Of a DNA stretch of 64,000 nucleotides, positions 1 to 64,000 are shown one piece after another (within the stretch, counting starts at the first letter, position 1; each line of letters starts with the position of its first letter). The notes beneath the pieces were generated by a model that was not told where the DNA came from, searched no databases, and saw only the letters and a program-made list of their open reading frames with translations. Location: positions 1,302,001-1,366,000 of the forward strand of contig NZ_CP015102.1 of assembly GCF_002214485.1 (NCBI RefSeq), read 5' to 3'. A program made the translations under genes and the position numbers. Origin of the DNA: Thermococcus pacificus. GTDB taxonomy: Archaea > Methanobacteriota_B > Thermococci > Thermococcales > Thermococcaceae.

Positions 1-292
1 GAGACCAGGAATGACCGCCAAGGAGCTCGACACCATCGTGAGGGACATCATAGCGGAGTACGGCTATGGAGACCACTTCATCCACTCCACTGGGCACGGC
101 GTCGGCCTTGAGATACACGAGTGGCCGAGGGTTAGCCAGTTCGACGAGACCGTCCTTAAGCCCGGCATGGTGATAACGATCGAGCCTGGCATCTACCTCC
201 CGAAGTTCGGCGGGGTTAGAATAGAGGACACCATCGTCATCACGGAGAACGGCGCCAGAAGGCTCACCAAGACGGAGAGGGAGCTTATTTAG
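1..292 (+). CDS. pepQ: Xaa-Pro dipeptidase (prolidase), C-terminal fragment
   Basis: This is the last 96 or so codons of an M24 metallopeptidase whose start lies left of the window; the frame is open from base 2. Visible are the HSTGHGVGLEIHEWP segment with its metal-ligand His, and the MVITIEPGIYLP segment with its ligand Glu. A third segment, GGVRIEDTIVIT, supplies the last metal-binding Glu. All three are typical of the pita-bread fold. The family cleaves X-Pro dipeptides in the cytoplasm and uses two divalent metal ions. The frame ends normally at TAG. A methionine at position 11 is internal and not a start. Confidence 0.9.
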   Translation, partial: RPGMTAKELDTIVRDIIAEYGYGDHFIHSTGHGVGLEIHEWPRVSQFDETVLKPGMVITIEPGIYLPKFGGVRIEDTIVITENGARRLTKTERELI

Positions 293-307
293 GCCTGCAA
301 TTAAAAA

Positions 308-406
308 TTAAAAAGCATCGTCGGGCTTTAAGGTTTTCTTTTGAAGTTTTTGCCTCGCCTCGCGCTCAACGGTTATCAACCACACGTAGATCATTGGGGT
401 CATCAT
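308..406 (-). CDS. Candidate 32-residue small protein under two TGM operators
   Basis: A short frame on the minus strand begins with ATG ATG at 404-406 and 401-403. It follows a very strong ribosome-binding site, GGAGGTGAT at 410-418. It encodes a short hydrophobic N-terminus (MIYVWLITV) followed by a basic stretch rich in Arg, Lys and Gln, and ends in TAA. A TATA-like AAAGTTTTTAAAG lies at about 440-452 on the same strand. TGM-type palindromes sit just upstream of that box and over the start region. I do not recognise the product. The case for a real gene rests on the control signals, which no other minus-strand gene here would use. It is tail-to-tail with the prolidase gene. Confidence 0.45.
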   Translation of the reverse strand: MMTPMIYVWLITVEREARQKLQKKTLKPDDAF

Positions 407-407
407 A

Positions 408-424
408 TATCACCTCCAGTGATA
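408..424. promoter_or_regulatory. TGM operator, proximal copy
   Basis: A perfect palindrome TATCAC-N5-GTGATA with spacer CTCCA. This exactly matches the Thermococcales glycolytic motif bound by the sugar-responsive regulators Tgr and TrmBL1. It overlaps the ribosome-binding site and probable transcription start of the small minus-strand reading frame. A site in that position would be expected to repress. Confidence 0.75.
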
Positions 425-459
425 CACAGATTCCACACTTTAAAAACTTTTTGCTTATG

Positions 460-476
460 TATCACCACAAGTGATA
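460..476. promoter_or_regulatory. TGM operator, distal copy
   Basis: A second perfect TATCAC-N5-GTGATA palindrome (spacer CACAA), 52 bp from the first. For the minus strand it lies just upstream of the BRE/TATA-like element at about 440-452, the position in which TGM sites act as activator sites on gluconeogenic promoters. It also touches a TATA-like sequence at 474-481 facing the pelota gene, so an effect on pelota cannot be excluded. Confidence 0.75.
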
Positions 477-586
477 TAAAAACAGGGATTAAACCCATGA
501 ACTGGTCTCAGACAGGAAAAGATAAAACTCCACCCGCGTATTATCGGCAGGGCTTAAGGGTCAGGCGTAATAGTCGGGGTGATACC

Positions 587-1660
587 ATGCAGATAATCCA
601 CCAGGACGTCAAAGAGGGCAAGGTGAAGGTCAAGGCTGAGACTTTGGACGACCTCTGGCATCTCTATCACATCATCGACCCTGGCGATATCGTCTACGCA
701 AAAACCCTCCGCAAGCAGAGCCAGAGGAGCGATTCCCTAAGGGCTGAGAAGGTTGAAGTTATCCCGGTTTTCCTCGGAGTTAAAGCGGAAAAGATAAACT
801 TTCACAAGTTCGCCAACCAGGTTCGAGTTACCGGACCGATAGTCTACGCGAGCAGGGAAGATGTTCCCCTCAGCAAGTACCACACGATAGCGATAGAGGA
901 AGGCACTGTCGTTACGATAGAGAAGCCCCGCTGGAAGGAGCACCACATCGAAAGGCTAAAGGAAGCGGTTGAGGCCTCCAAGAGAGCAAGGGTGATGATA
1001 GTCGTCATTGACGACGGAGAAGCAGATATGGCTCTCGTCAGAGAGTACGGCGTTGAGATACTCAACAGCATACGCCACAACCTCGGCGGAAAGCGCTACA
1101 ACACCGACAGGGAAAGCGAGGAGAAGAAGTTCTTCCACGACGTGGCAAAGACGATGGAGGAAGTTATGAACCGCGAAAACGTCGAGAAAGCCATTGTGGC
1201 TGGACCTGGATTCGTAAAGGAGGACTTCTATAAGTTCCTCCAGGAGAACTACCCGGAGCTTGCAAAGAAGGTCGTTATAGAGGACACGAGCGTGACGGGA
1301 AGAACGGGCATCTACGAAGTCATCAAGCGCGGGACCGTTGAGAGGGTCTACCACGAGAACAGGGTTGCCAAGGAAGTCCAACTAGTCGAGAAGGTTTTGG
1401 AGAACATCGCAAGGAACAACGGCTTAGCGGCGTATGGTCTCAAAGAGGTGGAGGAAGCGGTAAACTACGGTGCCGTTGAGACGCTCCTCGTTCTGGACGA
1501 ACTCCTCAAAGGAGAGCACAGGGAGAAGATAGAGGAGCTGATGGACGCGGTCAGGTATTCCCGCGGTGAGGTGGTGGTTGTAAGCTCAGAGCACGAAGGC
1601 GGCGAAAAGCTGAAGGCGCTGGGAGGTCTTGCGGCCCTGCTGAGGTTCAGGGTGAAGTGA
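587..1660 (+). CDS. pelA: Pelota, mRNA surveillance and ribosome-rescue factor
   Basis: A 357-residue homologue of Dom34/pelota, an aRF1-like protein that enters the A site of stalled ribosomes and works with aEF-1A and ABCE1, both encoded in this window, to split them. The start is the ATG at 587 (MQIIHQDVKEGKV), preceded by GGGGTGATACC. The frame stays open upstream to 341 but that part does not look like coding sequence. Three domains are expected: an Sm-like N-terminal domain (about 1-130), a central eRF1-like domain containing the RHNLGGKRYN region, and a C-terminal L7Ae-like domain. The GGQ motif of true release factors is absent, as is usual for pelota. Confidence 0.93.
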   Translation: MQIIHQDVKEGKVKVKAETLDDLWHLYHIIDPGDIVYAKTLRKQSQRSDSLRAEKVEVIPVFLGVKAEKINFHKFANQVRVTGPIVYASREDVPLSKYHTIAIEEGTVVTIEKPRWKEHHIERLKEAVEASKRARVMIVVIDDGEADMALVREYGVEILNSIRHNLGGKRYNTDRESEEKKFFHDVAKTMEEVMNRENVEKAIVAGPGFVKEDFYKFLQENYPELAKKVVIEDTSVTGRTGIYEVIKRGTVERVYHENRVAKEVQLVEKVLENIARNNGLAAYGLKEVEEAVNYGAVETLLVLDELLKGEHREKIEELMDAVRYSRGEVVVVSSEHEGGEKLKALGGLAALLRFRVK

Positions 1661-1722
1661 ATGTTTTATCAACTTCGAGCCAGCTCTGTTTCGTCTTTCA
1701 CTGTTAGTCCAGATGGTGGAAA

Positions 1723-1742
1723 CGCGATTATATCTAATCGCG
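1723..1742. terminator. Hairpin between convergent genes
   Basis: A perfect 8-bp stem, CGCGATTA/TAATCGCG, with a 4-base loop. It lies between the convergent ends of pelota and the PurM-like gene and is the only structure in that 83-bp gap. A bidirectional termination or processing role is inferred from position only. Confidence 0.4.
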
Positions 1743-1743
1743 C

Positions 1744-2751
1744 TTATACACCGTAAAGCCTCACGTACGGATCGCCTTCGAACTCCGGAAACGGCCTTTC
1801 CTCGCCGTTTTCGACGAGAATTCTCTCTTTTTCCTCTGTGAACTCACCCAGTTCGAATGCCATAATTCCATTTTTGTTTAATTCTGCAATTAGGGAACCA
1901 ACGTTCTCCGGAGGGGTTATAGCTATCAGCGTCCCGCTCGACGAGACGCTCCAGGGTTCTAGGCCGTAAAAGTCGAGGACCTTCCGCACGAGGAGGTCTA
2001 TCCAGAGCCTGTCCGCGTAAACACGAAAACCAACACCGGAGTTACCCGCTATCTCATGCAGGGCCGTTAAACCGCCTTCAGTTGCATCATGCATGCCCCT
2101 CACGAAGGGCCTGGCGGTTAAGGCATCGGGAACTACAGTCTCAAAGCGGTAGAGCTTCTTCAGCCTCTCTATCTCGCGGAAGGACAGGAACTTTCTCAGC
2201 TCGTCCTCCCTGAAATATGCCGCCGAAACCGCGAACTCGAGGCCCACCTTAGCCGTGACGACAATTTTATCGCCCGGTCTGGCCACAGGTATCTTCAGCT
2301 CCTCCTTTTTCACCAGCCCCATGGCAGTCGTCGTAGCGGTCGGCTTGGAGACGCTCGGGTAGGCGCCGGTGTGGCCGCCGATTACCGTGCTCCCATAGCG
2401 CCTGCACTCGTTGTTGATGTCCCTCATAACCGCCTCGAGGAAGTCCTCCCCGGTTCCAGACGGGAAGAGAAGGTCTACGACGAGCCACCTCGGCCTCGCT
2501 CCAAAAACTGCAACGTCGCTCGAGGCGAAGTGGTATGTGAAGAAGCCAAAGGTCTCGCGCGGAACTCCCAGAGTCGGGTCCGTGGCGACGATGAGGTAGT
2601 GACCGGCATCGTATTCGAGGACGGCCGAATCGAAGCCCTCCCTCGGCCCGTGGACCACCGCGGTGTCCTCAACGCCGAGGTTCTGGAAGACGATCTCCCG
2701 CAAAACTTCGTTCCTGAGCTTTCCCGGGAGGAGTTCCTTCACTTCAATCAC
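1744..2751 (-). CDS. AIR synthase-fold protein related to selenophosphate synthetase/HypE
   Basis: A 335-residue member of the PurM/HypE/SelD/ThiL ATP-binding superfamily. Family landmarks include GFDSAVLEYD, ATDPTLG, DVAVFGARPRWL, IGGHTG and the HDATEGGL loop near the middle. It lacks the C-terminal PRxC tail that makes HypE a carbamoyl carrier, and no reactive Cys/Sec is seen near the N-terminus as in SelD. The substrate is therefore unknown; ATP-dependent phosphoryl transfer is inferred from the fold. The ATG overlaps the end of the PP-loop gene by 4 bp, implying coupled translation. A paralogue lies at 49.9-50.8 kb; both end with a similar ENGEERP segment. Confidence 0.8.
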   Translation of the reverse strand: MIEVKELLPGKLRNEVLREIVFQNLGVEDTAVVHGPREGFDSAVLEYDAGHYLIVATDPTLGVPRETFGFFTYHFASSDVAVFGARPRWLVVDLLFPSGTGEDFLEAVMRDINNECRRYGSTVIGGHTGAYPSVSKPTATTTAMGLVKKEELKIPVARPGDKIVVTAKVGLEFAVSAAYFREDELRKFLSFREIERLKKLYRFETVVPDALTARPFVRGMHDATEGGLTALHEIAGNSGVGFRVYADRLWIDLLVRKVLDFYGLEPWSVSSSGTLIAITPPENVGSLIAELNKNGIMAFELGEFTEEKERILVENGEERPFPEFEGDPYVRLYGV

Positions 2752-3548
2752 CGTTTATCTTCTTTAAACCTGCCTATCACAAACTCGACTTCCCTCAGCG
2801 TCTCGCTGTCACAGCCCCAGCACATGACCTCAAAGCTGGGCACGCGGACGCTGACGCGGACTTTTCTCTTTCTGGCGATTTTGCTTACCTCGTAGTTCAC
2901 GCGGTAGGCAAGTTCCATGAGTTCAGGCGTCACAATCTCCTCGCGGTCGATGTATTGCAGAGGACAACCTTCCCTCCACTGCCTCCTCCTCGCGTGCTCG
3001 TACATGCGGTGGGGCTTTATCCCGACTTCTTCAGCGAGGGCCTCGACCTCCTCGGCGGTGTACTTGATGAGGGGCCTGAAGAAGGGCACGCCTATCTTCG
3101 GGAGCCCGCAGAGCCTTATGTCAGTCTTGCACTGGTCAAGGAGCGCGCCAATTATCTTGTCGTTGGCGTTGTCGCCCTTCGCTAAGACGTCGAAGCCGTT
3201 GTTGAGGGCGAACCACTTCGCGTTCCAGAGCATGACTTTTTTGCAGTTGATGCAGACCGGACCCTTCCTGCCTGCCGCTTCTCTGAGGAGACCGTCGGTG
3301 ACGTCGACGAGAAAGTGCTCGACGCCGAGCTTTTTCGTGAACCCCATAGCCCAGTTCAGTGTCTCCCTCCAGCTCCATCGGTGGAAGAATGTCAGTGCAG
3401 AAACGTCCAGGCCGGCTTTTTTCAGCAAATAGAGAACCAGCGAGCTGTCTTTCCCACCGGAGAATAGCACGAGGATCTTCTTTTTGTAAAGCCCATTCGT
3501 CCGGGAGAAGGCTTCTATCTCACGGGTGACCTCTCTTATTGAGGGCAT
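2748..3548 (-). CDS. PP-loop ATPase, TtcA/TilS-like with two CxxC pairs
   Basis: A 266-residue member of the adenine nucleotide alpha-hydrolase family. The PP-loop SGGKDS is at residues 30-35. A CINC pair sits at 99-102 and a second pair, CWGC, at 243-246, with more Cys residues between, suggesting bound zinc or an Fe-S cluster. Such enzymes adenylate a substrate, often tRNA, for thiolation or amidation. It is the first gene of a coupled pair with the PurM-like protein. By analogy with known sulfur or selenium transfer pairs, the two could form one modification pathway, but no substrate can be named from the sequence. Confidence 0.8.
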   Translation of the reverse strand: MPSIREVTREIEAFSRTNGLYKKKILVLFSGGKDSSLVLYLLKKAGLDVSALTFFHRWSWRETLNWAMGFTKKLGVEHFLVDVTDGLLREAAGRKGPVCINCKKVMLWNAKWFALNNGFDVLAKGDNANDKIIGALLDQCKTDIRLCGLPKIGVPFFRPLIKYTAEEVEALAEEVGIKPHRMYEHARRRQWREGCPLQYIDREEIVTPELMELAYRVNYEVSKIARKRKVRVSVRVPSFEVMCWGCDSETLREVEFVIGRFKEDKR

Positions 3549-3586
3549 GGTGGAAAATAAAAATGGAGGCCTTAAAAACCTGCGCC

Positions 3587-3949
3587 TCAGATGTTGACCT
3601 TATCCATCCACTGCTCTGCGAGGTCCCCGACGATGGGGAACTTGTAGCGCTCGCCCTGGTAGGCCTTGACCATCCCGATTATCCAGAGAATAATCCCTAA
3701 GAGCCCCAGGAGATTCGCTAGAACCCATCCAATAAACGGTATAATCGCCAGTAGCCACATGAGCACTGTAATACCCAGGAACGTTATCGTTGATTGCATC
3801 GCGTGGAAACGGACGAAATCGCTGTCCTTTTCGAGGAGTAGGAATATTATCCCCGTGACCCACCAAAGTAGGTACGCTAAAAGGCCTTCAACGTTCTCAT
3901 CCATCCCGAGGGACGTTTTTCTGGGTTCTTCAGATGGAATTTCCACCAT
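3587..3949 (-). CDS. Small DUF4870-type membrane protein
   Basis: About 120 residues with three hydrophobic segments (LLAYLLWWVTGIIFLLL, a central ITFLGITVLMWLLAIIPF, and a C-terminal LLGLLGIILWIIG). A short soluble tail ends in MDKVNI. The FVRFHAMQST motif between the first two helices is typical of the Tic20-like DUF4870 family. Start chosen at ATG 3949, eight bases after GGAGGTG; a GTG nine bases upstream lies too close to that site. Function is unknown. It follows the PP-loop operon on the same strand but has its own A/T-rich promoter-like region. Confidence 0.7.
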   Translation of the reverse strand: MVEIPSEEPRKTSLGMDENVEGLLAYLLWWVTGIIFLLLEKDSDFVRFHAMQSTITFLGITVLMWLLAIIPFIGWVLANLLGLLGIILWIIGMVKAYQGERYKFPIVGDLAEQWMDKVNI

Positions 3950-4080
3950 TAACAACACACCTCCGTTCAGATTTTTATTTTATCCCCGATTATCCCCAAT
4001 CTTTAAGTGCCTTTCCATGATTCCCCGCCTTGATTATGATGCCTTGGAACCTCAGGATTTTGGATTCCAAACCTGGGAGA

Positions 4081-4147
4081 TTTGTTAGGCTCACCAAAGC
4101 TTTTTAAGGTTCTTGAAGGAGGTGAATATCAAATTAGGAAAGCCTAA
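4081..4147 (+). promoter_or_regulatory. feo promoter with two DtxR-like iron boxes
   Basis: The TATA-like element CTTTTTAAGG is at about 4100-4109. Just upstream, 4081-4098 is an imperfect palindrome containing TTAGGCTCACC. Near the expected start site, 4134-4147 is a perfect TTAGG-AAAG-CCTAA inverted repeat. TTAGG-N4-CCTAA matches the core of the DtxR/IdeR iron box, and the downstream genes encode ferrous iron uptake. Iron-dependent repression by a DtxR-family protein is inferred from this. Confidence 0.6.
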
Positions 4148-4158
4148 CGGTGGTGCTC

Positions 4159-4386
4159 ATGATTGTACCTTTAAACTCACTCAAACCCGGCGAGAGGGGT
4201 GTCGTTGTCAACATCCTCGGTGGCCCCACGGCGAGACAGAGGCTCGTCGGAATGGGCCTCACGCCGGGTGCGACAATTCAAATCATAGAGGCCCACAGCC
4301 ACGGCCCGATAATCATCTCCGTCGGCGGCGTCCGCTTTGCAATAGGCAGAGGAATGGCAGACAAGGTCATGGTGCGGAAGCTGTGA
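4159..4386 (+). CDS. feoA: FeoA, ferrous iron transport accessory protein
   Basis: A 75-residue SH3-like FeoA protein (MIVPLNSLKPGERGVVV, then GMTPG-like GMGLTPGATIQII). Start chosen at ATG 4159, after GGTGGTG; in-frame GTG codons at 4150 and 4153 are part of that ribosome-binding site. FeoA is a small cytoplasmic partner that supports FeoB. It is the first gene of a three-gene feo operon, nine bases before feoB, and stands behind probable iron boxes. Confidence 0.92.
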   Translation: MIVPLNSLKPGERGVVVNILGGPTARQRLVGMGLTPGATIQIIEAHSHGPIIISVGGVRFAIGRGMADKVMVRKL

Positions 4387-4395
4387 GGTGGTAGA

Positions 4396-6375
4396 ATGGC
4401 AATGAAGGTCGTTGCACTCGCAGGCAACCCCAACGTGGGCAAGACGACTATTTTCAACGCCCTCACAGGGATGCGGCAGCACGTCGGTAACTGGCCCGGT
4501 GTCACCGTGGAGAAGAAGGAGGGGGTCTTCGAGTACAATGGCCAGAAGTTCCTCGTCGTTGACCTTCCCGGAACATATTCCCTGACGGCCCACTCCATAG
4601 ACGAGCTCGTCGCGAGGGACTTCCTGCTTAAGGGCAGCGCGGACGTCGTCGTGAACGTGGTTGACGCGACGGCCCTAATGAGGAACCTCTTCCTCACCAT
4701 GGAGATACTTGAAATGGGTCTGAACAACGTGATAATAGCCCTCAGCAAGATAGACCTGGCGGAGAAGCACGGAGTCGAGATAAACATAAAGAGGATGGAG
4801 GAGACCCTCGGCGTCCCTATTGTCCCCGTTAACGCGAAGGAAGGGATCGGCCTTGACGAGCTGAAGAAAAAAATCTACGAGATGGCCAACGGTATGGTGA
4901 AGGAAAGACCGGTAATCCCAAAGTACGACCCCGAAGTCGAGAGGGAGATAGAGCACATAACTCTCGCCCTCAGAGAGACTCCTCTGGCAGAAGAGTACAA
5001 CCTCCGCTGGCTTGCGATCAAGCTCCTGCAGAGGGACGACGGAGTCATAAAGCTGGTTCTCCGCCATCTCGGGAGCGAGAAGCTCGACGAGATAATGGGG
5101 CACATCGCAGAGGTTGAGGAGCGCTACAAGAGGGCGATGGATTTAATAATAGCGAGCCAGAAGTACGAGTTCATAGACCGCCTCATGCACCGCTTCGTCA
5201 GGTACACCAAGACAGAGGGTAAGAGCTTCAGCGACCAGCTCGACGGCATCCTCACGCACCCGGTTTACGGCTTAATAGCACTCTTCGGTGTCTTCTACCT
5301 TGTCTTCAAGTTCGTCTTCGCCTTCGGGCTCCCGCTCCAGGAGCTTCTCGACGGTGCGTTCTCATACTTCGGGGAATGGCTTGCACCGCACATAACCAAC
5401 GAAGCTCTCCGCGGGTTGATAGTCGACGGTATCATAGCCGGTGTCGGGTCGGTGCTCAGCTTCTTCCCGCTGGTGTTCCTGCTGTTCTTCGCCCTCTCCA
5501 TACTCGAGGACGTCGGCTACATGGCGAGGGCGGCAGTTGTTATGGAGAGGATAATGAGGAAGTTCGGGCTGCCCGGTAAGAGCTTCATACCGCTCGTACT
5601 GGCCTTTGGATGCAACGTCCCGGCTGTCATGGCGACGAGAACCCTCGACGACGAGAGGGACAGACTGGTCACAATGCTCGTCAATCCGCTCATCCCGTGT
5701 TCCGCTCGTTTGAGCGTCATAAGCTTCCTGGCTGCAGCGTTCTTCGCTGGCAGGCAGGCGCTCGTAGCTGTTAGCATCTACGCCACGGCTGTGTTAATAG
5801 CCTTCGTGGTGGCCTGGCTCCTGAGCAGGTTCGTCATCAAGGGGGAGGAGAGCCCCTTCATAATCGAACTGCCCGAGTACCTCGTCCCGGGCTGGAAGAC
5901 GGTGATCCTGCACTCGTGGGAGAGGAGCAAAGAGTTCATCAAGAAGGCGGGAACGATAATCCTCCTCGGCGCGATAGCGATATGGTACCTGAGCAACTAT
6001 CCGGTGCCTCTGGGCAGCGGTGGAAGCTACGCGGAGAAGCTCGGCTACTTCTTTGAGCCCTACATGAGGCTGATGGGCCTCGACTGGAAGGCCGCTGTAA
6101 GTCTGCTCTTCGGAATAATCGCCAAGGAGAACGTCATCTCGACCTACGGCGTGATCTACGGCAATGAGGCCGCGATAGCCAGCGTCATGACCCCCCTGCA
6201 GGCTTACGTCCTGGCCATGGTCACCACGCTCTACGTGCCGTGCATAGCTACGATAGGTGCCATAAGGGCGGAGAGCAACTGGAAGTGGGCTGCCTTTGCG
6301 GTGGCCTACATGATAGCCCTCGCGAGCATCGTTGGAATCATAATATGGAACGTCGGGAGTGCCTTGGGCTACTGA
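4396..6375 (+). CDS. feoB: FeoB, ferrous iron transporter
   Basis: A 659-residue fusion of an N-terminal GTPase and a polytopic membrane permease that imports Fe(II). G1 is GNPNVGKTT at residues 10-18, G3 is DLPGT, and G4 is SKID. A helical linker follows, then the membrane domain from about residue 290 with the two gate motifs carrying the conserved Cys residues (AFGCNVPAVMATR and NPLIPCSARL) and a late LYVPCIAT segment. Length and order match archaeal FeoB. Starts at ATG 4396 after GAGGTGG. Confidence 0.96.
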   Translation: MAMKVVALAGNPNVGKTTIFNALTGMRQHVGNWPGVTVEKKEGVFEYNGQKFLVVDLPGTYSLTAHSIDELVARDFLLKGSADVVVNVVDATALMRNLFLTMEILEMGLNNVIIALSKIDLAEKHGVEINIKRMEETLGVPIVPVNAKEGIGLDELKKKIYEMANGMVKERPVIPKYDPEVEREIEHITLALRETPLAEEYNLRWLAIKLLQRDDGVIKLVLRHLGSEKLDEIMGHIAEVEERYKRAMDLIIASQKYEFIDRLMHRFVRYTKTEGKSFSDQLDGILTHPVYGLIALFGVFYLVFKFVFAFGLPLQELLDGAFSYFGEWLAPHITNEALRGLIVDGIIAGVGSVLSFFPLVFLLFFALSILEDVGYMARAAVVMERIMRKFGLPGKSFIPLVLAFGCNVPAVMATRTLDDERDRLVTMLVNPLIPCSARLSVISFLAAAFFAGRQALVAVSIYATAVLIAFVVAWLLSRFVIKGEESPFIIELPEYLVPGWKTVILHSWERSKEFIKKAGTIILLGAIAIWYLSNYPVPLGSGGSYAEKLGYFFEPYMRLMGLDWKAAVSLLFGIIAKENVISTYGVIYGNEAAIASVMTPLQAYVLAMVTTLYVPCIATIGAIRAESNWKWAAFAVAYMIALASIVGIIIWNVGSALGY

Positions 6376-6392
6376 AGTTGCAGGTGAAGGAA

Positions 6393-6653
6393 ATGCTGGA
6401 AAAAGTGCTTGAGATGCTTAAAACGGGAAAGGACGTCGATGAGATAGCGGAAGAGCTCAACGTCCCCAGGGAAGAGGTCATCGGAGCGATGGAGGTACTC
6501 GCCAGCATGGGCTACATCGAGAGGGTGGATGCAGGGGAGGGGGCCTGTGCCACCTGCCCCCTGAGGAACTTCTGTCCGGGATCGTGCTTCCGTTTCAAGG
6601 GGAAAGTCTACACAGTGGCTGAAGTCAAGCTCGAAAAGAGCTCAAGGAAATGA
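6393..6653 (+). CDS. FeoC-like winged-helix protein with a four-Cys cluster
   Basis: An 86-residue protein. The N-terminal half reads as a winged helix (DVDEIAEELNVPREEVIGAMEVLASMGYIERV). The C-terminal half holds CATCPLRNFCPGSC, a C-X2-C-X5-C-X3-C arrangement able to bind an Fe-S cluster or zinc. This is the layout of FeoC, proposed to sense iron or oxygen and regulate FeoB. Start chosen at ATG 6393 after AGGTGAAGG, 17 bases beyond the feoB stop; the longer upstream frame is inside feoB. Confidence 0.75.
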   Translation: MLEKVLEMLKTGKDVDEIAEELNVPREEVIGAMEVLASMGYIERVDAGEGACATCPLRNFCPGSCFRFKGKVYTVAEVKLEKSSRK

Positions 6654-6801
6654 CCAACTTCGCAGGAAACCTGGAAATTTCCGCAATAACACGGGGCTTT
6701 TTCTGAGTTTTCACCGCCAGTTAAACCTGTCACCGCCAGTAGTATATTTTACAGCCGTAAAACATATAAAACCCTTCATTGAAAGGATTAACGGTGATAC
6801 C

Positions 6802-8043
6802 ATGAAGGCAGTCATTCTTGCCGGTGGATTTGGAACCCGCTTAAGGCCACTCTCATCGACCAGGCCGAAGCCGATGGTCCCGGTTCTCGGAAAACCCAAC
6901 CTCCAGTACCTGCTCGAGAGCCTCGAAAAAATACCGGAGATAGACGAAATCATACTCTCCGTTCACTACATGCGCGGTGAGATAAGGGAGTTCATAGACG
7001 AGAAGATGGCGGACTATCCAAAGGACATACGCTTTGTCAACGACCCGATGCCGCTTGAGACCGGCGGCGCTCTCAAGAACGTTGAGGACTACGTTGATGA
7101 GGACTTCCTGGTCATCTACGGCGACGTCTTTACCAACTTCGACTTCAGGGAGCTCATAGAGGCCCACAGGAAGAACGAGGGCCTCGTAACGGTGGCGGTT
7201 ACTAAGGTCTACGACCCGGAGCGCTACGGTGTCGTCGAGACCGACGAGGAAGGAAAAGTTACCCACTTCGAGGAGAAGCCCCACAGGCCGAAGACCAACC
7301 TCGTCGACGCTGGAATATACATGGTCAACAAGAAAGTACTTGAAGAGATACCCAAGAACAGGGAAGTCTACTTCGAGAGGGAAGTTCTCCCGAAGTTCGT
7401 CAGCAAAGGCGAAGTCTACGCCTACAGGATGGCCCGCGACTACTACTGGATAGACCTCGGTACTCCGGAGGACCTCTTCTACGCCCACCAGATAGCCATG
7501 GACGAGATAGCCAAGGACAACGGATACATGACGATCAAGGAGACTGCCGAAGTTCCAGATGACGTCGAGATTCAGGGCCCGGTCTACATCGATGAGGGGG
7601 CCAAGATAGGCCACGGAGTTAAGATCAAGTCCTACACCTACATCGGGCCCAACACAATAGTCGAGGACAAGGCTTACTTCAAGCGCGCGATCCTCATCGG
7701 AAGCGACATAGTCAAGTCCAAGTCGGAGATAAAGGACAGCATCCTTGGCGAAGGTGTTGTGGTTGGAAAGAACGTCATCCTCAAGGAGAACGCCGTGGTT
7801 GGAGACTACGCAAAGATATACGACAACCTCGTCATCTACGGCGCCAAGGTGCTCCCGTGGAAGAAGGTCGAGGAGTATGAGGCCTTCATCAAAATAAAGC
7901 TCGACCCGACGAAGGTCAAGCCAGGTGTGACCCCCGAGCGCTGTCCGCTCGGCCTCCCGGAGTGCATCTACACCAAATTCAAGGCTATAGCCGGTGAGAA
8001 GCCGCCGTGCGACGAGTGCATAGAGAACCAGTGGCTCTTCTGA
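6802..8043 (+). CDS. Sugar-1-phosphate nucleotidyltransferase with C-terminal beta-helix
   Basis: 413 residues. The N-terminal NDP-sugar pyrophosphorylase domain opens with AGGFGTRLRPL and RPKPM, and has GDVFTNFD and EEKPHRPKTN metal- and sugar-binding stretches. From about residue 250 it has hexapeptide repeats of a left-handed beta-helix. The C-terminus is unusual, with a Cys-containing CPLGLPECIY...PPCDEC tail. It most resembles archaeal mannose-1-phosphate guanylyltransferase or glucose-1-phosphate nucleotidyltransferase; the exact sugar cannot be fixed. It would feed nucleotide sugars to the glycosylation genes in this window. A TATA box, CATATAAAA, lies at about 6762, and GGTGATACC precedes the ATG. 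Confidence 0.85.
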   Translation: MKAVILAGGFGTRLRPLSSTRPKPMVPVLGKPNLQYLLESLEKIPEIDEIILSVHYMRGEIREFIDEKMADYPKDIRFVNDPMPLETGGALKNVEDYVDEDFLVIYGDVFTNFDFRELIEAHRKNEGLVTVAVTKVYDPERYGVVETDEEGKVTHFEEKPHRPKTNLVDAGIYMVNKKVLEEIPKNREVYFEREVLPKFVSKGEVYAYRMARDYYWIDLGTPEDLFYAHQIAMDEIAKDNGYMTIKETAEVPDDVEIQGPVYIDEGAKIGHGVKIKSYTYIGPNTIVEDKAYFKRAILIGSDIVKSKSEIKDSILGEGVVVGKNVILKENAVVGDYAKIYDNLVIYGAKVLPWKKVEEYEAFIKIKLDPTKVKPGVTPERCPLGLPECIYTKFKAIAGEKPPCDECIENQWLF

Positions 8044-8044
8044 A

Positions 8045-8063
8045 GGGGGACGGGACGTCCCCC
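8045..8063 (+). terminator. GC-rich hairpin after the nucleotidyltransferase
   Basis: A perfect stem GGGGGACG/CGTCCCCC with a GGA loop, immediately after the stop codon. No long T-tract follows, so its role may be mRNA 3'-end protection as much as termination. The remaining 260 bp up to trmY holds only the trmY promoter (GTTATAAAG at about 8292); I see no gene there. Confidence 0.45.
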
Positions 8064-8323
8064 ATATTCCTCAAAATTTGTCCAGTTCCTCCTAATGATT
8101 TTATTACGGCCTTCATCGCCAGCTATGAAATTTCGTTACAAAATTCTAACAAAGTGCAACTTAATGTTCCATCACACGAACCGTTATTTTGGATTACTAG
8201 ACCGCTCTAATGCATCGCTTCCTAGATTCCCCGCGTGCGAGCAGATTTCTACCCCAAAGAAGGCCTTTAAACGTGATACACTTTTGAGCAACCGTTATAA
8301 AGCATCCCCCCTACCCGCTCACC

Positions 8324-8935
8324 ATGAGAACCTTTATCATCAAGGCCAACAGGGCCCACACAAAGGCGGATTTCAGCCTGACGGATCTGCCAGGCACGAG
8401 CGGTAGGATAGACCTGCTGTGCAGGTTCCTCAACTCAGCCTTCCTGCTCTCTCATGGCTTCAGGAAGAACGTCAGGGTCTGGCTCAGCCTCTACGGTCCG
8501 CCCAACCCGCCGAAGGCGATACGCTTTGAGGGCCAGCGTATGAGGCCCAAGACCCTCAACCCCGACGAGCTCAGCACGGCGAAGCTGATAATAAAGGCCC
8601 TGAAAGCTGGAGAAAACCTCCGCGAGCCAGGAAAGGAGCTCGAGGTTCTCCCCGGAATCTACGTCAGCAAACTCACCTTCGAGGACATCGTCAGGAGGAC
8701 TCTGAGAGGCTCTGCCCTCTACTACCTACATGAAGAGGGAAAGCCGATAGAAAAGGTCCACTTCCCGGCGAACGTCGCCTTCGTCCTGGGCGACCACGAG
8801 GGGTTAAGCAGAGAAGACGAGGCTTTTCTCGCCGGAATAGCGGAAAAGGTGAGCGTAGGGAAGAAGAGCTACCTCGCCTCCCACGTGGTGGCATACGTCA
8901 ACATCCACTTGGACTCGCTCACCCCTCCGCCCTGA
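8324..8935 (+). CDS. trmY: tRNA (pseudouridine-54-N1)-methyltransferase TrmY
   Basis: A 203-residue SPOUT-family methyltransferase. Recognisable are [19 protein letters not shown] at the N-terminus, the [18 protein letters not shown] segment, and the C-terminal knot region with [22 protein letters not shown] and [14 protein letters not shown]. TrmY converts pseudouridine 54 of archaeal tRNAs to N1-methylpseudouridine using S-adenosylmethionine. A TATA box at about 8292 places the transcript start close to the ATG, so the message is nearly leaderless. The 3' end overlaps the decayed gene on the opposite strand by 17 bp. Confidence 0.92.
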
Positions 8936-9374
8936 GCTTCAGCGAGGTGTGCTCCTGCTTCAACTCCTCCAGCTTTTCGAGGAGCCCCTTGCTGGCTCCC
9001 CTCGGCCTGAGTGCCAGTTCCTCGAGCTCCTTTATCCTCCCCTCCAGAGCCCTCTCGCGCTCCTCCAGCTCCTCCATAGCCATGGCGAGCTTCTCCTCTT
9101 CGCTCCTCCGGTAGACCTCGATCTTAAGGCCGTCGTAGTACCACTCGATGGTGCCTTCCTGATGCTGAACGGCACTGTTATCCTCACCACGTCGCCCTTC
9201 TCGACCCCATCTCCTGGAGCCTCTCGAAGATGCGCTGGTTGATCTCCCCGGCGGCGCGGACAACTTTCTTGGGATCTACATTCTCCTTGTGATGGCGAAG
9301 AGAACACACCTGGCCTTGTAGGCGTAGCCAGAAGCTCAGACGAAGCCCGCGCTTAGCCTCACGACTGCTACCAC
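8919..9374 (-). pseudogene. Frameshifted DUF2258-like gene
   Basis: Reading the minus strand piecewise gives a coherent protein: GTG start near 9374, VVRLSAGFV, an in-frame TGA near 9336, ASGYAYKAR, then three frame changes near 9290, 9208 and 9158. They rejoin DPKKVVRAAGEINQRIFERL, VEKGDVVRITVPFSI and GTIEWYYDGLKIEVYRR. The intact C-terminus is a Glu-rich coiled coil (about 9130-8922). I associate this arrangement with the archaeal family DUF2258, function unknown. One stop plus three shifts make it a clear pseudogene. Confidence 0.82.
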
Positions 9375-9418
9375 AACCCTTTTAGCACAGGGAGGATAAA
9401 TAACTAACGGTGAGAAAA

Positions 9419-10090
9419 GTGAACATCCTCATCTTTGGGCCGCCTGGGAGTGGAAAGTCGACCCATTCTCGGACCATAGTGGAACGCTACGGTCTGATCT
9501 ATATCTCGTCGGGCGACATGATAAGGGCCGAGATATCAGCCGGAACCGAGCTCGGGAGAGAGATGAAGAGTTACCTCGAGCGGGGAGACCTAATCCCTGA
9601 CACGGTGGTCAACACTCTCATAATCTCAAAGCTGAGGCGCCACAGGAAGAATTTCATAATCGACGGCTACCCGAGGACGGCCGAGCAGGTTCTGGCCCTC
9701 GAAAACTACCTCTACGACCATGGGCTCAGCATCGACGTCGCCCTCGAGATATTCATCTCCAAGGATGAGAGCGTCGAGAGGATCTCCGGCAGGAGGATAT
9801 GCCCGAAGTGTGGGGCCGTCTACCACCTCAAGTACAGACCCTCCAGGGTGCCCAGGAAGTGCGACGTCTGCGGCACCGATTTAATCCAGAGAGACGACGA
9901 TAAACCCGAGATAGTGGCCAGGCGCTACGACCTCTACATAAAAAACATGGAGCCGATAATCAAGTTCTACAAGAAGCAGGGAGTGTATGTGAGGGTGGAC
10001 GGTCACGACAGTATAGAAGGCGTCTGGGAGCGCATAAGGCCCCTCCTAGATTACATCAAAGCCCGGGAGGACTCTTCCCAAGGAGGCTGA
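9419..10090 (+). CDS. adk: Adenylate kinase
   Basis: 223 residues. The P-loop GPPGSGKST is at residues 7-15, followed by SSGDMIR, DGYPRT and the lid. The lid carries a four-Cys zinc site at residues 128, 131, 148 and 151 (CPKC and CDVC). The enzyme balances AMP, ADP and ATP. Start chosen at GTG 9419 because GGTGA lies five bases upstream; an earlier GTG at 9410 has a poorly spaced site. The 3' end overlaps the opposite-strand gene by 35 bp. Confidence 0.95.
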   Translation: MNILIFGPPGSGKSTHSRTIVERYGLIYISSGDMIRAEISAGTELGREMKSYLERGDLIPDTVVNTLIISKLRRHRKNFIIDGYPRTAEQVLALENYLYDHGLSIDVALEIFISKDESVERISGRRICPKCGAVYHLKYRPSRVPRKCDVCGTDLIQRDDDKPEIVARRYDLYIKNMEPIIKFYKKQGVYVRVDGHDSIEGVWERIRPLLDYIKAREDSSQGG

Positions 10091-10817
10091 GCAGCCGTTT
10101 AATGTCTTCATCATTGGAGAGCTCCTTCACAAGGGCCTCTAGCCGTTCCTCTTCCCTCAACACAATTTTCATTGTCCTATCCTTTGGATCTATTATCCTG
10201 ACCTGAACTGGACATGCGCTTCCAAAGAGGGTCTTCATAAAGGAGCATGCCTTTGTCCTGACCCTTTCCGCGAGTTCATTCTTTTCAGCCTCGGACAGTT
10301 CTGCCTCCGCCTTTATGACAATCCTCAGAGAACCTGGCCCGTTAAGGGGCATGCTTACTGTGAGGGCCGATATTGCTATTCCCCACTCCTTTAGGGTTAT
10401 AACGAGCCCCCTACCCAAACGGTTGAGCCGCTCCAGCTTTTCATCGGGACCGTTAACTATGAGCTTGACATTGGCCTCCCAGCCATTCCTCTGGGGGGCT
10501 CTAACGAGCTCGAAGTCTTCCACCTCAAACCGAACCGAGTACAGCCTGCCGAATGTGGTGGTAGCGTCATCCGCCAGCTTCTCCAGAATACCTTGGACAG
10601 TCTCTTGTACGTCTATGGGAACGAAGCCCTCCATCCCTGAGATCACCAGCTTAAAGATTAGCCGGAGGGTTCTTCCCTCGGGGACAACCCTCACTTCAAT
10701 AGAGTCAAGCTGAATACCCAGGGCTTCAAGAGCCTCAGCTAATCTCGCAGCAAAGAGCTTGTTTATTATGGGATAATAGTTGGGGGGATCGACGTTCAGC
10801 AATCTTTTCACTTCCAA
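10056..10817 (-). CDS. Conserved-looking protein of unknown function
   Basis: 253 residues, soluble and acidic-basic mixed, with no signal peptide or membrane segment and no motif I recognise. It appears to contain two alpha/beta halves (RTLRLIFKLVISGMEGFVPIDV and GSLRIVIKAEAEL) and a C-terminal helical region (EERLEALVKEL). The start is either TTG 10817 or GTG 10811. A TATA-like CCCTTAAAG near 10840 would make the message almost leaderless. It is antisense to the last 35 bases of adk, so the two may influence each other. Confidence 0.6.
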   Translation of the reverse strand: MEVKRLLNVDPPNYYPIINKLFAARLAEALEALGIQLDSIEVRVVPEGRTLRLIFKLVISGMEGFVPIDVQETVQGILEKLADDATTTFGRLYSVRFEVEDFELVRAPQRNGWEANVKLIVNGPDEKLERLNRLGRGLVITLKEWGIAISALTVSMPLNGPGSLRIVIKAEAELSEAEKNELAERVRTKACSFMKTLFGSACPVQVRIIDPKDRTMKIVLREEERLEALVKELSNDEDIKRLLSLLGKSPPGL

Positions 10818-10969
10818 TTAATCCTAAGGCAAAAATCACTTTAAGGGTTTCTATGGAAGGTCTCTCAGGTGTGCCTGATGAATGCTAGTTTTGCGCCACT
10901 TTCAGGGAGATCACGGGAAGAAGGCAAAGAGGTCTCAGAAAACCCGGAGACGTAAAAATGGCCAGGATT

Positions 10970-10988
10970 GGGAGGGCTCAGCCCTCCC
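10970..10988 (-). terminator. Hairpin over the aglB stop codon
   Basis: A perfect 8-bp stem GGGAGGGC/GCCCTCCC with a three-base loop that is itself the aglB stop codon. It would fold at the very end of the aglB message. Confidence 0.4.
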
Positions 10989-13875
10989 AGACAACGTACT
11001 CCTTCTTCGTTATGAATATCGGCTCGATTCTCTTCCTGACGATCACGACCTTGTCCTCACCGTACTTCTTGTATAGTTCCTGGATGTAGTTCTCGAAGAC
11101 GTTCTCAGGCATTGAGGCCTTCGCAGTTATGACGTTGTCTCCAGCTTTGACGCTGAGGCTCTTGACAGGGACGTAGGTTATGATGTCCTGGTGTGGTTCC
11201 AGGTAGAAGTTGTCCTTCTCTATGTCCTTGCCGTTGGGGGCGACGTAGTATACGATGCTGGCCCTCAGGGTGAGCTGGACGTCGCTGTAGTCCTTTCTGA
11301 ACGCCGCTTTCAGCTCAAGGTTGCCACTCTGCCCTTCTTCCAGGATGTAGCTCGGGTTTGCAACTTTCCCGTCGACCTTGGGCTCGCCGTTGAGCACGCC
11401 GACCGGGCCGTCCTGGACTAGGATGAAACGGTAGTCCGTGGCGTTTGGCACAACGAGGCTGACCTCGACGGGGGTCTCGTTGAGGTAGTTGATGTTCAGG
11501 TTCTCGGCTAGGACTTCCTTCTTAACAAGGGTGGTGCCGTTGTAAGCTTCAAAAACCAGAGTGGCGTTCTTAACGTCCCTTCCGAAGGCAGATATCCAGA
11601 GACGGAGCTTCTGCTCCCCGAGCGGGAGCTTTCCACCGCTCATTGTGCTGTAGAAGGGCACCCACGTGCTGTTCTGGTACTTATCGATCCTGTAAACCGC
11701 GAAGGGCCTGAACTGGTACACCGAGACACCGCCGTTGCTGTAGGTCGGCTTGAAGTTGGCGAAGAGCTTCTGCGCATCCCACGGCTCGTAGGAGTAGGGG
11801 AGCTGGAAGGCCAGTCTAACGAAGTTGCTGAAGGCCACGTTCTTGTACGCCAGCATTCCGTAGTCGCCGAAGACGTAAAGCACGTAGGGGATGTCCCCCC
11901 TACCCGGTATGGTCTGGCCCCTCGAGAGGTCAAGGGTCATAACCGGTTGGTATGCCCCCTGGGAGGTTCCAACGTAGACGACCGTCTTTCCGCTCTCGTT
12001 GACGTACTGAATGTACTGTTTGGGTATGAGCTGGAACATCGGGACGTGGCCGTACTCGTAGTAATCTATCGCGCCGCCGAGGTAGCTTATGGCGTTGAAC
12101 TTGTAGATGTCCCGCTGCCAGGTTATCATGTAGTTGAGCTCCCATGCCTCGAAGTCCTGCTCGGCCTCGTTCCCGTAGTGGGAGAAGAAGTCTGCAACGA
12201 TGTAGCGCCTGTCATAAGCGTGACCGCCGTCGGTTGCGCTTCTTCTCTGCGAGAGAAGACTCGACTCAATCCAGTAGCCGTAGTCCCACCAGCTGGTGGC
12301 GCTGTCGAGCGGGTTGGAGTTCTCCTTCAACCAGTTGAGTACGTTCACCCAGTCTGCTGGAACGGAGCCCTGAGACTTTGAATATGAGACTGCTACAGAC
12401 TTTACGTCTCTAGCTTCGACGTAGGGGATTATAAGCAGGAATATTAGAAGGATTGCATAGAGGGCCTTCGTCCCCATGTTCTCCTTCATGTTCTCCACGT
12501 AGATGAATATTTCTGCCATGACAATACCCGCAAGGAGTACTACTGTCCCCGAAGCCTGGAAAATGAAACGCACTGCACTTAGGAGAAGGTAGAGAGAGCC
12601 AAAGTAATAAGCCACGATGAAAATCTCCTTGTATCCTGAAAGATCCTGTTTAATGAGCTTCAGTATAAAACGGGAAAGCACAATAACAAAACCGGCCAAG
12701 GAAAGCAGGAACAAAGCACCGTCTTTTCCAACGTATTGGCGAAGATTCGCGTTATAGACGTAGTGAATACTGAAAGAGTCCTTGATATAACCCCAGCTGG
12801 TTCTGGCGAGCTCAGCGACCGTCTGGTAGAGTGGGTTGGACTGGTATGCCGCGCCCATGAACTTGAGGAGGTCCCGTCCGAAGTAGCCGTAGAAGGCAAG
12901 GAAACCGACGACCGCTATGGCAAGTATGGTCCCGAACCTGTGCTTCTTGTCTGAGTAGTTGAGTCCAAGCCTCTCACCGTAGAGCATCACCACAACGAGG
13001 GCTGAGAGGGCTATGAAGGCCTCGAGGGCGAAGATGAGGAAGCCCTTGATGCCTATGAAGCCTGTGTAAGACACGCCCAGACCGAGCAGGAGGGAGAGGC
13101 CGTAAAGGGTGAAGTAGTCCCTCACGAAGTCCCTCAGAGTCTCCATCATTCCGAAGGTGAAGAATACGACGACAGTTATGCCTGCGACCAGGAGGAGTAT
13201 GCCCACACCGAAGTTGCTTCCTGTCCAGACTCCCATGTATAGGACGCTCGTGACCAGAAACATCACCGCGCCGAGCACCTTCTTCCAGTTCCACTCCTTC
13301 TCGTCGAGGTAGACCAGCAGGAAGTAGACCGCGAAGAGGAAGAACATCATAAAGGGCCCTTCACCACGGTTGTTGCCAGACATGGTCTTGGTGAAGCTGG
13401 CGTAGGAGAAGGCCATGAAGGCCGCTCCCCAGATGCCGGCCCAGTCAGAGTGGAGCTTCCTTCCAAGGAGGTAGACGGCTATGACGGTCATCGCTCCCAC
13501 GAACGGCGGCCAGACCTTGAAGGCTTGAAGTTCGCTCCACCCAAAGAGGGCGTGGGTTATCTTGTAGAAGGCTGCCTGAACCGTGTAAAGACCCAGGTAG
13601 CCGGTGGCCTTTATGCCGGTTGGAGGCTCTGCGTAGGCGAAGTACTTGGGTATCCACTCTGTTATGGCCTGCCTGTACATCTCGTAGTGGAAGAACGTGT
13701 CAGGGTCGAGGAAGGTTTTGTAGTTGGAGGTTATGTTCCTAAGTCTGAAGCCCAGGTATGCCAGCAGGAGTGCTATGAATGGAAGGCCGTAGCCCTTGAA
13801 AATGGAATAGTATCTTGAGGGGGAAGCTCCCACCTCTTTCTTCTTTTGTTTCTCCTTAACGTCAGTTTTCACCAT
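10978..13875 (-). CDS. aglB: AglB, oligosaccharyltransferase (STT3 family)
   Basis: About 965 residues. The N-terminal half has around a dozen membrane segments, with the DPDTFFHYEMYRQ loop carrying the catalytic acidic residues. The C-terminal soluble domain contains WWDYG at residues 529-533, the acceptor-sequon binding motif. The enzyme transfers lipid-linked glycan to Asn in N-X-S/T of secreted proteins; the sequon-rich secreted protein at 51-52 kb is a natural client. Start chosen at ATG 13875 after GAGGTGATTCCC, eleven bases beyond glmS, so the two are probably one operon linking amino-sugar supply to glycosylation. A more distal start is possible but lacks a ribosome-binding site. Confidence 0.95.
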   Translation of the reverse strand: MVKTDVKEKQKKKEVGASPSRYYSIFKGYGLPFIALLLAYLGFRLRNITSNYKTFLDPDTFFHYEMYRQAITEWIPKYFAYAEPPTGIKATGYLGLYTVQAAFYKITHALFGWSELQAFKVWPPFVGAMTVIAVYLLGRKLHSDWAGIWGAAFMAFSYASFTKTMSGNNRGEGPFMMFFLFAVYFLLVYLDEKEWNWKKVLGAVMFLVTSVLYMGVWTGSNFGVGILLLVAGITVVVFFTFGMMETLRDFVRDYFTLYGLSLLLGLGVSYTGFIGIKGFLIFALEAFIALSALVVVMLYGERLGLNYSDKKHRFGTILAIAVVGFLAFYGYFGRDLLKFMGAAYQSNPLYQTVAELARTSWGYIKDSFSIHYVYNANLRQYVGKDGALFLLSLAGFVIVLSRFILKLIKQDLSGYKEIFIVAYYFGSLYLLLSAVRFIFQASGTVVLLAGIVMAEIFIYVENMKENMGTKALYAILLIFLLIIPYVEARDVKSVAVSYSKSQGSVPADWVNVLNWLKENSNPLDSATSWWDYGYWIESSLLSQRRSATDGGHAYDRRYIVADFFSHYGNEAEQDFEAWELNYMITWQRDIYKFNAISYLGGAIDYYEYGHVPMFQLIPKQYIQYVNESGKTVVYVGTSQGAYQPVMTLDLSRGQTIPGRGDIPYVLYVFGDYGMLAYKNVAFSNFVRLAFQLPYSYEPWDAQKLFANFKPTYSNGGVSVYQFRPFAVYRIDKYQNSTWVPFYSTMSGGKLPLGEQKLRLWISAFGRDVKNATLVFEAYNGTTLVKKEVLAENLNINYLNETPVEVSLVVPNATDYRFILVQDGPVGVLNGEPKVDGKVANPSYILEEGQSGNLELKAAFRKDYSDVQLTLRASIVYYVAPNGKDIEKDNFYLEPHQDIITYVPVKSLSVKAGDNVITAKASMPENVFENYIQELYKKYGEDKVVIVRKRIEPIFITKKEYVVWEG

Positions 13876-13885
13876 GGGAATCACC

Positions 13886-15694
13886 TCATTCGACTGTAAC
13901 AGATTTTGCAAGGTTCCTCGGCTTATCGGGGTCGTTGCCCCTCAAAACCGCCATGTGATATGCTATGAGCTGGAGGGGAACTACATAAACTATCGGGCTG
14001 AGGAGTTCGTCCATATCCGGCATCCGGATGAAGGCGTTGGAGACGCGTCCCAGCTCTTCGCTGTCCCCAAGGGAGATTATAAACGCGCCCCTCGCACGCG
14101 ATTCCTCTATGTTGCCCACGATCTTGTCGAAGGTCTTCCCGCTGGGGGCTACCGCGACCACGGGGACGCCATCCTCGAGCAGTGCCAGCGGCCCGTGCTT
14201 CAGCTCACCGGCGCTCAGCCCCTCGGCGTGGATGTAGCTTATCTCCTTGAGCTTGAGGGCGCCTTCGAGAGCCGTGGGAACGCTTACTCCCCTGCCGATG
14301 TAGAAGAAGTCCCTCTTATCTACCAGACTCTCGGCCAGCTCTTTAATGCCCCCGTCGTGTTTTAAGACTTCCTCAACAAGGTTCGGGACGGCCTTCAGGC
14401 CCGCCTCAAGCTCGTCGAGATAGTCCTCGTCGGCGGTTCCGAGGATCCTGGCCAGCTCAATGGCGAGCATGGTCAGGACGGTCAGCTGCGTGGTGTAGGT
14501 CTTGGTCGCCGCAACACCAATTTCCGGACCGGCGTGGGTGTAGAGCGTCAAATCCGCTATTCTCGTCGCCATGCTTCCGACGACGTTGACTATCGCGAGC
14601 ACCTTTGCGCCCTTCTTCTTCGCCAGCTTCATTGCCGCGAGGGTGTCGGCCGTTTCTCCGCTCTGGGTTATCGCAATCACGAGGGTGTCTTCGTCGATTA
14701 TATCCTCGAATTCATAGCGGAACTCGCTCGCGTCTTCGACTATGGGAACCTTCTTCGCGAGGCGCTGGAAGAGGTACCTGCCAACCATACCCGCGTGGTA
14801 CGACGTTCCCATCGCAACTATGAAGATTTTGTCGTACTTCGCTATCTCCCTGGCGACGGCATTTATGACGTCAGCGTTGCCGTGGATGGCGTCCTTTATT
14901 GCCCTCGGCTGCTCGTATATCTCCTTGAGCATGAAGTGCGGGAACCCGGCCTTTTCGGCCATCTCAAGGGTCCACCCTATTTCGTGGACGGGCTTTTCGA
15001 CGACTTCTCCGGTGTCGAGGTTCTTGACCACCCAGGAGTCCTTCGTGATGACCGCGTACTCCCTGTCGTCGAGGAAAACGACCCTGTTCGTGTACTCCAG
15101 AAACGCCGGGACGTCGCTGGCGGCGAAGTTCTCACCGTCACCGATTCCCAAAACGAGAGGGCTCTCGTTCCTGACGAAGTAGAGCCTGTCGGGTTCCCCA
15201 GTGTATATTATTCCAAGGGCGAAGGAACCCCGAAGTTTGAGAAGGGCCTTCCTCATGGCCTGCTCGAAATCCGACTCTCCCCTGAGCTCCTCCTCGATCA
15301 GGTGGGCTATTACCTCGGTATCGGTGTCGCTCTCGAACCTGTGGCCTTTTGCCACGAGTTCGTCCTTAATCTCGGCGAAGTTCTCTATTATACCGTTGTG
15401 AACGAGTGCTATCCTTCCAGTGCAGTCAGTTTGAGGATGAGCGTTAACATCGTTGGGGACCCCGTGGGTAGCCCAGCGCGTGTGACCGATGCCCCTCTTC
15501 CCGGGCATCTCAAGGAGGCCAAGCCTCTCGATCAGCTCATCTATCCTGCCGGCACCCTTCTTTATGAAGAGCCTCCTCCCATCTTCCGTTACAATCCCCG
15601 CAGAATCGTATCCCCTGTATTCGAGTCTCTTGAGTCCTTTGACTATCACCTGGCAGGCAGGCCTGTCCCCGATGTACCCTATTATTCCACACAC
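13886..15694 (-). CDS. glmS: Glutamine-fructose-6-phosphate aminotransferase
   Basis: 602 residues. It begins GTG TGT GGA, placing the catalytic Cys directly after the initiator as needed for Ntn amidotransferases (CGIIGYIG). The glutaminase half includes the [16 protein letters not shown] and [11 protein letters not shown] blocks. Two SIS domains follow, with [16 protein letters not shown] and [11 protein letters not shown], and the C-terminus ends KSVTVE as in the family. It makes glucosamine-6-phosphate, the first step towards UDP-GlcNAc. The start at 15694 is preceded by GGGTGGTTGCC. It is upstream of aglB. Confidence 0.96.
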
Positions 15695-15848
15695 GGCAAC
15701 CACCCGCTTTTACTCTCTTCCTCGATAAACCGCCGGGAGTTAAAAGCCTTTCTCAGGGGGGCTTTCCGTGTATTCATATACCCTTTGGTTCAGCTTTCGA
15801 TAGGAAAAAGCCTTTATAGTCCTTGGGATACCTATTTCGGGTGGACCG

Positions 15849-16043
15849 ATGGACAAGACCCTTGACGAGTTCCTCAGGAGCACCGTCCGGAAGGTTAAAC
15901 CAGAGGAAGAGCCACGCAAGAGGAAGAAGCGCCTCAAACCGACCAGCCTCGAGTCTTTTCTGCCAGAGGAGCATGTGAATTACTTTAAACAGCTCCGCAT
16001 CGGCTCGAAGAGGATAAGGAACGCGAGGATAGAGGAGCTATAA
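15849..16043 (+). CDS. Small basic protein, unknown
   Basis: 64 residues, rich in Lys/Arg and Glu, with the stretch [13 protein letters not shown] in the middle and no membrane segment. A TATA-like CTTTATAGTCC lies about 35 bases upstream and GGGTGG precedes the ATG. Its stop overlaps the end of the convergent methyltransferase gene by six bases. I do not recognise it; nucleic-acid binding is only suggested by charge. Confidence 0.6.
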
Positions 16044-17189
16044 CCCCTCCGCTATCACCGCTCTATCTCCCAGCTGGAAGACGAAGGCCCTTCTCTCGCC
16101 GCTCAGGTTTGCCTCCACGCGCTTCCTGAACCTCCAGTACTCACCGTCAGGCACACTTATCCTGAGCGTCGCCCTGCCAAAGCCCTCCTTCCTCAGGAAG
16201 TCGTTTATCCTGACGGGGTGGAACGGGACGATCCCAACGACGCGGTAGGTTCTCTTGAGGTAGGGACTCCTGATCTCCTCGTCCCCGGTCGCCAAAACGC
16301 GCCTCTTCTCGCGGAGGAGCATCCTCGCCTCAACAGGGAGGAGATGAAGCAGTTCGTTTATCAGGTCAGCATAGTCGACCGACTGCGGGATCTCGTAGAG
16401 GTATTCACCTGGCTCATCCGTCCACTCAACGATGTTCTCAAGGTTCGGGTCGCTCTCGACCCTGGCTCCAGCCGGTAGAATGACCGCGCTCCTCTCGGCC
16501 CTCGCCAGCGGCTCGGTGTAGAAAGTGAGCCTGTTGAGGGCCCCGAAGAGATCTATGTACTCGAACTCGCCCTTCCATGGAACCCTCTCGCGCCTGATCT
16601 GGGGTGGGAGGTCAAAGATGAAGGCGTCGGTTTTCCTGCCGTATGCCCTGTAGACCTCCAGCGGGCTCGGCAGAAGGTCTTCGAGCCTTCTTTCAGGCAT
16701 CTCCGGGGGCCTCGCGGGATCAGAGAAGATCACCTCCGCATCAATCTTCTCAGCGATCTCGGGCGAGAGTGAGTCCGCGTTTATGAACTCGATGTTCGAG
16801 ACGCCGTACTTCTCGGCGTTCCTCCTCGCGAACTCCACCTTGAGCGGGTCGATGTCGATCCCATAGGCCCTCTCAACATTCATCGCGTAGAAGATGAGCT
16901 GGATTCCAATGCCACAGGAGACGTCGGCGATGCTCTTTACTCCAAACTCCTTGAGACGCCTGGCGCGGTATTTAGCAACCTCCTCGTGGGTTGAGTAGCG
17001 CAGCCCCTGAAGGTCCATCCAGAGGTCGTCGCGTGAGAACTTGTCCCTGGCTTTTATCCTCGCCCTTGCTATCTCGGCTATGAGCTCCCAGTCCTCACCA
17101 AGCCTCGCGCGGAGCTTCCTCTCGTCAAGGCCGCGCCTTATCAGCTCGACCGCTTCCCTGACCTTCTCCTCGCTTATTTTCTCCAGCAT
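16038..17189 (-). CDS. Class I SAM-dependent methyltransferase with THUMP-like C-terminus
   Basis: 383 residues. The first 80 or so are helical. The Rossmann domain has motif I as [13 protein letters not shown], motif II as [12 protein letters not shown], and a motif IV variant [11 protein letters not shown]. The C-terminal 100 residues resemble the THUMP-like domain found with such enzymes. RNA is the likely substrate. GTTTTTAAGCC sits about 28 bases before the ATG, so translation is probably leaderless. Confidence 0.7.
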
Positions 17190-17249
17190 GTTTTCGCCTA
17201 AGGAGAGAGGCTTAAAAACATTGCCCGCGATAGTTCCAGAGGTGGTTCA

Positions 17250-18629
17250 ATGGACTGGAGGAAAGTCACCTTCGCTCTAATACTCCTCATCACTATGGCG
17301 GGCTCCTTCTGGTACGTCTACGACTTCGCCTCACAGCCGGTTTTTCACGACTACGTCAGCGACGAGGTCTGGTACGTCCCCGCGAGCAGAAACATCCTCC
17401 ACCGGCTCGGGGTTACCCTCACCTACGTGAACGAGAGCAGCGGCTCGATGGGAGTGAACGTCATCTTCTTGAATCAGAGCGTTGGGGTAAAGTACCAGTA
17501 CGACGTCGAGAAGATAGCTCTGAGGCACGGGGCCACCTACGAGAAGGAGTACCTTAAGTTCCCGGGAGTTTATTTCGAGATTCCTCCGGAGCAATTCGAT
17601 GCTTTTCTGGATGACCTGTCGTCTTCTCTTCCCGGAGAGGTCTACTACGTCGTTCCCGGCTTCTGGTATCCTGACAAGGAGAACATACAGGACTACCTCA
17701 ACACCGAGCACCCCTTCCTCGGGAAGGACTTCATAATGCTTGGCATGCTCATCGAGGATAGGCCCGTGAACTGGCGGGTTCCTGGCATAGTAGCATTCGT
17801 TTTAACGGAGCTCCTCGTGGCCCTGGCAACCTACAGGATAAGCAAGAGCTACCTCGCCGCCATCATAGCGCTGGTCTTCACGGTCGCCGACCCGACGCTT
17901 CAGGCTATGTCCACCGTTGCCATGCTCGACATCTACGTCGCCTTTGGGGTTGCCCTCTTCGTCTTCTTCCTCGCCTATGAAAAGGACCGCTGGGCGGCGT
18001 TTGCGGCCGGACTGGCAGGGGCAACGAAGCTCAGCGGCGGCTTCGGCTGGCCAGTGCTCCTGGTCAGGGCCTTCAAACGGGAGAAGAGTATAGTTGGCTT
18101 CCTTCTCACTGTGTTCGTGCTTCCCGCTCTCGGCTTCCTGCTCCCGAATGTTCCTGCGATGGTCGCGGTCGGGCCGGAGAAGTGGCTCAGGGACTTCCTC
18201 GGGAGCTTTAAATGGCACCTCTCCAACAAGGGCGGCCACCCGGCGGCTTCGCCGGTTTGGGAGTGGTTCGTGAACAAGAAAGCCTTCGCGCTGCACTACG
18301 ACCCCAACGTGTTCGCCCAGACCGACCCGTTCCTCCTCCTCTCGATGGTGCTCTTCATCTTCGCCCTCCCGTGGCTTTACAGGAGAAAGAACGGCCTTCT
18401 TGCCCCATTCAGCATCTTCTGGAGTACTGTCTTCTTCTTCACACTGCAGTACGTCCTCGGGGGAACTACTCAGTTCAGCTTCTACGCCACGGCCCTTGTT
18501 CCGCCCGCTGCTGTCGTTATGGGCGTTGCTCTCAGAGAACTCCTCCGCTGGGAGGCCTTCACGAACTCCCTGTGGCTCTACCTTGAGTGGCTGCTGGAGG
18601 TAAAGGACAGTGTGAGGCTGAGGAGATGA
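17250..18629 (+). CDS. Membrane glycosyltransferase of the PMT/ArnT type
   Basis: 459 residues with an N-terminal membrane helix and then a large extracytoplasmic first loop. The motif DYVSDEVWYVPASRNILHRLG has the paired acidic residues of GT-C transferases that use dolichyl-phosphate sugars. Many helices follow (VALATYRISKSYLAAIIALVF and others), including GATKLSGGFGWPVLLV. It likely adds mannose or another sugar to lipid-linked or protein-bound glycans outside the cell. The ATG follows AGAGGTGGTTCA. Confidence 0.75.
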   Translation: MDWRKVTFALILLITMAGSFWYVYDFASQPVFHDYVSDEVWYVPASRNILHRLGVTLTYVNESSGSMGVNVIFLNQSVGVKYQYDVEKIALRHGATYEKEYLKFPGVYFEIPPEQFDAFLDDLSSSLPGEVYYVVPGFWYPDKENIQDYLNTEHPFLGKDFIMLGMLIEDRPVNWRVPGIVAFVLTELLVALATYRISKSYLAAIIALVFTVADPTLQAMSTVAMLDIYVAFGVALFVFFLAYEKDRWAAFAAGLAGATKLSGGFGWPVLLVRAFKREKSIVGFLLTVFVLPALGFLLPNVPAMVAVGPEKWLRDFLGSFKWHLSNKGGHPAASPVWEWFVNKKAFALHYDPNVFAQTDPFLLLSMVLFIFALPWLYRRKNGLLAPFSIFWSTVFFFTLQYVLGGTTQFSFYATALVPPAAVVMGVALRELLRWEAFTNSLWLYLEWLLEVKDSVRLRR

Positions 18630-18633
18630 TGAA

Positions 18634-19329
18634 CTACTTCAGAAAATCCTCCAGGCTTGTCTGTTCCCTCTTCTTTTCCTTCGGCCTAACCTCGTCCTTC
18701 AGCTTCTCCTCTATCTTCCTCAGCGTCTTCCAGCTCCTCCTGACTATAGGTGGGAAATCGCCGTGCTTCCGGTAGTACTCTTCGAGGAACGCCCTCGTCC
18801 TTGGGTCGCTGGGGTAACCAGAGCCTATCTCACCGTACTCTTCTTTCAGCCTCTCTATCGCCCTGTCGCGGGTGACCTTCGCGAGGATTGAGGCGGCTGA
18901 AACTGGCACGAACTTGTCGTCGGCCTTGTGCTCCGCTACGATCTCCGCCCTGAAGTTCAGCCCCTTTCCTATGTCTTCCCCAAAGCGCTCTTCCTTGACG
19001 TCGGCGGCATCGATGTAGATCACGTCGGGCCTGACCTTGAGCGAGTTTAGAGCCTTAACAAAGTTCTCAACTTCGAACTCGTTGAGGGTACCTTCCCTTG
19101 AGTCTATCTCGTTCGGCCACAGCTCGATGACCGCGTAATCGTCGAGGAGTTTGATGATCTCGTCGAAAAGCCTCTCGCGCCGCTTTGGCGTCAGCCTCTT
19201 CGAGTCCCTGACGCCGAGCTCCGCAAGCTTTGGGACGTTCTCCTCGTCCACCACAACCGCCGCTATGACCATCGGCCCGATGACCGGCCCCCTGCCGGCC
19301 TCGTCTATCCCAGCGAGCTTTCTGCCCAA
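18634..19329 (-). CDS. rnhB: Ribonuclease HII
   Basis: 231 residues. AGIDEAGRGPVIGP gives the first two catalytic acids, RDSKRLTPKRRE the substrate-binding loop, and IDAADV and HKADDKFVPVSAASILAK the remaining catalytic residues. It removes RNA from RNA/DNA hybrids and single ribonucleotides. The start is an unusual TTG at 19327-19329, chosen because GGAGGTG lies five bases upstream; the frame is open further but the added residues are not family-like. Four bases separate it from the upstream permease gene. Confidence 0.93.
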   Translation of the reverse strand: MGRKLAGIDEAGRGPVIGPMVIAAVVVDEENVPKLAELGVRDSKRLTPKRRERLFDEIIKLLDDYAVIELWPNEIDSREGTLNEFEVENFVKALNSLKVRPDVIYIDAADVKEERFGEDIGKGLNFRAEIVAEHKADDKFVPVSAASILAKVTRDRAIERLKEEYGEIGSGYPSDPRTRAFLEEYYRKHGDFPPIVRRSWKTLRKIEEKLKDEVRPKEKKREQTSLEDFLK

Positions 19330-19333
19330 AGTT

Positions 19334-20155
19334 TCACCTCCTGAAGAGAAGGACGCCGTATATTGCACCGAGCATTATGGTGGCTAAGCCGCTCGGCGGT
19401 ATGTCTGTGAGGTACGCCAGCACCACCGATGAGAGCTGGACTCCAAGGGTAAGGAACAGGCTCACGCCGATGACCTTTCTCAAATCGCTGCTCACCATCA
19501 GTGCTATCGCGCCGGGGAGCACCGCCACGACCTGGAGGGTTATCAGGCCGACCGTCTGGACGATTAAAGCGCCAATTGCTCCAACGAGGACGTAGAGAAC
19601 CATCAGGTAAGCCCTGACGTTCCCCCCGTAGCTCTCCATCCCCTCGGGGTCGAAGCTCAGGTAGAGGAAGTCGCGGTAGAGGAAGAGCATTACAAAGAAC
19701 AAGGCCGCGCCGCCGAGGACGAGGGCAGTGAGGTCGTTGAGGCTTATGAGGAAGATGTCACCAGTGAGGTAAGACACTATACTCTCACCAAGCGGGAAGT
19801 ATGGTCTGCTCGCCATCACCTTGTAGAGGACGCCGAAGCCAAGAACGGTCAAACCCGCCACGAAGCTGGCCACGATTCCCACTGCAGAGTCCGGGGAGAA
19901 GCCGAGCTTCTCAAGGTGTGCTATGAGCAAGACTATCACGACCGTGACAAAGAGGGCAGTGAGCATGACGAGGGAGAGGTTCTCGAAGAGCAGGCCGAGG
20001 ATCATGCCGAGCACCGCACCGAACAGAAGGGCGTGGAAGAGAGCGTGGGTCAGGAAGGCCAGCCCTTTGGTGTTGATGAGCGGGCTGAGCATTCCCAGGA
20101 GGACGCTGACCATTATGCTCGCCAGGAGAGCGCGGATGATGTATTCGGGGATCAT
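19334..20155 (-). CDS. ABC transporter permease, Zn/Mn family (ZnuB-like)
   Basis: 273 residues with eight or nine hydrophobic segments. SPLINTKGLAFLTHALFHALLFGAVLG near the N-terminus and GLITLQVVAVLPGAIAL near residue 210 are typical of family 3 permeases for zinc or manganese. The gene overlaps the ATPase gene by four bases. No substrate-binding protein is encoded next to it, so that component must lie elsewhere. Confidence 0.85.
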   Translation of the reverse strand: MIPEYIIRALLASIMVSVLLGMLSPLINTKGLAFLTHALFHALLFGAVLGMILGLLFENLSLVMLTALFVTVVIVLLIAHLEKLGFSPDSAVGIVASFVAGLTVLGFGVLYKVMASRPYFPLGESIVSYLTGDIFLISLNDLTALVLGGAALFFVMLFLYRDFLYLSFDPEGMESYGGNVRAYLMVLYVLVGAIGALIVQTVGLITLQVVAVLPGAIALMVSSDLRKVIGVSLFLTLGVQLSSVVLAYLTDIPPSGLATIMLGAIYGVLLFRR

Positions 20156-20946
20156 AGCTCACCACCCCCACGCTTATGGATGTGAACGTCGCCTGTTATG
20201 CAGAAGAGCTTGCCCCCTACCGGAACAACCCTCGCCAGCGGGCCGTAGACAGATTTGATAATGCTGTCCTGTAGCACTTCTTCAGGTCTGCCAAAGGCGA
20301 TAAGGCGTTTGTTTATGAGCATCACCCTGTCCCCAACCTCGAGGAGAGGGTTGATATCGTGGGTGGTTATCACCATCGTTATTCCCCGCTCGCGCTTTAT
20401 CTTGTTGAGGACTGCCGCGACCTCAGCCCTCGCGCTGGGATCGAGTGCCGAGAGTGGCTCGTCAAGGAGGAGCAGTTTTGGGTCGCCCATCAAAGCCCTC
20501 GCGAGGAGAACCCTCTGCTTCTGCCCCCCGCTCAGCTCGCGGAAGAGCCTGTCCTTAACGCTGCCCAGACCAACGAAGCCGAGAACCTCCTCCGCCTTCA
20601 GTAGAGTCTCGCGGGGGATTTTGAAGTGAGCGAAGCCCCTCCTGTAGATGCCCCCCATTGCAACGACCTCTAAAGCTGTGAGCGGGACGCGCTCGTTGAG
20701 GCTATGGCTCTGGGGGACGTAGCCTATCAGCTCCCTCGCCCTGCAGGGCTTCCTGCCGAAAACATAGAGGTCTCCGGTGTACTCCCTGTGGAAGCAGGCT
20801 ATTGTCCTTAGCAGGGTGGTCTTTCCAGCTCCGTTAGGGCCGAGGAGGAGGAGCGTCTCACCCTCTTCCAAGGAAAAGGTAACACCCTCAAGGGCGGGCT
20901 TCCCGTCGTAGAGTATCGTGAGGTTCTCGGCGGTTACTGCATTCAT
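20152..20946 (-). CDS. ABC transporter ATP-binding protein, Zn/Mn family
   Basis: 264 residues. Walker A is GPNGAGKTTLL, the Q-loop is YVPQSH, the signature LSGGQKQRVLLARAL, and Walker B LLLLDEPLSALDP, with the H-loop at VITTHD. Start at ATG 20946, six bases after AGGAG; an ATG at 20952 touches that site. A TATA-like GTTTAAAAATG lies at about 20980. First gene of an operon continuing into the permease and rnhB. Confidence 0.9.
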   Translation of the reverse strand: MNAVTAENLTILYDGKPALEGVTFSLEEGETLLLLGPNGAGKTTLLRTIACFHREYTGDLYVFGRKPCRARELIGYVPQSHSLNERVPLTALEVVAMGGIYRRGFAHFKIPRETLLKAEEVLGFVGLGSVKDRLFRELSGGQKQRVLLARALMGDPKLLLLDEPLSALDPSARAEVAAVLNKIKRERGITMVITTHDINPLLEVGDRVMLINKRLIAFGRPEEVLQDSIIKSVYGPLARVVPVGGKLFCITGDVHIHKRGGGEL

Positions 20947-21017
20947 AGTCATCTCCTGGTTTCTGTTGAGCAGTTCATTTTTAAACTTTCATGCCACCAT
21001 AATGGACAGGAGTGGGT

Positions 21018-21105
21018 AACGGGCCCCTCCGCTCCAGTGCCTCCGGCCCGTTTGTGCAAAAATTTTAAAAGCACATCCCTGTACTCCCATTAGAAAATTT
21101 TTGCA
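21018..21105. repeat. Two adjacent inverted repeats in a divergent intergenic region
   Basis: Arms AACGGGCC (21018-21025) and GGCCCGTT (21045-21052) form one perfect 8-bp stem. Immediately after it, TGCAAAAATTTT (21055-21066) and AAAATTTTTGCA (21094-21105) form a perfect 12-bp inverted repeat around a 27-base spacer. The second ends just before the aIF1A TATA element at about 21113. The region separates the divergent Zn/Mn transporter and aIF1A operons. It could be an operator, a terminator or a small transcript; the sequence alone does not decide. Confidence 0.5.
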
Positions 21106-21153
21106 AGGCTCAGGTTTATAAGGCTCAAAGTTGAGCGGAAGGAGGTGGTGATA

Positions 21154-21519
21154 ATGGCATATCACAGGAGTGGAAACAACAAGAAAAAGAAGGATAGGCA
21201 GGTTCAGGGAGACGAGGTTATCCGTGTCCCCCTGCCCAAAGAAGGACAGCTCTTTGGAGTCATCGAGCAGGCCCTCGGGTCTGGCTGGATGGACGTCCGC
21301 TGCTCCGACGGCAAAATAAGGAGATGCAGGATTCCAGGCAAGCTCAAGAGGAGGATGTGGATGCGCGTTGGCGACGTCGTCATAGTCCAGCCCTGGGAAG
21401 TCCAGAGCGACGAGAGGGGCGACATAGTCTACCGCTACACGAGAACTCAGGTTGACTGGCTCCTACGGAGGGGCAAGATAAGCCAGGACTTCATAAGCGG
21501 CGGCGAGCTCCTGTTCTGA
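21154..21519 (+). CDS. eif1A: Translation initiation factor aIF1A
   Basis: 121 residues with a basic N-terminal tail (NNKKKKDRQ) and an OB fold ([33 protein letters not shown]). It acts on the small ribosomal subunit in start-codon selection. Start at ATG 21154 after GGAGGTGGTGATA; GTG codons at 21145 and 21148 belong to the ribosome-binding site. A strong TATA box, GTTTATAAGG, lies at about 21115. It leads the cluster with RIO1, the KH protein and topoisomerase VI. Confidence 0.95.
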
Positions 21520-21553
21520 GCTTCTCAATTTCAGGGACGAGCAGTGATGAGCG

Positions 21554-22327
21554 ATGCGCGAGGACTTCATAGAGCGCGAGATTGAGGACATGCTCGGCCT
21601 CAGGGAGAGGCGTGAGAAGGACAGTGAGCTCTACAAGATAGCCAACGAGGTCTTTGACAGGAGTACTAAGGAGACCCTCGCCTACCTGCACCGCAGGGGG
21701 AAGATAGAGGCCCTCCACGGGGTCATCAGCACGGGCAAGGAAGCCAACGTCTTCGCCGGCGTCGATTCAGATGGAAACCGGATAGCGGTCAAAATATACC
21801 GCACTTACACCACCGAGTTCCGTAGGATATGGGAATACCTCGCCGCCGACCCCCGCATTGGATATCTGCCGAAAGACATGCGGAAGCTCGTCTTCGTCTG
21901 GACTAGGAGGGAGTTTAAAAACCTCCAGAGGGCCATCAAGTACGCGGTCCGCGTCCCGGAACCGATAACCTTCCGCAACAACGTTTTGGTCATGGAGTTC
22001 ATAGGAGACGAACTTCCGGCTCCAAGGCTTAAGGACGTTGAGAGGGAGCTCCAGCGGGAGGACTTCGAGGAGCTTTACACTTACCTCATGGGTGTAATCG
22101 AGCGCCTCTGGAAGCGCGGCGATATGGTGCACGGCGACCTGAGCGAGTACAACGTCCTGCTGTGGGATAGTCCCGTCGTAATAGACTGGTCGCAGGCGAC
22201 AGTTAAGAGGAACCGCATGAGCGTTGAGCTGCTGAAGAGGGATCTGCGGAATATCATCAATTACTTCGGTAGAAAAGGCGTTGACGTTGATGATTTCGAC
22301 GATAAGTTCCGCGAGCTTGCTGGTTAG
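21554..22327 (+). CDS. rio1: RIO1-type serine protein kinase
   Basis: 257 residues. The RIO1 pattern is clear: STGKEANVFAG as the ATP-binding loop with VKIYR as the catalytic Lys strand, HGDLSEYNVLLW as the catalytic loop, and VIDWSQAT as the metal-binding Asp segment. RIO1 works in late maturation of the small ribosomal subunit. The next gene encodes a KH protein of the Krr1/Pno1 kind, its known functional partner in archaea and eukaryotes. Confidence 0.94.
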   Translation: MREDFIEREIEDMLGLRERREKDSELYKIANEVFDRSTKETLAYLHRRGKIEALHGVISTGKEANVFAGVDSDGNRIAVKIYRTYTTEFRRIWEYLAADPRIGYLPKDMRKLVFVWTRREFKNLQRAIKYAVRVPEPITFRNNVLVMEFIGDELPAPRLKDVERELQREDFEELYTYLMGVIERLWKRGDMVHGDLSEYNVLLWDSPVVIDWSQATVKRNRMSVELLKRDLRNIINYFGRKGVDVDDFDDKFRELAG

Positions 22328-22338
22328 AGGGTGAGAGT

Positions 22339-23073
22339 ATGGATGAGTTTGAGAGACTGCTGAAAAAGTACGAGCGCGTTGACAAGGACGGGGGGCCCAT
22401 AAGGGAAGAGCCCGAAGTGGAGATAGACTACGCCGCTGAGGGTGAGCAGGAGGAGTTCCTCAGGATACCGAAGGAGCGCGTCGCGGTGGTCATCGGGAAG
22501 AAGGGCCAGACGAAGAGGGAGATAGAGAGGCGCACGAAGACCAAGATAGAGATAGACAGCGAGACGGGAGAGGTCTTCATAACCTCAACGGAGAAAACCG
22601 ACGATCCTTTAGCGGTATGGAAGGCGCGCGATGTTGTTATGGCCATAGGGAGAGGGTTCTCCCCTGAAAGGGCCTTCAGGCTCTTCAATGAGGGTGAAAC
22701 CCTCGAGGTGGTCAACCTCACGGATATAATCATCGGCAACGACAAGAACGCCCTCCCAAGGGTGAGGGGTAGGATAATCGGCAGGAAGGGCAGGACGAGG
22801 GAGATCATAGAGGAGATGAGCGGTGCGGACGTTAGCGTTTACGGAAAGACCGTCGCAATAATCGGCAACCCCCTCCAGGTTGAGGTGGCAAAGACTGCCA
22901 TAGAGAAGCTCGCCAAAGGCTCCCCGCACGGCGTCGTTTACAAATACCTCGAGAGGCGCAAGAAGGACCTCGAACTCGAAAGCTCGAACTACTACGAGGC
23001 CCTGGAGGGAGGGGCCGGCGAAGCGGGGGACTACCCCGAGTTTTCTGAAGACGACGAGTATTGGGAGGACTGA
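22339..23073 (+). CDS. KH-domain protein, Krr1/Pno1 (Dim2) family
   Basis: 244 residues with two KH domains. The first has VVIGKKGQTKREIER around residue 50; the second has GRIIGRKGRTREIIEEMSG around residue 145. The tail is strongly acidic (YPEFSEDDEYWED). Homologues bind 16S rRNA near its 3' end and work with RIO1 in small-subunit assembly. The gene starts 11 bases after rio1 and stops two bases before the top6B start. Confidence 0.88.
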   Translation: MDEFERLLKKYERVDKDGGPIREEPEVEIDYAAEGEQEEFLRIPKERVAVVIGKKGQTKREIERRTKTKIEIDSETGEVFITSTEKTDDPLAVWKARDVVMAIGRGFSPERAFRLFNEGETLEVVNLTDIIIGNDKNALPRVRGRIIGRKGRTREIIEEMSGADVSVYGKTVAIIGNPLQVEVAKTAIEKLAKGSPHGVVYKYLERRKKDLELESSNYYEALEGGAGEAGDYPEFSEDDEYWED

Positions 23074-23075
23074 GG

Positions 23076-24767
23076 ATGAGCGAGGCGAATCAGCTGTTTA
23101 AGGAGTTTAAGATACAGAGCGTCAGCGAGTTCTTCAGGCGAAACGCGGCAATGCTCGGCTACACGGGCAAAGTCCGCTCGCTTACAACGCTGGTTCACGA
23201 GGCGGTGACCAACTCACTTGACGCGTGTGAAGAGGCTGGAATACCCCCATACGTCAGGGTGGAGATAGAGGAACTTGGAAGCGAACACTACAAGGTCGTC
23301 GTCGAGGACAACGGCCCGGGAATCCCGGAGAAGTACATAACCCACGTTTTCGGAAAGATGCTCGCCGGAACCAAGGCCCACAGGAACATTCAGAGCAGGG
23401 GCCAGCAGGGTATCGGTATAAGCGGCGCCGTAATGTTCGCCCAGATAACGAGCGGAAAGGCAACGCGCGTCATAACGTCAACCGGCGACGATGAGATCAT
23501 CGAGGCGTGGGTTAAAATCGACGTGGACAGGAACGAGGGTAAGATAGTCAAGAAGGAAAAACACCCAAACCCGACCGGCTGGCGCGGGACGAGGATAGAG
23601 CTTGAGGTGAAGAACGTCCGCTACATCCGCTCGAGGCAGGGTGTTTACTGGTACCTCAAGCTAACGGCGATAGCCAACCCCCACGCCCACATCGAGCTCA
23701 TTGAACCGGACGGGAAGCTCATAGTCTTCCCGCGCTCGAGTGAAGAAGTCCCCAAGCCGCCCGTTGAGATGAAGCCCCATCCCAGGGGCGTCCTCACCGA
23801 TGACGTTTACAGGATGGCCAAGAAGACGAGGAGAAACACCGTAAGGCGCTTCCTTGTAGGGGAGTTCTCAAGGATAAGCGACAAGAAGGTCGATGAGCTT
23901 ATTGAGTACATAGCCGCTCTCAGGCTCATAAAGACTGTCGAAGACAAGAACCTCCAGGAGCAGTACTATCAGAAACTCATGGAAGGCGACGTTAAATCCG
24001 TTTTGAGGGCATTTAGGGGCTACACAAAGGTCGTCAAGCAGGTGGCAAAGCTCATGGAGAAGCCACCCGAGAAACTCACCTGGCAGGAGGCTGAGGAGAT
24101 AGTCGAGGCCTTCAAGTACATGAAGTTCCTCGCCCCCCCGACCCATGGTTTAAGACCTATAGGCGAGGAGAACATCGAGAAGGGCCTGAAAGGGATCCTC
24201 AAGCCGGAGTTCGTCACCGCGGTGACGAGGCCGCCCAAGGTTTACTCCGGAGGAATCCCCTTCCAGGTGGAGGTAGGCATAGCATACGGTGGTGAGATTC
24301 CGGCTGGCTTCGACGTCTTCAGGTACGCCAACCGCGTCCCGCTCCTCTTCGATGCCGGTTCGTGTGTGACCACAATAGCCGCCCGCTCCATAGACTGGAA
24401 GCGTTACAAGGTGGATGACCCGGACAGGACGCCCCTCGTTGTCATGATAAACGTCATCAGCGTCCACGTCCCCTACACCGGAACCGGAAAGCAGAGCATA
24501 GCCAACGACGAGGACATTTACAACGAGATCCGCCTTGCCTTAATGGACGCCGCCAGAAGGCTCCAGACATACCTGAGCGGCAAGCACAGGAAGCTCCACC
24601 AGGTAAAGAGACGGAAGACCTTCGAGAAATACGTCCCCGAGATAGCGAGGGCGCTGAGCGTATTAACCGGCGAGCCCGAGGAGGCCATTAGGGAGTACTT
24701 CGTCAGGTTTATTGAGAACCATTTTGCATCCAGAGAGGCCCCAGAGGAGGTGAGCGAGAATGCCTAA
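23076..24767 (+). CDS. top6B: DNA topoisomerase VI subunit B
   Basis: 563 residues. The GHKL ATPase motifs are [25 protein letters not shown] and [13 protein letters not shown], followed by the transducer domain with its switch Lys in GTGKQSIAN. The enzyme is a type IIB topoisomerase that relaxes DNA using ATP. Start at ATG 23076 after GGAGGACTGAGG. The stop overlaps the top6A start by eight bases, so the subunits are translationally coupled. Confidence 0.97.
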
Positions 24768-25920
24768 ACGCAAAGCGATCCACCGCGAGAAGCCGAAGGA
24801 GAAGTTCTCCTACGACCCAAAAAGGGTACTCAGCAGGCTTGAGGAGTACGGGAGGCAGATTCTTGAGGACATAAAGAGCGGGAAGAACCCCCACTTTGAC
24901 ATACCCATGCGCGGGCTCAGCAACGTCTACTTCGATGAAAAGAGGCGCGTCATCAGGATGGGCGACAAGCTGTCCAGGAGGTACTTCCTCAACGTGGCCC
25001 ACGCCAGAAAGTTCATGCAAACCCTGCTCATAATGGCCTACGTGAAGCGTCTCGTGAGTGAGAACAAGCACGCCAGCCTTCGTGAAGCTTACTACGCCAA
25101 CAAGCACACCATTCCAGGAACGAGGGAGAACACTTTCGAGGATCAGAGCGAGAGCGACCCGATTATAGAGGACCTCGAGAGGATGATGGGGGTTCTTCGT
25201 GAGGAGATGCACCTCACCGCCGACAGGCGCGGCTACATCTACGGCGACATAGTCATCCGCGATGGGGAAGACGAGTTCAACGCCTCAAGGCTGGGAAGCG
25301 GCGGCTGGGCCGTCCCCGGAACGGTGGAGCACATCCAGTTCCCGGAGATAAACGTTGACTACGCCCTCGTCGTCGAGACTGCAGCTATGGCCGACCGTCT
25401 GATTGAGGAAAAGTTCCCCAAGAAGGAGAACGCTTTGATCATAGCGACGCAGGGACAGGCCTCCCGCGGCGTTAGAAGGCTTATCCACAGGCTCCACTAC
25501 GAGGAAGGCGTACCGATCATAGTCTTCACCGACGGTGACCCATACGGTTGGTATATCTACTCGACAATAAAGCAGGGTTCGATTAACCTCGCTTACCTCA
25601 GCGACAAGCTGGCAACGCCCGAGGCGAAGTTCGTCGGCATGACCATGGACGACATAAAGCGCTACGGTCTGGAGAACGTCACCGAAAAGCTCAAGGGAAT
25701 CCCACCCAACAAGAAGGGTGGCCCGACGGGGGATTACAAGCGTATCATTGAAGAGATGAACTACCCCTGGTTCCAGAACAAAGAGTGGCAGAGGCAGCTC
25801 AAGATGGCCCTCAAAATGGGGGTCAGGATTGAGCAACAGGCTTTGGCCAACAAGAGCCTTGAGTTCGTCGCCAAGGAGTACCTCCCAGGAAAAATAAACA
25901 ACGGTGAGCTGCTGCCATGA
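24760..25920 (+). CDS. top6A: DNA topoisomerase VI subunit A
   Basis: 386 residues, homologous to Spo11. The catalytic Tyr lies in SLREAYYA in the winged-helix domain. The Toprim domain has [11 protein letters not shown] with the first acid and [13 protein letters not shown] with the DxD pair. It makes the double-strand break in the topoisomerase VI reaction. It is coupled to top6B upstream and overlaps the next unknown gene by four bases (ATGA). Confidence 0.97.
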
Positions 25921-27164
25921 CGACGACCGAGGAGCTCGTCGCGCAGGTCAACAAGATACTGGATGATATTGGGATAGACATGGACGGGTTATTTGAGACC
26001 TTCGACATCCCGTCCATCTCCCTCCGCCTTAAGGAAAACCTCTCGCTCCTCCAGGAGCTTGAGGAAGACCTCTCAAAGCGCGTCGGTGAGGCCACACCCT
26101 CGGCTGATTTCTCGGACAGGAAGAACCGCGACCCCCACATCCAGTGGATATACAAGAAGAAGCGCAACAGGATCCTCGCTTTGGAGCGCCTCCGCTCGGC
26201 TATAACCGCCCACAAAATGGCCTTGGCATTGATCTCCGCCAACTACACCTTCTTCCTCGGCAAGAAACTGATAACCATCAAAGAGCTAACCAGGGAGAAC
26301 GCAGAGAACGTAAAAGCGGTTTCAAACCCCATCCAGCTCGGCAGGGTTGAGGTTCTGCCCTATTTGGCCTACTCCGGCGACGTTCTCAGGCTGCTCTCAA
26401 GGGAGAGCATAGCCGTGAGGGAGTCGTTCAAGCTTATAAAAGGAAAGCTCCGCGAGAAGGGGACGGTCAGGACGCGCGGGCTCAGGATAGAGGTCGAGTA
26501 CTGGGAGAACAACAGGCTCAAGAAGGCGAGGCTCGACCTTCCCACTGATGCCGACATAGAGGCCGAGCTCAGGCAGCGCTACGGAAGGAGGTTCAGGTGG
26601 AGGGTTCTCAGCTTCGTCAAAACGAAGGGAGTGCTAATAAACAACCACTACACCGTGGACAACCTCGCGCTCGCCTACTCAATCCTCGACCCAGAGGACG
26701 GGGCCAAAAAGCTTGGCCTCGACCTGTTCCGCTACTACTTCCTTACCTCAGAGAACGACAGGGAGAGCCTCGGCCTCTACCCGGACATAAGGCTCTGCAT
26801 AGACTGCCACTACTCCATCTTTGACCTGCCCTTCCAGGACGAGCCCGGCTTCAAAACCGGCCACGGGAGCATGCTCCTCATGAGGAAGTGTGAGATGGAG
26901 AAGGCCCTCGTCGGGAGGAGGAAGGATATAGCCAACATCCCGAACCACCTGCTTGGCGGCGTGCTCCTCTACGGGATGAGCGATTACAGTGAGAACAGGG
27001 TGGCGGAGCTCCTTGGAATCCCCGAGGACGAACTCGTTGAGGCCATAAAGAAGTTCGTGATTTCGGGCCTGCACAAGACCCTCTTCGCGGACACGAAGAA
27101 GTTCGAGAAGTTCATGCCGAAGAGCGACAGGGCAAAGCAGTTCCTGGCCCTCCTCCAGGGGTGA
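25917..27164 (+). CDS. Protein of unknown function coupled to topoisomerase VI (possibly DUF530)
   Basis: 415 residues. The N-terminal 100 are helical with heptad-like Leu/Glu spacing ([19 protein letters not shown]). The middle is mixed alpha/beta. A C-terminal part contains [11 protein letters not shown], possibly a metal-binding CxxC, and a helix-turn-helix-like [24 protein letters not shown] tentatively relate it to DUF530 but am not sure. Its ATG overlaps the top6A stop by four bases, a strong sign of co-translation and perhaps of a shared function. Confidence 0.7.
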
Positions 27165-27168
27165 GGGC

Positions 27169-27570
27169 ATGAGGGCGGAGATAAAAGCGAGGAACAACGA
27201 GGAGCTTATCAGAAAGCTTCGCGAGAGCCTCAGCGATGAGGTCACAGAGGTTTACATCAACCTCCGCCCGACGAAGGAGATACTCGTCAGGATACTCGAG
27301 CGCGCCCCGAACGTGAGGAAGATATCCTGCCCGCCGAGCCTCTACCCCAAGGTCTCGAAGAAGGTGATAGCTGCCCTCGCCCAGATGGGCATCGAGCTCG
27401 TCCCCGAGGGCTACCCGAGGGGCAGGCCGAGGAAATACGACGAGAGAACCGTCAGGCAGGTAAGGGAGCTCCTCAGGAAGGGCGTCCCTGCGAAGGAGAT
27501 AAGCTCCCGCATGGGAATTCCTCTCAGGACCGTCTACTACATGATCGAGCAGGTCGAAAAGAGGGGATAG
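27169..27570 (+). CDS. DUF1699-like protein with C-terminal helix-turn-helix
   Basis: 133 residues. The first 80 form an alpha/beta domain resembling DUF1699 (VTEVYINLRPTKEILVRILERAPNVRKISCPPSLY). The last 45 are a resolvase-type helix-turn-helix (TVRQVRELLRKGVPAKEISSRMGIPLRTVYYMIEQV) preceded by GRPRKY, an AT-hook-like basic patch. DNA binding is likely. It follows the unknown gene by four bases and ends the topoisomerase VI run. Confidence 0.7.
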   Translation: MRAEIKARNNEELIRKLRESLSDEVTEVYINLRPTKEILVRILERAPNVRKISCPPSLYPKVSKKVIAALAQMGIELVPEGYPRGRPRKYDERTVRQVRELLRKGVPAKEISSRMGIPLRTVYYMIEQVEKRG

Positions 27571-27576
27571 CATTTT

Positions 27577-27611
27577 CTGGACTCCTCCCCGGCAGGAAGG
27601 GCGAGGCTTTC
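27577..27611 (-). mobile_element. IS200/IS605-like end hairpin, solo copy 1
   Basis: On the minus strand this reads GAAAGCCTCGCCCTT followed by CCTGCCGGGGAGGAG and ends CCAG. It matches 27 of 35 positions with the plus-strand copy at 40498-40532. The GCCTCGCCC...GGGG pattern resembles the right-end hairpin left by IS200/IS605 (TnpB) elements in archaea. No transposase gene is attached. The rest of the gap to the McrB gene (27612-27794) is A/T-rich with a promoter-like CTATTTAAGT at about 27754. Confidence 0.45.
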
Positions 27612-27794
27612 GGGAGAAAAGATAACTCCTTTTCTCTTGTTCTCTTGTATTGAGAAGGGCGGTATGAGCGTGTGTTTAGTTTCGTTATCTTTTTAATCCC
27701 CGTTGGCGCTGTGAAGCTTTCGGGTAACCATGCGATTTCATTTGGAAAGAAAACTATTTAAGTATGCTACCCTTTATTCCTATTGGTGGTTGTA

Positions 27795-29945
27795 ATGATC
27801 AGGCCCGTGCCGGTGAAAACCTCAATGTATTTGATAAACAGGTTCCTAGACGCGGAGTATGGCGATTTTGGATTCGTCATTGAGGATATGAAGCTGTTCC
27901 CCAACGGAAAGTATATTGCGGTTCTGGTAAGGCTGGATGACGACTCAAGGTTCATCCACGTTTTTGGGACGGGGGGACAGCCAGTTGGGGGATGGGAAAA
28001 GGGACTCCCTGTACCCTGTGCTGATGAGGCGATAATGCTCCCCGGTGAGGAAAAACTTGCCGTCTTTACGAAATGCGGGACGGGTGAGGTCAGAATATAC
28101 CCAGTTCAGTCAGCCGATCCGGAATCTGAGGTGTTACCAGTAAATTTTACCAGACTACCCTTCTACGTCAGCTTCACCCCTCGCGAGAGGTTGGTGGTGT
28201 TCTGTGATTACAAGGTTGAGTACTTTGCGCCCGGGGAGGTTGAGGTTATTAAGATTCCAACGCCGCAGGACGGGTTCGCTTATATCCATTCCGTGAAGGA
28301 CACTGACGACTCGCTTTACCTGCTTTACACATTTCGAAAGAATCAAAGGCAGCGCCTGGAGCTGGCGAAGATCCCCCTCCCGATGTTTCCGTACTATTCT
28401 TCGCTGGAATTCTGGGACGGCATTGAGGTCATCTCGAAGTCCAGTATAGTGCCTAGGGGAGGGCGACAGATAGGCGACATATGGTTGAAAGACGGCTCCG
28501 TTATGGCCACCCTCGGCACCAAGGGGGGGAACGAGGTTCACATTGTGGGTTCCGCAGGGGCAAAAACGGTACTGTTGCCTGGGGAGCTGGTATTCCTTTC
28601 GTTCACTTCCAGGGGACTTTTTGTCATAACCGGTGTTTACGGGGGAAACCTGAGGGCAGGGTTCATATCCTTTGATGTCCTCAACACATCCAAAAAGATA
28701 GGGGCGGAAGATTTCCAGGGAGAGGTGGTTCTGGGAAGGTACGTGCCCGGTGTCGTTGATCCTAAGTTCGCGGGGATTTCCAGGGACGGTGAGACGCTTT
28801 ACTTCGGAAGGAGCGGGGGTAAAAGCTCGGGCGGGACCTTTTATTACTTCCTCCGCAGGGAGGTTGACTACCTGTATCTCCTTGAGGCGCCAAAGGTGCA
28901 GAGCGGCGATTTAGAGCCTGAGGGCACCGCTTCCGAAGCACATGGTGGGGGACACCAGAAAGAGGGTCTGGATGAGAATCTTGGAGAGACGGTCCTGATT
29001 TCCCTGCTCAGGAGATTCAAACAGGTCATCATATACGGGCCACCCGGCACGGGTAAGACGCATCTGGCACTAAAAACTGCCAAGAACGCGGAGTTTGTCA
29101 CGTTCCACCAGTCGTACAGCTATGAGGATTTCGTGGAGGGGTTCAGGCCCATTGAAAAGGAGGAAAAAGTCGTATACACAGTCTCCGATGGCGTGTTTAA
29201 GCGCCTCGCCGTGAGGGCAATATACGATTCCCTGCCGGATGGATTCCGAAGACGTGGAGAGAACATGGAGTACGAAGACATGAAGATGGCCGTCCAGGAA
29301 TTCCTGAAAAAGAGACGGGCAGGGGATAAAACCCCCATTGTTCCCAGGAGGGAGTTCTACATAGTAATCGATGAGATCAACCGTGGCAATATAAGCAGAA
29401 TCCTGGGAGAGCTGATAACCCTTCTTGACCCGGATAAGAGGCTGGGTGCCCCTACAGAGGTCATAGTGACCCTTCCCTACTCACGGGAGCTTTTCGCACT
29501 GCCCCCAAACCTGTACATCATTGCCACCATGAACTCGGCCGATAGGAGCATAGCCCTGCTCGATATTGCACTCAGGAGGAGATTCGCATTCGTGGAACTT
29601 TCTCCGGATCCAGAGAAGCTCAGAGACGTGAACGTTGATGGCATAAACTTGGAACACCTCCTGACGAGGATAAACTCAATCATCGAGCAGGAGAAGGGTA
29701 AAGACTACACCCTAGGGCACGGTTACTTTCTCGATATACCCTCCGCAGACGATCCAAGGCAGGCACTCTACATGGTCTTCTACCACAAGGTGCTGCCCCT
29801 CTTCCAAGAGTACTTCTACGGGAACTGGGAGCATCTTAGATCCCTTTATCCGGGCTTCGAGTTCATAGACGAGAGGGGCAGAATAATCTGGATGGACCTC
29901 GATGAGTTCATAGATGCCCTCCGCAGGCTGGTGGGGTCCGAATGA
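27795..29945 (+). CDS. McrB-type AAA+ GTPase with an N-terminal beta-propeller-like region
   Basis: 716 residues. The C-terminal motor has Walker A GPPGTGKT at 415-422, Walker B YIVIDEINR at 522-530, and the McrB-clade motif MNSADRS at 579-585 followed by LLDIALRRRFAF. These define the McrB motor of type IV restriction systems. The first 360 residues lack the usual DUF3578 or EVE reader domains. They show about seven repeats of roughly 45-50 residues with beta-hairpin patterns (FPNGKYIAVLVR, LPGEEKLAVF, TPRERLVVF, DDSLYLLYTF, LKDGSVMATL, TSRGLFVITG, SRDGETLYF), as in a seven-bladed propeller. Start at ATG 27795 after GGTGGTTGTA. It overlaps mcrC by four bases. Confidence 0.85.
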   Translation: MIRPVPVKTSMYLINRFLDAEYGDFGFVIEDMKLFPNGKYIAVLVRLDDDSRFIHVFGTGGQPVGGWEKGLPVPCADEAIMLPGEEKLAVFTKCGTGEVRIYPVQSADPESEVLPVNFTRLPFYVSFTPRERLVVFCDYKVEYFAPGEVEVIKIPTPQDGFAYIHSVKDTDDSLYLLYTFRKNQRQRLELAKIPLPMFPYYSSLEFWDGIEVISKSSIVPRGGRQIGDIWLKDGSVMATLGTKGGNEVHIVGSAGAKTVLLPGELVFLSFTSRGLFVITGVYGGNLRAGFISFDVLNTSKKIGAEDFQGEVVLGRYVPGVVDPKFAGISRDGETLYFGRSGGKSSGGTFYYFLRREVDYLYLLEAPKVQSGDLEPEGTASEAHGGGHQKEGLDENLGETVLISLLRRFKQVIIYGPPGTGKTHLALKTAKNAEFVTFHQSYSYEDFVEGFRPIEKEEKVVYTVSDGVFKRLAVRAIYDSLPDGFRRRGENMEYEDMKMAVQEFLKKRRAGDKTPIVPRREFYIVIDEINRGNISRILGELITLLDPDKRLGAPTEVIVTLPYSRELFALPPNLYIIATMNSADRSIALLDIALRRRFAFVELSPDPEKLRDVNVDGINLEHLLTRINSIIEQEKGKDYTLGHGYFLDIPSADDPRQALYMVFYHKVLPLFQEYFYGNWEHLRSLYPGFEFIDERGRIIWMDLDEFIDALRRLVGSE

Positions 29946-31333
29946 GGGCCGTGACCATCTACGAGTTCCAGAGAAAGTATCTTCAGAGCCTTCACGCGGA
30001 GGGGATAAACGTATCCCCCTCCGAGCTCCAGAGGTTTTTTGAGTCCATAAACAGCATTTATGGCCGCGAGGGTGATGTCCTGAGCCTGAGATACGACGTC
30101 AGCAGGGGCGACTATTACATCCAGGCACATGGCAGCGTGGGTTTCGCATACTATCTCAGAGACGAGCCGTTCATGATACAGGTTCTTCCAAAGCCGTACA
30201 GAAACGACCCGGATCACAGGCGTTCCATGAAGTTCTTTCTCAGCCTTCTGAACCTGAGCGGCAACCTGGGCATGAGCCAACGCGATATAGAGCGCGCGGT
30301 CTCGGCATACAGGGGAGAGGACGAGCTGATCCATGAGATGTTCTTTTATCTCTACACTTCCCAACTTGGGCGGAAAATATTCCACGGGATGTATCGGGAG
30401 TACAGCGAGGTGGAAGAGAACTCCAAGACCATTCGGGGGAGGGTTCTCCTCTCACGGTTGATACGAAAGACACCGGGAAGTCTGGATATTCCAATTAGGC
30501 ACACGGTTCTGGGGATTGATAACCCCCTAAACAGGGTGCTGAAAGCCGCACTTGAGGTGGTGGCTGAGAACTCGAGCTGGGAAGGGGTTAGAAGGGAAGC
30601 CAGTGCCCTTCTGGAATACTTTAGGGAAGTTGGCAGGCTTAAGGACGATGACCCGGGCAGGGTGTCTTTTAATTCCCTCAATGAAAGGTTCAGGCCCGTG
30701 TACACCCTTGCGATGATAGTTCTCGAAGGTTTCGGCAGGGGACAACAGAGGGGCCTCGTTCAGCACGGGATTTTTATGGATATGGCACACCTCTTCGAAA
30801 CCCTTGTCTATCACACAATAAGAAGGGTCCTCCAAGGGGAGGCCACGGTGTACCGAGACTACAGGCTCCCCCACATCGTCGAGGGCGCTCAAAAAGTGGA
30901 AGCAAAACTGGGTGCCGTCTTTACCTTTGGCCCACCTCTCCCCGACATACTGGTTGCGACGGACTACGGAAAGTGCGTGATCGAGGTTAAGTACCGCAGC
31001 CTACTCGTGAAAATGATGGGGCAGTGGAGGAGAAAACTGGTGAGAACAAGCGAGGAGCTCTACCAGATATATTCATATTCCCGCCTTGCAGGTGGCAGTG
31101 CCGCCGTCGTGTACCCCCGCCTTGAGGGAGTCTACAATTACTGGATCCCTGACATGTTCGGGCCGGAGGAGAACATTCTCAGTTTCTTTGATGGGACTCC
31201 GTTCGGTCTTTTCGGATACGAGCTGTCCAGGGTGGGAAGGGAGGTCTTCATCACCAGGAATGGAGTCGTTCTCAGGGAGGGTGTTGCCAGGAACCTGCGG
31301 GAACATCTACTGTCCCTGTGTATGGGCAAATGA
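29942..31333 (+). CDS. mcrC: McrC-type nuclease subunit
   Basis: 463 residues. An N-terminal alpha/beta region with FAYYLRDEPFMIQVLPKPYR binds the McrB ring in known complexes. The helical middle contains MDMAHLFETLVYHTIRRVL. The PD-(D/E)xK nuclease core is visible as PDILVAT (334-340), VIEVKY (346-351) and the QIYSYS helix near 375. All predicted catalytic residues (D335, E348, K350) are present, so the nuclease looks active. Together with the upstream gene it forms a two-gene restriction system; no methyltransferase is adjacent, consistent with type IV. Confidence 0.9.
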   Translation: MRAVTIYEFQRKYLQSLHAEGINVSPSELQRFFESINSIYGREGDVLSLRYDVSRGDYYIQAHGSVGFAYYLRDEPFMIQVLPKPYRNDPDHRRSMKFFLSLLNLSGNLGMSQRDIERAVSAYRGEDELIHEMFFYLYTSQLGRKIFHGMYREYSEVEENSKTIRGRVLLSRLIRKTPGSLDIPIRHTVLGIDNPLNRVLKAALEVVAENSSWEGVRREASALLEYFREVGRLKDDDPGRVSFNSLNERFRPVYTLAMIVLEGFGRGQQRGLVQHGIFMDMAHLFETLVYHTIRRVLQGEATVYRDYRLPHIVEGAQKVEAKLGAVFTFGPPLPDILVATDYGKCVIEVKYRSLLVKMMGQWRRKLVRTSEELYQIYSYSRLAGGSAAVVYPRLEGVYNYWIPDMFGPEENILSFFDGTPFGLFGYELSRVGREVFITRNGVVLREGVARNLREHLLSLCMGK

Positions 31334-31394
31334 GCACGGCGCACATTTTAAAAAGCCCCCCGCTTAGATGCCCCTAAAAAAGAAGGTGATGCTC

Positions 31395-32201
31395 ATGCCC
31401 ATATTCGAGACCCAGGAGGAGACCCCGAAAATCAGGGAGCGCCTCCACCGCGTCGGGATAACCAACCTCAGAACGGTCGCCAAGATAAACTGGAAGGGGA
31501 AGGTCTACACCTTCCTGCCCATCTTTGAGATAACTATCGACGTCCCCGAGGAGAAGAAGGGAATCCACATGAGCAGGCTCGTGGAGAGCATAACGGAGGC
31601 CATGAGCGAGGCCGTTGAAGAGGAGGTCCTAGAGGCCCACACCTCTCTTGAAGAGCTTGGAAAGTGCATAATCAAGCGCCTCGAGGGAAAGCACCCGCAC
31701 AAAAGGGCAGAGGTCTGGATAAAGACCCAGCTCGTAATACCGCGCGAGACTCCTGCGAGCAAGAGGCTCTCTTATGAACCATACGACGTCGAGGTTGGTG
31801 TCATAAAGAACTACGACGGCTCCTTCGAGAAGGTCCTTCGCGTCAAGGTCATCGGAAACACCGCCTGCCCACACGCGATGGCCAACAACAACGGGAAGAC
31901 CCACATCCAGCGCGCCGTTGGGGAGCTGGAAGTTAGGGCTCCCTTCAACGAGGAGATACCGCTCGAGGACATGATAGACGTCGTTGAAAGCTCCTTCAGC
32001 CACCCGACCTACACCCTGCTCAAGACCGTCGACGAGAACGCCGTCGTTCAGGGCATGCACGCCAACCCCAAGTTCGTCGAGGACGTGGCCAGGGAGGTGT
32101 TCTCCAAGGCCAAGGAGCGCTTCAAAGGCAAAATCCACGTGCGCGTAATCAGCAACGAGAGCATCCACAAGCACGATGTGATAGCGGAGACCTGGAGCTG
32201 A
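31395..32201 (+). CDS. mptA: GTP cyclohydrolase IV (MptA/FolE2 family)
   Basis: 268 residues. It converts GTP to 7,8-dihydroneopterin 2',3'-cyclic phosphate, the first step of archaeal pterin synthesis. Seen are [33 protein letters not shown], the Cys-containing [23 protein letters not shown], and [13 protein letters not shown]. Start at ATG 31395 after AAGGTGATGCTC; an earlier in-frame ATG at 31368 falls at the expected transcript start of the TATA box ATTTTAAAAAG (about 31345). Confidence 0.93.
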
Positions 32202-32218
32202 GGAACTCGGTGACGGGT

Positions 32219-33295
32219 ATGAAGCTCGTCCACGACCCCATACACGGCCACATCGAGCTGGACGACTTCGCGGTTAGGCTGGTGGATACGCCGGAGTTTC
32301 AGAGACTGAGGAGGATAACCCAGCTCGGTTTGGTCTACCTCGCCTACCCCTCTGCCAGACACACCCGGTTCGAGCACTCCCTGGGGGCGTTTCACCTGGC
32401 GAGGAGGATACGCGAGCACAACCCGGATATCGAGGAGGGGGCCGTTTATGCGGCCCTGCTCCACGACCTTGGCCACTATCCATTTTCCCACACCCTTGAG
32501 GCCCTCTATCCAAGGCACGAGGAGGGCACACGCTGGATAATAAAGAATGGGGAGGTCGGGGACGTTATACGGGAGCGTTATTCCCTCCGCGAGTTCTTCG
32601 AACTCCTAAAACACCCCCTCGTCAGCGGCGACATCGATGCCGACAGGATGGACTACCTCGTGAGAGATGCGTACTACACCGGCATTGCCTTTGGCCTCGT
32701 TGACCTTGACAGGCTCATCAGAAACCTCCGCTGGGATGGAGAAAAGCTCGTCGTTGGCGAGAAGGGGACAATGGCTGCCCAGAACCTCCTCCTTGCGAGG
32801 AGCATGATGTATCCAGCCGTTTACCAGCACCACACCTCGAAGATAGCCGGCGCGATGCTCGTTAAGGCAGTAGAACTCGAGGGAATTTCCTACGAAGAAA
32901 TCCGGACAATGGACGAAATCGACTTGGTCTCCAGACTTAGAACGAGCAAAAAGCCGGAGGTCAGGGAGCTGATGAAGGCGATAGACAGCAGGAAGCTCTA
33001 CAAGCGCGTCGTTTACACGAACGAAGACCCCGGAGCGGATGCGGTGAGCGAACTAAAGAGGGAGCTCGAAGCGGAGTTCAGCCACCTCGCAATAGTTGAT
33101 TACTCCCCAAAGCCGAAGTTCGAGGAGAGAAACGCCTTCGTGGAGACGGAAGAGGGGCTTAAGAGGCTCAGCGATGTTTCACCGCTCGTCCGTTCGCTGG
33201 TTGAACTCAAGGACACCCACTGGCACTGGGGAGTTTACGCCAGAGAGGACGTGAGGGAGAGAGTATTGCGGGCAGTGAACAAGCTGTTATCTTGA
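32219..33295 (+). CDS. HD-domain phosphohydrolase (dNTPase-like)
   Basis: 358 residues. The HD site includes ARHTRFEHSLGAFHLARRI, ALLHDLGHYPFSHTLE and DIDADRMDYLVRDAYYTG, the arrangement seen in SAMHD1-like dNTP triphosphohydrolases. The N-terminal KLVHDPIHGHIELD is also characteristic. A nucleotide substrate is inferred from the family. ATG 32219 is preferred over GTG 32210, since GGTGACGG lies in between. It follows mptA by 17 bases. Confidence 0.85.
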   Translation: MKLVHDPIHGHIELDDFAVRLVDTPEFQRLRRITQLGLVYLAYPSARHTRFEHSLGAFHLARRIREHNPDIEEGAVYAALLHDLGHYPFSHTLEALYPRHEEGTRWIIKNGEVGDVIRERYSLREFFELLKHPLVSGDIDADRMDYLVRDAYYTGIAFGLVDLDRLIRNLRWDGEKLVVGEKGTMAAQNLLLARSMMYPAVYQHHTSKIAGAMLVKAVELEGISYEEIRTMDEIDLVSRLRTSKKPEVRELMKAIDSRKLYKRVVYTNEDPGADAVSELKRELEAEFSHLAIVDYSPKPKFEERNAFVETEEGLKRLSDVSPLVRSLVELKDTHWHWGVYAREDVRERVLRAVNKLLS

Positions 33296-33361
33296 AGAAG
33301 TCCACGCCGCCATCCCCAATCACATCCAAAACCCTTAAGTAGTTTGAACGCACTCCCTCAA

Positions 33362-33391
33362 TCCCGGTTCTCAACCGGGAAAAGCTTTATA
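33362..33391 (+). promoter_or_regulatory. aEF-2 promoter with adjoining palindrome
   Basis: A TATA element CTTTATAACC lies at about 33384-33393. Directly upstream is a perfect inverted repeat TCCCGGTT-CTC-AACCGGGA at 33362-33380. A palindrome against the BRE is well placed for a regulator, and the gene is highly expressed, but no regulator can be named. Confidence 0.55.
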
Positions 33392-33443
33392 ACCGAACTT
33401 TTTAAGTTAAGCCGACAAGCTCATCAGAGGATGGTGGTGTATT

Positions 33444-35642
33444 ATGGGAAGAAGGGAAGAGATGATTGCGAAGATTAAGGAGCTCATGACCCAGCCCGAG
33501 AGGATCAGGAACATGGGTATTGCCGCTCACATTGACCACGGTAAGACGACTCTGAGCGACAACCTGCTCGCTGGAGCGGGAATGATAAGTGAAGAACTCG
33601 CCGGAAAGCAGCTCGTCCTCGACTTCGATGAGCAGGAGCAGGCGAGGGGTATTACCATCAACGCGGCCAACGTCTCGATGGTTCACAACTACGAGGGGAA
33701 CGACTACCTCATCAACCTGATTGATACTCCAGGTCACGTCGACTTCGGTGGTGACGTTACCAGGGCCATGCGTGCCATAGACGGTGCGATTATCGTTGTC
33801 GACGCCGTCGAGGGCGTCATGCCCCAGACCGAGACCGTTCTCAGGCAGGCCCTAAGGGAGTACGTCAAGCCGGTTCTCTTCATCAACAAGGTCGACAGGC
33901 TCATCAAGGAGCTCAAGCTCGGCCCGAACGACATCCTCCAGAGGTTCGCCAAGATCATCACCGACGTCAACAGGCTCATCAAGAAGTACGCCCCGGACGA
34001 GTTCAAGAACCAGTGGATGGTCAAGGTCGAGGACGGTAGCGTCGCCTTTGGTAGCGCCTACTACAACTGGGCCCTCAGCGTCCCGTACATGAAGAAGACC
34101 GGCGTTTCCTTTAAGGACATCGTCGAGCTTACCAACAGCGGCGACCTCAAGACCCTCAGGCAGAAGGCCCCGCTCCACGTTGTGGTTCTCGATATGGTCG
34201 TCAAGCACCTTCCGAACCCGCTTGAGGCCCAGAAGTACAGGATTCCGCACCTCTGGAGGGGCGACGTCAACAGCGACGTCGGCCAGGCCATGCTCAAGTG
34301 CGACCCGAAGGGACCGATGACGATGGTTGTCACCAAGATCATCCTCGACAAGCACGCCGGTGAGGTCTCAACCGGCCGTGTCTGGAGCGGTACCGTCAAG
34401 ACCGGACAGGAGGTTTACCTCATCAACGCCAAGAGGAAGTCCAGGATCCAGCAGGTCGGTATCTACATGGGTCCTGAGAGGGTCAACATGGAGGCCGTCC
34501 CGGCTGGAAACATCGTCGCGGTAACCGGTCTCCGCGATGCCATGGCCGGTGAGACCGTCTCGACCGAGCAGATTGAGCCGTTCGAGGCCCTCCACTACGC
34601 AAGCGAGCCGGTCGTTACCGTTGCCATCGAGGCCAAGAACGTCAAGGACCTTCCGAAGCTCATCGAGGCCCTCCGCCAGCTCGCCAAGGAGGACCCAACC
34701 CTGCACGTCAAGATCGACGAGGAGACCGGCCAGCACCTCCTCAGCGGTATGGGTGAGCTCCACCTTGAGGTCAAGCTCGTCAAGCTCAAGGAGGACTGGA
34801 AGCTCGACGTCGAGGTCAGTCCGCCGATCGTCGTCTACCGCGAGAGCGTCAGCAAGGTCAGCCCGATAGTCGAGGGCAAGTCGCCCAACAAGCACAACAG
34901 GTTCTACATAACCGTCGAGCCGCTCCCGGACGAGATCTACCAGGCCATCCGTGAGGGTGAGATACCGGAGGGCAGGCCGAAGGACCCGAAGGCGGTCGCC
35001 AAGAAGCTTGCCGAGCTCGGCATGGACTACGAGGTTGCCAAGGGCATAGTCGACGTATACCAGGGCAACATCTTCCTCGACAACACCAAGGGTATCCAGT
35101 ACCTCAACGAGGTCATGGACCTCCTCGTTGACGGTTTCCACATGGCTATGGACGAGGGCCCGCTCGCCAAGGAGCCGGTTATGAAGGTCATGGTTCGCCT
35201 CCACGACGCTAAGATCCACGAGGACAACGTCCACCGCGGTCCGGCCCAGATCTACCCGGCCATCAGGACTGCAATCCACTGCGCCATGATGAAGGCCCAG
35301 CCCATCCTCTACGAGCCGTACCAGAAGGTCATCATCAACGTGCCCTACGAGTACATGGGCGCCGTCAGCAGGGAGATCAACCAGAGGCGCGGCCAGCTCA
35401 TAGACATGCGCCAGGAGGGCGAGGTCATGATCATCATCGCCGAGGCGCCGGTCGCCGAGATGTTCGGATTCGCCGGTGCCATCCGTGGAGCGACCAGCGG
35501 AAGGGCCCTCTGGAGCACGGAGCACGCAGGCTTCAAGCGCGTTCCGAACGAGCTGGCCCAGCAGATTATCAGGCAGATACGCCAGAGGAAGGGTCTCGAC
35601 CCGAACCCGCCGAAGGAGCAGGACGTCTGCCCGCAGCAGTGA
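33444..35642 (+). CDS. fusA: Elongation factor 2 (aEF-2)
   Basis: 732 residues. G1 [10 protein letters not shown]3 DTPGHVDF, G4 NKVDRL, followed by the EF-G-like domains. The diphthamide-accepting His is at residue 597 within [11 protein letters not shown]. It drives ribosomal translocation. Codon use is strongly biased, as in the aEF-1A gene, consistent with high expression. ATG 33444 follows GGATGGTGGTGTATT. It shares pathways with pelota and ABCE1 in this window. Confidence 0.98.
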
Positions 35643-35884
35643 GCGGGCTGATTCTTTCTTCTTATGTTCTTGTTCTACAGTTTCTGTACCCTTACCGGTC
35701 TTTGGGCTCCCGGACATTGTTGCATCTTCTCTTCCAGGATTTATGGAGGAATCCCACTCCAAAGGCTCTGTTAGATTTCTTGAATCTTCCCACTGTTTCG
35801 TTTCCGTCTATTGCACACATTTTAACAGGTTTTTGCCGAAAACCCGTGTAGTTAAGTTTTTAAACCCGCTCTGCAAGTTAAGGA

Positions 35885-35945
35885 CGGGACTCATGAGGCC
35901 TCCCCGAGAAACGGCGGGTTTCCCGCCCGAGGGGGCCGAGGTTCG
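35885..35945 (+). ncRNA. Candidate structured RNA between aEF-2 and aEF-1A
   Basis: The 363-bp gap at 35643-36005 has no convincing gene. Within it, a TATA-like GTTTTTAAAC (35856-35865) is followed at the right distance by a GC-rich foldable block. Outer arms GGCC-T-CCCC (35897-35905) and GGGGGCC (35931-35937) enclose an inner stem GGCGGG-TTT-CCCGCC. The internal loop carries GA-rich sides (GAGAAA and GAG), possibly a kink-turn. It ends just before the aEF-1A TATA element (35951-35959). It could be an independent RNA or a leader or termination structure. Confidence 0.35.
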
Positions 35946-36005
35946 AAAGATTTAAAAAGCCATCCTACTCAGCCGGAGTAGACCAAAGTTTGGAGGTGTT
36001 TGGAA

Positions 36006-37292
36006 ATGGCTAAGGAGAAGCCACACATTAACATTGTCTTTATCGGACACGTCGACCACGGTAAGAGTACCACCGTCGGAAGGCTCCTGTTCGACAGCCA
36101 GAACATCCCGGAGAACATCATCCAGAAGTTCGAGCAGATGGGTGAGAAGGGTAAGTCCTTCAAGTTCGCCTGGGTCATGGACAGGCTCAAGGAAGAGAGG
36201 GAGAGGGGTATCACCATTGACGTCGCCCACACCAAGTTCGAGACCCCGCACAGGTACATCACCATCATTGACGCTCCGGGCCACAGGGACTTCGTTAAGA
36301 ACATGATCACCGGTGCCAGCCAGGCCGACGCTGCAGTCCTCGTCGTCGCCGCCACCGACGGTATCATGCCGCAGACCAAGGAGCACGCCTTCCTCGCCAA
36401 GACTCTCGGTATCAACCACATAATCGTTAGCGTCAACAAGATGGACATGGTCAACTACGACCAGAAGAAGTTCGAACAGGTCGCCAACCAGGTCAAGAAG
36501 CTCCTCCAGATGCTCGGCTACAAGGACGTTCTGATCATCCCGACCAGCGCTTGGGAGGGCGACAACATCGTCAAGAAGAGCGACAAGATGCCCTGGTACA
36601 ACGGCCCGACCCTCTTCGAGGCCCTCGACCAGATACCGGAGCCGCCGAAGCCGGTCGACAAGCCGCTCCGCATCCCGATCCAGGACGTCTACTCAATTAA
36701 GGGTGTCGGTACCGTTCCGGTTGGCCGTGTCGAGACCGGCAGGCTCAGGGTCGGTGACGTCGTCATCTTCGAGCCGGCCAGCACGATCTTCCACAAGCCG
36801 ATCCAGGGTGAGGTTAAGAGCATCGAGATGCACCACGAGCCGATGCAGGAAGCCCTTCCGGGTGACAACATCGGTTTCAACGTCCGTGGCGTTGGTAAGA
36901 ACGACATAAAGCGCGGTGACGTTGCCGGACACACCACCAACCCGCCGACCGTCGTCAGGCCGAAGGACACCTTCAAGGCCCAGATCATCGTCCTCAACCA
37001 CCCGACCGCTATCACCGTCGGCTACACCCCGGTCCTCCACGCGCACACCCTCCAGGTCGCCGTCAGGTTCGAGCAGCTCCTTGCCAAGCTCGACCCGAGA
37101 ACCGGCAACATCGTCGAGGAGAACCCGCAGTTCATCAAGACCGGTGACTCAGCAATCGTCGTCCTCAGGCCGACCAAGCCGATGGTCATCGAGCCGGTCA
37201 AGGAGATCCCGCAGATGGGCAGGTTCGCCATCCGTGACATGGGCCAGACCGTCGCTGCCGGTATGGTCATATCCATCCAGAAGGGCGAGTGA
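36006..37292 (+). CDS. tuf: Elongation factor 1-alpha (aEF-1A)
   Basis: 428 residues. G1 GHVDHGKST, the switch I region [13 protein letters not shown]3 DAPGHRDF, G4 NKMDM, then two beta-barrels. It delivers aminoacyl-tRNA to the ribosome and also carries pelota to stalled ribosomes. Start at ATG 36006, after GGAGGTGTTTGGAA; an upstream TTG at 36000 lies in the spacer. TATA box TTTAAAAAG at about 35951. It is followed by rpsJ. Confidence 0.98.
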
Positions 37293-37343
37293 AGCCCTTC
37301 TCTGACCTTTCCTTTACTTCCTGGAAATTTAGGAGGGACGGAA

Positions 37344-37652
37344 ATGCAGAAGGCAAGGATTAAGCTCGCAAGCACGGACATTAAGGCCCTCAACGAGGTC
37401 ACCGACCAGATCAAGCAGATAGCCGAGAGGACCGGCGTCAGGATGAGCGGTCCGATACCGCTCCCGACCAAGAGGATCAGGATCACCACCAGAAAGAGCC
37501 CGGACGGAGAGGGCACCGCCACCTTCGACAGGTTTGAGCTTCGCGTTCACAAGAGGCTGGTCGATATTGAGGCCGACGAAAGGGCCATGCGCCAGATCAT
37601 GCGCATCCGCGTCCCTGAGGACGTCACCATCGAGATCGAGCTCATCTCCTGA
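37344..37652 (+). CDS. rpsJ: Ribosomal protein S10
   Basis: 102 residues. [24 protein letters not shown], the loop [23 protein letters not shown], and [13 protein letters not shown] are typical archaeal S10. It sits in the head of the small subunit. It lies 51 bases after aEF-1A, the classical tuf-rpsJ arrangement, with GGAGGGACGGAA before its ATG. Confidence 0.96.
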
Positions 37653-37668
37653 TTCCTCTCATTTATGC

Positions 37669-37755
37669 GCCGGGGTAGCCTAGCCTGGGAAGGCGCGGGC
37701 CTGGAGAGTCCGTGGGCGTTAGCCCGCCAGGGTTCAAATCCCTGCCCCGGCGCCA
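37669..37755 (+). tRNA. tRNA-Ser (GGA)
   Basis: A cloverleaf with acceptor GCCGGGG/CCCCGGC, T8, anticodon stem CGGGC/GTCCG with loop CTGGAGA (anticodon GGA), a long GC-rich variable arm typical of class II tRNA, and GGTTCAAATCC in the T arm. Discriminator is G and CCA is encoded. No intron. It begins 16 bases after rpsJ. Confidence 0.95.
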
Positions 37756-38058
37756 TACAAACTTTGCTTGCGCAAAGTTTGATCAAAGTTGGCGTGCAAG
37801 TTCAAGTTACTTGTTTTTAGAGGGTTTACTCTTTATAACTGGCAGTTTATAGCGTTCCATCCTCACAAGGCGTCCTTAATAGTCGATTTTATGTTAAACC
37901 CTGTTTCATGCGCGAGTTTTAGAGTGCACGCTAACCTTTCCCAGCGGTTTTATGAGGAAGGGTGCTCTTTTGGGGAAGCTTTTTCTAAAAGCTTCCTATA
38001 TTCTCAAACTCCCGAAGCCTACTCAGAAATAGAAACCACAGCAAAGAAACGAAAAGCC
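37756..38058. other. Gene-free A/T-richer stretch after tRNA-Ser with two perfect hairpins
   Basis: About 300 bp with lower G+C than its surroundings and no convincing gene. Hairpin 1 (37758-37781) is CAAACTTTGC/GCAAAGTTTG with a TTGC loop, three bases after the tRNA CCA; a degenerate AAAGTT repeat follows. Hairpin 2 (37974-37996) is GGAAGCTTTT/AAAAGCTTCC with a 3-base loop. A TATA-like CTTTATAACTGG lies at about 37831. The long plus-strand frame here has no ribosome-binding site and runs antisense through the MoaD gene, so I do not call it. Confidence 0.5.
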
Positions 38059-38289
38059 TTAACCCCCGCTCAAAACAGGCATTACCTTGATCTCGTCGGT
38101 GTCTTCGACCTCGGCATCGCCCCTCGCCGGGTGGCCGTTTATCATGATTATCTTATCATGGAACTCGTCATACCGGGGTATGAGCTCGCGGAGGATTTCA
38201 TCAACGGTCTTCTTGCCGTCAACCTTAACATTAAGCTCCCTCGCTCCCGCGAGGTGGGCAAAAGCCCCCATGAGCTTTATCCTGGCCAT
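38059..38289 (-). CDS. MoaD/ThiS-like ubiquitin-fold sulfur carrier
   Basis: 76 residues ending in a free Gly-Gly (VMPVLSGG), with a beta-grasp pattern (ARIKLMGAFAHLAGARELNVKVDGKKTVDEIL) and a late DEIKVMP strand. The terminal Gly is thiocarboxylated in this family, for molybdopterin or tungstopterin dithiolene, tRNA thiolation or protein tagging. Its place 64 bases downstream of a tungstopterin enzyme suggests a role in that cofactor. ATG 38289 follows GGTGGTGAAC. Confidence 0.85.
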   Translation of the reverse strand: MARIKLMGAFAHLAGARELNVKVDGKKTVDEILRELIPRYDEFHDKIIMINGHPARGDAEVEDTDEIKVMPVLSGG

Positions 38290-38353
38290 GTTCACCACCG
38301 ATAAGAGGTTAGAACTGGGGCTCTAAAAATTTGTCGGAGAAAAAGAGAAGAGG

Positions 38354-40225
38354 TCACTCGAGCTTCGTGACCTGCTCCAGCTCTGGAACCACGAAGTCGA
38401 GGCCGAGCTTCTCAAGCGTTTCTTTCTTCGGAATTCCGCGCTCGTCCCAGCCCCTCATACGGTAGTACTCGCTGAGCAGACCGTCGTACTTCTCCCTGTC
38501 GAGGTGCTGGCCCTTGTACGGCCCGCTCTTGAGGCCCTCGGTGAACCACCTCTTCGGCGGGTAGTCCATGTGCCTGCCCCACTTCTCGCCGAGCTCTCTG
38601 ACCCAGTAGGCCCTTATGAGGGCGTAAACTCTGTCCGCTGCATTGTAAAGGTCATCCCACGTGTACTTGACGCCCGTGATGGCCTCAAGGAGCTTCGGAT
38701 AGTAGTCGAGGCTCAGGCCGACCTCGACCCACGGGAGCCTGCACGCGGTGAGCATCTCGAAGAGGCCGCCCCTGAGGCGCTGGAGTTCTATGACCTTGGC
38801 TGCCTTCTCCGGGTCATAGGTTATCTTGTACTCGGCCTTCTTGGCCTTCTCGCCCTCTATCGGGGCTGTACCGATCTCCCAGGCGATGACCCAGGCCTCC
38901 TTGTGGTGGGCACCGATTGAGCTGGTACCGTAGGCGAGGGCCATTGCCGGGTAGATGTAACAGTTATATCCACTGACCTCAAGTCCCTTCACGTGCATGG
39001 CGAAGCTGTCGTCACCGAGCTTCTGAGCCATCCTCATGACGCCCTCCGCCGCGAGGTTGCCGAGCTCGCCGCGTCTGTAAGCGATGTCGAGGGCCAGCTG
39101 TTTGGCCTTCTTGAAGTCGCCGAACTCCGGAGCGGCGTCGTCCTTAATCAGGCCCTTCTCTTTGGCTTCCATTATGAATGCTATTGCCCCACCGAGGCTG
39201 ATGGTGTCCATACCCATGTCATCTGCAATCCTGTTGAGGACCGAAACTTCGTTGAGCTTTCCGATTCCGAGGTTTGAACCGAGAAGGGCAACGTTCTCGT
39301 AGTCAAGCTCGCTCTCCTGGCCTTCAGCGTCCAGGACGACGTTTCCACATGGCATGTTACAGTAGGGGCAGCCGCGCTGCTTGACCTTCATACCCTCCAT
39401 GGTGTAGCCGTCTATCGAGCGGGCGAACTCGAAGGAACCGTCCTGGAAGTTCCTTGTCGGCAGGGCGGAGTTCTCGTTGGTCCACTCAACCGCTGCCATC
39501 GTTCCTTGCCTGTGCCAGAACGGGTAGCCAGGTGAGTTGAGGATAGCGTTGTAAGCCTCCTGGGAGAGCTCCCTGAGCTTCTCCTTGTCGGCAACCGGTA
39601 TCTCTTTGGTGCCCTTTATGACGACGGCCTTGAGCTTTTTGCTCCCCATGACGGCACCCATACCGGGCCTTCCGGCGGCCCTGCCCTCCTGGGACATCAC
39701 GACTGCGTAGCGAACGAGGTTCTCACCGGCCGGGCCGATGCTGAGGACTCCAACGTTCTTACCGTGTATCTTCTTGAGCTCCCTCTCGGTCTCGAAGGTG
39801 CCCTTGCCCCAGATCCCCTCGGCGCTGAGTATGCTCACGTTATCGTCCTCGATATAGAGGTAGACCGGCTTCTTGGCCTGACCTTCGACGACTATGGCGT
39901 CGTAGCCGGCCTTCCTTAGGTGGACGGTGGCCATGGTTCCAAGGTTACCGTCGCCGTAGCCACCGGTGAGCGGGCTCTTAGCCGCTACAACCATCTTCCC
40001 GCCGCTTGGGGTTGGGAGACCATTGAACGGGCCGGAAGCGAAAACGAGCTTGTTGTCGGGCCCGAGCGGGTCAACGTTCTTGGCCTCGTTCCAGAGAATC
40101 CACGCAGCAAGACCCCTGCCGCCTATGAACTTCTTGGCGACCTCTTCGGGGTACTCCTGCACCCATACCTTATTGTTGGTCAGGTCAACCCTGAGGATTC
40201 TTCCCCACCAGCCTTTCATTGCCAT
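38354..40225 (-). CDS. for: Formaldehyde:ferredoxin oxidoreductase (tungsten enzyme)
   Basis: 623 residues. The N-terminus ([24 protein letters not shown]) and pterin-binding stretches ([34 protein letters not shown]) are those of the AOR family. The four cluster-ligating Cys are at 286, 289, 293 (CPYCNMPC) and 495 (TACRLP). Sequence recall favours FOR, which oxidises short aldehydes with ferredoxin as acceptor, over AOR or GOR. A TATA box on the minus strand (CTTATATC, about 40258-40266) and GAGGTGATTCTGGC before the ATG support the start. Confidence 0.9.
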
Positions 40226-40288
40226 GCCAGAATCACCTCGAAAGATTTTCGGCTCCGAAGATATAAGGTCTTCGCAAAAGGAAACGTT

Positions 40289-40303
40289 TCACACAAGGTG
40301 TGA
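40289..40303. promoter_or_regulatory. Palindrome upstream of the FOR promoter
   Basis: A perfect TCACAC-AAG-GTGTGA inverted repeat, about 25 bp upstream of the FOR TATA element, next to a second small palindrome GAAACGTTTC (40281-40290). The placement fits an activator or repressor site; the factor is unknown. Confidence 0.45.
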
Positions 40304-40401
40304 GGTTAAGTTCATCTGTTAACCATCGGGGGACGCTGAGCTGCAGGAGGGCCCGAAAGTTTATCTGAATGACTCAAAATTTTCTCCGGTGAACAGTTTG
40401 G

Positions 40402-40464
40402 ATGACGTTATTCAGGATCTCTGTCTGCGACGACTGGGAGCCGCCGTGGGAGAAGGGAGAGTAG
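40402..40464 (+). pseudogene. Remnant of a small Cys protein (C-terminal tail)
   Basis: Twenty codons read MTLFRISVCDDWEPPWEKGE and stop. The VCDDWEP core equals the C-terminus of the 50-residue protein at 54940-55092 (FVCDDWEPLWGER), including codon-level identity over tgcgacgactgggagccg. The N-terminal Cys pair is missing. It reads as the tail of a broken paralogue. A GGTGA nine bases before the ATG leaves open a tiny expressed peptide. Confidence 0.5.
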
Positions 40465-40491
40465 CGGCTCCCGGTGTTGCTTTTACTTTTT
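40436..40491 (+). terminator. 9-bp hairpin followed by T-tracts
   Basis: Perfect arms GGGAGCCGC (40436-40444) and GCGGCTCCC (40464-40472), then TTGCTTTTACTTTTTT. This has the look of a plus-strand terminator for a short transcript covering the Cys-protein remnant. Confidence 0.45.
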
Positions 40492-40497
40492 TCTTCT

Positions 40498-40532
40498 GAA
40501 AGCCTCGCCCTTTAGGGCGGGGAAGAGGTCAG
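40498..40532 (+). mobile_element. IS200/IS605-like end hairpin, solo copy 2
   Basis: GAAAGCCTCGCCC-TTTA-GGGCGGGG followed by AAGAGGTCAG. The stem CGCCC-TTTA-GGGCG is typical of the right end of IS200/IS605 elements in archaea. It shares 27 of 35 positions with the minus-strand copy at 27577-27611. It overlaps the last codon of taw2 and has no transposase nearby, so it is a solo end or remnant. Confidence 0.5.
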
Positions 40533-41377
40533 TTCTTAAACACCCTCACATCTACCACCACGTGCCAGACGCCTGGGGCGTAGCGCTTGATGATCAGTTC
40601 GTTGAGCTTCTCCGCTTCGTAGCCGTGTTCCCTCGCTATCCTGCGGAAGGTCTCGAAGGGCTCCGCCGGCATCAGCCTCTCCGGGACGGTGTTGTGGTAG
40701 TGGATTACCGCTTCATCCTTAGCTATCTGCAGTGCCTTCGGTATGAACTCGTGGGTTGTGACGACGTAGCCCATGAGAATCCTGTCGGCAATGTTCTCGC
40801 CAGGGAAGTCACGGTTGTCCATGTTGTAGGCCGTCATCCTGTCCTGAACCCGGTTCAGCTCGATATTCTCAACGAGGAACTGAAACGTGTAGGGGCTCTT
40901 CTCTATGGCTATAACCCTCGCTCCACCGTGAACGGCCATCGGAAGGCTGAGGTGGCCAATCCCGGCGAACATATCCACGACCAGCTCCCCCGGCTTTGCC
41001 ACCTTCGCCATCCTCACGCGCTCCTTGACGTTGGCCGGCGAGAACATTATCCGAGCGACATCGAGCTTGTATTTGATCCTGTTCTCGACGTGCACCGTTA
41101 CCGTGTCACCGCCGTAGAGCACCTCGTAGTTCGTCTCGCGGAACTCGCCGGAGATGCGGCCCTTTCTGAGGACGGTTTTGACCCCGATTACCTGGGCATA
41201 GACCTCGGCTATCCTGCCCTTGTAGGGTTCGAGCTCCGGTCTGAGCGGAAGGATGAGAACGTCCCCTATCTGGACCCAGTGCTTGGGGAGAAGTTCAACT
41301 AACCCTTCGGGAAGCTCGCGGGAGAGGATTTCCCTTATGCGGGGTTTGATGAGTTGGGTCTTTCTCCTGCCTGACAT
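40529..41377 (-). CDS. taw2: tRNA wyosine aminocarboxypropyltransferase Taw2
   Basis: 282 residues, Trm5-related Rossmann enzyme. Landmarks: KPRIREILSRELPEGLVELLPKHW at the N-terminus, MFSPANVKERVRMA, motif I VDMFAGIGHLSLPMA, IAIEKSPYTFQFL, and a MDNRDFPGENIADRILMGYVV motif IV region in place of the NPPR-type motif of Trm5. This matches archaeal TYW2, which transfers the aminocarboxypropyl group of S-adenosylmethionine to 4-demethylwyosine at G37 of tRNA-Phe. Start chosen at ATG 41377; a TATA-like TTTTAAGG at about 41400 implies a nearly leaderless message. Confidence 0.88.
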   Translation of the reverse strand: MSGRRKTQLIKPRIREILSRELPEGLVELLPKHWVQIGDVLILPLRPELEPYKGRIAEVYAQVIGVKTVLRKGRISGEFRETNYEVLYGGDTVTVHVENRIKYKLDVARIMFSPANVKERVRMAKVAKPGELVVDMFAGIGHLSLPMAVHGGARVIAIEKSPYTFQFLVENIELNRVQDRMTAYNMDNRDFPGENIADRILMGYVVTTHEFIPKALQIAKDEAVIHYHNTVPERLMPAEPFETFRRIAREHGYEAEKLNELIIKRYAPGVWHVVVDVRVFKN

Positions 41378-41504
41378 CGCCCTTTCTCCGGTTCGGGGCC
41401 TTAAAAGGATTCTCATTGTCGTTTCGGCAAAAACCGATAGGAAAGCTTTAAAAACCGAAAGGCCAAAGTTAAAGCGAGAAATCCCCCGGAGGTCGATGAA
41501 GGGT

Positions 41505-41840
41505 ATGGATGATGAACCACCGAATAGTTGGTTCTCCCGCCTGTTTAAACCACGTGAAAGACCCGCACTTCTTGAGCAGAAGCTCAGCAGGGAGGCCTAC
41601 GAGGATTATAAGGCGCTTTTGATGAAAGCGAGGCCCGAGGTAAAGGGCTCGAAGATCACGGTCAGGCTCTCCGACGGCACCGTTGAGCTTGAAGAGGGCG
41701 TTCTGAGGGTCAAGGCTAAGAACCGGAAGACTGCAGAGAAAATCCTTAGGAACCTGCACCACTACGAGCAGCCCCCGAGCCTCTGGCCGGCCTACGGGCT
41801 GAGCTACTCGCTCAAGAGGAAGAGGGGAACCGTTCTCTGA
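41505..41840 (+). CDS. Small protein of unknown function
   Basis: About 111 residues: a variable N-terminus (PPNSWFSRLFKPRERPALLEQ), a helix, then a beta-rich part (SKITVRLSDGTVELEEGVLRVKAKNRKTAEKILRNL). No recognised motif. The start is ATG 41505, or ATG 41496 only two bases after GGAGGT; the former is better spaced. A TATA-like CTTTAAAAACC lies at about 41447, so it has its own promoter. Confidence 0.65.
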   Translation: MDDEPPNSWFSRLFKPRERPALLEQKLSREAYEDYKALLMKARPEVKGSKITVRLSDGTVELEEGVLRVKAKNRKTAEKILRNLHHYEQPPSLWPAYGLSYSLKRKRGTVL

Positions 41841-41899
41841 CTCCTCTCTTTTCCCCTTACTTCTCCCAAAGGTTTAAATGCTTGGTTAGGCTTAACTCT

Positions 41900-41962
41900 C
41901 CAAGCGGATGACGACCCTTGCCCAGTCTGAACTGTGATGACGTCGGTATTAGCTGACGCAGG
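41900..41962 (+). ncRNA. Box C/D guide sRNA
   Basis: Box C AUGACGA (41908-41914, one departure from RUGAUGA), 12-nt guide, box D' CUGA (41927-41930), 3-nt spacer, box C' GUGAUGA (41934-41940), 12-nt guide, box D CUGA (41953-41956). The symmetrical 12-nt guides are standard for archaeal 2'-O-methylation guides. A short GCG/CGC terminal stem closes it. TATA-like GGTTTAAATGC at about 41870 fits a start near 41898. By the N+5 rule, C41922 and A41948 face the methylated G and U. Predicted complements are ACUGGGCAAGGG and CUAAUACCGACG; the target RNA was not identified. Confidence 0.8.
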
Positions 41963-42013
41963 GGCGGTGAGGTTCGCGGGCCGATGACCCGCCCCGTCCC
42001 TGGAGGGAGAGCG

Positions 42014-42649
42014 ATGCACGACAACGGAAGCGATGGAGATGGTCTCCTGGAGTTTTACGCCAGCGAAGCCCTGACATGCCCGAGGAGGATATACTTTCGC
42101 CTGAAAGGCTATCCCGAGAGGTGGCCCGAGTTCGTGAAGGTTAGGCTAAACCAGGGCATCAACACCCACAGCGTCCTCGGTGAGATCCTTAAGAAGCGCT
42201 TCGGCTTTGAGCTTGAAAAGCACCTCGTTCTGCGCTCCAGCAGGCTCGGCTTTGAGATACACGGCAGGATAGATGCCATAGGGGACTTCCCCATCGAAAT
42301 CAAGGGCAAGACCAGCCTCCCGAGGATGCCCTACGACTACCACATGGCGCAGCTGAACATCTACATGCGCTGGGCCGAGGCGGAGTACGGCTACCTTTAC
42401 TACATCAAGCTCCACGAGGAACCGACGAAGATCATAAGCAAGATTGACTTCTCTCAGTTTCCCATCGTCAAGGGGCCGAACTTCAGGGCCTTTGAGGTCC
42501 CCTACGACAAGCACCTCTTCAAGGAGACGCTGAGGCATTTCTACAGCGTGAAAAAAGCCTATGAAAGGGAGAAACCGCCGAGGGGACAATACTCCTACCT
42601 CTGCAAGTTCTGTCCCTACCGGTATCTGTGCTATCCCGGTGAGGAATGA
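42014..42649 (+). CDS. Cas4/RecB-like Fe-S nuclease, not in a CRISPR locus
   Basis: 211 residues. A first Cys in EALTCPRRIYFRLKG and a C-terminal cluster CKFCPYRYLC supply four potential Fe-S ligands. The PD-(D/E)xK core appears as EIHGRIDAIGDFPIEIKGKTSLPRMPYDYHMAQLNIYMRW split over motifs II (GRIDAI), III (IEIKGK) and the QLNIY helix. These are the marks of the Cas4/AddB-type family. No CRISPR array or cas genes are nearby, so a repair or stand-alone role is as likely. The ATG follows GGAGGGAGAGCG. Confidence 0.78.
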   Translation: MHDNGSDGDGLLEFYASEALTCPRRIYFRLKGYPERWPEFVKVRLNQGINTHSVLGEILKKRFGFELEKHLVLRSSRLGFEIHGRIDAIGDFPIEIKGKTSLPRMPYDYHMAQLNIYMRWAEAEYGYLYYIKLHEEPTKIISKIDFSQFPIVKGPNFRAFEVPYDKHLFKETLRHFYSVKKAYEREKPPRGQYSYLCKFCPYRYLCYPGEE

Positions 42650-42673
42650 TATTTGTAGTTGGTAACCACAAAG

Positions 42674-43555
42674 CTATCCCCGTTTCACTGCCCACTTAAG
42701 CCCCCTGTCCACGACTGCCTCTATCTCTCCCCTGTTGTACAGCTCGGCAATAAACGCCCTCACCGGAACGAGGTTGAGGGCGAGCTTTTGAGGGGTTATG
42801 GCTACGCCGTAGTGCTCCATTATTCTGAAGGCCAGCTCGTCCATTGATGCAGGTTCCTCAAGGAGCCCCAGAATAAGCGATTCAGTTTCTTCCACCCTCC
42901 TGAGGTTAAACTCAAGCAGCTCCGTTGCTTCTTCCCCTCCAACGGGCTTCCCGTGAGAGGGGATCAGCAGGTAGCCCCTCCTTGCGTAATTGTGTAATTC
43001 ATTAAGTGAAGCTTTAAATAATTCGGGGTCGATAAGGTAGGGCAGCCCAACGGATTGGATAAGCTTTTCTCCGAAGAATGAGTCGCCAGCGTAAATTAGC
43101 CCGTTCTCCTCATCGAGGAAGCCGGTCATCCCCGGTGAGTGGCCGTTAAGTTTGATGGCATTCAGCCCGAATTGCCCATCCCCCCACTCAAAGACCGCGT
43201 GAACCTTCACCTCCTCCGGAAACTGGAAGACGAGGAACCCCTTCGGTGCCTTTGAGCCGAAGGTTAAAAGCTCCCGGTTGAGGGGGCTTTCCGCTACCGA
43301 GAACTCGAAGCGGTGGATGAAGAGCGGCGCGCTTATCTTTGGGGCGACGGCTATGTGGTCAGCGTGGCCGTGGGTTGCCAGCTGGGCCTTGACCTCAAGT
43401 TCAAGCCTTCTAATTTCTCTTTTCAAATCTTTGTGTCGGCCTTTCCCGTGTCCGGGGTCAATTAACACCGCTTCCCCACCGTCCAGAACCCTGATGAGCG
43501 TCGAGGGGCTTCCCGGGTATAAATAAACGGAATCTCCAAGCTTTTTGAGTGCCAT
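42674..43555 (-). CDS. Metallo-beta-lactamase-fold hydrolase
   Basis: 293 residues. The zinc site is THGHADHI, with further ligands in NGHSPGMTGF, IYAGDSFFG and IPSHGKPVGG. A C-terminal winged-helix-like region (MDELAFRIMEHYGVAITPQKLALNLVPVRAFIAEL) is common in glyoxalase II-like and LACTB2-like members. Substrate unknown. ATG 43555 follows GGTGGTTGC; a longer upstream frame is hydrophobic but lacks a ribosome-binding site. Confidence 0.82.
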   Translation of the reverse strand: MALKKLGDSVYLYPGSPSTLIRVLDGGEAVLIDPGHGKGRHKDLKREIRRLELEVKAQLATHGHADHIAVAPKISAPLFIHRFEFSVAESPLNRELLTFGSKAPKGFLVFQFPEEVKVHAVFEWGDGQFGLNAIKLNGHSPGMTGFLDEENGLIYAGDSFFGEKLIQSVGLPYLIDPELFKASLNELHNYARRGYLLIPSHGKPVGGEEATELLEFNLRRVEETESLILGLLEEPASMDELAFRIMEHYGVAITPQKLALNLVPVRAFIAELYNRGEIEAVVDRGLKWAVKRG

Positions 43556-43626
43556 GCAACCACCGTGAAGAATTAGATAAAGGGAATAAAAGACCATCGA
43601 TGAAATTTGGAAAAGCAGGAAAGTGT

Positions 43627-43806
43627 TCAAACGTGCCTGGCGTAGAGGGTCTTCTTGCCCTCGGCCTGGGCCCTCTTGACGGCCTTCTCAACGAGGGCCT
43701 TAAGCTCGGCCTCAAGGGCGTCGTAGAACTCCGGGCTGACCCTCATCTCGGGGTCGATGGCCTTAACGGCCTCCTTAACCTTTGACTTAACTATCATCTC
43801 GGCCAT
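43627..43806 (-). CDS. Histone-fold-like small protein (DUF1931 type)
   Basis: 59 residues on the minus strand, below usual length cut-offs. It begins MAEMIVKSKVKEAVK and ends KKTLYARHV; it is helical, Lys- and Glu-rich, with VSPEFYDALEAEL in the middle. I relate it to the single histone-fold-like DUF1931 group of archaea, so DNA binding or oligomer formation is possible. GGAGGTGTTAAAAA precedes the ATG. A TATA-like ATTATAAACTC at about 43870-43880 puts the transcript start beside the hairpin at 43827-43847. Confidence 0.8.
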   Translation of the reverse strand: MAEMIVKSKVKEAVKAIDPEMRVSPEFYDALEAELKALVEKAVKRAQAEGKKTLYARHV

Positions 43807-43826
43807 TTTTTAACACCTCCTTTCAA

Positions 43827-43847
43827 GAGCTGTCCTCGGGACAGCTC
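43827..43847 (-). promoter_or_regulatory. 5'-leader hairpin of the histone-like gene
   Basis: A perfect 9-bp stem GAGCTGTCC/GGACAGCTC with a 3-base loop. By the TATA spacing it lies at the very 5' end of the message, about nine bases before the GGAGGTG ribosome-binding site. It may protect the mRNA end or modulate translation. Confidence 0.5.
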
Positions 43848-43947
43848 CGCCCATGTCTGGAAGGCAGAGTTTATAATTCTTCCTCTGCCCATCCCCCATC
43901 GAGCAAAAGGTTAAATCCTCGAAACCCTACTGAGGCCGGGTGATGGA

Positions 43948-45258
43948 ATGCGAGTAGCCCTCGTGGATGGGGAGCACTATCCCGACGTCGTGAAGTGGGC
44001 CCTCGAAAGGCTGGGGGATGTCTGCTGCGCCGTCTTCCTTGGTGGGAGTGAGAAGATCGGGAGTTTAGAGCAGGTAAAGATGAGATTGGGCATTAAAGTC
44101 TACTACGATCCCTCCGATTACCTGTCCGCACTCTCAAGGGCCCTGCGGGAGAACCCGGGGATAGAAGAGGTGGTCGATCTAAGCGACGAACCGGTTCTCA
44201 ATTATGAGGATAGGTTTAGAATCGCATCCCTCTGCATGCTTCACGGCGTTGTCTACAGGGGTGCCGACTTTGAGTTCAGGCCGAGGCCCCTGAAAAAAAC
44301 CAAGAAGCCGAGCATCGCCATAATTGGGACTGGAAAGCGAGTGGGTAAGACGGCCGTGAGCGGCTTCGTGGCGAGAACCCTGAAGGAGATCGCGAACCCC
44401 GTGATTGTAACTATGGGGCGCGGCGGGCCGGAGGAGCCCGAGCTAATAAAGGGGGAGGAATTTGAGATAACCCCCGAGTTCCTTCTCAAGCTGTCCGAAA
44501 GTGGTAGACACGCCGCCTCCGACCACTTTGAGGACGCGCTGACCTCCCGGGTAACGACGATAGGCTGCCGCCGCTGTGGAGGGGGTATGGCCGGCTTTCC
44601 GTTCTTCGATGTCGTGGACAAAGGTGTCGAGCTCGCCGAAAGTCTGCCCAACAATCTGATACTCCTGGAGGGGAGCGGTGCCACTTTCCCGGCTTACAGG
44701 GCGGACGGCTACATAACCGTTGTCAGTGCCCTCCAAAAGCTGGAATTCATAGGGGACTACTTCGGCCCGTTCAGGATTTCCCTTGCGGATATCGTGGTGA
44801 TCACTATGGCCGACCTCACGGACGAGGGGAAACTGGAAGCCCTCAAAAGGGCCATCCTGGATATAAACCCCTCCGCTGACCTCCACATCACGGCCTTCAG
44901 ACCGAGGCCCCTTGAAACTGTCGAGGGGAAGAGGCTGGGCCTTGTGATGACGTCAGAGACCGCCCTCGAAACCGCGAGAAGGCACCTCGAAAACCTCGGC
45001 GCAGAGGTTATGGCGATGTCGGGCAACCTGTCACGTAGACCTGCCCTCAGGAAAGACCTGGAGAAGTTCCGGGGCATAGACGCAGTGGCAGTAGAGCTCA
45101 AGGCGGCGGCAGTGGACGTCGTCACGAGATGGGCGCTTGAGAGGGGGATCGAGGTCATCTACCTCGACAACGAGCCGGTGAACCTGGACGGGAAGGATCT
45201 GAGGGAGTCAGTACTGAAACTCGGAAGGAAGGTTCTCTCAAGGGGGTCTGCGGGTTGA
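43948..45258 (+). CDS. cpgS: Cyclic 2,3-diphosphoglycerate synthetase
   Basis: 436 residues. An N-terminal alpha/beta domain ([19 protein letters not shown]) precedes a P-loop domain with [18 protein letters not shown] near residue 128. Conserved [25 protein letters not shown] and [15 protein letters not shown] motifs follow. It closes 2,3-diphosphoglycerate into the cyclic thermoprotective solute using ATP. The stop overlaps the start of the 2-phosphoglycerate kinase gene, placing both steps of the pathway in one transcript. TATA-like GGTTAAATCC lies at about 43910. Confidence 0.92.
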
Positions 45259-46133
45259 TAGTCGTTACAGACTCTGAAAGGAAGATCAGGCTCCCCTTCT
45301 CAAGGGGCATACTCACCAGGTCGATAACCCTGGCTGGTATCGACGTTGGCGTTGCCTACGCTATAGCCACTGAGGTTCAGAAAGAGCTTGGAAGGAGGAA
45401 GAGGTACGCCGTCACCACCGACGAGATCAGGGAGCTCACTTACTCGAAGCTTATTGAGAAGGGCCTCAAGGACGCGGCCGAGAGGTACCTGTTCTGGCGA
45501 ACCCTGAGGCGGAGGCGCGTGAGATTAGCCGTCCTCCTGGGCGGAACCACAGGCGTCGGAAAGTCAACGATAGCCACAGAGCTGGCGTTCAGGCTCGGAA
45601 TAAGGAGCATCATAGGAACCGATACCATAAGAGAGGTTCTCAGAAAGGTCATAGCAAGGGAACTCCTCCCGGACATCCACGTCTCATCCTTCCTGGCCTC
45701 GGAGGTAGTGAGCGTGCCCAAGGGGATGAACCCGCTCGTATACGGCTTCGAGACCCAGGTCAAGCACGTCTCGGTCGGGATAAGAGCCGTCCTGGAAAGG
45801 TCGCGCAGGGAGGGGCTGAACACACTCATCGAGGGGATCCACGTCGTTCCAGGCTTCGTAGAGACCACCGGAAACGAGTTCATGTACTTGATAACCGTCC
45901 CAAGCGAGGAGCACCTTATCTCCCATTTCTATGAGAGGGCCCGCTATTCAGCGAGGGGCGTGGAGAGGTACATCGAGAACGCCGACAGGATAATGGCGAT
46001 CCAGGAGTACCTGGTTGAGAGGGCCAGGGAGTTCGGTGTCCCGGTGATAGAGAACGTCGAGCTGGAAAGCACGGTCTCGGCGATAATGGAGGACATGATG
46101 AAAAAGCTCAAGGGGAAAGTGGAAGAGGATTAA
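45255..46133 (+). CDS. pgk2: 2-phosphoglycerate kinase
   Basis: 292 residues. The first 90 form an ATP-cone-like domain ([21 protein letters not shown]). The kinase domain has P-loop [17 protein letters not shown] and [14 protein letters not shown]. It phosphorylates 2-phosphoglycerate to 2,3-diphosphoglycerate, the substrate of CpgS. The start is TTG at 45255, overlapping the cpgS stop by four bases. The 3' end overlaps the convergent phosphoesterase gene by four bases. Confidence 0.92.
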
Positions 46134-47629
46134 CCCTTTCTCTTCCATATTCCCAGGAGCTTCCTGCTCCCCCAGGTTGACTGGACTTCCCAGACGACGA
46201 CCATATCAGTGTAGATGTCCACGATGTTGAAGCTGTTTCCAAAGGGGTTCCTGTGGAGCTCCCAGCTGACGGAACCCGAGTTTACTATCGGCGTCCTCTC
46301 GATTTTGACGGCGTAGGCGTTGCCACCGTGGCCAGTAAGAACCAGCTCGGTCCCCTCGTCGGTCAGCACCTTCAGCACATCGCCAGCATCCTCAAGGAAG
46401 CCTATCTCCCTGCTCCTGTGTATCGGGATGACGTTGTGGTGCAGGGCCACTATCCTGAACTTCCCCGCGTACTCCTGGAGAAGCTCTCTGAGCCTTCTCT
46501 GTCCCATCCTGCCGACCACGCCTATCGGCGTCTCGTACTGGGCGCTCAGGAGGGGGATTATGACGACGTCGTTGAGCTCCGTTATCTCAGGCTCCCCGAA
46601 GTACTCCTGAAAGAGCTCGTAGCCCAGGTAGGTTATGTCGTTGTGGCCCGGGATCACTATCTTGGGAACCTTAACTTCCCTGTAGTAGCCGTAGGCCCTC
46701 TCGTAGTAGCGTTCTATGCCCGCATCTACTATGTCACCGTTGTGGATCACCAGGTCAGGCTTTAATCTCTCGTTTATCATCCTGATGACGTTTTCCAGAG
46801 TCTTCTTCCTGAAGTAGACCCTGTCAGAGACGTTGCTCTCGCTCATCTGGACTATCCTCATCACCCTCTTCCCGGAGGGAACGAATATCTTCGGCCTCAC
46901 CGGCCTGTGCTCCTTGCTCGTCTCGTCCCCCGTAACGCGCCTTATGGTTACCTTTACACTGCCGTCGTCACGGAGCTCTATTATGCTGTAGCTGTTCACA
47001 TCTCCCCTCCGGGTCTTCTTGCAGGAGGTACAGCCCGCGTTGTCTATGACGAGATCCTCAACGCGGTAGACGTTGGGCACGTGCTTGTGGCCACAGGTGT
47101 AGAGGTTCACCTCGTTCCTGAGGAGGAGATCGAGGACGTCGCCGGCGTTGAAGAGGACGTTCCGTTCCCTTCCGGTGTCGGGAAGGGGGACGAGGTGGTG
47201 GTGAGCCGCGACTATCTTGAACTTCTTGCCGGAATATTCTTCGAGTTTTTCCTTGAGCCAGCGGAATTTGTGGCCGCCTATCCTGCCGTCGCTCAGGTCT
47301 GGAATCGTGGAGTCCACCCATATGACAACTCCGTCCTTGAACTCATAGACGCCGTTCAGCGGGCCGATGAACTTCTCAAAGAGCTTGTAGCCGACGTTTC
47401 TAACGTCGTGGTTTCCAGGGAGAACTACCAGGGGCTTCTTTATCTTCTTGAGCTGATAGGCGGCCTGCTCGTACTCCTCGCGGAGCCCCTGGTTGGTTAT
47501 GTCTCCGGTGTGAATAACGAAGTCGAAGTTGCCCCTGTTGATCTCCTCCACAATGAGGTCGAAGGCGTAGCCCTTGAAGGCCCCCTCGCTGGTTATGTGG
47601 GTGTCGCTTATGTGAGCTATCCTTATCAT
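46130..47629 (-). CDS. Tandem metallophosphoesterase
   Basis: 499 residues with two calcineurin-like domains. Domain 1 (about 1-235) has the full metal site: DTH (9-11), GD (42-43), GNHD (72-75), HHH (143-145) and GHKH (180-183). Domain 2 (about 255-480) keeps GD (298-299) and LHH (396-398), but its first motif is SESN, its third is GHND instead of GNHD (328-331), and its last is GHGG. Domain 2 is probably inactive or altered. Substrate unknown. ATG 47629 follows GGAG with eight bases; the gene starts just past the CBS gene stop. Confidence 0.8.
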
Positions 47630-47634
47630 GTCCA

Positions 47635-48039
47635 TCACTCCGCCGCTATGGCCGTTTCGAGCCTTCTCCTGCTTGCCTCAAGGAGGTCGGTTATCGAGAA
47701 TATGCCGGTTATCTTCCCCCTTTCCTCTATGAGGATGTGCTTGATGCCCTTCTTGCTCATTATGTCGAGGACGTCCCTCAGGGGCGTCTCTGCAGGGACG
47801 GTGACGAGTTCTTTGGTCATTACCTCCTTAACCGGTGTGGTGTTGGGCAGACCGGGCACGATAACGCGCCTGATGAGGTCACCCTTGGTGAGAAAACCTA
47901 CAACGGAGTTTTCCTCGTCCACCACGACCAGGGAGCCGATGTCGAACTCCACCATGACCTCACCGGCCCTCTTAACCGTGTCATCCGGCTTCACTCCTAT
48001 GAGCTTGCGGTTCATGTAGACCTTCACGGGGGCCTTCAT
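47635..48039 (-). CDS. Two-CBS-domain protein
   Basis: About 134 residues forming one CBS pair. The first repeat runs from VYMNRKLIGVKPDDTVKRAGEVM, the second from VKEVMTKELVTVPAETPLRDVLDIM. CBS pairs bind adenosine nucleotides and regulate partners; no effector domain is attached. Starts at ATG 48039, with GTG 48054 as an alternative. The downstream phosphoesterase gene overlaps its control region, so the two are probably co-expressed. Confidence 0.82.
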   Translation of the reverse strand: MKAPVKVYMNRKLIGVKPDDTVKRAGEVMVEFDIGSLVVVDEENSVVGFLTKGDLIRRVIVPGLPNTTPVKEVMTKELVTVPAETPLRDVLDIMSKKGIKHILIEERGKITGIFSITDLLEASRRRLETAIAAE

Positions 48040-48092
48040 CTCCACGGGGATCACCGGATAAAGAATAAGGTGTCAAAGTATAAAACGATACC

Positions 48093-48893
48093 TCAACCCA
48101 GAACCAGCTCCTTCACATTAAAGGCCTCGTTCTCAAAGTCAATGTCAACGTAGAAGGCCGTACCGTTCACAACCGGCTTCCATTCGGCTTTGAAATACAG
48201 CTCAAGAGTCGAGGAGCCCACCGCGAAGAGCCCATCTTCCCTGAGGACGTTCTGCCTCACGTAGTCCCAGTTCTTTGGGTTCATTATGTAGAGCGGCTTT
48301 GAATAGGCCGTCACGAATCCGGCGGCGGTTCCATCAGACCCAAGGAACAGGGTACCGGTGTTGAAGCTCGTCTTTGCCGTTTTGGCCAACGCTGAGTAGT
48401 GCTTCAGCAGCTCACTGGCCTCAAAGGATTCAAGCCGCCTGCAGAGATAAGCGGCCATCGCGTAGCTGTCAGAGGCGCTTTCCAGGTCTTTTTCCTCGAA
48501 CTCCGCCATCTCGATTATTTTCCCCTTGTCCAGGTCACCGTTGTGGTATATCCAGTAGGAAAAGCCCCTCCTCGTTGAGAACCCGAAGGGCTGGGTGTTG
48601 AAGAGGTTTTTGGAACCTTGAGATGCAGCCCTTGAGTGGGCCATGAGGACGACGAAGCCTTCCAGCTCTGACTTGAGTGATTCTACGGCGTCAATATCTT
48701 CAAAAACCGGTCTGAGCGACCGGTAGTGTCTAACGTTCCCGTCTTTGAAGAGGACGTAGCCCCAGCCGTCCCTGTGCTCCCTTCCCTTTCCCCTGGCTTC
48801 CTTGTACGGGTCTTTCTCCGACGCCATAACGAACGCGTCCACGAGGGGTGGCATCTCATCCCCTCTACCCACGGCAAACAGTACCCTGCACAT
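48093..48893 (-). CDS. Class II glutamine amidotransferase
   Basis: 266 residues with the catalytic Cys directly after the initiator Met (MCRVLFAVG). RDGWGYVLF, MAHSRAASQGSKNLFNTQPF and the HNGDLDKGK loop match the stand-alone YafJ-type Ntn amidotransferases. It hydrolyses glutamine or a related amide; no synthase partner is adjacent. AGGTGAAAACTAA precedes the ATG. A divergent nuclease gene starts 87 bases away. Confidence 0.85.
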   Translation of the reverse strand: MCRVLFAVGRGDEMPPLVDAFVMASEKDPYKEARGKGREHRDGWGYVLFKDGNVRHYRSLRPVFEDIDAVESLKSELEGFVVLMAHSRAASQGSKNLFNTQPFGFSTRRGFSYWIYHNGDLDKGKIIEMAEFEEKDLESASDSYAMAAYLCRRLESFEASELLKHYSALAKTAKTSFNTGTLFLGSDGTAAGFVTAYSKPLYIMNPKNWDYVRQNVLREDGLFAVGSSTLELYFKAEWKPVVNGTAFYVDIDFENEAFNVKELVLG

Positions 48894-48979
48894 TTAGTTT
48901 TCACCTAGATAACTTTGCCCTAAGTCCCCAAAAGCTTTTAGGTCTCCCACGGGAATTGGTTAGAGCTGGAGGCATGGTC

Positions 48980-49852
48980 ATGGAGGGGCTTAGGAAGGCG
49001 GTAGTAAGGGTCAGGAGAAAGATAGCGTCCCACAGGAAACTCTACGAGAAGAACGAGGAGGCTGTAAAGCAGCACCTGATCGGGGAGATCTTCCAGGCCC
49101 TCGGCTGGGACTGGAACAACCCCGAGGAGGTCAGGCCTGAGGAGAGAACCGAGGACGGCAGGGCAGACTACGCGCTCATCCTCAACGGCTCGGTTTTTGC
49201 CTACGTCGAGGCCAAGAACCTTAGTGTCAATATCCTCAAGCGCGACGAACCCCTCCGCCAGCTTGCCCGCTACTGCTTCAACTCAGGCGTTAAGTACGGC
49301 ATCCTCACCAACGGAGCGGTGTGGATCGCAATCAAAGCGTTTGAGGAAGGCTCATCCCTCCACGACCGCATCCTGATCTCCGCCAACATCGAGAAGGAGC
49401 CCCTTGAGAAGGTCGTTCTGAAGCTCTCCTTCCTGTCAAAGTCGAGGATAGTAGAGATGGAGAGGCTTTCCTCCCTCCTGCGAGCCCTTGAGCTGAGCTT
49501 CTCCGGTCTCAGAAGGGAGGGTTATTCAGATGATATGCTCTTATCATACCTGACGTCGAGGGAGGGCTCGAGCACGATTCCCGTCGAGGAGCTGAGCGGG
49601 AACGAAACCCCCAGGGCGGCCTACGTCTACGAGGGCGGCTGGAAGCTCCTGCCCCTGCCTGAGCAGAGCATCAAGGGGGTTCTGCTTTCCGTCCTGCTCT
49701 ACCTTGAAAAGCGCTCCCAGGGCCGCAAGGCCGAGGAAATCCGGAAGGCCTACGAGCACATCAGAAGAATCCAGCTGGAGCCCAAGACGGCCCTTGAAGT
49801 GCTCAAAAAGCTGGGAGAAGAGGAGAAGCTGAGGATTTCGGTCGAGGTCTAA
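48980..49852 (+). CDS. Stand-alone HsdR-N-like nuclease-fold protein
   Basis: 290 residues. The N-terminal half has the type I restriction R-subunit pattern: HLIGEIFQALGWDWNNPEEVRPEER, then TEDGRADYALI and VFAYVEAKN giving the D...ExK nuclease triad, and LARYCFNSGVKYGILTNGAVW. The motor helicase of HsdR is absent; instead a 120-residue C-terminal part of unknown fold follows (LPLPEQSIKGVLLSVLLYL). Archaeal genomes often carry such solo genes. ATG 48980 has GGAGG at seven bases. The stop abuts the convergent HypE-like gene. Confidence 0.75.
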   Translation: MEGLRKAVVRVRRKIASHRKLYEKNEEAVKQHLIGEIFQALGWDWNNPEEVRPEERTEDGRADYALILNGSVFAYVEAKNLSVNILKRDEPLRQLARYCFNSGVKYGILTNGAVWIAIKAFEEGSSLHDRILISANIEKEPLEKVVLKLSFLSKSRIVEMERLSSLLRALELSFSGLRREGYSDDMLLSYLTSREGSSTIPVEELSGNETPRAAYVYEGGWKLLPLPEQSIKGVLLSVLLYLEKRSQGRKAEEIRKAYEHIRRIQLEPKTALEVLKKLGEEEKLRISVEV

Positions 49853-50845
49853 TCAGAGCACCTTCCACAGCTCGTCGCTCTCGGGCCTCTCCAGAGGTCT
49901 TTCCTCTCCGTTCTCGATGAGAACGCGTCTTTCGGGGTCTTTAACGAACTCCCCTACGACGGAGGCGTTTATGCCCTTCTCCATGAGGGCCGCCACGACC
50001 TTCCCGGCCTTTTCCCCCGGTGCGGATATCATAAGCGCCCCGGAGCTTATCAGCGCCAGAGGGGTGAGGCCGTAGAACTCACATATTCTCCTGGTTTCGT
50101 CCCTGATCGGAATTTTATCCGCGTAAACGGCGAAGCCCAGCCCTGCCGCGTCCGCCATCTCATGGAGGCCGTTTGCTATCCCCCCCTCCGTGGGGTCGTG
50201 CATGGCGTGAACCCCAACCTCGCTGGCGGTTAGTGCATCCTCGACGACACTTATCATGTCAATAAACGACTTCGCCCTCTCCACGAAATCCTTCCCGAAC
50301 TCCCTCTCAAGCTCCTCGCTCCGTTCGCTCGCTATTATCGAGGTCCCCTCCAGACCGGCCCACTTGGTGAGGATTATGGCATCCCCGGGCTTTGCCCCGT
50401 TGGAGGTGACAAGCTTGCCCTTCTCAACTTCCCCGAGCATCGTTCCGACCACTATGGGCCTCTTTAGTCCGGGAGTAACTTCAGTGTGGCCCCCAACGAT
50501 CGCTATTCCAAGCTTTGAAGCGCTGGCGTGAAGATCCTCCATTATTTGCTCAAGCGTTCTCTCGTCCGAGCCCTCGGGAAGGAGTATACTCACGAGGAAC
50601 CACTTTGGTCTCGCTCCAAAGGTCGCCACGTCGTTGGCGTTCACATGAACGGCGTAGAAGCCGATGTTCTCCTCAGCGCCAGTTATCGGGTCGGTTGATG
50701 CTACCAGAACCTTATCGCCGAAGTCTATGGCCGCGGCGTCGATCCCGAGGTCTGCCCCGATCAGAACCCTCTCACCAGGGGCACCGAGGCGGCTGAAAAC
50801 GAGCTCTTTAAGCTTCTCAGGGGGTATTTTGCCTGGGGGAAGCAT
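49853..50845 (-). CDS. HypE-like AIR synthase-fold protein
   Basis: 330 residues of the PurM/HypE superfamily: GIDAAAIDFGD, ASTDPITGA, VNANDVATFGARPKWFL, VGGHTEVTPGL and HDPTEGGIANGL. As in the protein at 1.7-2.8 kb, the C-terminal Cys tail of HypE is lacking; the chain ends RPESDELWKVL. It resembles the HypE-related group found outside hydrogenase clusters. No hydrogenase genes are near. ATG 50845 follows AGGTGATGATC. Confidence 0.82.
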   Translation of the reverse strand: MLPPGKIPPEKLKELVFSRLGAPGERVLIGADLGIDAAAIDFGDKVLVASTDPITGAEENIGFYAVHVNANDVATFGARPKWFLVSILLPEGSDERTLEQIMEDLHASASKLGIAIVGGHTEVTPGLKRPIVVGTMLGEVEKGKLVTSNGAKPGDAIILTKWAGLEGTSIIASERSEELEREFGKDFVERAKSFIDMISVVEDALTASEVGVHAMHDPTEGGIANGLHEMADAAGLGFAVYADKIPIRDETRRICEFYGLTPLALISSGALMISAPGEKAGKVVAALMEKGINASVVGEFVKDPERRVLIENGEERPLERPESDELWKVL

Positions 50846-50971
50846 GATCATCACCTGCCAGTGGCTTTAACACCCGAGATATGAACGCCGGCGGTGTTTA
50901 AATGGTTTCTGGAGAATGTGTGGCTTCCAAATGGACACGGATATCCAAAAGAATAGATATGAAAAAGGACG

Positions 50972-52153
50972 TCACGGCTCCCCATGCTTCCCGCGTTTTG
51001 GGAGCATGATGTGATCCCTGAACTTATCCTTGCCGCGGGTGTAGGTCTCGAGCAGCTTGCGCTGTATCCGCTCCATGAGCGCGTCGATGGTGTCGTAGTC
51101 CTTGTTCTCTATGGCAGTCTTGAGCTGGTCCACAAGCTCCCTTATCTCCGTGACGTTCACTCCCGCCTTCTCCATGATCCTGAGCTGTGTCTCTACGCGG
51201 TGTACGAAGAGCTCAGCCCTCTTCGCCGGATCAAAGCGTATCTTGTTCTGCCACTCCTTGGAGGCCATCCTTATGACGAACTCCGCGTGGGCTTTGGCCG
51301 CTATTGCCTGTCCGTAGGCTTTCCCATAGTTGCCCTCGCCGTAGGCCTCCTTGGAGATGTTGAGCTCCTTCCTTGCGAGCTCGAGCATCTTCTCGGAGAC
51401 CCTCTCGATCTGCGGCGGAAGCGTGACGTTCGCGAGCATCTCCTCGGCCGTCGCTATGCGCTGCTCGCTGATGTTTATCGCCTGCAGTGCCATTTCTGGA
51501 GTGATGTTGACCTCAACCTCCGTGATATTCGTCTGGTTGGCGACCTTCTCCCTGACCCTCTCCGCAACGCCCTTCGTGACGTGGCTCCTTATTATGGTCA
51601 TGTTCTTGGGCCTTATCTGGAACTTGGCCATGACCCTTACCGGGTCCGTGGTGTTGTTGGCGAGGAGTATTATCCCGTGAACCTTAACGGCCCTCCTGAG
51701 GGCCTCCTTTATGGCGCCGGTGTCGTTGCCCGGGACGACTATGACGCTGTTCTCGAACTTGAGCTTGAGCTTCACGGTGGCGTTGCCTATCACTGCCACG
51801 TTGGTCTCGTACCTGTTGGCATCCCACCAGCGCTCGACGGTTATGTTGAGGTTCTCAAGGTCGCCGACGTACTGGTCAACCACTGCGTCGGGGCCACCTA
51901 TTATGATCACCTGGTCTGGGGCGTAGTTCATTATCTCCGCTGTAACGTTCGGGTCGTAGATGCCCCAGGTGGTAGTGACAACGAACGCGCCGGTTATGTT
52001 GGCGAGGTACTCGGCGAGTGCACTGTCAGCCTCGTTGTCGCTGACGAGTATCACCGTCACGCTGCTTTCGGCTGCCGCGGCCTTCCCGAAGGCCAGACCG
52101 GCAGTTATTAACATCAAACCAAAGAGCAATGCCACGCCCTTTTTCCACATCAT
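50972..52153 (-). CDS. Secreted protein with cell-wall-binding-2-like domain
   Basis: 393 residues. A signal peptide (KKGVALLFGLMLITAGLAFGKAAAAE) is followed by about 170 residues resembling the CW_binding_2 fold (VILVSDNEADSALAEYLANITGAFVV, QVIIIGGPDAVVD, RYETNVAVI). The rest is helical (ERVSEKMLELARKELNISKEAYGEG). About fifteen N-X-S/T sequons are present, so it is a likely AglB substrate at the cell surface. It starts at ATG 52153 after GAGGTGAAGCGAT; TTAAATAGG at about 52190 is the probable TATA box. Confidence 0.8.
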   Translation of the reverse strand: MMWKKGVALLFGLMLITAGLAFGKAAAAESSVTVILVSDNEADSALAEYLANITGAFVVTTTWGIYDPNVTAEIMNYAPDQVIIIGGPDAVVDQYVGDLENLNITVERWWDANRYETNVAVIGNATVKLKLKFENSVIVVPGNDTGAIKEALRRAVKVHGIILLANNTTDPVRVMAKFQIRPKNMTIIRSHVTKGVAERVREKVANQTNITEVEVNITPEMALQAINISEQRIATAEEMLANVTLPPQIERVSEKMLELARKELNISKEAYGEGNYGKAYGQAIAAKAHAEFVIRMASKEWQNKIRFDPAKRAELFVHRVETQLRIMEKAGVNVTEIRELVDQLKTAIENKDYDTIDALMERIQRKLLETYTRGKDKFRDHIMLPKRGKHGEP

Positions 52154-52383
52154 ATCGCTTCACCTCGACATTCTCTATGAAAAAACCCCTATTTAAGGCT
52201 TTTTCACGAAATCGTATCCTTAGATTTGCCTTTGTTCACAGGAGGGCGCGTTTCCAGACTTTTCTGGATTTTACCGTTAAACACCGTTAGTAAACGTTTA
52301 TCTGGGTTTATTGTCAGATTAGCGGTGCCTTTCCGCCTCGCAGGGATAGGGCTGGCAAGATTAAAAGAAAAGGAGGTTCGAGC

Positions 52384-54162
52384 TCACGGGGCGACGTAGT
52401 AGTACTCGCCCACCTCTTTCTGCTCCCTGTCCTTAACGCTTCCCTCTTTGTTGGCCCTCGGCCTTCCGGTATCTGGGTCGCGCCTGAAGGTTATGCCGAC
52501 GCTGGCCAGGAACCTGTTCATACCCTCGCGCATACCCATCGGCGGCAGGGCCTTACCCTGCCTTCCCGGTTCGCCCTCGAAGACCATGAGTCTGTCGCTG
52601 ATGTAGTCTATCATGAGGACGTCGTGCTCGACAACCAAAGCCGTCTTCCCCTCCTTCTCCATGAGGTGCCTTATGGCCCTCGAAACGGCCAGCCTCTGCT
52701 CGACGTCGAGGTAGGCTGAAGGCTCGTCGAGGAGGTAGAGGTCAGCTTCACGTATGAGGGCAGCGGTTATGGCAACCCTCTGCAGCTCACCGCCCGAGAG
52801 CTCGTTGACCTGCTTGTCGTAGAGGTCTGGAATTCCGAGAGGGTTGAGGAGCTCCGTCTTGTAGAAGCTGTTCATGAGCTTCGCCGCGTCGATTTTGCTG
52901 AGGAGGTCGAAGACCGTGCCCTCGTAGTCGGCCTTTATGTACTGGGGCTTGTAGCTGACCTTGAGCTCCCAGTCTATCTCGCCCTCGGTCGGCTCCTCGA
53001 CACCGGCGAGCATCTTCACGAATGTCGTCTTACCTATACCGTTCGGGCCGACTATGCTCACGACTTCGCCCATGTAGAGTGTTCCGGGCTCAGCCTCGAG
53101 TCTAAAGCCGCCGTAGTCCTTCACGAGGCGCGGGTACTCAACGAGGATGTCGCTCGCCTGGCTCGTTCTCTCGCTCGATTTGGTAAACCTTATCTCGTAT
53201 GGCCTGAAGCGGACGTTCTCGTCGCGGAGGTAGCCGCGGAGGAACTCGTTTATTCCGTTTCTCGTGCTCTTGGGCTGGGAGAATATACCGTAGGCCCCTG
53301 GCTTTCCGTAGACGACGTGGATGATGTCGCTGAGGTAGTCGAGGACCGCCAGATCATGCTCGACGGTTAGAACCGCCTTTCCGGAATCGGCCAGGTGGCG
53401 GATTATCCTCGCGACCTTGAGGCGCTGTCTTATGTCAAGGTAGCTGGAAGGCTCGTCGAAGAAGTAGAAGTGCGCGTCGCGAAGTATGGCGGCCGCTATG
53501 GCAACCCTCTGCAGCTCACCGCCGGAGAGGTGCTTTATGTCCCTGTCGAGGACGTTCTCGAGCTCGAGCTCCCTGACAACCTCGTCGAACTTTCCGGCCT
53601 CGTCTGCCTTCTTGAGGAGGTCCCTGACCTTGCCCTTGACCGCCTTCGGGATGAGGTCAACGTATTGTGGCTTGACGACCGGCCTTATCTCGCGGTTCTT
53701 TAGACTCTCGAAGTAGTTCTGGAGCTCGTTGCCCCTGAAAGCCTTTATCACGTTGTCCCAGGAATCGTTGTCGCCGCAGAGGTTCGGGAGGAGCTGGCCG
53801 GAGAGTATCTTAACGGCCGTTGTCTTACCGGTTCCGTTCGGCCCGAGGATTCCGACGACCATACCGTCCTTGACGATTGGGAGGCGGTAGAGGACGAATG
53901 AATTGATGCCGTAGCGGTGGACGCAGTCCTCGTCGAGCTGTTCCGGCAGATTAACGATGGTTATCGCGTTGAAGGGGCACTTGTGGACACAGATTCCACA
54001 GCCCGTACAGCTGGCTTCCTGGATGATAGGCTTGTAGTTCTCCTCATCGATGATTATCGCCTCACCGCCCATTCGGTTGACCGGGCAGACTCGCTCACAG
54101 AGAAAGTGGCCGCACTTGTCGGGGTTGCACTTGTCGTAATCGATGACCGCTATCCTGCTCAT
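52384..54162 (-). CDS. abce1: ABCE1, ribosome recycling ATPase
   Basis: 592 residues. The N-terminal Fe-S domain has the 4Cys sets CNPDKCGHFLCERVCP and CTGCGICVHKCP. Two ABC domains follow, with GPNGTGKTT and GPNGIGKTT P-loops, LSGGELQRVAIAAA and LSGGELQRVAITAA signatures, and an hinge between. It splits ribosomes after termination or pelota-mediated rescue. ATG 54162 follows GGTGGTGAGA. CTTTAAAACCC at about 54195-54203 is the TATA box. The upstream 200 bp is shared with the divergent small gene at 54362. Confidence 0.96.
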   Translation of the reverse strand: MSRIAVIDYDKCNPDKCGHFLCERVCPVNRMGGEAIIIDEENYKPIIQEASCTGCGICVHKCPFNAITIVNLPEQLDEDCVHRYGINSFVLYRLPIVKDGMVVGILGPNGTGKTTAVKILSGQLLPNLCGDNDSWDNVIKAFRGNELQNYFESLKNREIRPVVKPQYVDLIPKAVKGKVRDLLKKADEAGKFDEVVRELELENVLDRDIKHLSGGELQRVAIAAAILRDAHFYFFDEPSSYLDIRQRLKVARIIRHLADSGKAVLTVEHDLAVLDYLSDIIHVVYGKPGAYGIFSQPKSTRNGINEFLRGYLRDENVRFRPYEIRFTKSSERTSQASDILVEYPRLVKDYGGFRLEAEPGTLYMGEVVSIVGPNGIGKTTFVKMLAGVEEPTEGEIDWELKVSYKPQYIKADYEGTVFDLLSKIDAAKLMNSFYKTELLNPLGIPDLYDKQVNELSGGELQRVAITAALIREADLYLLDEPSAYLDVEQRLAVSRAIRHLMEKEGKTALVVEHDVLMIDYISDRLMVFEGEPGRQGKALPPMGMREGMNRFLASVGITFRRDPDTGRPRANKEGSVKDREQKEVGEYYYVAP

Positions 54163-54361
54163 TCTCACCACCGGCTTAGGCTGATGGGGAGGGTTTTAAA
54201 GGGTTGCGGGGTGCAGGCTCATGGAGGAGCAGGCGAAGCTCATCGCCGGCCGGTGACCTTTCCTTTTCAGCTGAAACCGAAAAATTTATAAACCTGAAGT
54301 CGTGAATCGCAACCGCCTGAGAGCGCCCCCACTCTTCTGCGCGGTGGTCGTGGTGTATGCA

Positions 54362-54592
54362 ATGGATTTTGATTACTACGTTCTTGAGTTAGATAGCGTG
54401 GACGGGCCCCTCAGGGTCGAGGTGCAGTTCGAGGCGGGAAGCTTCCGCTTCATCATCGCCGACGGCTACGACCGCTACATCTACGAGGCTGTTGACTTAA
54501 CCCCCGAGAACGTCTTCCTCCTCGCCTACGTCCTCTCCAAATACATCGAGCGGGTCCTCGGCGAGGAAGAGATAAGGGCCCTGCTCCGGTAA
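54362..54592 (+). CDS. Small protein of unknown function
   Basis: 76 residues: a beta-rich first half (YYVLELDSVDGPLRVEVQFEAGSFRFII) and a helical second half (PENVFLLAYVLSKYIERVLGEEEIRALLR). Start at ATG 54362; GGTGTATGCA is the nearest ribosome-binding site. TATA box AATTTATAAACC at about 54285-54296. It is followed closely by another small gene of similar size, and both have a C-terminal Leu/Glu-rich helix, so they may be distant relatives. Confidence 0.6.
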   Translation: MDFDYYVLELDSVDGPLRVEVQFEAGSFRFIIADGYDRYIYEAVDLTPENVFLLAYVLSKYIERVLGEEEIRALLR

Positions 54593-54637
54593 CCTTTCTT
54601 TTTTGCCCCATTTGGGGCGTGCACGGGAGGTGGTTTT

Positions 54638-54874
54638 ATGAAGGCCCATAAGCGTTATGAGGTTTATTTGAAGAGCACCTACGACGGCATCTTCGGAAGG
54701 TCCGTCAGAGGGGTCGAGCTCTCCCTTATACTCCTCGAAGATCATGCCCGCTTCAGCGGGGTTCTCAGCTTTCTCCTCCCCTACTCGGAGAAGAACGCCC
54801 GCGAGCTCCTTGAGCTCCTCAAGGTTCTCGTCGAGAAGGCCAAGCTTTACGCGGAGGCCGAAAACCTCCGCTGA
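54638..54874 (+). CDS. Small helical protein of unknown function
   Basis: 78 residues with a central SLILLEDHARFSGVLSFLLPYSEKN and a long C-terminal helix (ARELLELLKVLVEKAKLYAEAE). It begins after GGGAGGTGGTTTT, a strong ribosome-binding site, 45 bases past the previous small gene. No family is recognised. Confidence 0.6.
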   Translation: MKAHKRYEVYLKSTYDGIFGRSVRGVELSLILLEDHARFSGVLSFLLPYSEKNARELLELLKVLVEKAKLYAEAENLR

Positions 54875-54939
54875 TTTTTTCTTTTCTTTTTTCAGAAAAA
54901 TTTAATACGCCCGGCAACCAGAGGCATCTGGTGAGCCTC

Positions 54940-55092
54940 ATGGAGGAGAAGCTCAAGGCTTGCAAGAACTGCCGCTGGTTCGGGCCGATTGACTCCTACT
55001 TTCAGACCTATGGAATATGCAGAAAGCACATGAAGACCGTCCACATGAACTTCGTTTGCGACGACTGGGAGCCGTTATGGGGCGAGCGCTAG
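54940..55092 (+). CDS. Small four-Cys protein, probable zinc-binding
   Basis: 50 residues, with CKNC at 8-11, a third Cys in GICRKH and a fourth in FVCDDWEPLW. The Cys-X2-Cys...Cys...Cys-Asp-Asp-Trp pattern suggests a zinc or Fe-S knuckle. GGTGAGCCTC precedes the ATG; AAATTTAATACG at about 54897 is a TATA-like element. Its C-terminal sequence recurs as a fragment at 40402-40464. The last 18 bases overlap a decayed minus-strand gene. Confidence 0.65.
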   Translation: MEEKLKACKNCRWFGPIDSYFQTYGICRKHMKTVHMNFVCDDWEPLWGER

Positions 55093-55191
55093 GGCATCCC
55101 TCCAGTCGAAGGCCTTCGCGTTCTCGGGCTTTCTCGGGAGAAGGCCCTTGTCAGGGACTATCTCGAGTTCGGCGACCTTTCTATAATGGCC
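55075..55191 (-). pseudogene. C-terminal remnant of an unidentified gene
   Basis: On the minus strand an open stretch reads RKVAELEIVPDKGLLPR then KPENAKAFDWRDALALAP and stops at TAA (55075-55077). Composition and codon use look like real Thermococcales coding sequence, yet there is no start and an in-frame stop lies at 55213-55215. I take it as the surviving 3' end of a deleted gene. The parent family is not recognised. Confidence 0.45.
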
Positions 55192-55217
55192 ATTAGTATA
55201 ACCACCGTTATACTAAT
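55192..55217. promoter_or_regulatory. 26-bp palindrome before the helicase gene
   Basis: ATTAGTATAAC-CACC-GTTATACTAAT, perfect 11-bp arms around four bases. It marks the point where the remnant on the left loses its reading frame and lies about 100 bp before the helicase start. It may be an operator or a recombination scar. The arms contain TATA-like GTTATAC elements on both strands. Confidence 0.55.
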
Positions 55218-55314
55218 TTTCACTCTTGTAATCCCTCACGCCCTACTGAAAGACCTCACGACACCGGCAAACAGCCACCGCCAGCTTTTTGAGGATTCGG
55301 GTGAAGGAAAGACC

Positions 55315-57999
55315 ATGTCAATATTCGAAGTCCTCAAGCCGCTGAAGACCGAGATAGCTAAAGTCCACGTCTTCCCGCCGAGTGAGGGTGAGTTTGGAGA
55401 GTTCGGGTTCAACAACCCCGAGATAAACGCCCTTCTGGAGGAACTCGGCTTCACCCTCTACAGGCACCAGGTTGAAGCCCTCGAAAAGCTCTATTCTGGC
55501 AAAAACATCGTCGTGACGACCCCCACGGCGAGCGGGAAGAGCGAGATTTTTAGGCTGGCCATCTTCGACTCCTACCTCTCGGACCCGGGGAGGACTTACC
55601 TCCTCGTTTACCCCACAAGGGCCCTCATAAACAACCAGTTCGAGAAGTTCTCCCTTCAAAACCTAGTCTTCTACCGCATAACGGGAAAGAGCGTGAGCGC
55701 GAGGATTCTGACGGGAGACGTCCCCTGGAGCGAGAGGAGGGAGCTAATCCGCGAGAAGCCGAGGGTTGTCTTCACGACTCCCGACATGCTCCACTACAAC
55801 GTCCTGCGTCGCTGGAGGGACTACGAGTGGCTTTTGAGGAACCTGCGTTATCTGGTTGTTGACGAGCTCCACGTTTACCGCGGTGTCTTCGGGAGCAACG
55901 CGGCGTGGCTTTTCAAACGCTTACTCTTCAGGCTAAAGCGCCTCGGAGTTAAACCCCAGATAATAGCCCTCTCCGCAACGCTGAGGAACCCGGAGGAGTT
56001 CGCGGAAAAGCTGTTCAGGGCAAGGTTCGAGGCGGTAACTGAGGCAACTAACCCCTTCCCGAGGAGGTATCTGGTGCTCTTCGAGCCGAGGAACCTCGAG
56101 GAGAGGCAGCTTTTGAAGGCCCTAGTCGAGAGGCTCGCCGAGAAAGGCATCAAGACCCTCGTCTTCTTCGACAGCAGGAAGGGGACCGAAAAGCTAATGC
56201 GCTTCCTCCTCAACTCGCCGGCCTTTTCAAGGACGAGCACCTATAAAGGAACGCTCCCAAAGAACATCCGCTGGGAGATAGAGAGGGACTTCAAGGACGG
56301 CAAACTCCTGGTTCTGCTCACCACCAACGCCCTTGAGCTGGGAATAGACATAGGCGACCTCGACGCGGTGATAAACTACGGCATCCCGCCGGATGGCCTC
56401 TTCTCCCTCATCCAGCGCTTCGGAAGGGCAGGGAGAAAGGCCGACCGCGAAGCCCTCAACGGCATCGTCCTGAGGAAGAACGGCCTCGACTACTACTACC
56501 GCGAGCACTTTGACGAACTTGTCGAGAGGCTTGAGAAGGGCATCATCGAGTATATGCCTGTGAAGACAGACAACGAGCGCATAGCGGAAAAGCACCTCCA
56601 CTACCTGCTCACCGAGCTCGGAATCCTCGACTGGGACGAGCTGGACGAGTTTGAGAGGAAAATTGCCGAAAGGCTCGTCATCGAGCGCAAAGCAGACTTA
56701 AAGAAGAACCCTCTGACCGGGAAGCTGGAGCTCCGCCTCAGGAGGCCGGCCTTTAACTACTCCTCGCTGAGGACGGCCAGCGACGAGAGCTTCTTCCTGG
56801 TGAAGGACGAGCCGTGGATAAGGGGCAAGCTAATGGAAAAGGCATCAACGCGCGATCTCCTCAACTTCATCAACTGGCTCAAGATGAAGGGCTACGTCAT
56901 AGAAGAGGTCGACACGGACGAGTACCACCGCTCGCTCCTGCCGGGAATGGCCTACTTCTCCAGAGGAGAACTCTACATGGCGATGGACAGGCTGAGCATA
57001 GGCAACTTCCACTTCGTCTTCGCGGGGCAGTTAAACCGCCTCTGGGACGTCGAGACCTTCGCCAGCAAGCGCGAGGACGTTGAAATCCTCGAGATTAAGG
57101 AGGAGAAGTCCTACAGGGGAGTAACGATAGGCCTCGGGAAGCTCCGCGTCCGGCACGTCTATACTGGCTACGCCGTTAAAGGCCTCGATACCGGCAACTA
57201 CGTGGCTGAACTGGTGAAGCTGAAGGAGAGGGGAATTCTAAAGGGTGAAATCTTCTCTCCGGCGAGCGGGGAGAAGGTGGAAGCCGAGGAGGACTTCTCG
57301 ATACTCAACTGGGAGAAGTTTGCGAAGGTCGAGTTTGAGGAACCGCACGTGAGGGAGTTCGAGACCGAGGGAGTTTGGCTCGTCTTCCCCGAGTGGATAA
57401 GGGACGTCCCGGCCGAGGAGTTCCGGGAGTTCCTTGGGAAGGCGGCTGAGAAAGGATTTGAAGACATCGCGTTCCATCTCTACGAGACCCTCGACAGGAG
57501 GAAGCTCTTCCCTCTCTACCTCGGGAGCACGAGCTTCATCATAAGGAAGATGATAGGCGATGCCCTCCAGAAGGCGGGCATAAACGACGAGGAGCTGGCC
57601 TTCGCGATAAAGAAGATGGTGGACAGCAAGGACGGGATTGGCTCCGCGCTCCACGCGATAGAGCACAACCTCATCAAGATAGCGCCGATATTCACCTACG
57701 TTGATTCGAGAGAACTTGGTGGCTACAGCTACGCGAGCTTTCCGGGAGAGCCCTACGTTGGGATGCCAGTGGTCTTCATCTACGACGGCAACGAAGGGGG
57801 AGCAGGTCTGGCGGAAATCATCTACGGGAACATTGAGAAGCTCATGGAGAAGAGCCTCGAGCACCTGAAGGGCTGCTCCTGCAAAGACGGCTGTCCCGTC
57901 TGCGTCCTCTCGCCCAAGTGCGGCACCTTCAACGAGTTCCTCGACAAGTGGAGCGCCATAAGGGTCTGGGAGAGGATTTTTGAAGAAGACGGTAAGTGA
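55315..57999 (+). CDS. DEAD/DEAH-box helicase with C-terminal Cys domain (DUF1998, MrfA/Hrq1-like)
   Basis: 894 residues. Walker A is TPTASGKS (69-76), motif II DELH (183-186), motif III ALSATLRN, and motif VI QRFGRAGR. The C-terminal domain ends with five Cys at about 854-869 (CSCKDGCPVC then PKC), the MZB/DUF1998 signature of MrfA and Hrq1 helicases that act in DNA repair. DUF1998 also occurs in the DISARM and Dpd defence systems, but none of their partners is here. Start chosen at ATG 55315; the frame is open to 55186 but that part resembles intergenic sequence. Confidence 0.88.
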   Translation: MSIFEVLKPLKTEIAKVHVFPPSEGEFGEFGFNNPEINALLEELGFTLYRHQVEALEKLYSGKNIVVTTPTASGKSEIFRLAIFDSYLSDPGRTYLLVYPTRALINNQFEKFSLQNLVFYRITGKSVSARILTGDVPWSERRELIREKPRVVFTTPDMLHYNVLRRWRDYEWLLRNLRYLVVDELHVYRGVFGSNAAWLFKRLLFRLKRLGVKPQIIALSATLRNPEEFAEKLFRARFEAVTEATNPFPRRYLVLFEPRNLEERQLLKALVERLAEKGIKTLVFFDSRKGTEKLMRFLLNSPAFSRTSTYKGTLPKNIRWEIERDFKDGKLLVLLTTNALELGIDIGDLDAVINYGIPPDGLFSLIQRFGRAGRKADREALNGIVLRKNGLDYYYREHFDELVERLEKGIIEYMPVKTDNERIAEKHLHYLLTELGILDWDELDEFERKIAERLVIERKADLKKNPLTGKLELRLRRPAFNYSSLRTASDESFFLVKDEPWIRGKLMEKASTRDLLNFINWLKMKGYVIEEVDTDEYHRSLLPGMAYFSRGELYMAMDRLSIGNFHFVFAGQLNRLWDVETFASKREDVEILEIKEEKSYRGVTIGLGKLRVRHVYTGYAVKGLDTGNYVAELVKLKERGILKGEIFSPASGEKVEAEEDFSILNWEKFAKVEFEEPHVREFETEGVWLVFPEWIRDVPAEEFREFLGKAAEKGFEDIAFHLYETLDRRKLFPLYLGSTSFIIRKMIGDALQKAGINDEELAFAIKKMVDSKDGIGSALHAIEHNLIKIAPIFTYVDSRELGGYSYASFPGEPYVGMPVVFIYDGNEGGAGLAEIIYGNIEKLMEKSLEHLKGCSCKDGCPVCVLSPKCGTFNEFLDKWSAIRVWERIFEEDGK

Positions 58000-58003
58000 G
58001 GGC

Positions 58004-58043
58004 GATTTTTACACTCCATGTATTTACACGGTGTGTAAAAATC
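58004..58043. terminator. Inverted repeat between convergent genes
   Basis: GATTTTTACAC (58004-58014) and GTGTAAAAATC (58033-58043) are perfect arms around an 18-base spacer. The spacer contains another TTTACAC that can pair alternatively with GTGTAAA. It lies between the ends of the helicase and YigZ genes. T-rich on both strands, it suits a bidirectional terminator. Confidence 0.5.
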
Positions 58044-58659
58044 ACAGTGGCCTCATAAACAGCGGCCTCAACCTTGCCCTGCCCCTCGTTTTCTCGGTCA
58101 AAAGCTCCATCAGGGGTTCAGCTTCGCCCTTCCTCGTCTCGACCGTGAACTTCACCAGCTCTCCGTACTCCTCGTCTACCACCTTTCCACCGGCACTCTC
58201 AACGGTCTCCCTAACCGTGTGAAAGAGGTTGTAAGGAAAGGTCACCTCAAAGCGCTCCGTCTCATAAACCTCCACTATCCCGGCGTTCTCAATGGCCAGG
58301 CTTGCCGCGTCGCTGTACGCTTTAACCAGCCCGCCGTAGCCGAGCTTTATGCCTCCAAAGTAGCGCGTAACCACGACCACGACGTTGCTTAGGCCCTTGT
58401 TCTGGATGACCTTGAGGACGGGCTTTCCGGCGGAGCCCTTTGGTTCGCCGTCATCGTCGTAGCGAACCGCGAAGTTCTTCCCGTCGTTAATGAGGTAAGC
58501 CGAAACGTTGTGGGTCGCGTCGCTGTGGTGGGCCTTTATCTTTGCTATGAAGGCCTTGGCTTCATCTTCCGTGTTTGCAGGAGAGGCGTAGCCTATGAAG
58601 ACCGACTTCTTAACGATAAACTGGGCCGTTCCGGGGCCCTTCAGCGTCCTGTAACCCAC
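58042..58659 (-). CDS. YigZ/IMPACT family protein
   Basis: 205 residues. The N-terminal UPF0029 domain shows KKSVFIGYASPANTEDEAKAFI, HNVSAYLI, DDDGEPKGSAGKPVL and VTRYFGGIKLGYGGLVKAYSDAA. A ferredoxin-like C-terminal domain follows. The family links to translation control in eukaryotes; the archaeal role is unknown. Starts with GTG after GAGGTGAGAGAAGG. Confidence 0.88.
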   Translation of the reverse strand: MGYRTLKGPGTAQFIVKKSVFIGYASPANTEDEAKAFIAKIKAHHSDATHNVSAYLINDGKNFAVRYDDDGEPKGSAGKPVLKVIQNKGLSNVVVVVTRYFGGIKLGYGGLVKAYSDAASLAIENAGIVEVYETERFEVTFPYNLFHTVRETVESAGGKVVDEEYGELVKFTVETRKGEAEPLMELLTEKTRGRARLRPLFMRPL

Positions 58660-58671
58660 CCTTCTCTCACC

Positions 58672-59118
58672 TCATCCCCTCAGCGTCGCTATGAGCTTTC
58701 TCTCATCGAGGAGCATCGCTATGGCATCTCTCACGTCCTTTACAACGATATCGCTCGCGAGTAGTGCATCAACGGTCGCTCCTTCAGGCCCGATTACGCA
58801 GAAAGCCAACTCCGCCCCTTCGAGCATGGCCACGTCATTGTTGCCGTTGCCAAGTGCCGCGTATGGGGCGTAACCTTTTGCAATCTCTGCTTTCTCCACT
58901 CCATTCGATACCCTCTCGACCCTCACGGGCAGGCCCTTGAGTTCTTCTTCAAGAGTGCCAAAGGTGTCGGCACTGAGAACCACAACGGTGTACTTATCCG
59001 CGAGCCTCTCAAGGAGGTGCTTTACCTCCTCGTTTATCCTTCCTCTTTCTCCCAGCGTCCCATTGAGGTCGAAGAGAACAGCTTTGAAATCGACCTTCCC
59101 GTAGTTCGGTACCTCCAT
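58672..59118 (-). CDS. HAD-family phosphatase, soluble P-type ATPase-like
   Basis: 148 residues. Motif I is LFDLNGTLG, with Asn where most HADs have the second Asp, as in the small COG4087 group; motif II is VVLSAD, and motif IV ALGNGNNDVAMLEGA. There is no cap domain. The altered motif I is found in P-type-ATPase-like HADs, which use Asp-Lys-Thr, so catalysis is not certain. ATG 59118 follows GGTGGGAAC; the longer frame is not family-like. Confidence 0.75.
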   Translation of the reverse strand: MEVPNYGKVDFKAVLFDLNGTLGERGRINEEVKHLLERLADKYTVVVLSADTFGTLEEELKGLPVRVERVSNGVEKAEIAKGYAPYAALGNGNNDVAMLEGAELAFCVIGPEGATVDALLASDIVVKDVRDAIAMLLDERKLIATLRG

Positions 59119-59224
59119 GTTCCCACCGTAGGCACTGGGGTGCAAGGTTTTTAAGCTTTGAAGTCGACTTCGGTACATCCAAGAGATCAGAGTTAAACCA
59201 CTGACTACTTGGAGGTAGAAGGCC

Positions 59225-60039
59225 ATGAACCTGCTCCAGGAGCGCCTGAGGGATCCCGACGTGCTGATACGGCTAAACGCCTTCTTCCTAAGCTACTTCG
59301 GATGGGTGGCCTTCGGTGTTATCTACGGCGTCATCGGGAGATGGAGCGTCGACTTCACCCAGCAATTCCTTCGACTGCCCTTTACATCGAGGGACTTCGT
59401 CGTGGGGCTCGTGGAGTTCACCAAGGATACCCCACCCCTGTATGCGCTCTTCAACGCCGTTTACTACCTGGGTTTTGCGGGTTCCATAGCTCTCATTGTG
59501 GCCTACCTCCTCCTGTACCTTCGCGATCTGAACTCCTCAGACCAGCTCTTGGCCAGGTACCTCACTGCCTATGCCGTGGCCGGAGCGGTATACCTCGTGG
59601 TACACATCTACGCTCCCCATATAGTCTACAATCTTCCGGATACACTTCTGAGAACACCCTGCTAACGAGGCAGGAGTTTGTCCTGCCCTCGCTACACAAC
59701 ACATTCGCTACCATAAACATAATCACCCTCTGGAAATACCGCAAGAGGCTTGGAGGGAAGGCCCTCATACTCATCAACACGCTCATACCCTTCGCCACGG
59801 TCTTCCTTGGCCACCACTGGGTATACGACGTCCTCACTGGAATACTGCTCGGAGCGGCCGTCTCAAAGGCATCCTGGGGCTGGAGCATAAACATCTCCGA
59901 GAGGATATACCGGCTTGAGGTCTCATCCCTGCAGAGGGTCACAGTCTTCAACCTCCTCCTGGCCCTCATAGTGCTGGTCGTTGCGGCCAACCCGCAGAGG
60001 GCCCTGGAGGTCATCGGGGGCATGCTGGGAACCCCCTGA
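59225..60039 (+). pseudogene. PAP2-superfamily membrane phosphatase, frameshifted
   Basis: The first frame (59225-59665) encodes an N-terminus with several membrane helices and ends ...IVYNLPDTLLRTPC. The second frame continues the protein from about 59640 as TSENTLLTRQEFVLPSLHNTF, then GHHWVYDVLTGILLG and a final membrane helix. PSLH and HHWVYD are the PAP2 catalytic motifs. A single-base loss or two-base gain near 59636-59643 separates the halves. Joined, it would be an Aur1-like PAP2 enzyme of about 270 residues. It may be a true mutation or a sequencing error. Confidence 0.8.
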
Positions 60040-60079
60040 GAAAAACTTATAAACTCCCCACGGTTCTTTAACATCGGGT

Positions 60080-60156
60080 GCCGGGGTAGCCTAGCTCGGC
60101 AGGGCGGCGGACTCGTAATCCGCAGGTCCCGGGTTCAAATCCCGGTCCCGGCTCCA
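60080..60156 (+). tRNA. tRNA-Thr (CGT)
   Basis: Acceptor GCCGGGG/TCCCGGC with one G-T pair, anticodon stem GCGGA/TCCGC and loop CTCGTAA (anticodon CGT), T arm GGGTTCAAATCCC. T discriminator and encoded CCA. No intron. It follows the PAP2 gene by 40 bases. Confidence 0.94.
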
Positions 60157-60261
60157 CAATCCCCTCCGCGCGTCCGAGACCTCATTGCTATAGTGACCAT
60201 CCTGACCTCCCTCAATGTACATTTGGTTATGAAAGTATTTGAAATTATCACAATATCACAC

Positions 60262-60340
60262 CATATAACAGATTCTCCCCAATATTTGGAGATACAGTGT
60301 CGGTTTGTACATAGTCCAATGGGGACTCGCCGACAATCAA
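60262..60340 (+). ncRNA. Candidate small structured transcript after tRNA-Thr
   Basis: In the 240-bp A/T-rich gap between tRNA-Thr and the transporter gene, a TATA-like CATATAAC (60262-60269) is followed about 30 bases on by a nested hairpin. Outer arms are TGTCGG (60298-60303) and CCGACA (60330-60335), inner arms AGTCC and GGACT. The EamA promoter (GTTTATAAG, about 60367) comes after it. No reading frame explains the structure. Weak candidate. Confidence 0.25.
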
Positions 60341-60396
60341 GAGCCTTCCGCTTTCCTAGTAGCGAAGTTTATAAGCGTGCGGGCCAAGAAGATACC

Positions 60397-61239
60397 ATGC
60401 GCGGGGAATCCCTGGGAACACTCCTAGCACTCTTCGGCATGCTTCTGTATGGCTTTGAACCGGTGGTCATAAAGGCCAACCCATCAAACCCGGTGAGCTT
60501 CGCTGCATTCTCGGCCCTCTTCGCATCCCTCCTTCTCTGGATGGTGCTGGTTTTTGAGGGGAGTGGAAAGGAGCTTTGGGATAATCCTTCGGGGATAAAA
60601 ATGGCCTTCCTCGTTGGGCTTTTTGGGACTGCCCTGGCCTATCTAGCATACTCCTTCGGAGCTAGGATGAGCACGGCAATAAACGCCGCCCTTATAACGA
60701 GGAGCGAGGTTCTCTGGTCGTTCCTTCTGGCAGGGATTTTCCTGGGGGAGAAAATAACCAGGCGGCTAGTGGCTTACTCCTCTTTAATCCTTGCCGGGCT
60801 CGTCCTCGTCATCACACAGGGCCGTGCCGTGGAGCCGCATCTTGGGGACGTTCTCCTTCTCCTCGTTCCGCTGTTCTGGCAGGCCGGGCACGTGATAGCC
60901 AAACGTCTCCCCTATCGCCCCATCACAATAGCAACCCTCCGGAACACCTTTGGTTCCCTGTTGCTCCTCCCCCTAGCGCTCCTGACCGGGCTGGAGTTCT
61001 CTCCCCTCGTTGTCGCTGAGGGAGTGATAATAGCCCTCGGCCAGGTGGTCTGGTACGGCTCCATAAAGCGCATAAACCTGTCGAAGGCCACCGCGATAAT
61101 AACCCCCGCCCCAGCGGTCGCGATAGGCATAGGAATACTCACGGGGGAGACCCTGACGGCCTACCACCTCCTCGGCTTCGTCCTCATAAGCATCGGGACT
61201 CTGGGGGCGGTAAAGGTAGAAAGCGAGCTCAGAACTTGA
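60397..61239 (+). CDS. EamA/DMT-family transporter
   Basis: 280 residues with ten hydrophobic segments in two EamA repeats; the first starts at LGTLLALFGMLLYGFEPVVIKANP and the second at LGDVLLLLVPLFWQAGHVIAKRL. The substrate cannot be told. Start at ATG 60397, 22-30 bases after GTTTATAAG, so the message is almost leaderless. It ends overlapping the convergent GT2 gene by 11 bases. Confidence 0.85.
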   Translation: MRGESLGTLLALFGMLLYGFEPVVIKANPSNPVSFAAFSALFASLLLWMVLVFEGSGKELWDNPSGIKMAFLVGLFGTALAYLAYSFGARMSTAINAALITRSEVLWSFLLAGIFLGEKITRRLVAYSSLILAGLVLVITQGRAVEPHLGDVLLLLVPLFWQAGHVIAKRLPYRPITIATLRNTFGSLLLLPLALLTGLEFSPLVVAEGVIIALGQVVWYGSIKRINLSKATAIITPAPAVAIGIGILTGETLTAYHLLGFVLISIGTLGAVKVESELRT

Positions 61240-61897
61240 GGTACGTCTTTATAAAGCGGATGACGTCCCGGGGACCAAAACGCCCCTCCCTGGCCGGGTC
61301 ATATATCATGCTAACGGGCACCTCCTTTATCCTCGCGCCCATCTTCGCGGCCTTTAGCAGCATCTCGGTCTCGACCTCGTAGCGGTCGCTCTCTATCTCC
61401 GGCAGGAAGTCCCGTCTGTAAGCCCTGAAGCCGCTCTGGGTGTCGTAGATGTACGTTCTGAGCTTGAGGCGGATCAGTCTGGTTGTGATTATGTTGCTCA
61501 GCCGTCTGTGGAGGGGCCTCTTCCCGGCTTCCTCAACCTTCCGCGCCCCGATAACCATGTCCGCCTCTCCGTTGGCTATCGGCTCGACGAGTTTGATGAT
61601 GTCCTCGGGCTTGTGCTGACCATCGGCGTCCATGAAGACAACAACGTCTCCGCTAGAGCTTTTCACCCCCTCACGCATCGCACAGCCTTTGCCGCAGTTC
61701 TTTTCCAGCCCGATGACATTTATCCTGGGGTCCTTCTCCGCAAAGACCCTCGCTACCTCATAAGTCTTGTCCGAGGAGCCGTCGTCGACCACTATTACTT
61801 CATCGACAAAATCCGGGATCTTCTCCAACACCAGGGGAAGGCGTCTCTCCTCGTTGTAGGCGGGAATGATAACGCTGATCCTCTTCCCCTTTAGCAT
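61229..61897 (-). CDS. GT2 glycosyltransferase, dolichol-phosphate mannose synthase-like
   Basis: 222 residues. Begins RISVIIPAYNEERRL, with VVDDGSSDKT, FMDADGQHKPEDI as the metal-binding DxD, and SGFRAYRR. There is no membrane tail, so it is of the short soluble kind. It probably charges dolichyl phosphate with mannose or glucose, supplying membrane glycosyltransferases such as the one at 17.2 kb. The stop and start regions abut panB with no gap, so they form an operon. Confidence 0.85.
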   Translation of the reverse strand: MLKGKRISVIIPAYNEERRLPLVLEKIPDFVDEVIVVDDGSSDKTYEVARVFAEKDPRINVIGLEKNCGKGCAMREGVKSSSGDVVVFMDADGQHKPEDIIKLVEPIANGEADMVIGARKVEEAGKRPLHRRLSNIITTRLIRLKLRTYIYDTQSGFRAYRRDFLPEIESDRYEVETEMLLKAAKMGARIKEVPVSMIYDPAREGRFGPRDVIRFIKTYLKF

Positions 61898-62752
61898 TCA
61901 CTCATCCTCCAGCTTCTCGAGGGCTTTTTGGGCCTTTCTCCTGAAGTCATCCTTGTCCAGGAACTCCCAGTAGTGCTCCTTGGCCGGGAACTTCCCGGCT
62001 TTGACCTCCTCCCGGTAGTTCTCAAGCGCCAGCCGCATCATTCCGCCAATGTCAGCGTACTTCTTGACAAAGGGCGGAACGTCCTCATAGATTCCAAGGA
62101 GGTCGTGCCAGACGAGAACCTGGCCGTCGACCCAGGGGCCAGAGCCTATGCCTATGGTTGGAATTGAGATTTCCTCCGTTACGAGCTTCGCAACATCTGC
62201 CAGGGTGAACTCCAAAACAACGGCAAACGCTCCCGCCTTTTCGAGGGCCTTTGCATCGCGGAGGATTTCCTCAATCTCCTCCTCAATTTCACCCATGAGC
62301 CTGTAGCCGCCTAGGCGAAGGTAGCGTTGCGGTGTTAACCCCGTGTGACCCATTACTGGAATGCCCATCCTAACCAGCTTCTTGACAAGCTTCCTGTGGT
62401 CGTAGCCGCCCTCGATCTTGACCGCGTCCGCTCCGGCCTGGATGAGTCTCACCGCGTTCTTAACACCCTCCTCAACGCTCACTTCGTAGCTTCCGAAGGG
62501 CATGTCCGCCAGAACTAGGGCGCGCTTTACGGCCTTTGCGACAGCCCTCGTGTGGAAGACCATTTGCTCCATACTTACGTTGAGTGTATTCGGCTCGCCG
62601 TAGACCACCATGCCGAGTGAATCGCCGATGAAGATTATGTCCATCCCGGCTTTGTCAGCTATCAGCGCGGAGGGATAATCGTAAGCCGTTACCATCGCTA
62701 TCTTTTCTTTCCCCTTCATCTCGATTATGTGCCTCGGCGTTATCTCTCTCAT
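61898..62752 (-). CDS. panB: 3-methyl-2-oxobutanoate hydroxymethyltransferase
   Basis: 284 residues. [37 protein letters not shown], the HTRAVAK and [11 protein letters not shown] stretches, DAVKIEGG and GHTGLTPQ are the PanB motifs. It makes ketopantoate for coenzyme A. It starts at ATG 62752 after GGTGGTGAC. The divergent vapBC promoter lies 50 bases away. Confidence 0.95.
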
Positions 62753-62799
62753 GTCACCACCCACCCCATTTCGAGGCCTGTCTAATTAACCGTTTCGAT

Positions 62800-62828
62800 T
62801 GGTTTATATACCTATTTAGGTAATTACC
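62800..62828 (+). promoter_or_regulatory. vapBC promoter with overlapping palindromes
   Basis: The TATA element TTTATATACC is followed by ACCTATTTAGGT (62810-62821), a palindrome, and GGTAATTACC (62819-62828), a perfect palindrome sharing three bases with it. RHH antitoxins typically bind such tandem repeats, so autoregulation by the VapB-like protein is inferred. Confidence 0.6.
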
Positions 62829-62840
62829 AATGGTGGTATA

Positions 62841-63101
62841 ATGGGGAAGGTAAAGACCAGTGTTTATCTGGATGAGGAACTGTGGAAGGAGTTCAAAGAG
62901 CTGGCCCAGCGGGAGAAGAGCGAGGTCAGCAAGCTCCTTGAGGAGGCGCTGATGAACTACCTCATAAACGAAGTTTTGAAGGACGTAGACGACTCAGAGG
63001 TGCCCCTGTGGTTTGAGCCTCTGAAAGTCAAAGGAGAGAGCAGCGAGAAGCTCGTGAGGGAGATGAGAGATGACAGGGAGAAGCGTTTACTTGGACACTA
63101 G
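62841..63101 (+). CDS. vapB: VapB-like RHH antitoxin
   Basis: 86 residues. Ribbon-helix-helix N-terminus KVKTSVYLDEELWKEFKELAQREKSEVSKLLEEALMNYL read as two parts (strand, then two helices) and a flexible toxin-binding tail (WFEPLKVKGE, then [12 protein letters not shown]). It represses the operon and neutralises the toxin encoded next, with which it overlaps by 32 bases. GGTGGTATA precedes the ATG. Confidence 0.85.
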   Translation: MGKVKTSVYLDEELWKEFKELAQREKSEVSKLLEEALMNYLINEVLKDVDDSEVPLWFEPLKVKGESSEKLVREMRDDREKRLLGH

Positions 63102-63531
63102 TGCAATTCTGAAGAGATACTTGGACGAAGAGGGCAGCGACGTTGTAAAGGAGCTCTTCAGGGACGCCTACCGGGGGGAGGTGAGGCTGGCCTTCAGCTT
63201 CTGGAATATCGGAGAGGTGATTGGCGTACTCGATAAAAGGCTGAGGAGGGAACAGCTCAGCAAAGATGAGTTCGACTTTCTGAAAAAAGGCTTCCTAGCG
63301 GAGGTGAAGCGGTTCACGAGGCTGGGCGTCTTAGAGGTCGTTCCCGTTCACTCCCTAATCCTGGCAGACGCCTGGAAGCTAATTGAGAAATATCACATGT
63401 ATCAGGCCGATGCCCTGCAGATAGTCTCGGCAAAGTACGTGGAGGCGGGGAGCTTTTATACTGCCGACAAGAGGCTCCATCAGGTGGCAATCGAGGAAGG
63501 TCTAAACTCAATACTCCTTGGAGGTGGGTGA
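63070..63531 (+). CDS. vapC: VapC-like PIN-domain toxin
   Basis: 153 residues. The PIN acids are in [13 protein letters not shown] (first Asp), WNIGEV (Glu), YQADALQI (Asp) and FYTADKRL (Asp), all present, so an active RNase is expected. VapC toxins cut tRNA or rRNA. The gene overlaps vapB in another frame. It is followed within one base by archease, which may read through from the same promoter. Confidence 0.87.
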
Positions 63532-63532
63532 A

Positions 63533-63961
63533 ATGAGAGAGTGGGAGCACTACGAGCACACGGCCGATATAGGCATCCGCGGATACGGCTCAACTCTTGA
63601 GGAAGCCTTTGAAGCGGTTGCTTTAGCGCTCTTCGATGTCATGGTGAACGTGAGAAAGGTGGAGCCTAGGGAATGCAGAGAGGTTGAGGTAGAGGGTGAG
63701 GATCTGATGGCACTCCTGTACAACTTCCTCGAGGAGCTTTTGGTGCTCCACGACATGGAGGGCCTCGTCTTTGGAGATGTAAAGGTTGAGATTGAAGAGA
63801 GTGGAGATGGCTACAAACTCAAGGCGAGAGCCTGCGGTGAGCCTCTCGACTACGAGAAGCATGAGCCGAAGGAGGAAGTAAAGGCGATAACCTACCACGA
63901 TATGGAGATAAAGCAGCTGCCAGATGGGAGATGGATGGCCCAGCTGGTTCCAGACCTATGA
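63533..63961 (+). CDS. Archease
   Basis: 142 residues. [33 protein letters not shown] has the metal-ligand His and Asp; [19 protein letters not shown] and [21 protein letters not shown] carry the other family motifs. Archease helps RtcB ligase or tRNA m5C methyltransferases act on their substrates. Start at ATG 63533 after GGAGGTGGGTGAA. Confidence 0.94.
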
Positions 63962-63970
63962 GGTGGTCTC

Positions 63971-64000
63971 ATGAGCGCGAAGGACAGGATAAGGGAAGTA
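63971..64000 (+). CDS. Start of the gene downstream of archease (partial)
   Basis: Ten codons (MSAKDRIREV) after GAGGTGGTCTC, cut off by the window. In Pyrococcus the archease gene is followed by a tRNA cytosine-5-methyltransferase gene, which this may be; ten codons cannot confirm it. Confidence 0.5.
   Translation, partial: MSAKDRIREV

What the first reader, a model, noticed from the sequence alone, without database searches (positions are those of the whole stretch)
27795..31333. McrBC-type restriction system whose McrB has a propeller-like N-terminal half
Seen: a complete McrB AAA+ motor (Walker A, Walker B, MNSADRS) and a McrC with an intact PD-(D/E)xK site, overlapping by 4 bp. The N-terminal 360 residues of McrB carry about seven repeats of hairpin-like blocks of the form xDGxxLxxxx, as in beta-propellers. 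Known: characterised McrB proteins read modified DNA through DUF3578, EVE/YTH-like or other compact domains. Inference: a propeller in that position would be a different sensing surface, perhaps for protein, RNA or another phage signal. This is my best candidate for an undescribed defence variant.
Basis: partly seen in the sequence, partly recalled or inferred. Interest (0 to 1): 0.75.

Follow-up and report, generated by a model that had tools for sequence, protein, structure and literature searches.

The report
McrBC restriction pair with propeller sensor
A heat-loving archaeon carries a two-gene DNA-cutting defence system (McrB and McrC) in which the part of McrB that normally reads chemical marks on foreign DNA is replaced by what is predicted to be a seven-bladed propeller; its counterpart in Thermococcus kodakarensis is already known to keep plasmids out, but the propeller itself appears not to have been described.

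Summary
Window 27795-31333 encodes a 716-aa McrB (canonical AAA+/GTPase motor) and a 463-aa McrC with an intact PD-ExK site, overlapping by 4 bp. McrB residues 1-367 match no Pfam, PADLOC, NCBIfam, PHROGs or PDB sequence. AlphaFold models of this domain and of a 45%-identical relative (pLDDT 83 and 81, pTM 0.83 and 0.84) are seven four-stranded blades, and both retrieve beta-propellers from the PDB. TM-scores are moderate (at best about 0.53). The domain occurs in 21 Thermococcus genomes and nowhere else found. It is always fused to the same motor, paired with McrC, and in one chromosomal slot; trees show lateral exchange between species. The T. kodakarensis orthologue is TK0795-TK0794. Its deletion was published in 2026 to raise transformation by replicating plasmids, also with dam-/dcm- DNA, at a growth cost; the protein co-purifies with chromosomes. 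That paper treats it as an ordinary methylcytosine McrBC. Best explanation: an active McrBC-type restriction complex whose propeller is the target-sensing module. The ligand is unknown and may not be a Dam/Dcm methyl mark. New variant of a known kind.

The parts
27795..29945 (+). mcrB: 716-aa fusion of propeller-like N-terminal domain and McrB AAA+/GTPase motor
   Evidence: 20 full-length relatives
27795..28895 (+). McrB residues 1-367: predicted seven-bladed beta-propeller (N-terminal helix 8-22, then blades from about 28-73 to 326-364; blade 7 poorly modelled)
   Evidence: AlphaFold pLDDT 83, pTM 0.83; relative pLDDT 81, pTM 0.84; Foldseek PDB; no sequence-family hit
28389..28421 (+). PYYSSLEFWDG, residues 199-209: conserved aromatic insert of blade 4; candidate contact surface (inference)
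   Evidence: P199, Y200, Y201, F206, W207 invariant in 20 relatives
28896..29000 (+). variable, mostly acidic linker between propeller and motor
   Evidence: 22-44 residues, poorly conserved
29001..29942 (+). McrB AAA+ GTPase domain
   Evidence: E=2e-72 to T. gammatolerans McrB 6ut3 and 3e-34 to E. coli McrB 6hz4; AAA_5
29037..29060 (+). Walker A GPPGTGKT
29358..29387 (+). Walker B YIVIDEINRG
29529..29549 (+). McrB signature MNSADRS (NxxD)
29942..31333 (+). mcrC: 463-aa McrC nuclease subunit
   Evidence: PF10117 E=1.1e-51; TgMcrC 6ut5_G E=2e-21
30941..30994 (+). PD-(D/E)xK catalytic stretch PDILVATDYGKCVIEVKY
   Evidence: conserved in all complete relatives
27753..27763 (+). TATA-like promoter element (ACTATTTAAGT), read by eye; suggests the pair is its own transcription unit

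Best explanation
This is an active McrBC-type restriction complex with an unusual sensor. McrB should form a GTP-driven hexameric ring on which the McrC nuclease docks. The N-terminal beta-propeller takes the place of the DUF3578, YTH, EVE or B3 reader and decides which DNA (or DNA-bound factor) the ring is loaded on; McrC then cuts. Shown by sequence here: motor and nuclease motifs, operon, obligatory fusion. Predicted here: propeller fold. Shown by others for the orthologue: deletion of TK0794-TK0795 raises transformation by replicating plasmids, and TK0795 is found on isolated chromosomes. Inferred: hexamer and McrC docking by homology to TgMcrBC, the propeller as specificity module, and that its trigger is not limited to Dam/Dcm methylation.
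For: Motor matches TgMcrB at E=2e-72 and EcMcrB at 3e-34, with Walker A/B, NxxD and arginine finger kept in all 21. McrC nuclease site kept. Two models from different members of the family give the same 7 x 4 strand layout, and their PDB hits are overwhelmingly propellers: AMBRA1, Cdc20, NirN, prolyl oligopeptidases, DDB1, RACK1, plexin. 21 Thermococcus genomes carry it, always fused and always upstream of McrC. Orthologue identification: G010 gene order top6B-top6A-orf-orf-mcrB-mcrC matches TK0799=top6B and TK0795=GTPase subunit (PMC7325993). Computed mass 79.68 kDa against 79.7 reported. Pair lengths of about 3.56 and 3.92 kb match the published deletions of about 3.5 and 3.9 kb. Restriction phenotype: PMC13385129. 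Defence-like evolution: mcrBC diverges fast and its tree conflicts with the flanking genes (AU p=4e-5, 2e-3 and 7e-5). The slot is closed, with 20-127 bp between neighbours, in at least nine relatives without it.
Against: TM-scores are moderate (mostly 0.35-0.53), blade 7 is modelled badly, and only 5 sequences were in each alignment. The propeller is mildly acidic in all members (pI 5.0-6.6), not an obvious DNA binder. McrC position Arg263 of TgMcrC (Lys157 in E. coli), which stimulates the GTPase, is Ser, Pro or His in all complete relatives, and TgMcrB Trp223 (guanine stacking) is His, Tyr, Gln, Lys or Met; GTP use and McrC stimulation are therefore unproven. The restriction phenotype comes from one paper, on one orthologue about 52% identical. 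The gain held for replicating but not clearly for integrating plasmids, and growth fell, so a housekeeping role is not excluded.
Confidence: 0.72

Rival explanations
1. Ordinary modification-dependent Type IV McrBC: the propeller is simply another reader of a modified base (for instance an aromatic pocket for m6A, m4C or a hypermodified phage base).
For: Known McrB readers are modified-base or DNA-sequence readers with unrelated folds (PMC7680126). The family has many invariant aromatics, including Y200, Y201, F206, W207, Y316, Y350, Y351, Y359 and Y361. T. kodakarensis transformation is better with unmethylated plasmid.
Against: In PMC13385129 the strain ranking was similar with dam-/dcm- DNA, and unmethylated plasmid helped all strains, including the one lacking both McrBCs, so the methylation effect is largely independent of this system. 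No propeller reader of modified bases in an McrB was found in the papers searched.
Confidence: 0.3
2. Chromosome-maintenance or stress function: the pair works on host DNA (repair, chromatin, replication forks) and plasmid restriction is a side effect.
For: Fixed slot next to topoisomerase VI genes; TK0795 on isolated chromosomes; slower growth of the deletion strains.
Against: Absent from about two thirds of the genus, exchanged laterally, fast-evolving, and the empty slot is tolerated. Being on chromosomes is also expected of any DNA-scanning restriction complex.
Confidence: 0.15
3. The N-terminal half is a large all-beta domain but not a closed propeller (for example a beta-solenoid or a stack of sandwiches).
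For: Moderate TM-scores and high rmsd in the fold search; weak internal repeat signal; shallow alignments.
Against: Two independent models, pTM 0.83 and 0.84, both with about 28 strands in groups of four; hits with probability 1.0 almost all to propellers.
Confidence: 0.1

Closest known systems
T. kodakarensis McrBC1, TK0795-TK0794 (PMC13385129)
   Same: Same family: about 52% (McrB) and 46% (McrC) identical over the full length, same fusion, same operon, same chromosomal slot next to topoisomerase VI
   Different: Published as an ordinary 5-methylcytosine system; no mention of a propeller was found; the specificity claim there rests on family name
T. gammatolerans McrBC (PDB 6ut3-6ut8, PMC7680126)
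   Same: Closest solved motor (44% identity over the AAA+ domain) and McrC
   Different: N-terminal domain is a YTH fold reading N6-methyladenine; Arg263 of McrC and Trp223 of McrB are not conserved here
E. coli K-12 McrBC
   Same: AAA+ GTPase with NxxD motif, partner PD-(D/E)xK McrC encoded in the same operon
   Different: Reader is DUF3578 for methylcytosine; no propeller
E. coli defence protein with Mrr nuclease and seven-bladed propeller (Vassallo et al., PMC9519451)
   Same: Propeller joined to a DNA-cutting module in antiphage defence
   Different: Single protein with an Mrr nuclease, no McrB motor; sequence relation not tested here
CoCoNuTs (PMC11090510)
   Same: McrB/McrC-derived systems with exchanged accessory domains
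   Different: NxD motif, coiled coils, predicted RNA targets, nearly absent in archaea; here NxxD, and a propeller in place of the coiled coil

Membership tests
McrBC restriction systems | McrB AAA+ motor with Walker A/B and MNxxDRS signature | tested here: met
McrBC restriction systems | McrC with PD-(D/E)xK nuclease, encoded downstream in the same operon | tested here: met
McrBC restriction systems | McrC Arg/Lys (TgMcrC Arg263, EcMcrC Lys157) that stimulates the McrB GTPase | tested here: not met
   Ser, Pro or His at the aligned position in all complete relatives; alignment only, and two other Thermococcus McrCs also lack it, so this is not a membership-defining loss
McrBC restriction systems | GTP rather than ATP hydrolysis | not testable with these tools
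   TgMcrB Trp223 is replaced; needs biochemistry
McrBC restriction systems | Limits entry of foreign DNA in vivo | not testable with these tools
   not testable on the window; shown by others for the TK0795-TK0794 orthologue (PMC13385129)
Known McrB reader domains (DUF3578/ADAM, YTH/EVE/PUA-like, B3) | Sequence match of the N-terminal domain to such a domain | tested here: not met
   the domain also does not match the N-terminal domains of ten other Thermococcus McrBs
Beta-propeller fold | Several four-stranded blades in a closed disc | tested here: met
   by prediction only: seven blades in two models, propeller hits; ring closure and blade 7 uncertain
WD40 repeat family | Pfam WD40 match | tested here: not met
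Type IV (modification-dependent) restriction | Cleavage requires a DNA modification | not testable with these tools
   published effect persists with dam-/dcm- DNA, which does not exclude other marks

The most novel reading that the evidence does not exclude
A McrBC branch that is not modification-dependent: the propeller recognises a protein or DNA structure typical of replicating foreign elements (for example a replication initiator, a virus or plasmid packaging factor, or rolling-circle intermediates), turning a Type IV enzyme into an activity-sensing restriction system, with two separate propeller families in T. kodakarensis (TK0795 and the McrB of McrBC2).
Probability: 0.3. Interest if true: 0.8.

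Novelty: new variant of a known kind. Interest (0 to 1): 0.62.

Why it matters
McrBC systems are widespread and their targets are set by the N-terminal domain; every characterised one read about here uses a compact DNA-reading domain. A large propeller in that place suggests a different kind of trigger, in a genetically workable archaeon where the knock-out already exists and has a strong phenotype. It also gives a reason to revisit that knock-out: the published account assumes methylcytosine recognition, which the domain architecture does not support. What the propeller senses is thus directly testable with existing strains.

Tried and rejected
Sequence-only searches of the N-terminal half (Pfam, PADLOC, NCBIfam, PHROGs, PDB) gave no credible match; the CD48 and antibody hits are low-significance beta-sandwich noise. 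No homologue in IMG/VR, phages or plasmids, in 94 other genomes of the phylum, or in two further archaeal phyla, so a virus or plasmid origin could not be traced. A simple vertical-housekeeping reading was rejected by the tree tests. Domain swapping of the propeller between motors inside the family was not seen: N-terminal and AAA+ trees agree in their main branches. Strong DNA binding from charge alone was looked for and not found. Conservation points weakly to the top face (0.75 against 0.69, p=0.04) and to a conserved blade-4 insert on the other face, so no face could be singled out.

Full report
Observation. The window is a stretch of a 1.79-Mb single-contig chromosome of what is most likely a Thermococcus: the relatives that could be named are Thermococcus. 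At 27795-29945 and 29942-31333 on the + strand lie two genes overlapping by 4 bp. The first encodes McrB (716 aa), the second McrC (463 aa). The AAA+ half of McrB matches the solved McrB of T. gammatolerans (E=2e-72) and of E. coli (E=3e-34), with all motor motifs. McrC matches PF10117 (E=1e-51) and keeps P-D...E-x-K. So the pair is a complete McrBC by sequence.

The N-terminal half. Residues 1-367 have no match in Pfam, PADLOC, NCBIfam or PHROGs, nor in the PDB by sequence, alone or as a profile of 20 relatives. AlphaFold with a five-sequence alignment gave pLDDT 83 and pTM 0.83 and a layout of seven groups of four strands. A second prediction starting from a relative 45% identical gave pLDDT 81 and pTM 0.84 and the same layout. 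Foldseek against the PDB returned, for both, WD40 proteins, prolyl-oligopeptidase propellers, NirN, DDB1, RACK1, plexins and the like at E down to 1e-6. The TM-scores are only moderate (best about 0.53 to AMBRA1), so the claim is 'propeller by prediction', with blade 7 (pLDDT about 40-60 in its outer part) unsettled. Profiles of the predicted blades resemble each other weakly but above shuffled controls.

Relatives. 21 genomes, all of the window's genus, encode the domain at 43-87% identity (the window's own included); none of the 94 other genomes of the phylum searched, nor 545 genomes of two further archaeal phyla, nor viral, phage or plasmid collections do. A peptide-pattern scan of one genome per species for bacteria and archaea found only Thermococcus. 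In every case examined (20 loci) the domain is fused to McrB, followed by an overlapping McrC (McrC is cut by a contig end in one), and the pair sits in the same slot between a DUF1699-like/HTH gene (orf133) and mptA, downstream of the topoisomerase VI genes (one of the neighbours lies off the contig in two loci). In at least nine relatives without the pair the two neighbours are 20-127 bp apart; in others about 0.8 kb lies between them, the size of a DUF4129 gene that accompanies mcrBC in some genomes.

Evolution. mcrBC diverges far faster than its neighbours and does not follow them: the window and L024 share 88% McrB and 91% McrC but only 64-68% in the two adjacent upstream genes, while L028 shares 93% of the DUF530 gene upstream but 63% of McrB. 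The data of the flanking genes reject the window+L023+L024 and window+L024 groupings seen in mcrBC (AU p=3.8e-5 and 2e-3), and mcrBC data reject the flank grouping of L024 with the T. kodakarensis set (p=7e-5). The clades tested were chosen after seeing the trees, so the p-values are optimistic. This is lateral exchange at a fixed site, as expected of defence genes.

The T. kodakarensis link. Genome G010 (2,088,737 bp, the size I recall for strain KOD1) has the orthologue. Its gene order places mcrB four genes after top6B; TK0799 is top6B and TK0795 the 'GTPase subunit' in PMC7325993. The computed mass of its McrB from a GTG start is 79.68 kDa against the 79.7 kDa listed there. The lengths of its two mcrBC pairs, 3.56 and 3.92 kb, agree with the published deletions of TK0794-TK0795 (amplicon 4.8 to 1.3 kb) and TK1009-TK1010 (5.6 to 1.7 kb). 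So TK0795-TK0794, 'McrBC1', is this family. Alon et al. 2026 (PMC13385129) report that deleting it gave the best transformation of all strains (about 1 in 1000 cells with unmethylated replicating plasmid), a similar ranking of strains with methylated and unmethylated DNA, little benefit for integrating plasmids, and slower growth. TK0795 was found by mass spectrometry on isolated T. kodakarensis chromosomes.

Mechanism. Shown: motifs, fusion, operon, and (by others, for the orthologue) restriction in vivo. Predicted: propeller. Inferred by homology: GTP-driven McrB hexamer with docked McrC. Inferred: the propeller selects the target. Two deviations from the solved systems weaken the full analogy: TgMcrC Arg263, the residue that stimulates GTP hydrolysis, aligns without gaps to Ser, Pro or His, and TgMcrB Trp223, which stacks on guanine, is replaced. 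The domain is mildly acidic (pI 5.0-6.6) in all members. The published persistence of the effect on dam-/dcm- DNA argues against Dam/Dcm methylation as the sole trigger, but other E. coli marks were not removed.

Known or new. Described McrB readers are DUF3578, YTH, B3 and PUA/EVE-like (PMC7680126, PMC11090510, PMC12707154). The main text of the McrBC census has no 'propeller' or 'WD40' (its supplements could not be read), and full-text searches for McrB or McrBC with propeller or WD40 gave no such McrB. A propeller joined to an Mrr nuclease is known in E. coli defence (PMC9519451). I therefore call this a new variant of a known kind. A side lead: the McrBs of T. kodakarensis McrBC2 and of G001 have 400-residue N-terminal halves, 27% identical to each other, whose first blade-like stretch aligns in register with this family (score 26.1 against at most 22.0 in 40 shuffles), so a second propeller family is possible but unproven.

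Noticed in passing
L076:1751-4237 (+) and L077:1518-3971 (+): Two further Thermococcus McrBs (one is McrBC2 of T. kodakarensis) have about 400-residue N-terminal halves with no Pfam match that look propeller-like in their first blade; possibly a second propeller-McrB family.
   Followed up: partly
L086:2015-6753 (own genome, G000:C1 about 1573-1578 kb): The window's genome has a second, unrelated McrBC with a 1120-aa McrB; its close relative L085 carries an EVE-domain match inside the AAA+ domain.
   Followed up: partly
window 48848-49852 (+): Solitary gene with the N-terminal nuclease part of Type I restriction subunit R (HSDR_N), no HsdM or HsdS recognised next to it by eye.
   Followed up: no
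window 41984-42649 (+): Solitary PD-(D/E)xK (Cas4-like) nuclease gene.
   Followed up: no
window 30677-30691 (McrC LNERF) and all complete propeller McrCs: The residue corresponding to the GTPase-stimulating Arg263 of TgMcrC is Ser, Pro or His; also Ser in McrBC2 of T. kodakarensis.
   Followed up: partly
L028:6443-7228 (-) and the same place in L030-L033: A DUF4129 membrane protein gene lies between mcrC and mptA in some species and is missing from this slot in the window.
   Followed up: partly
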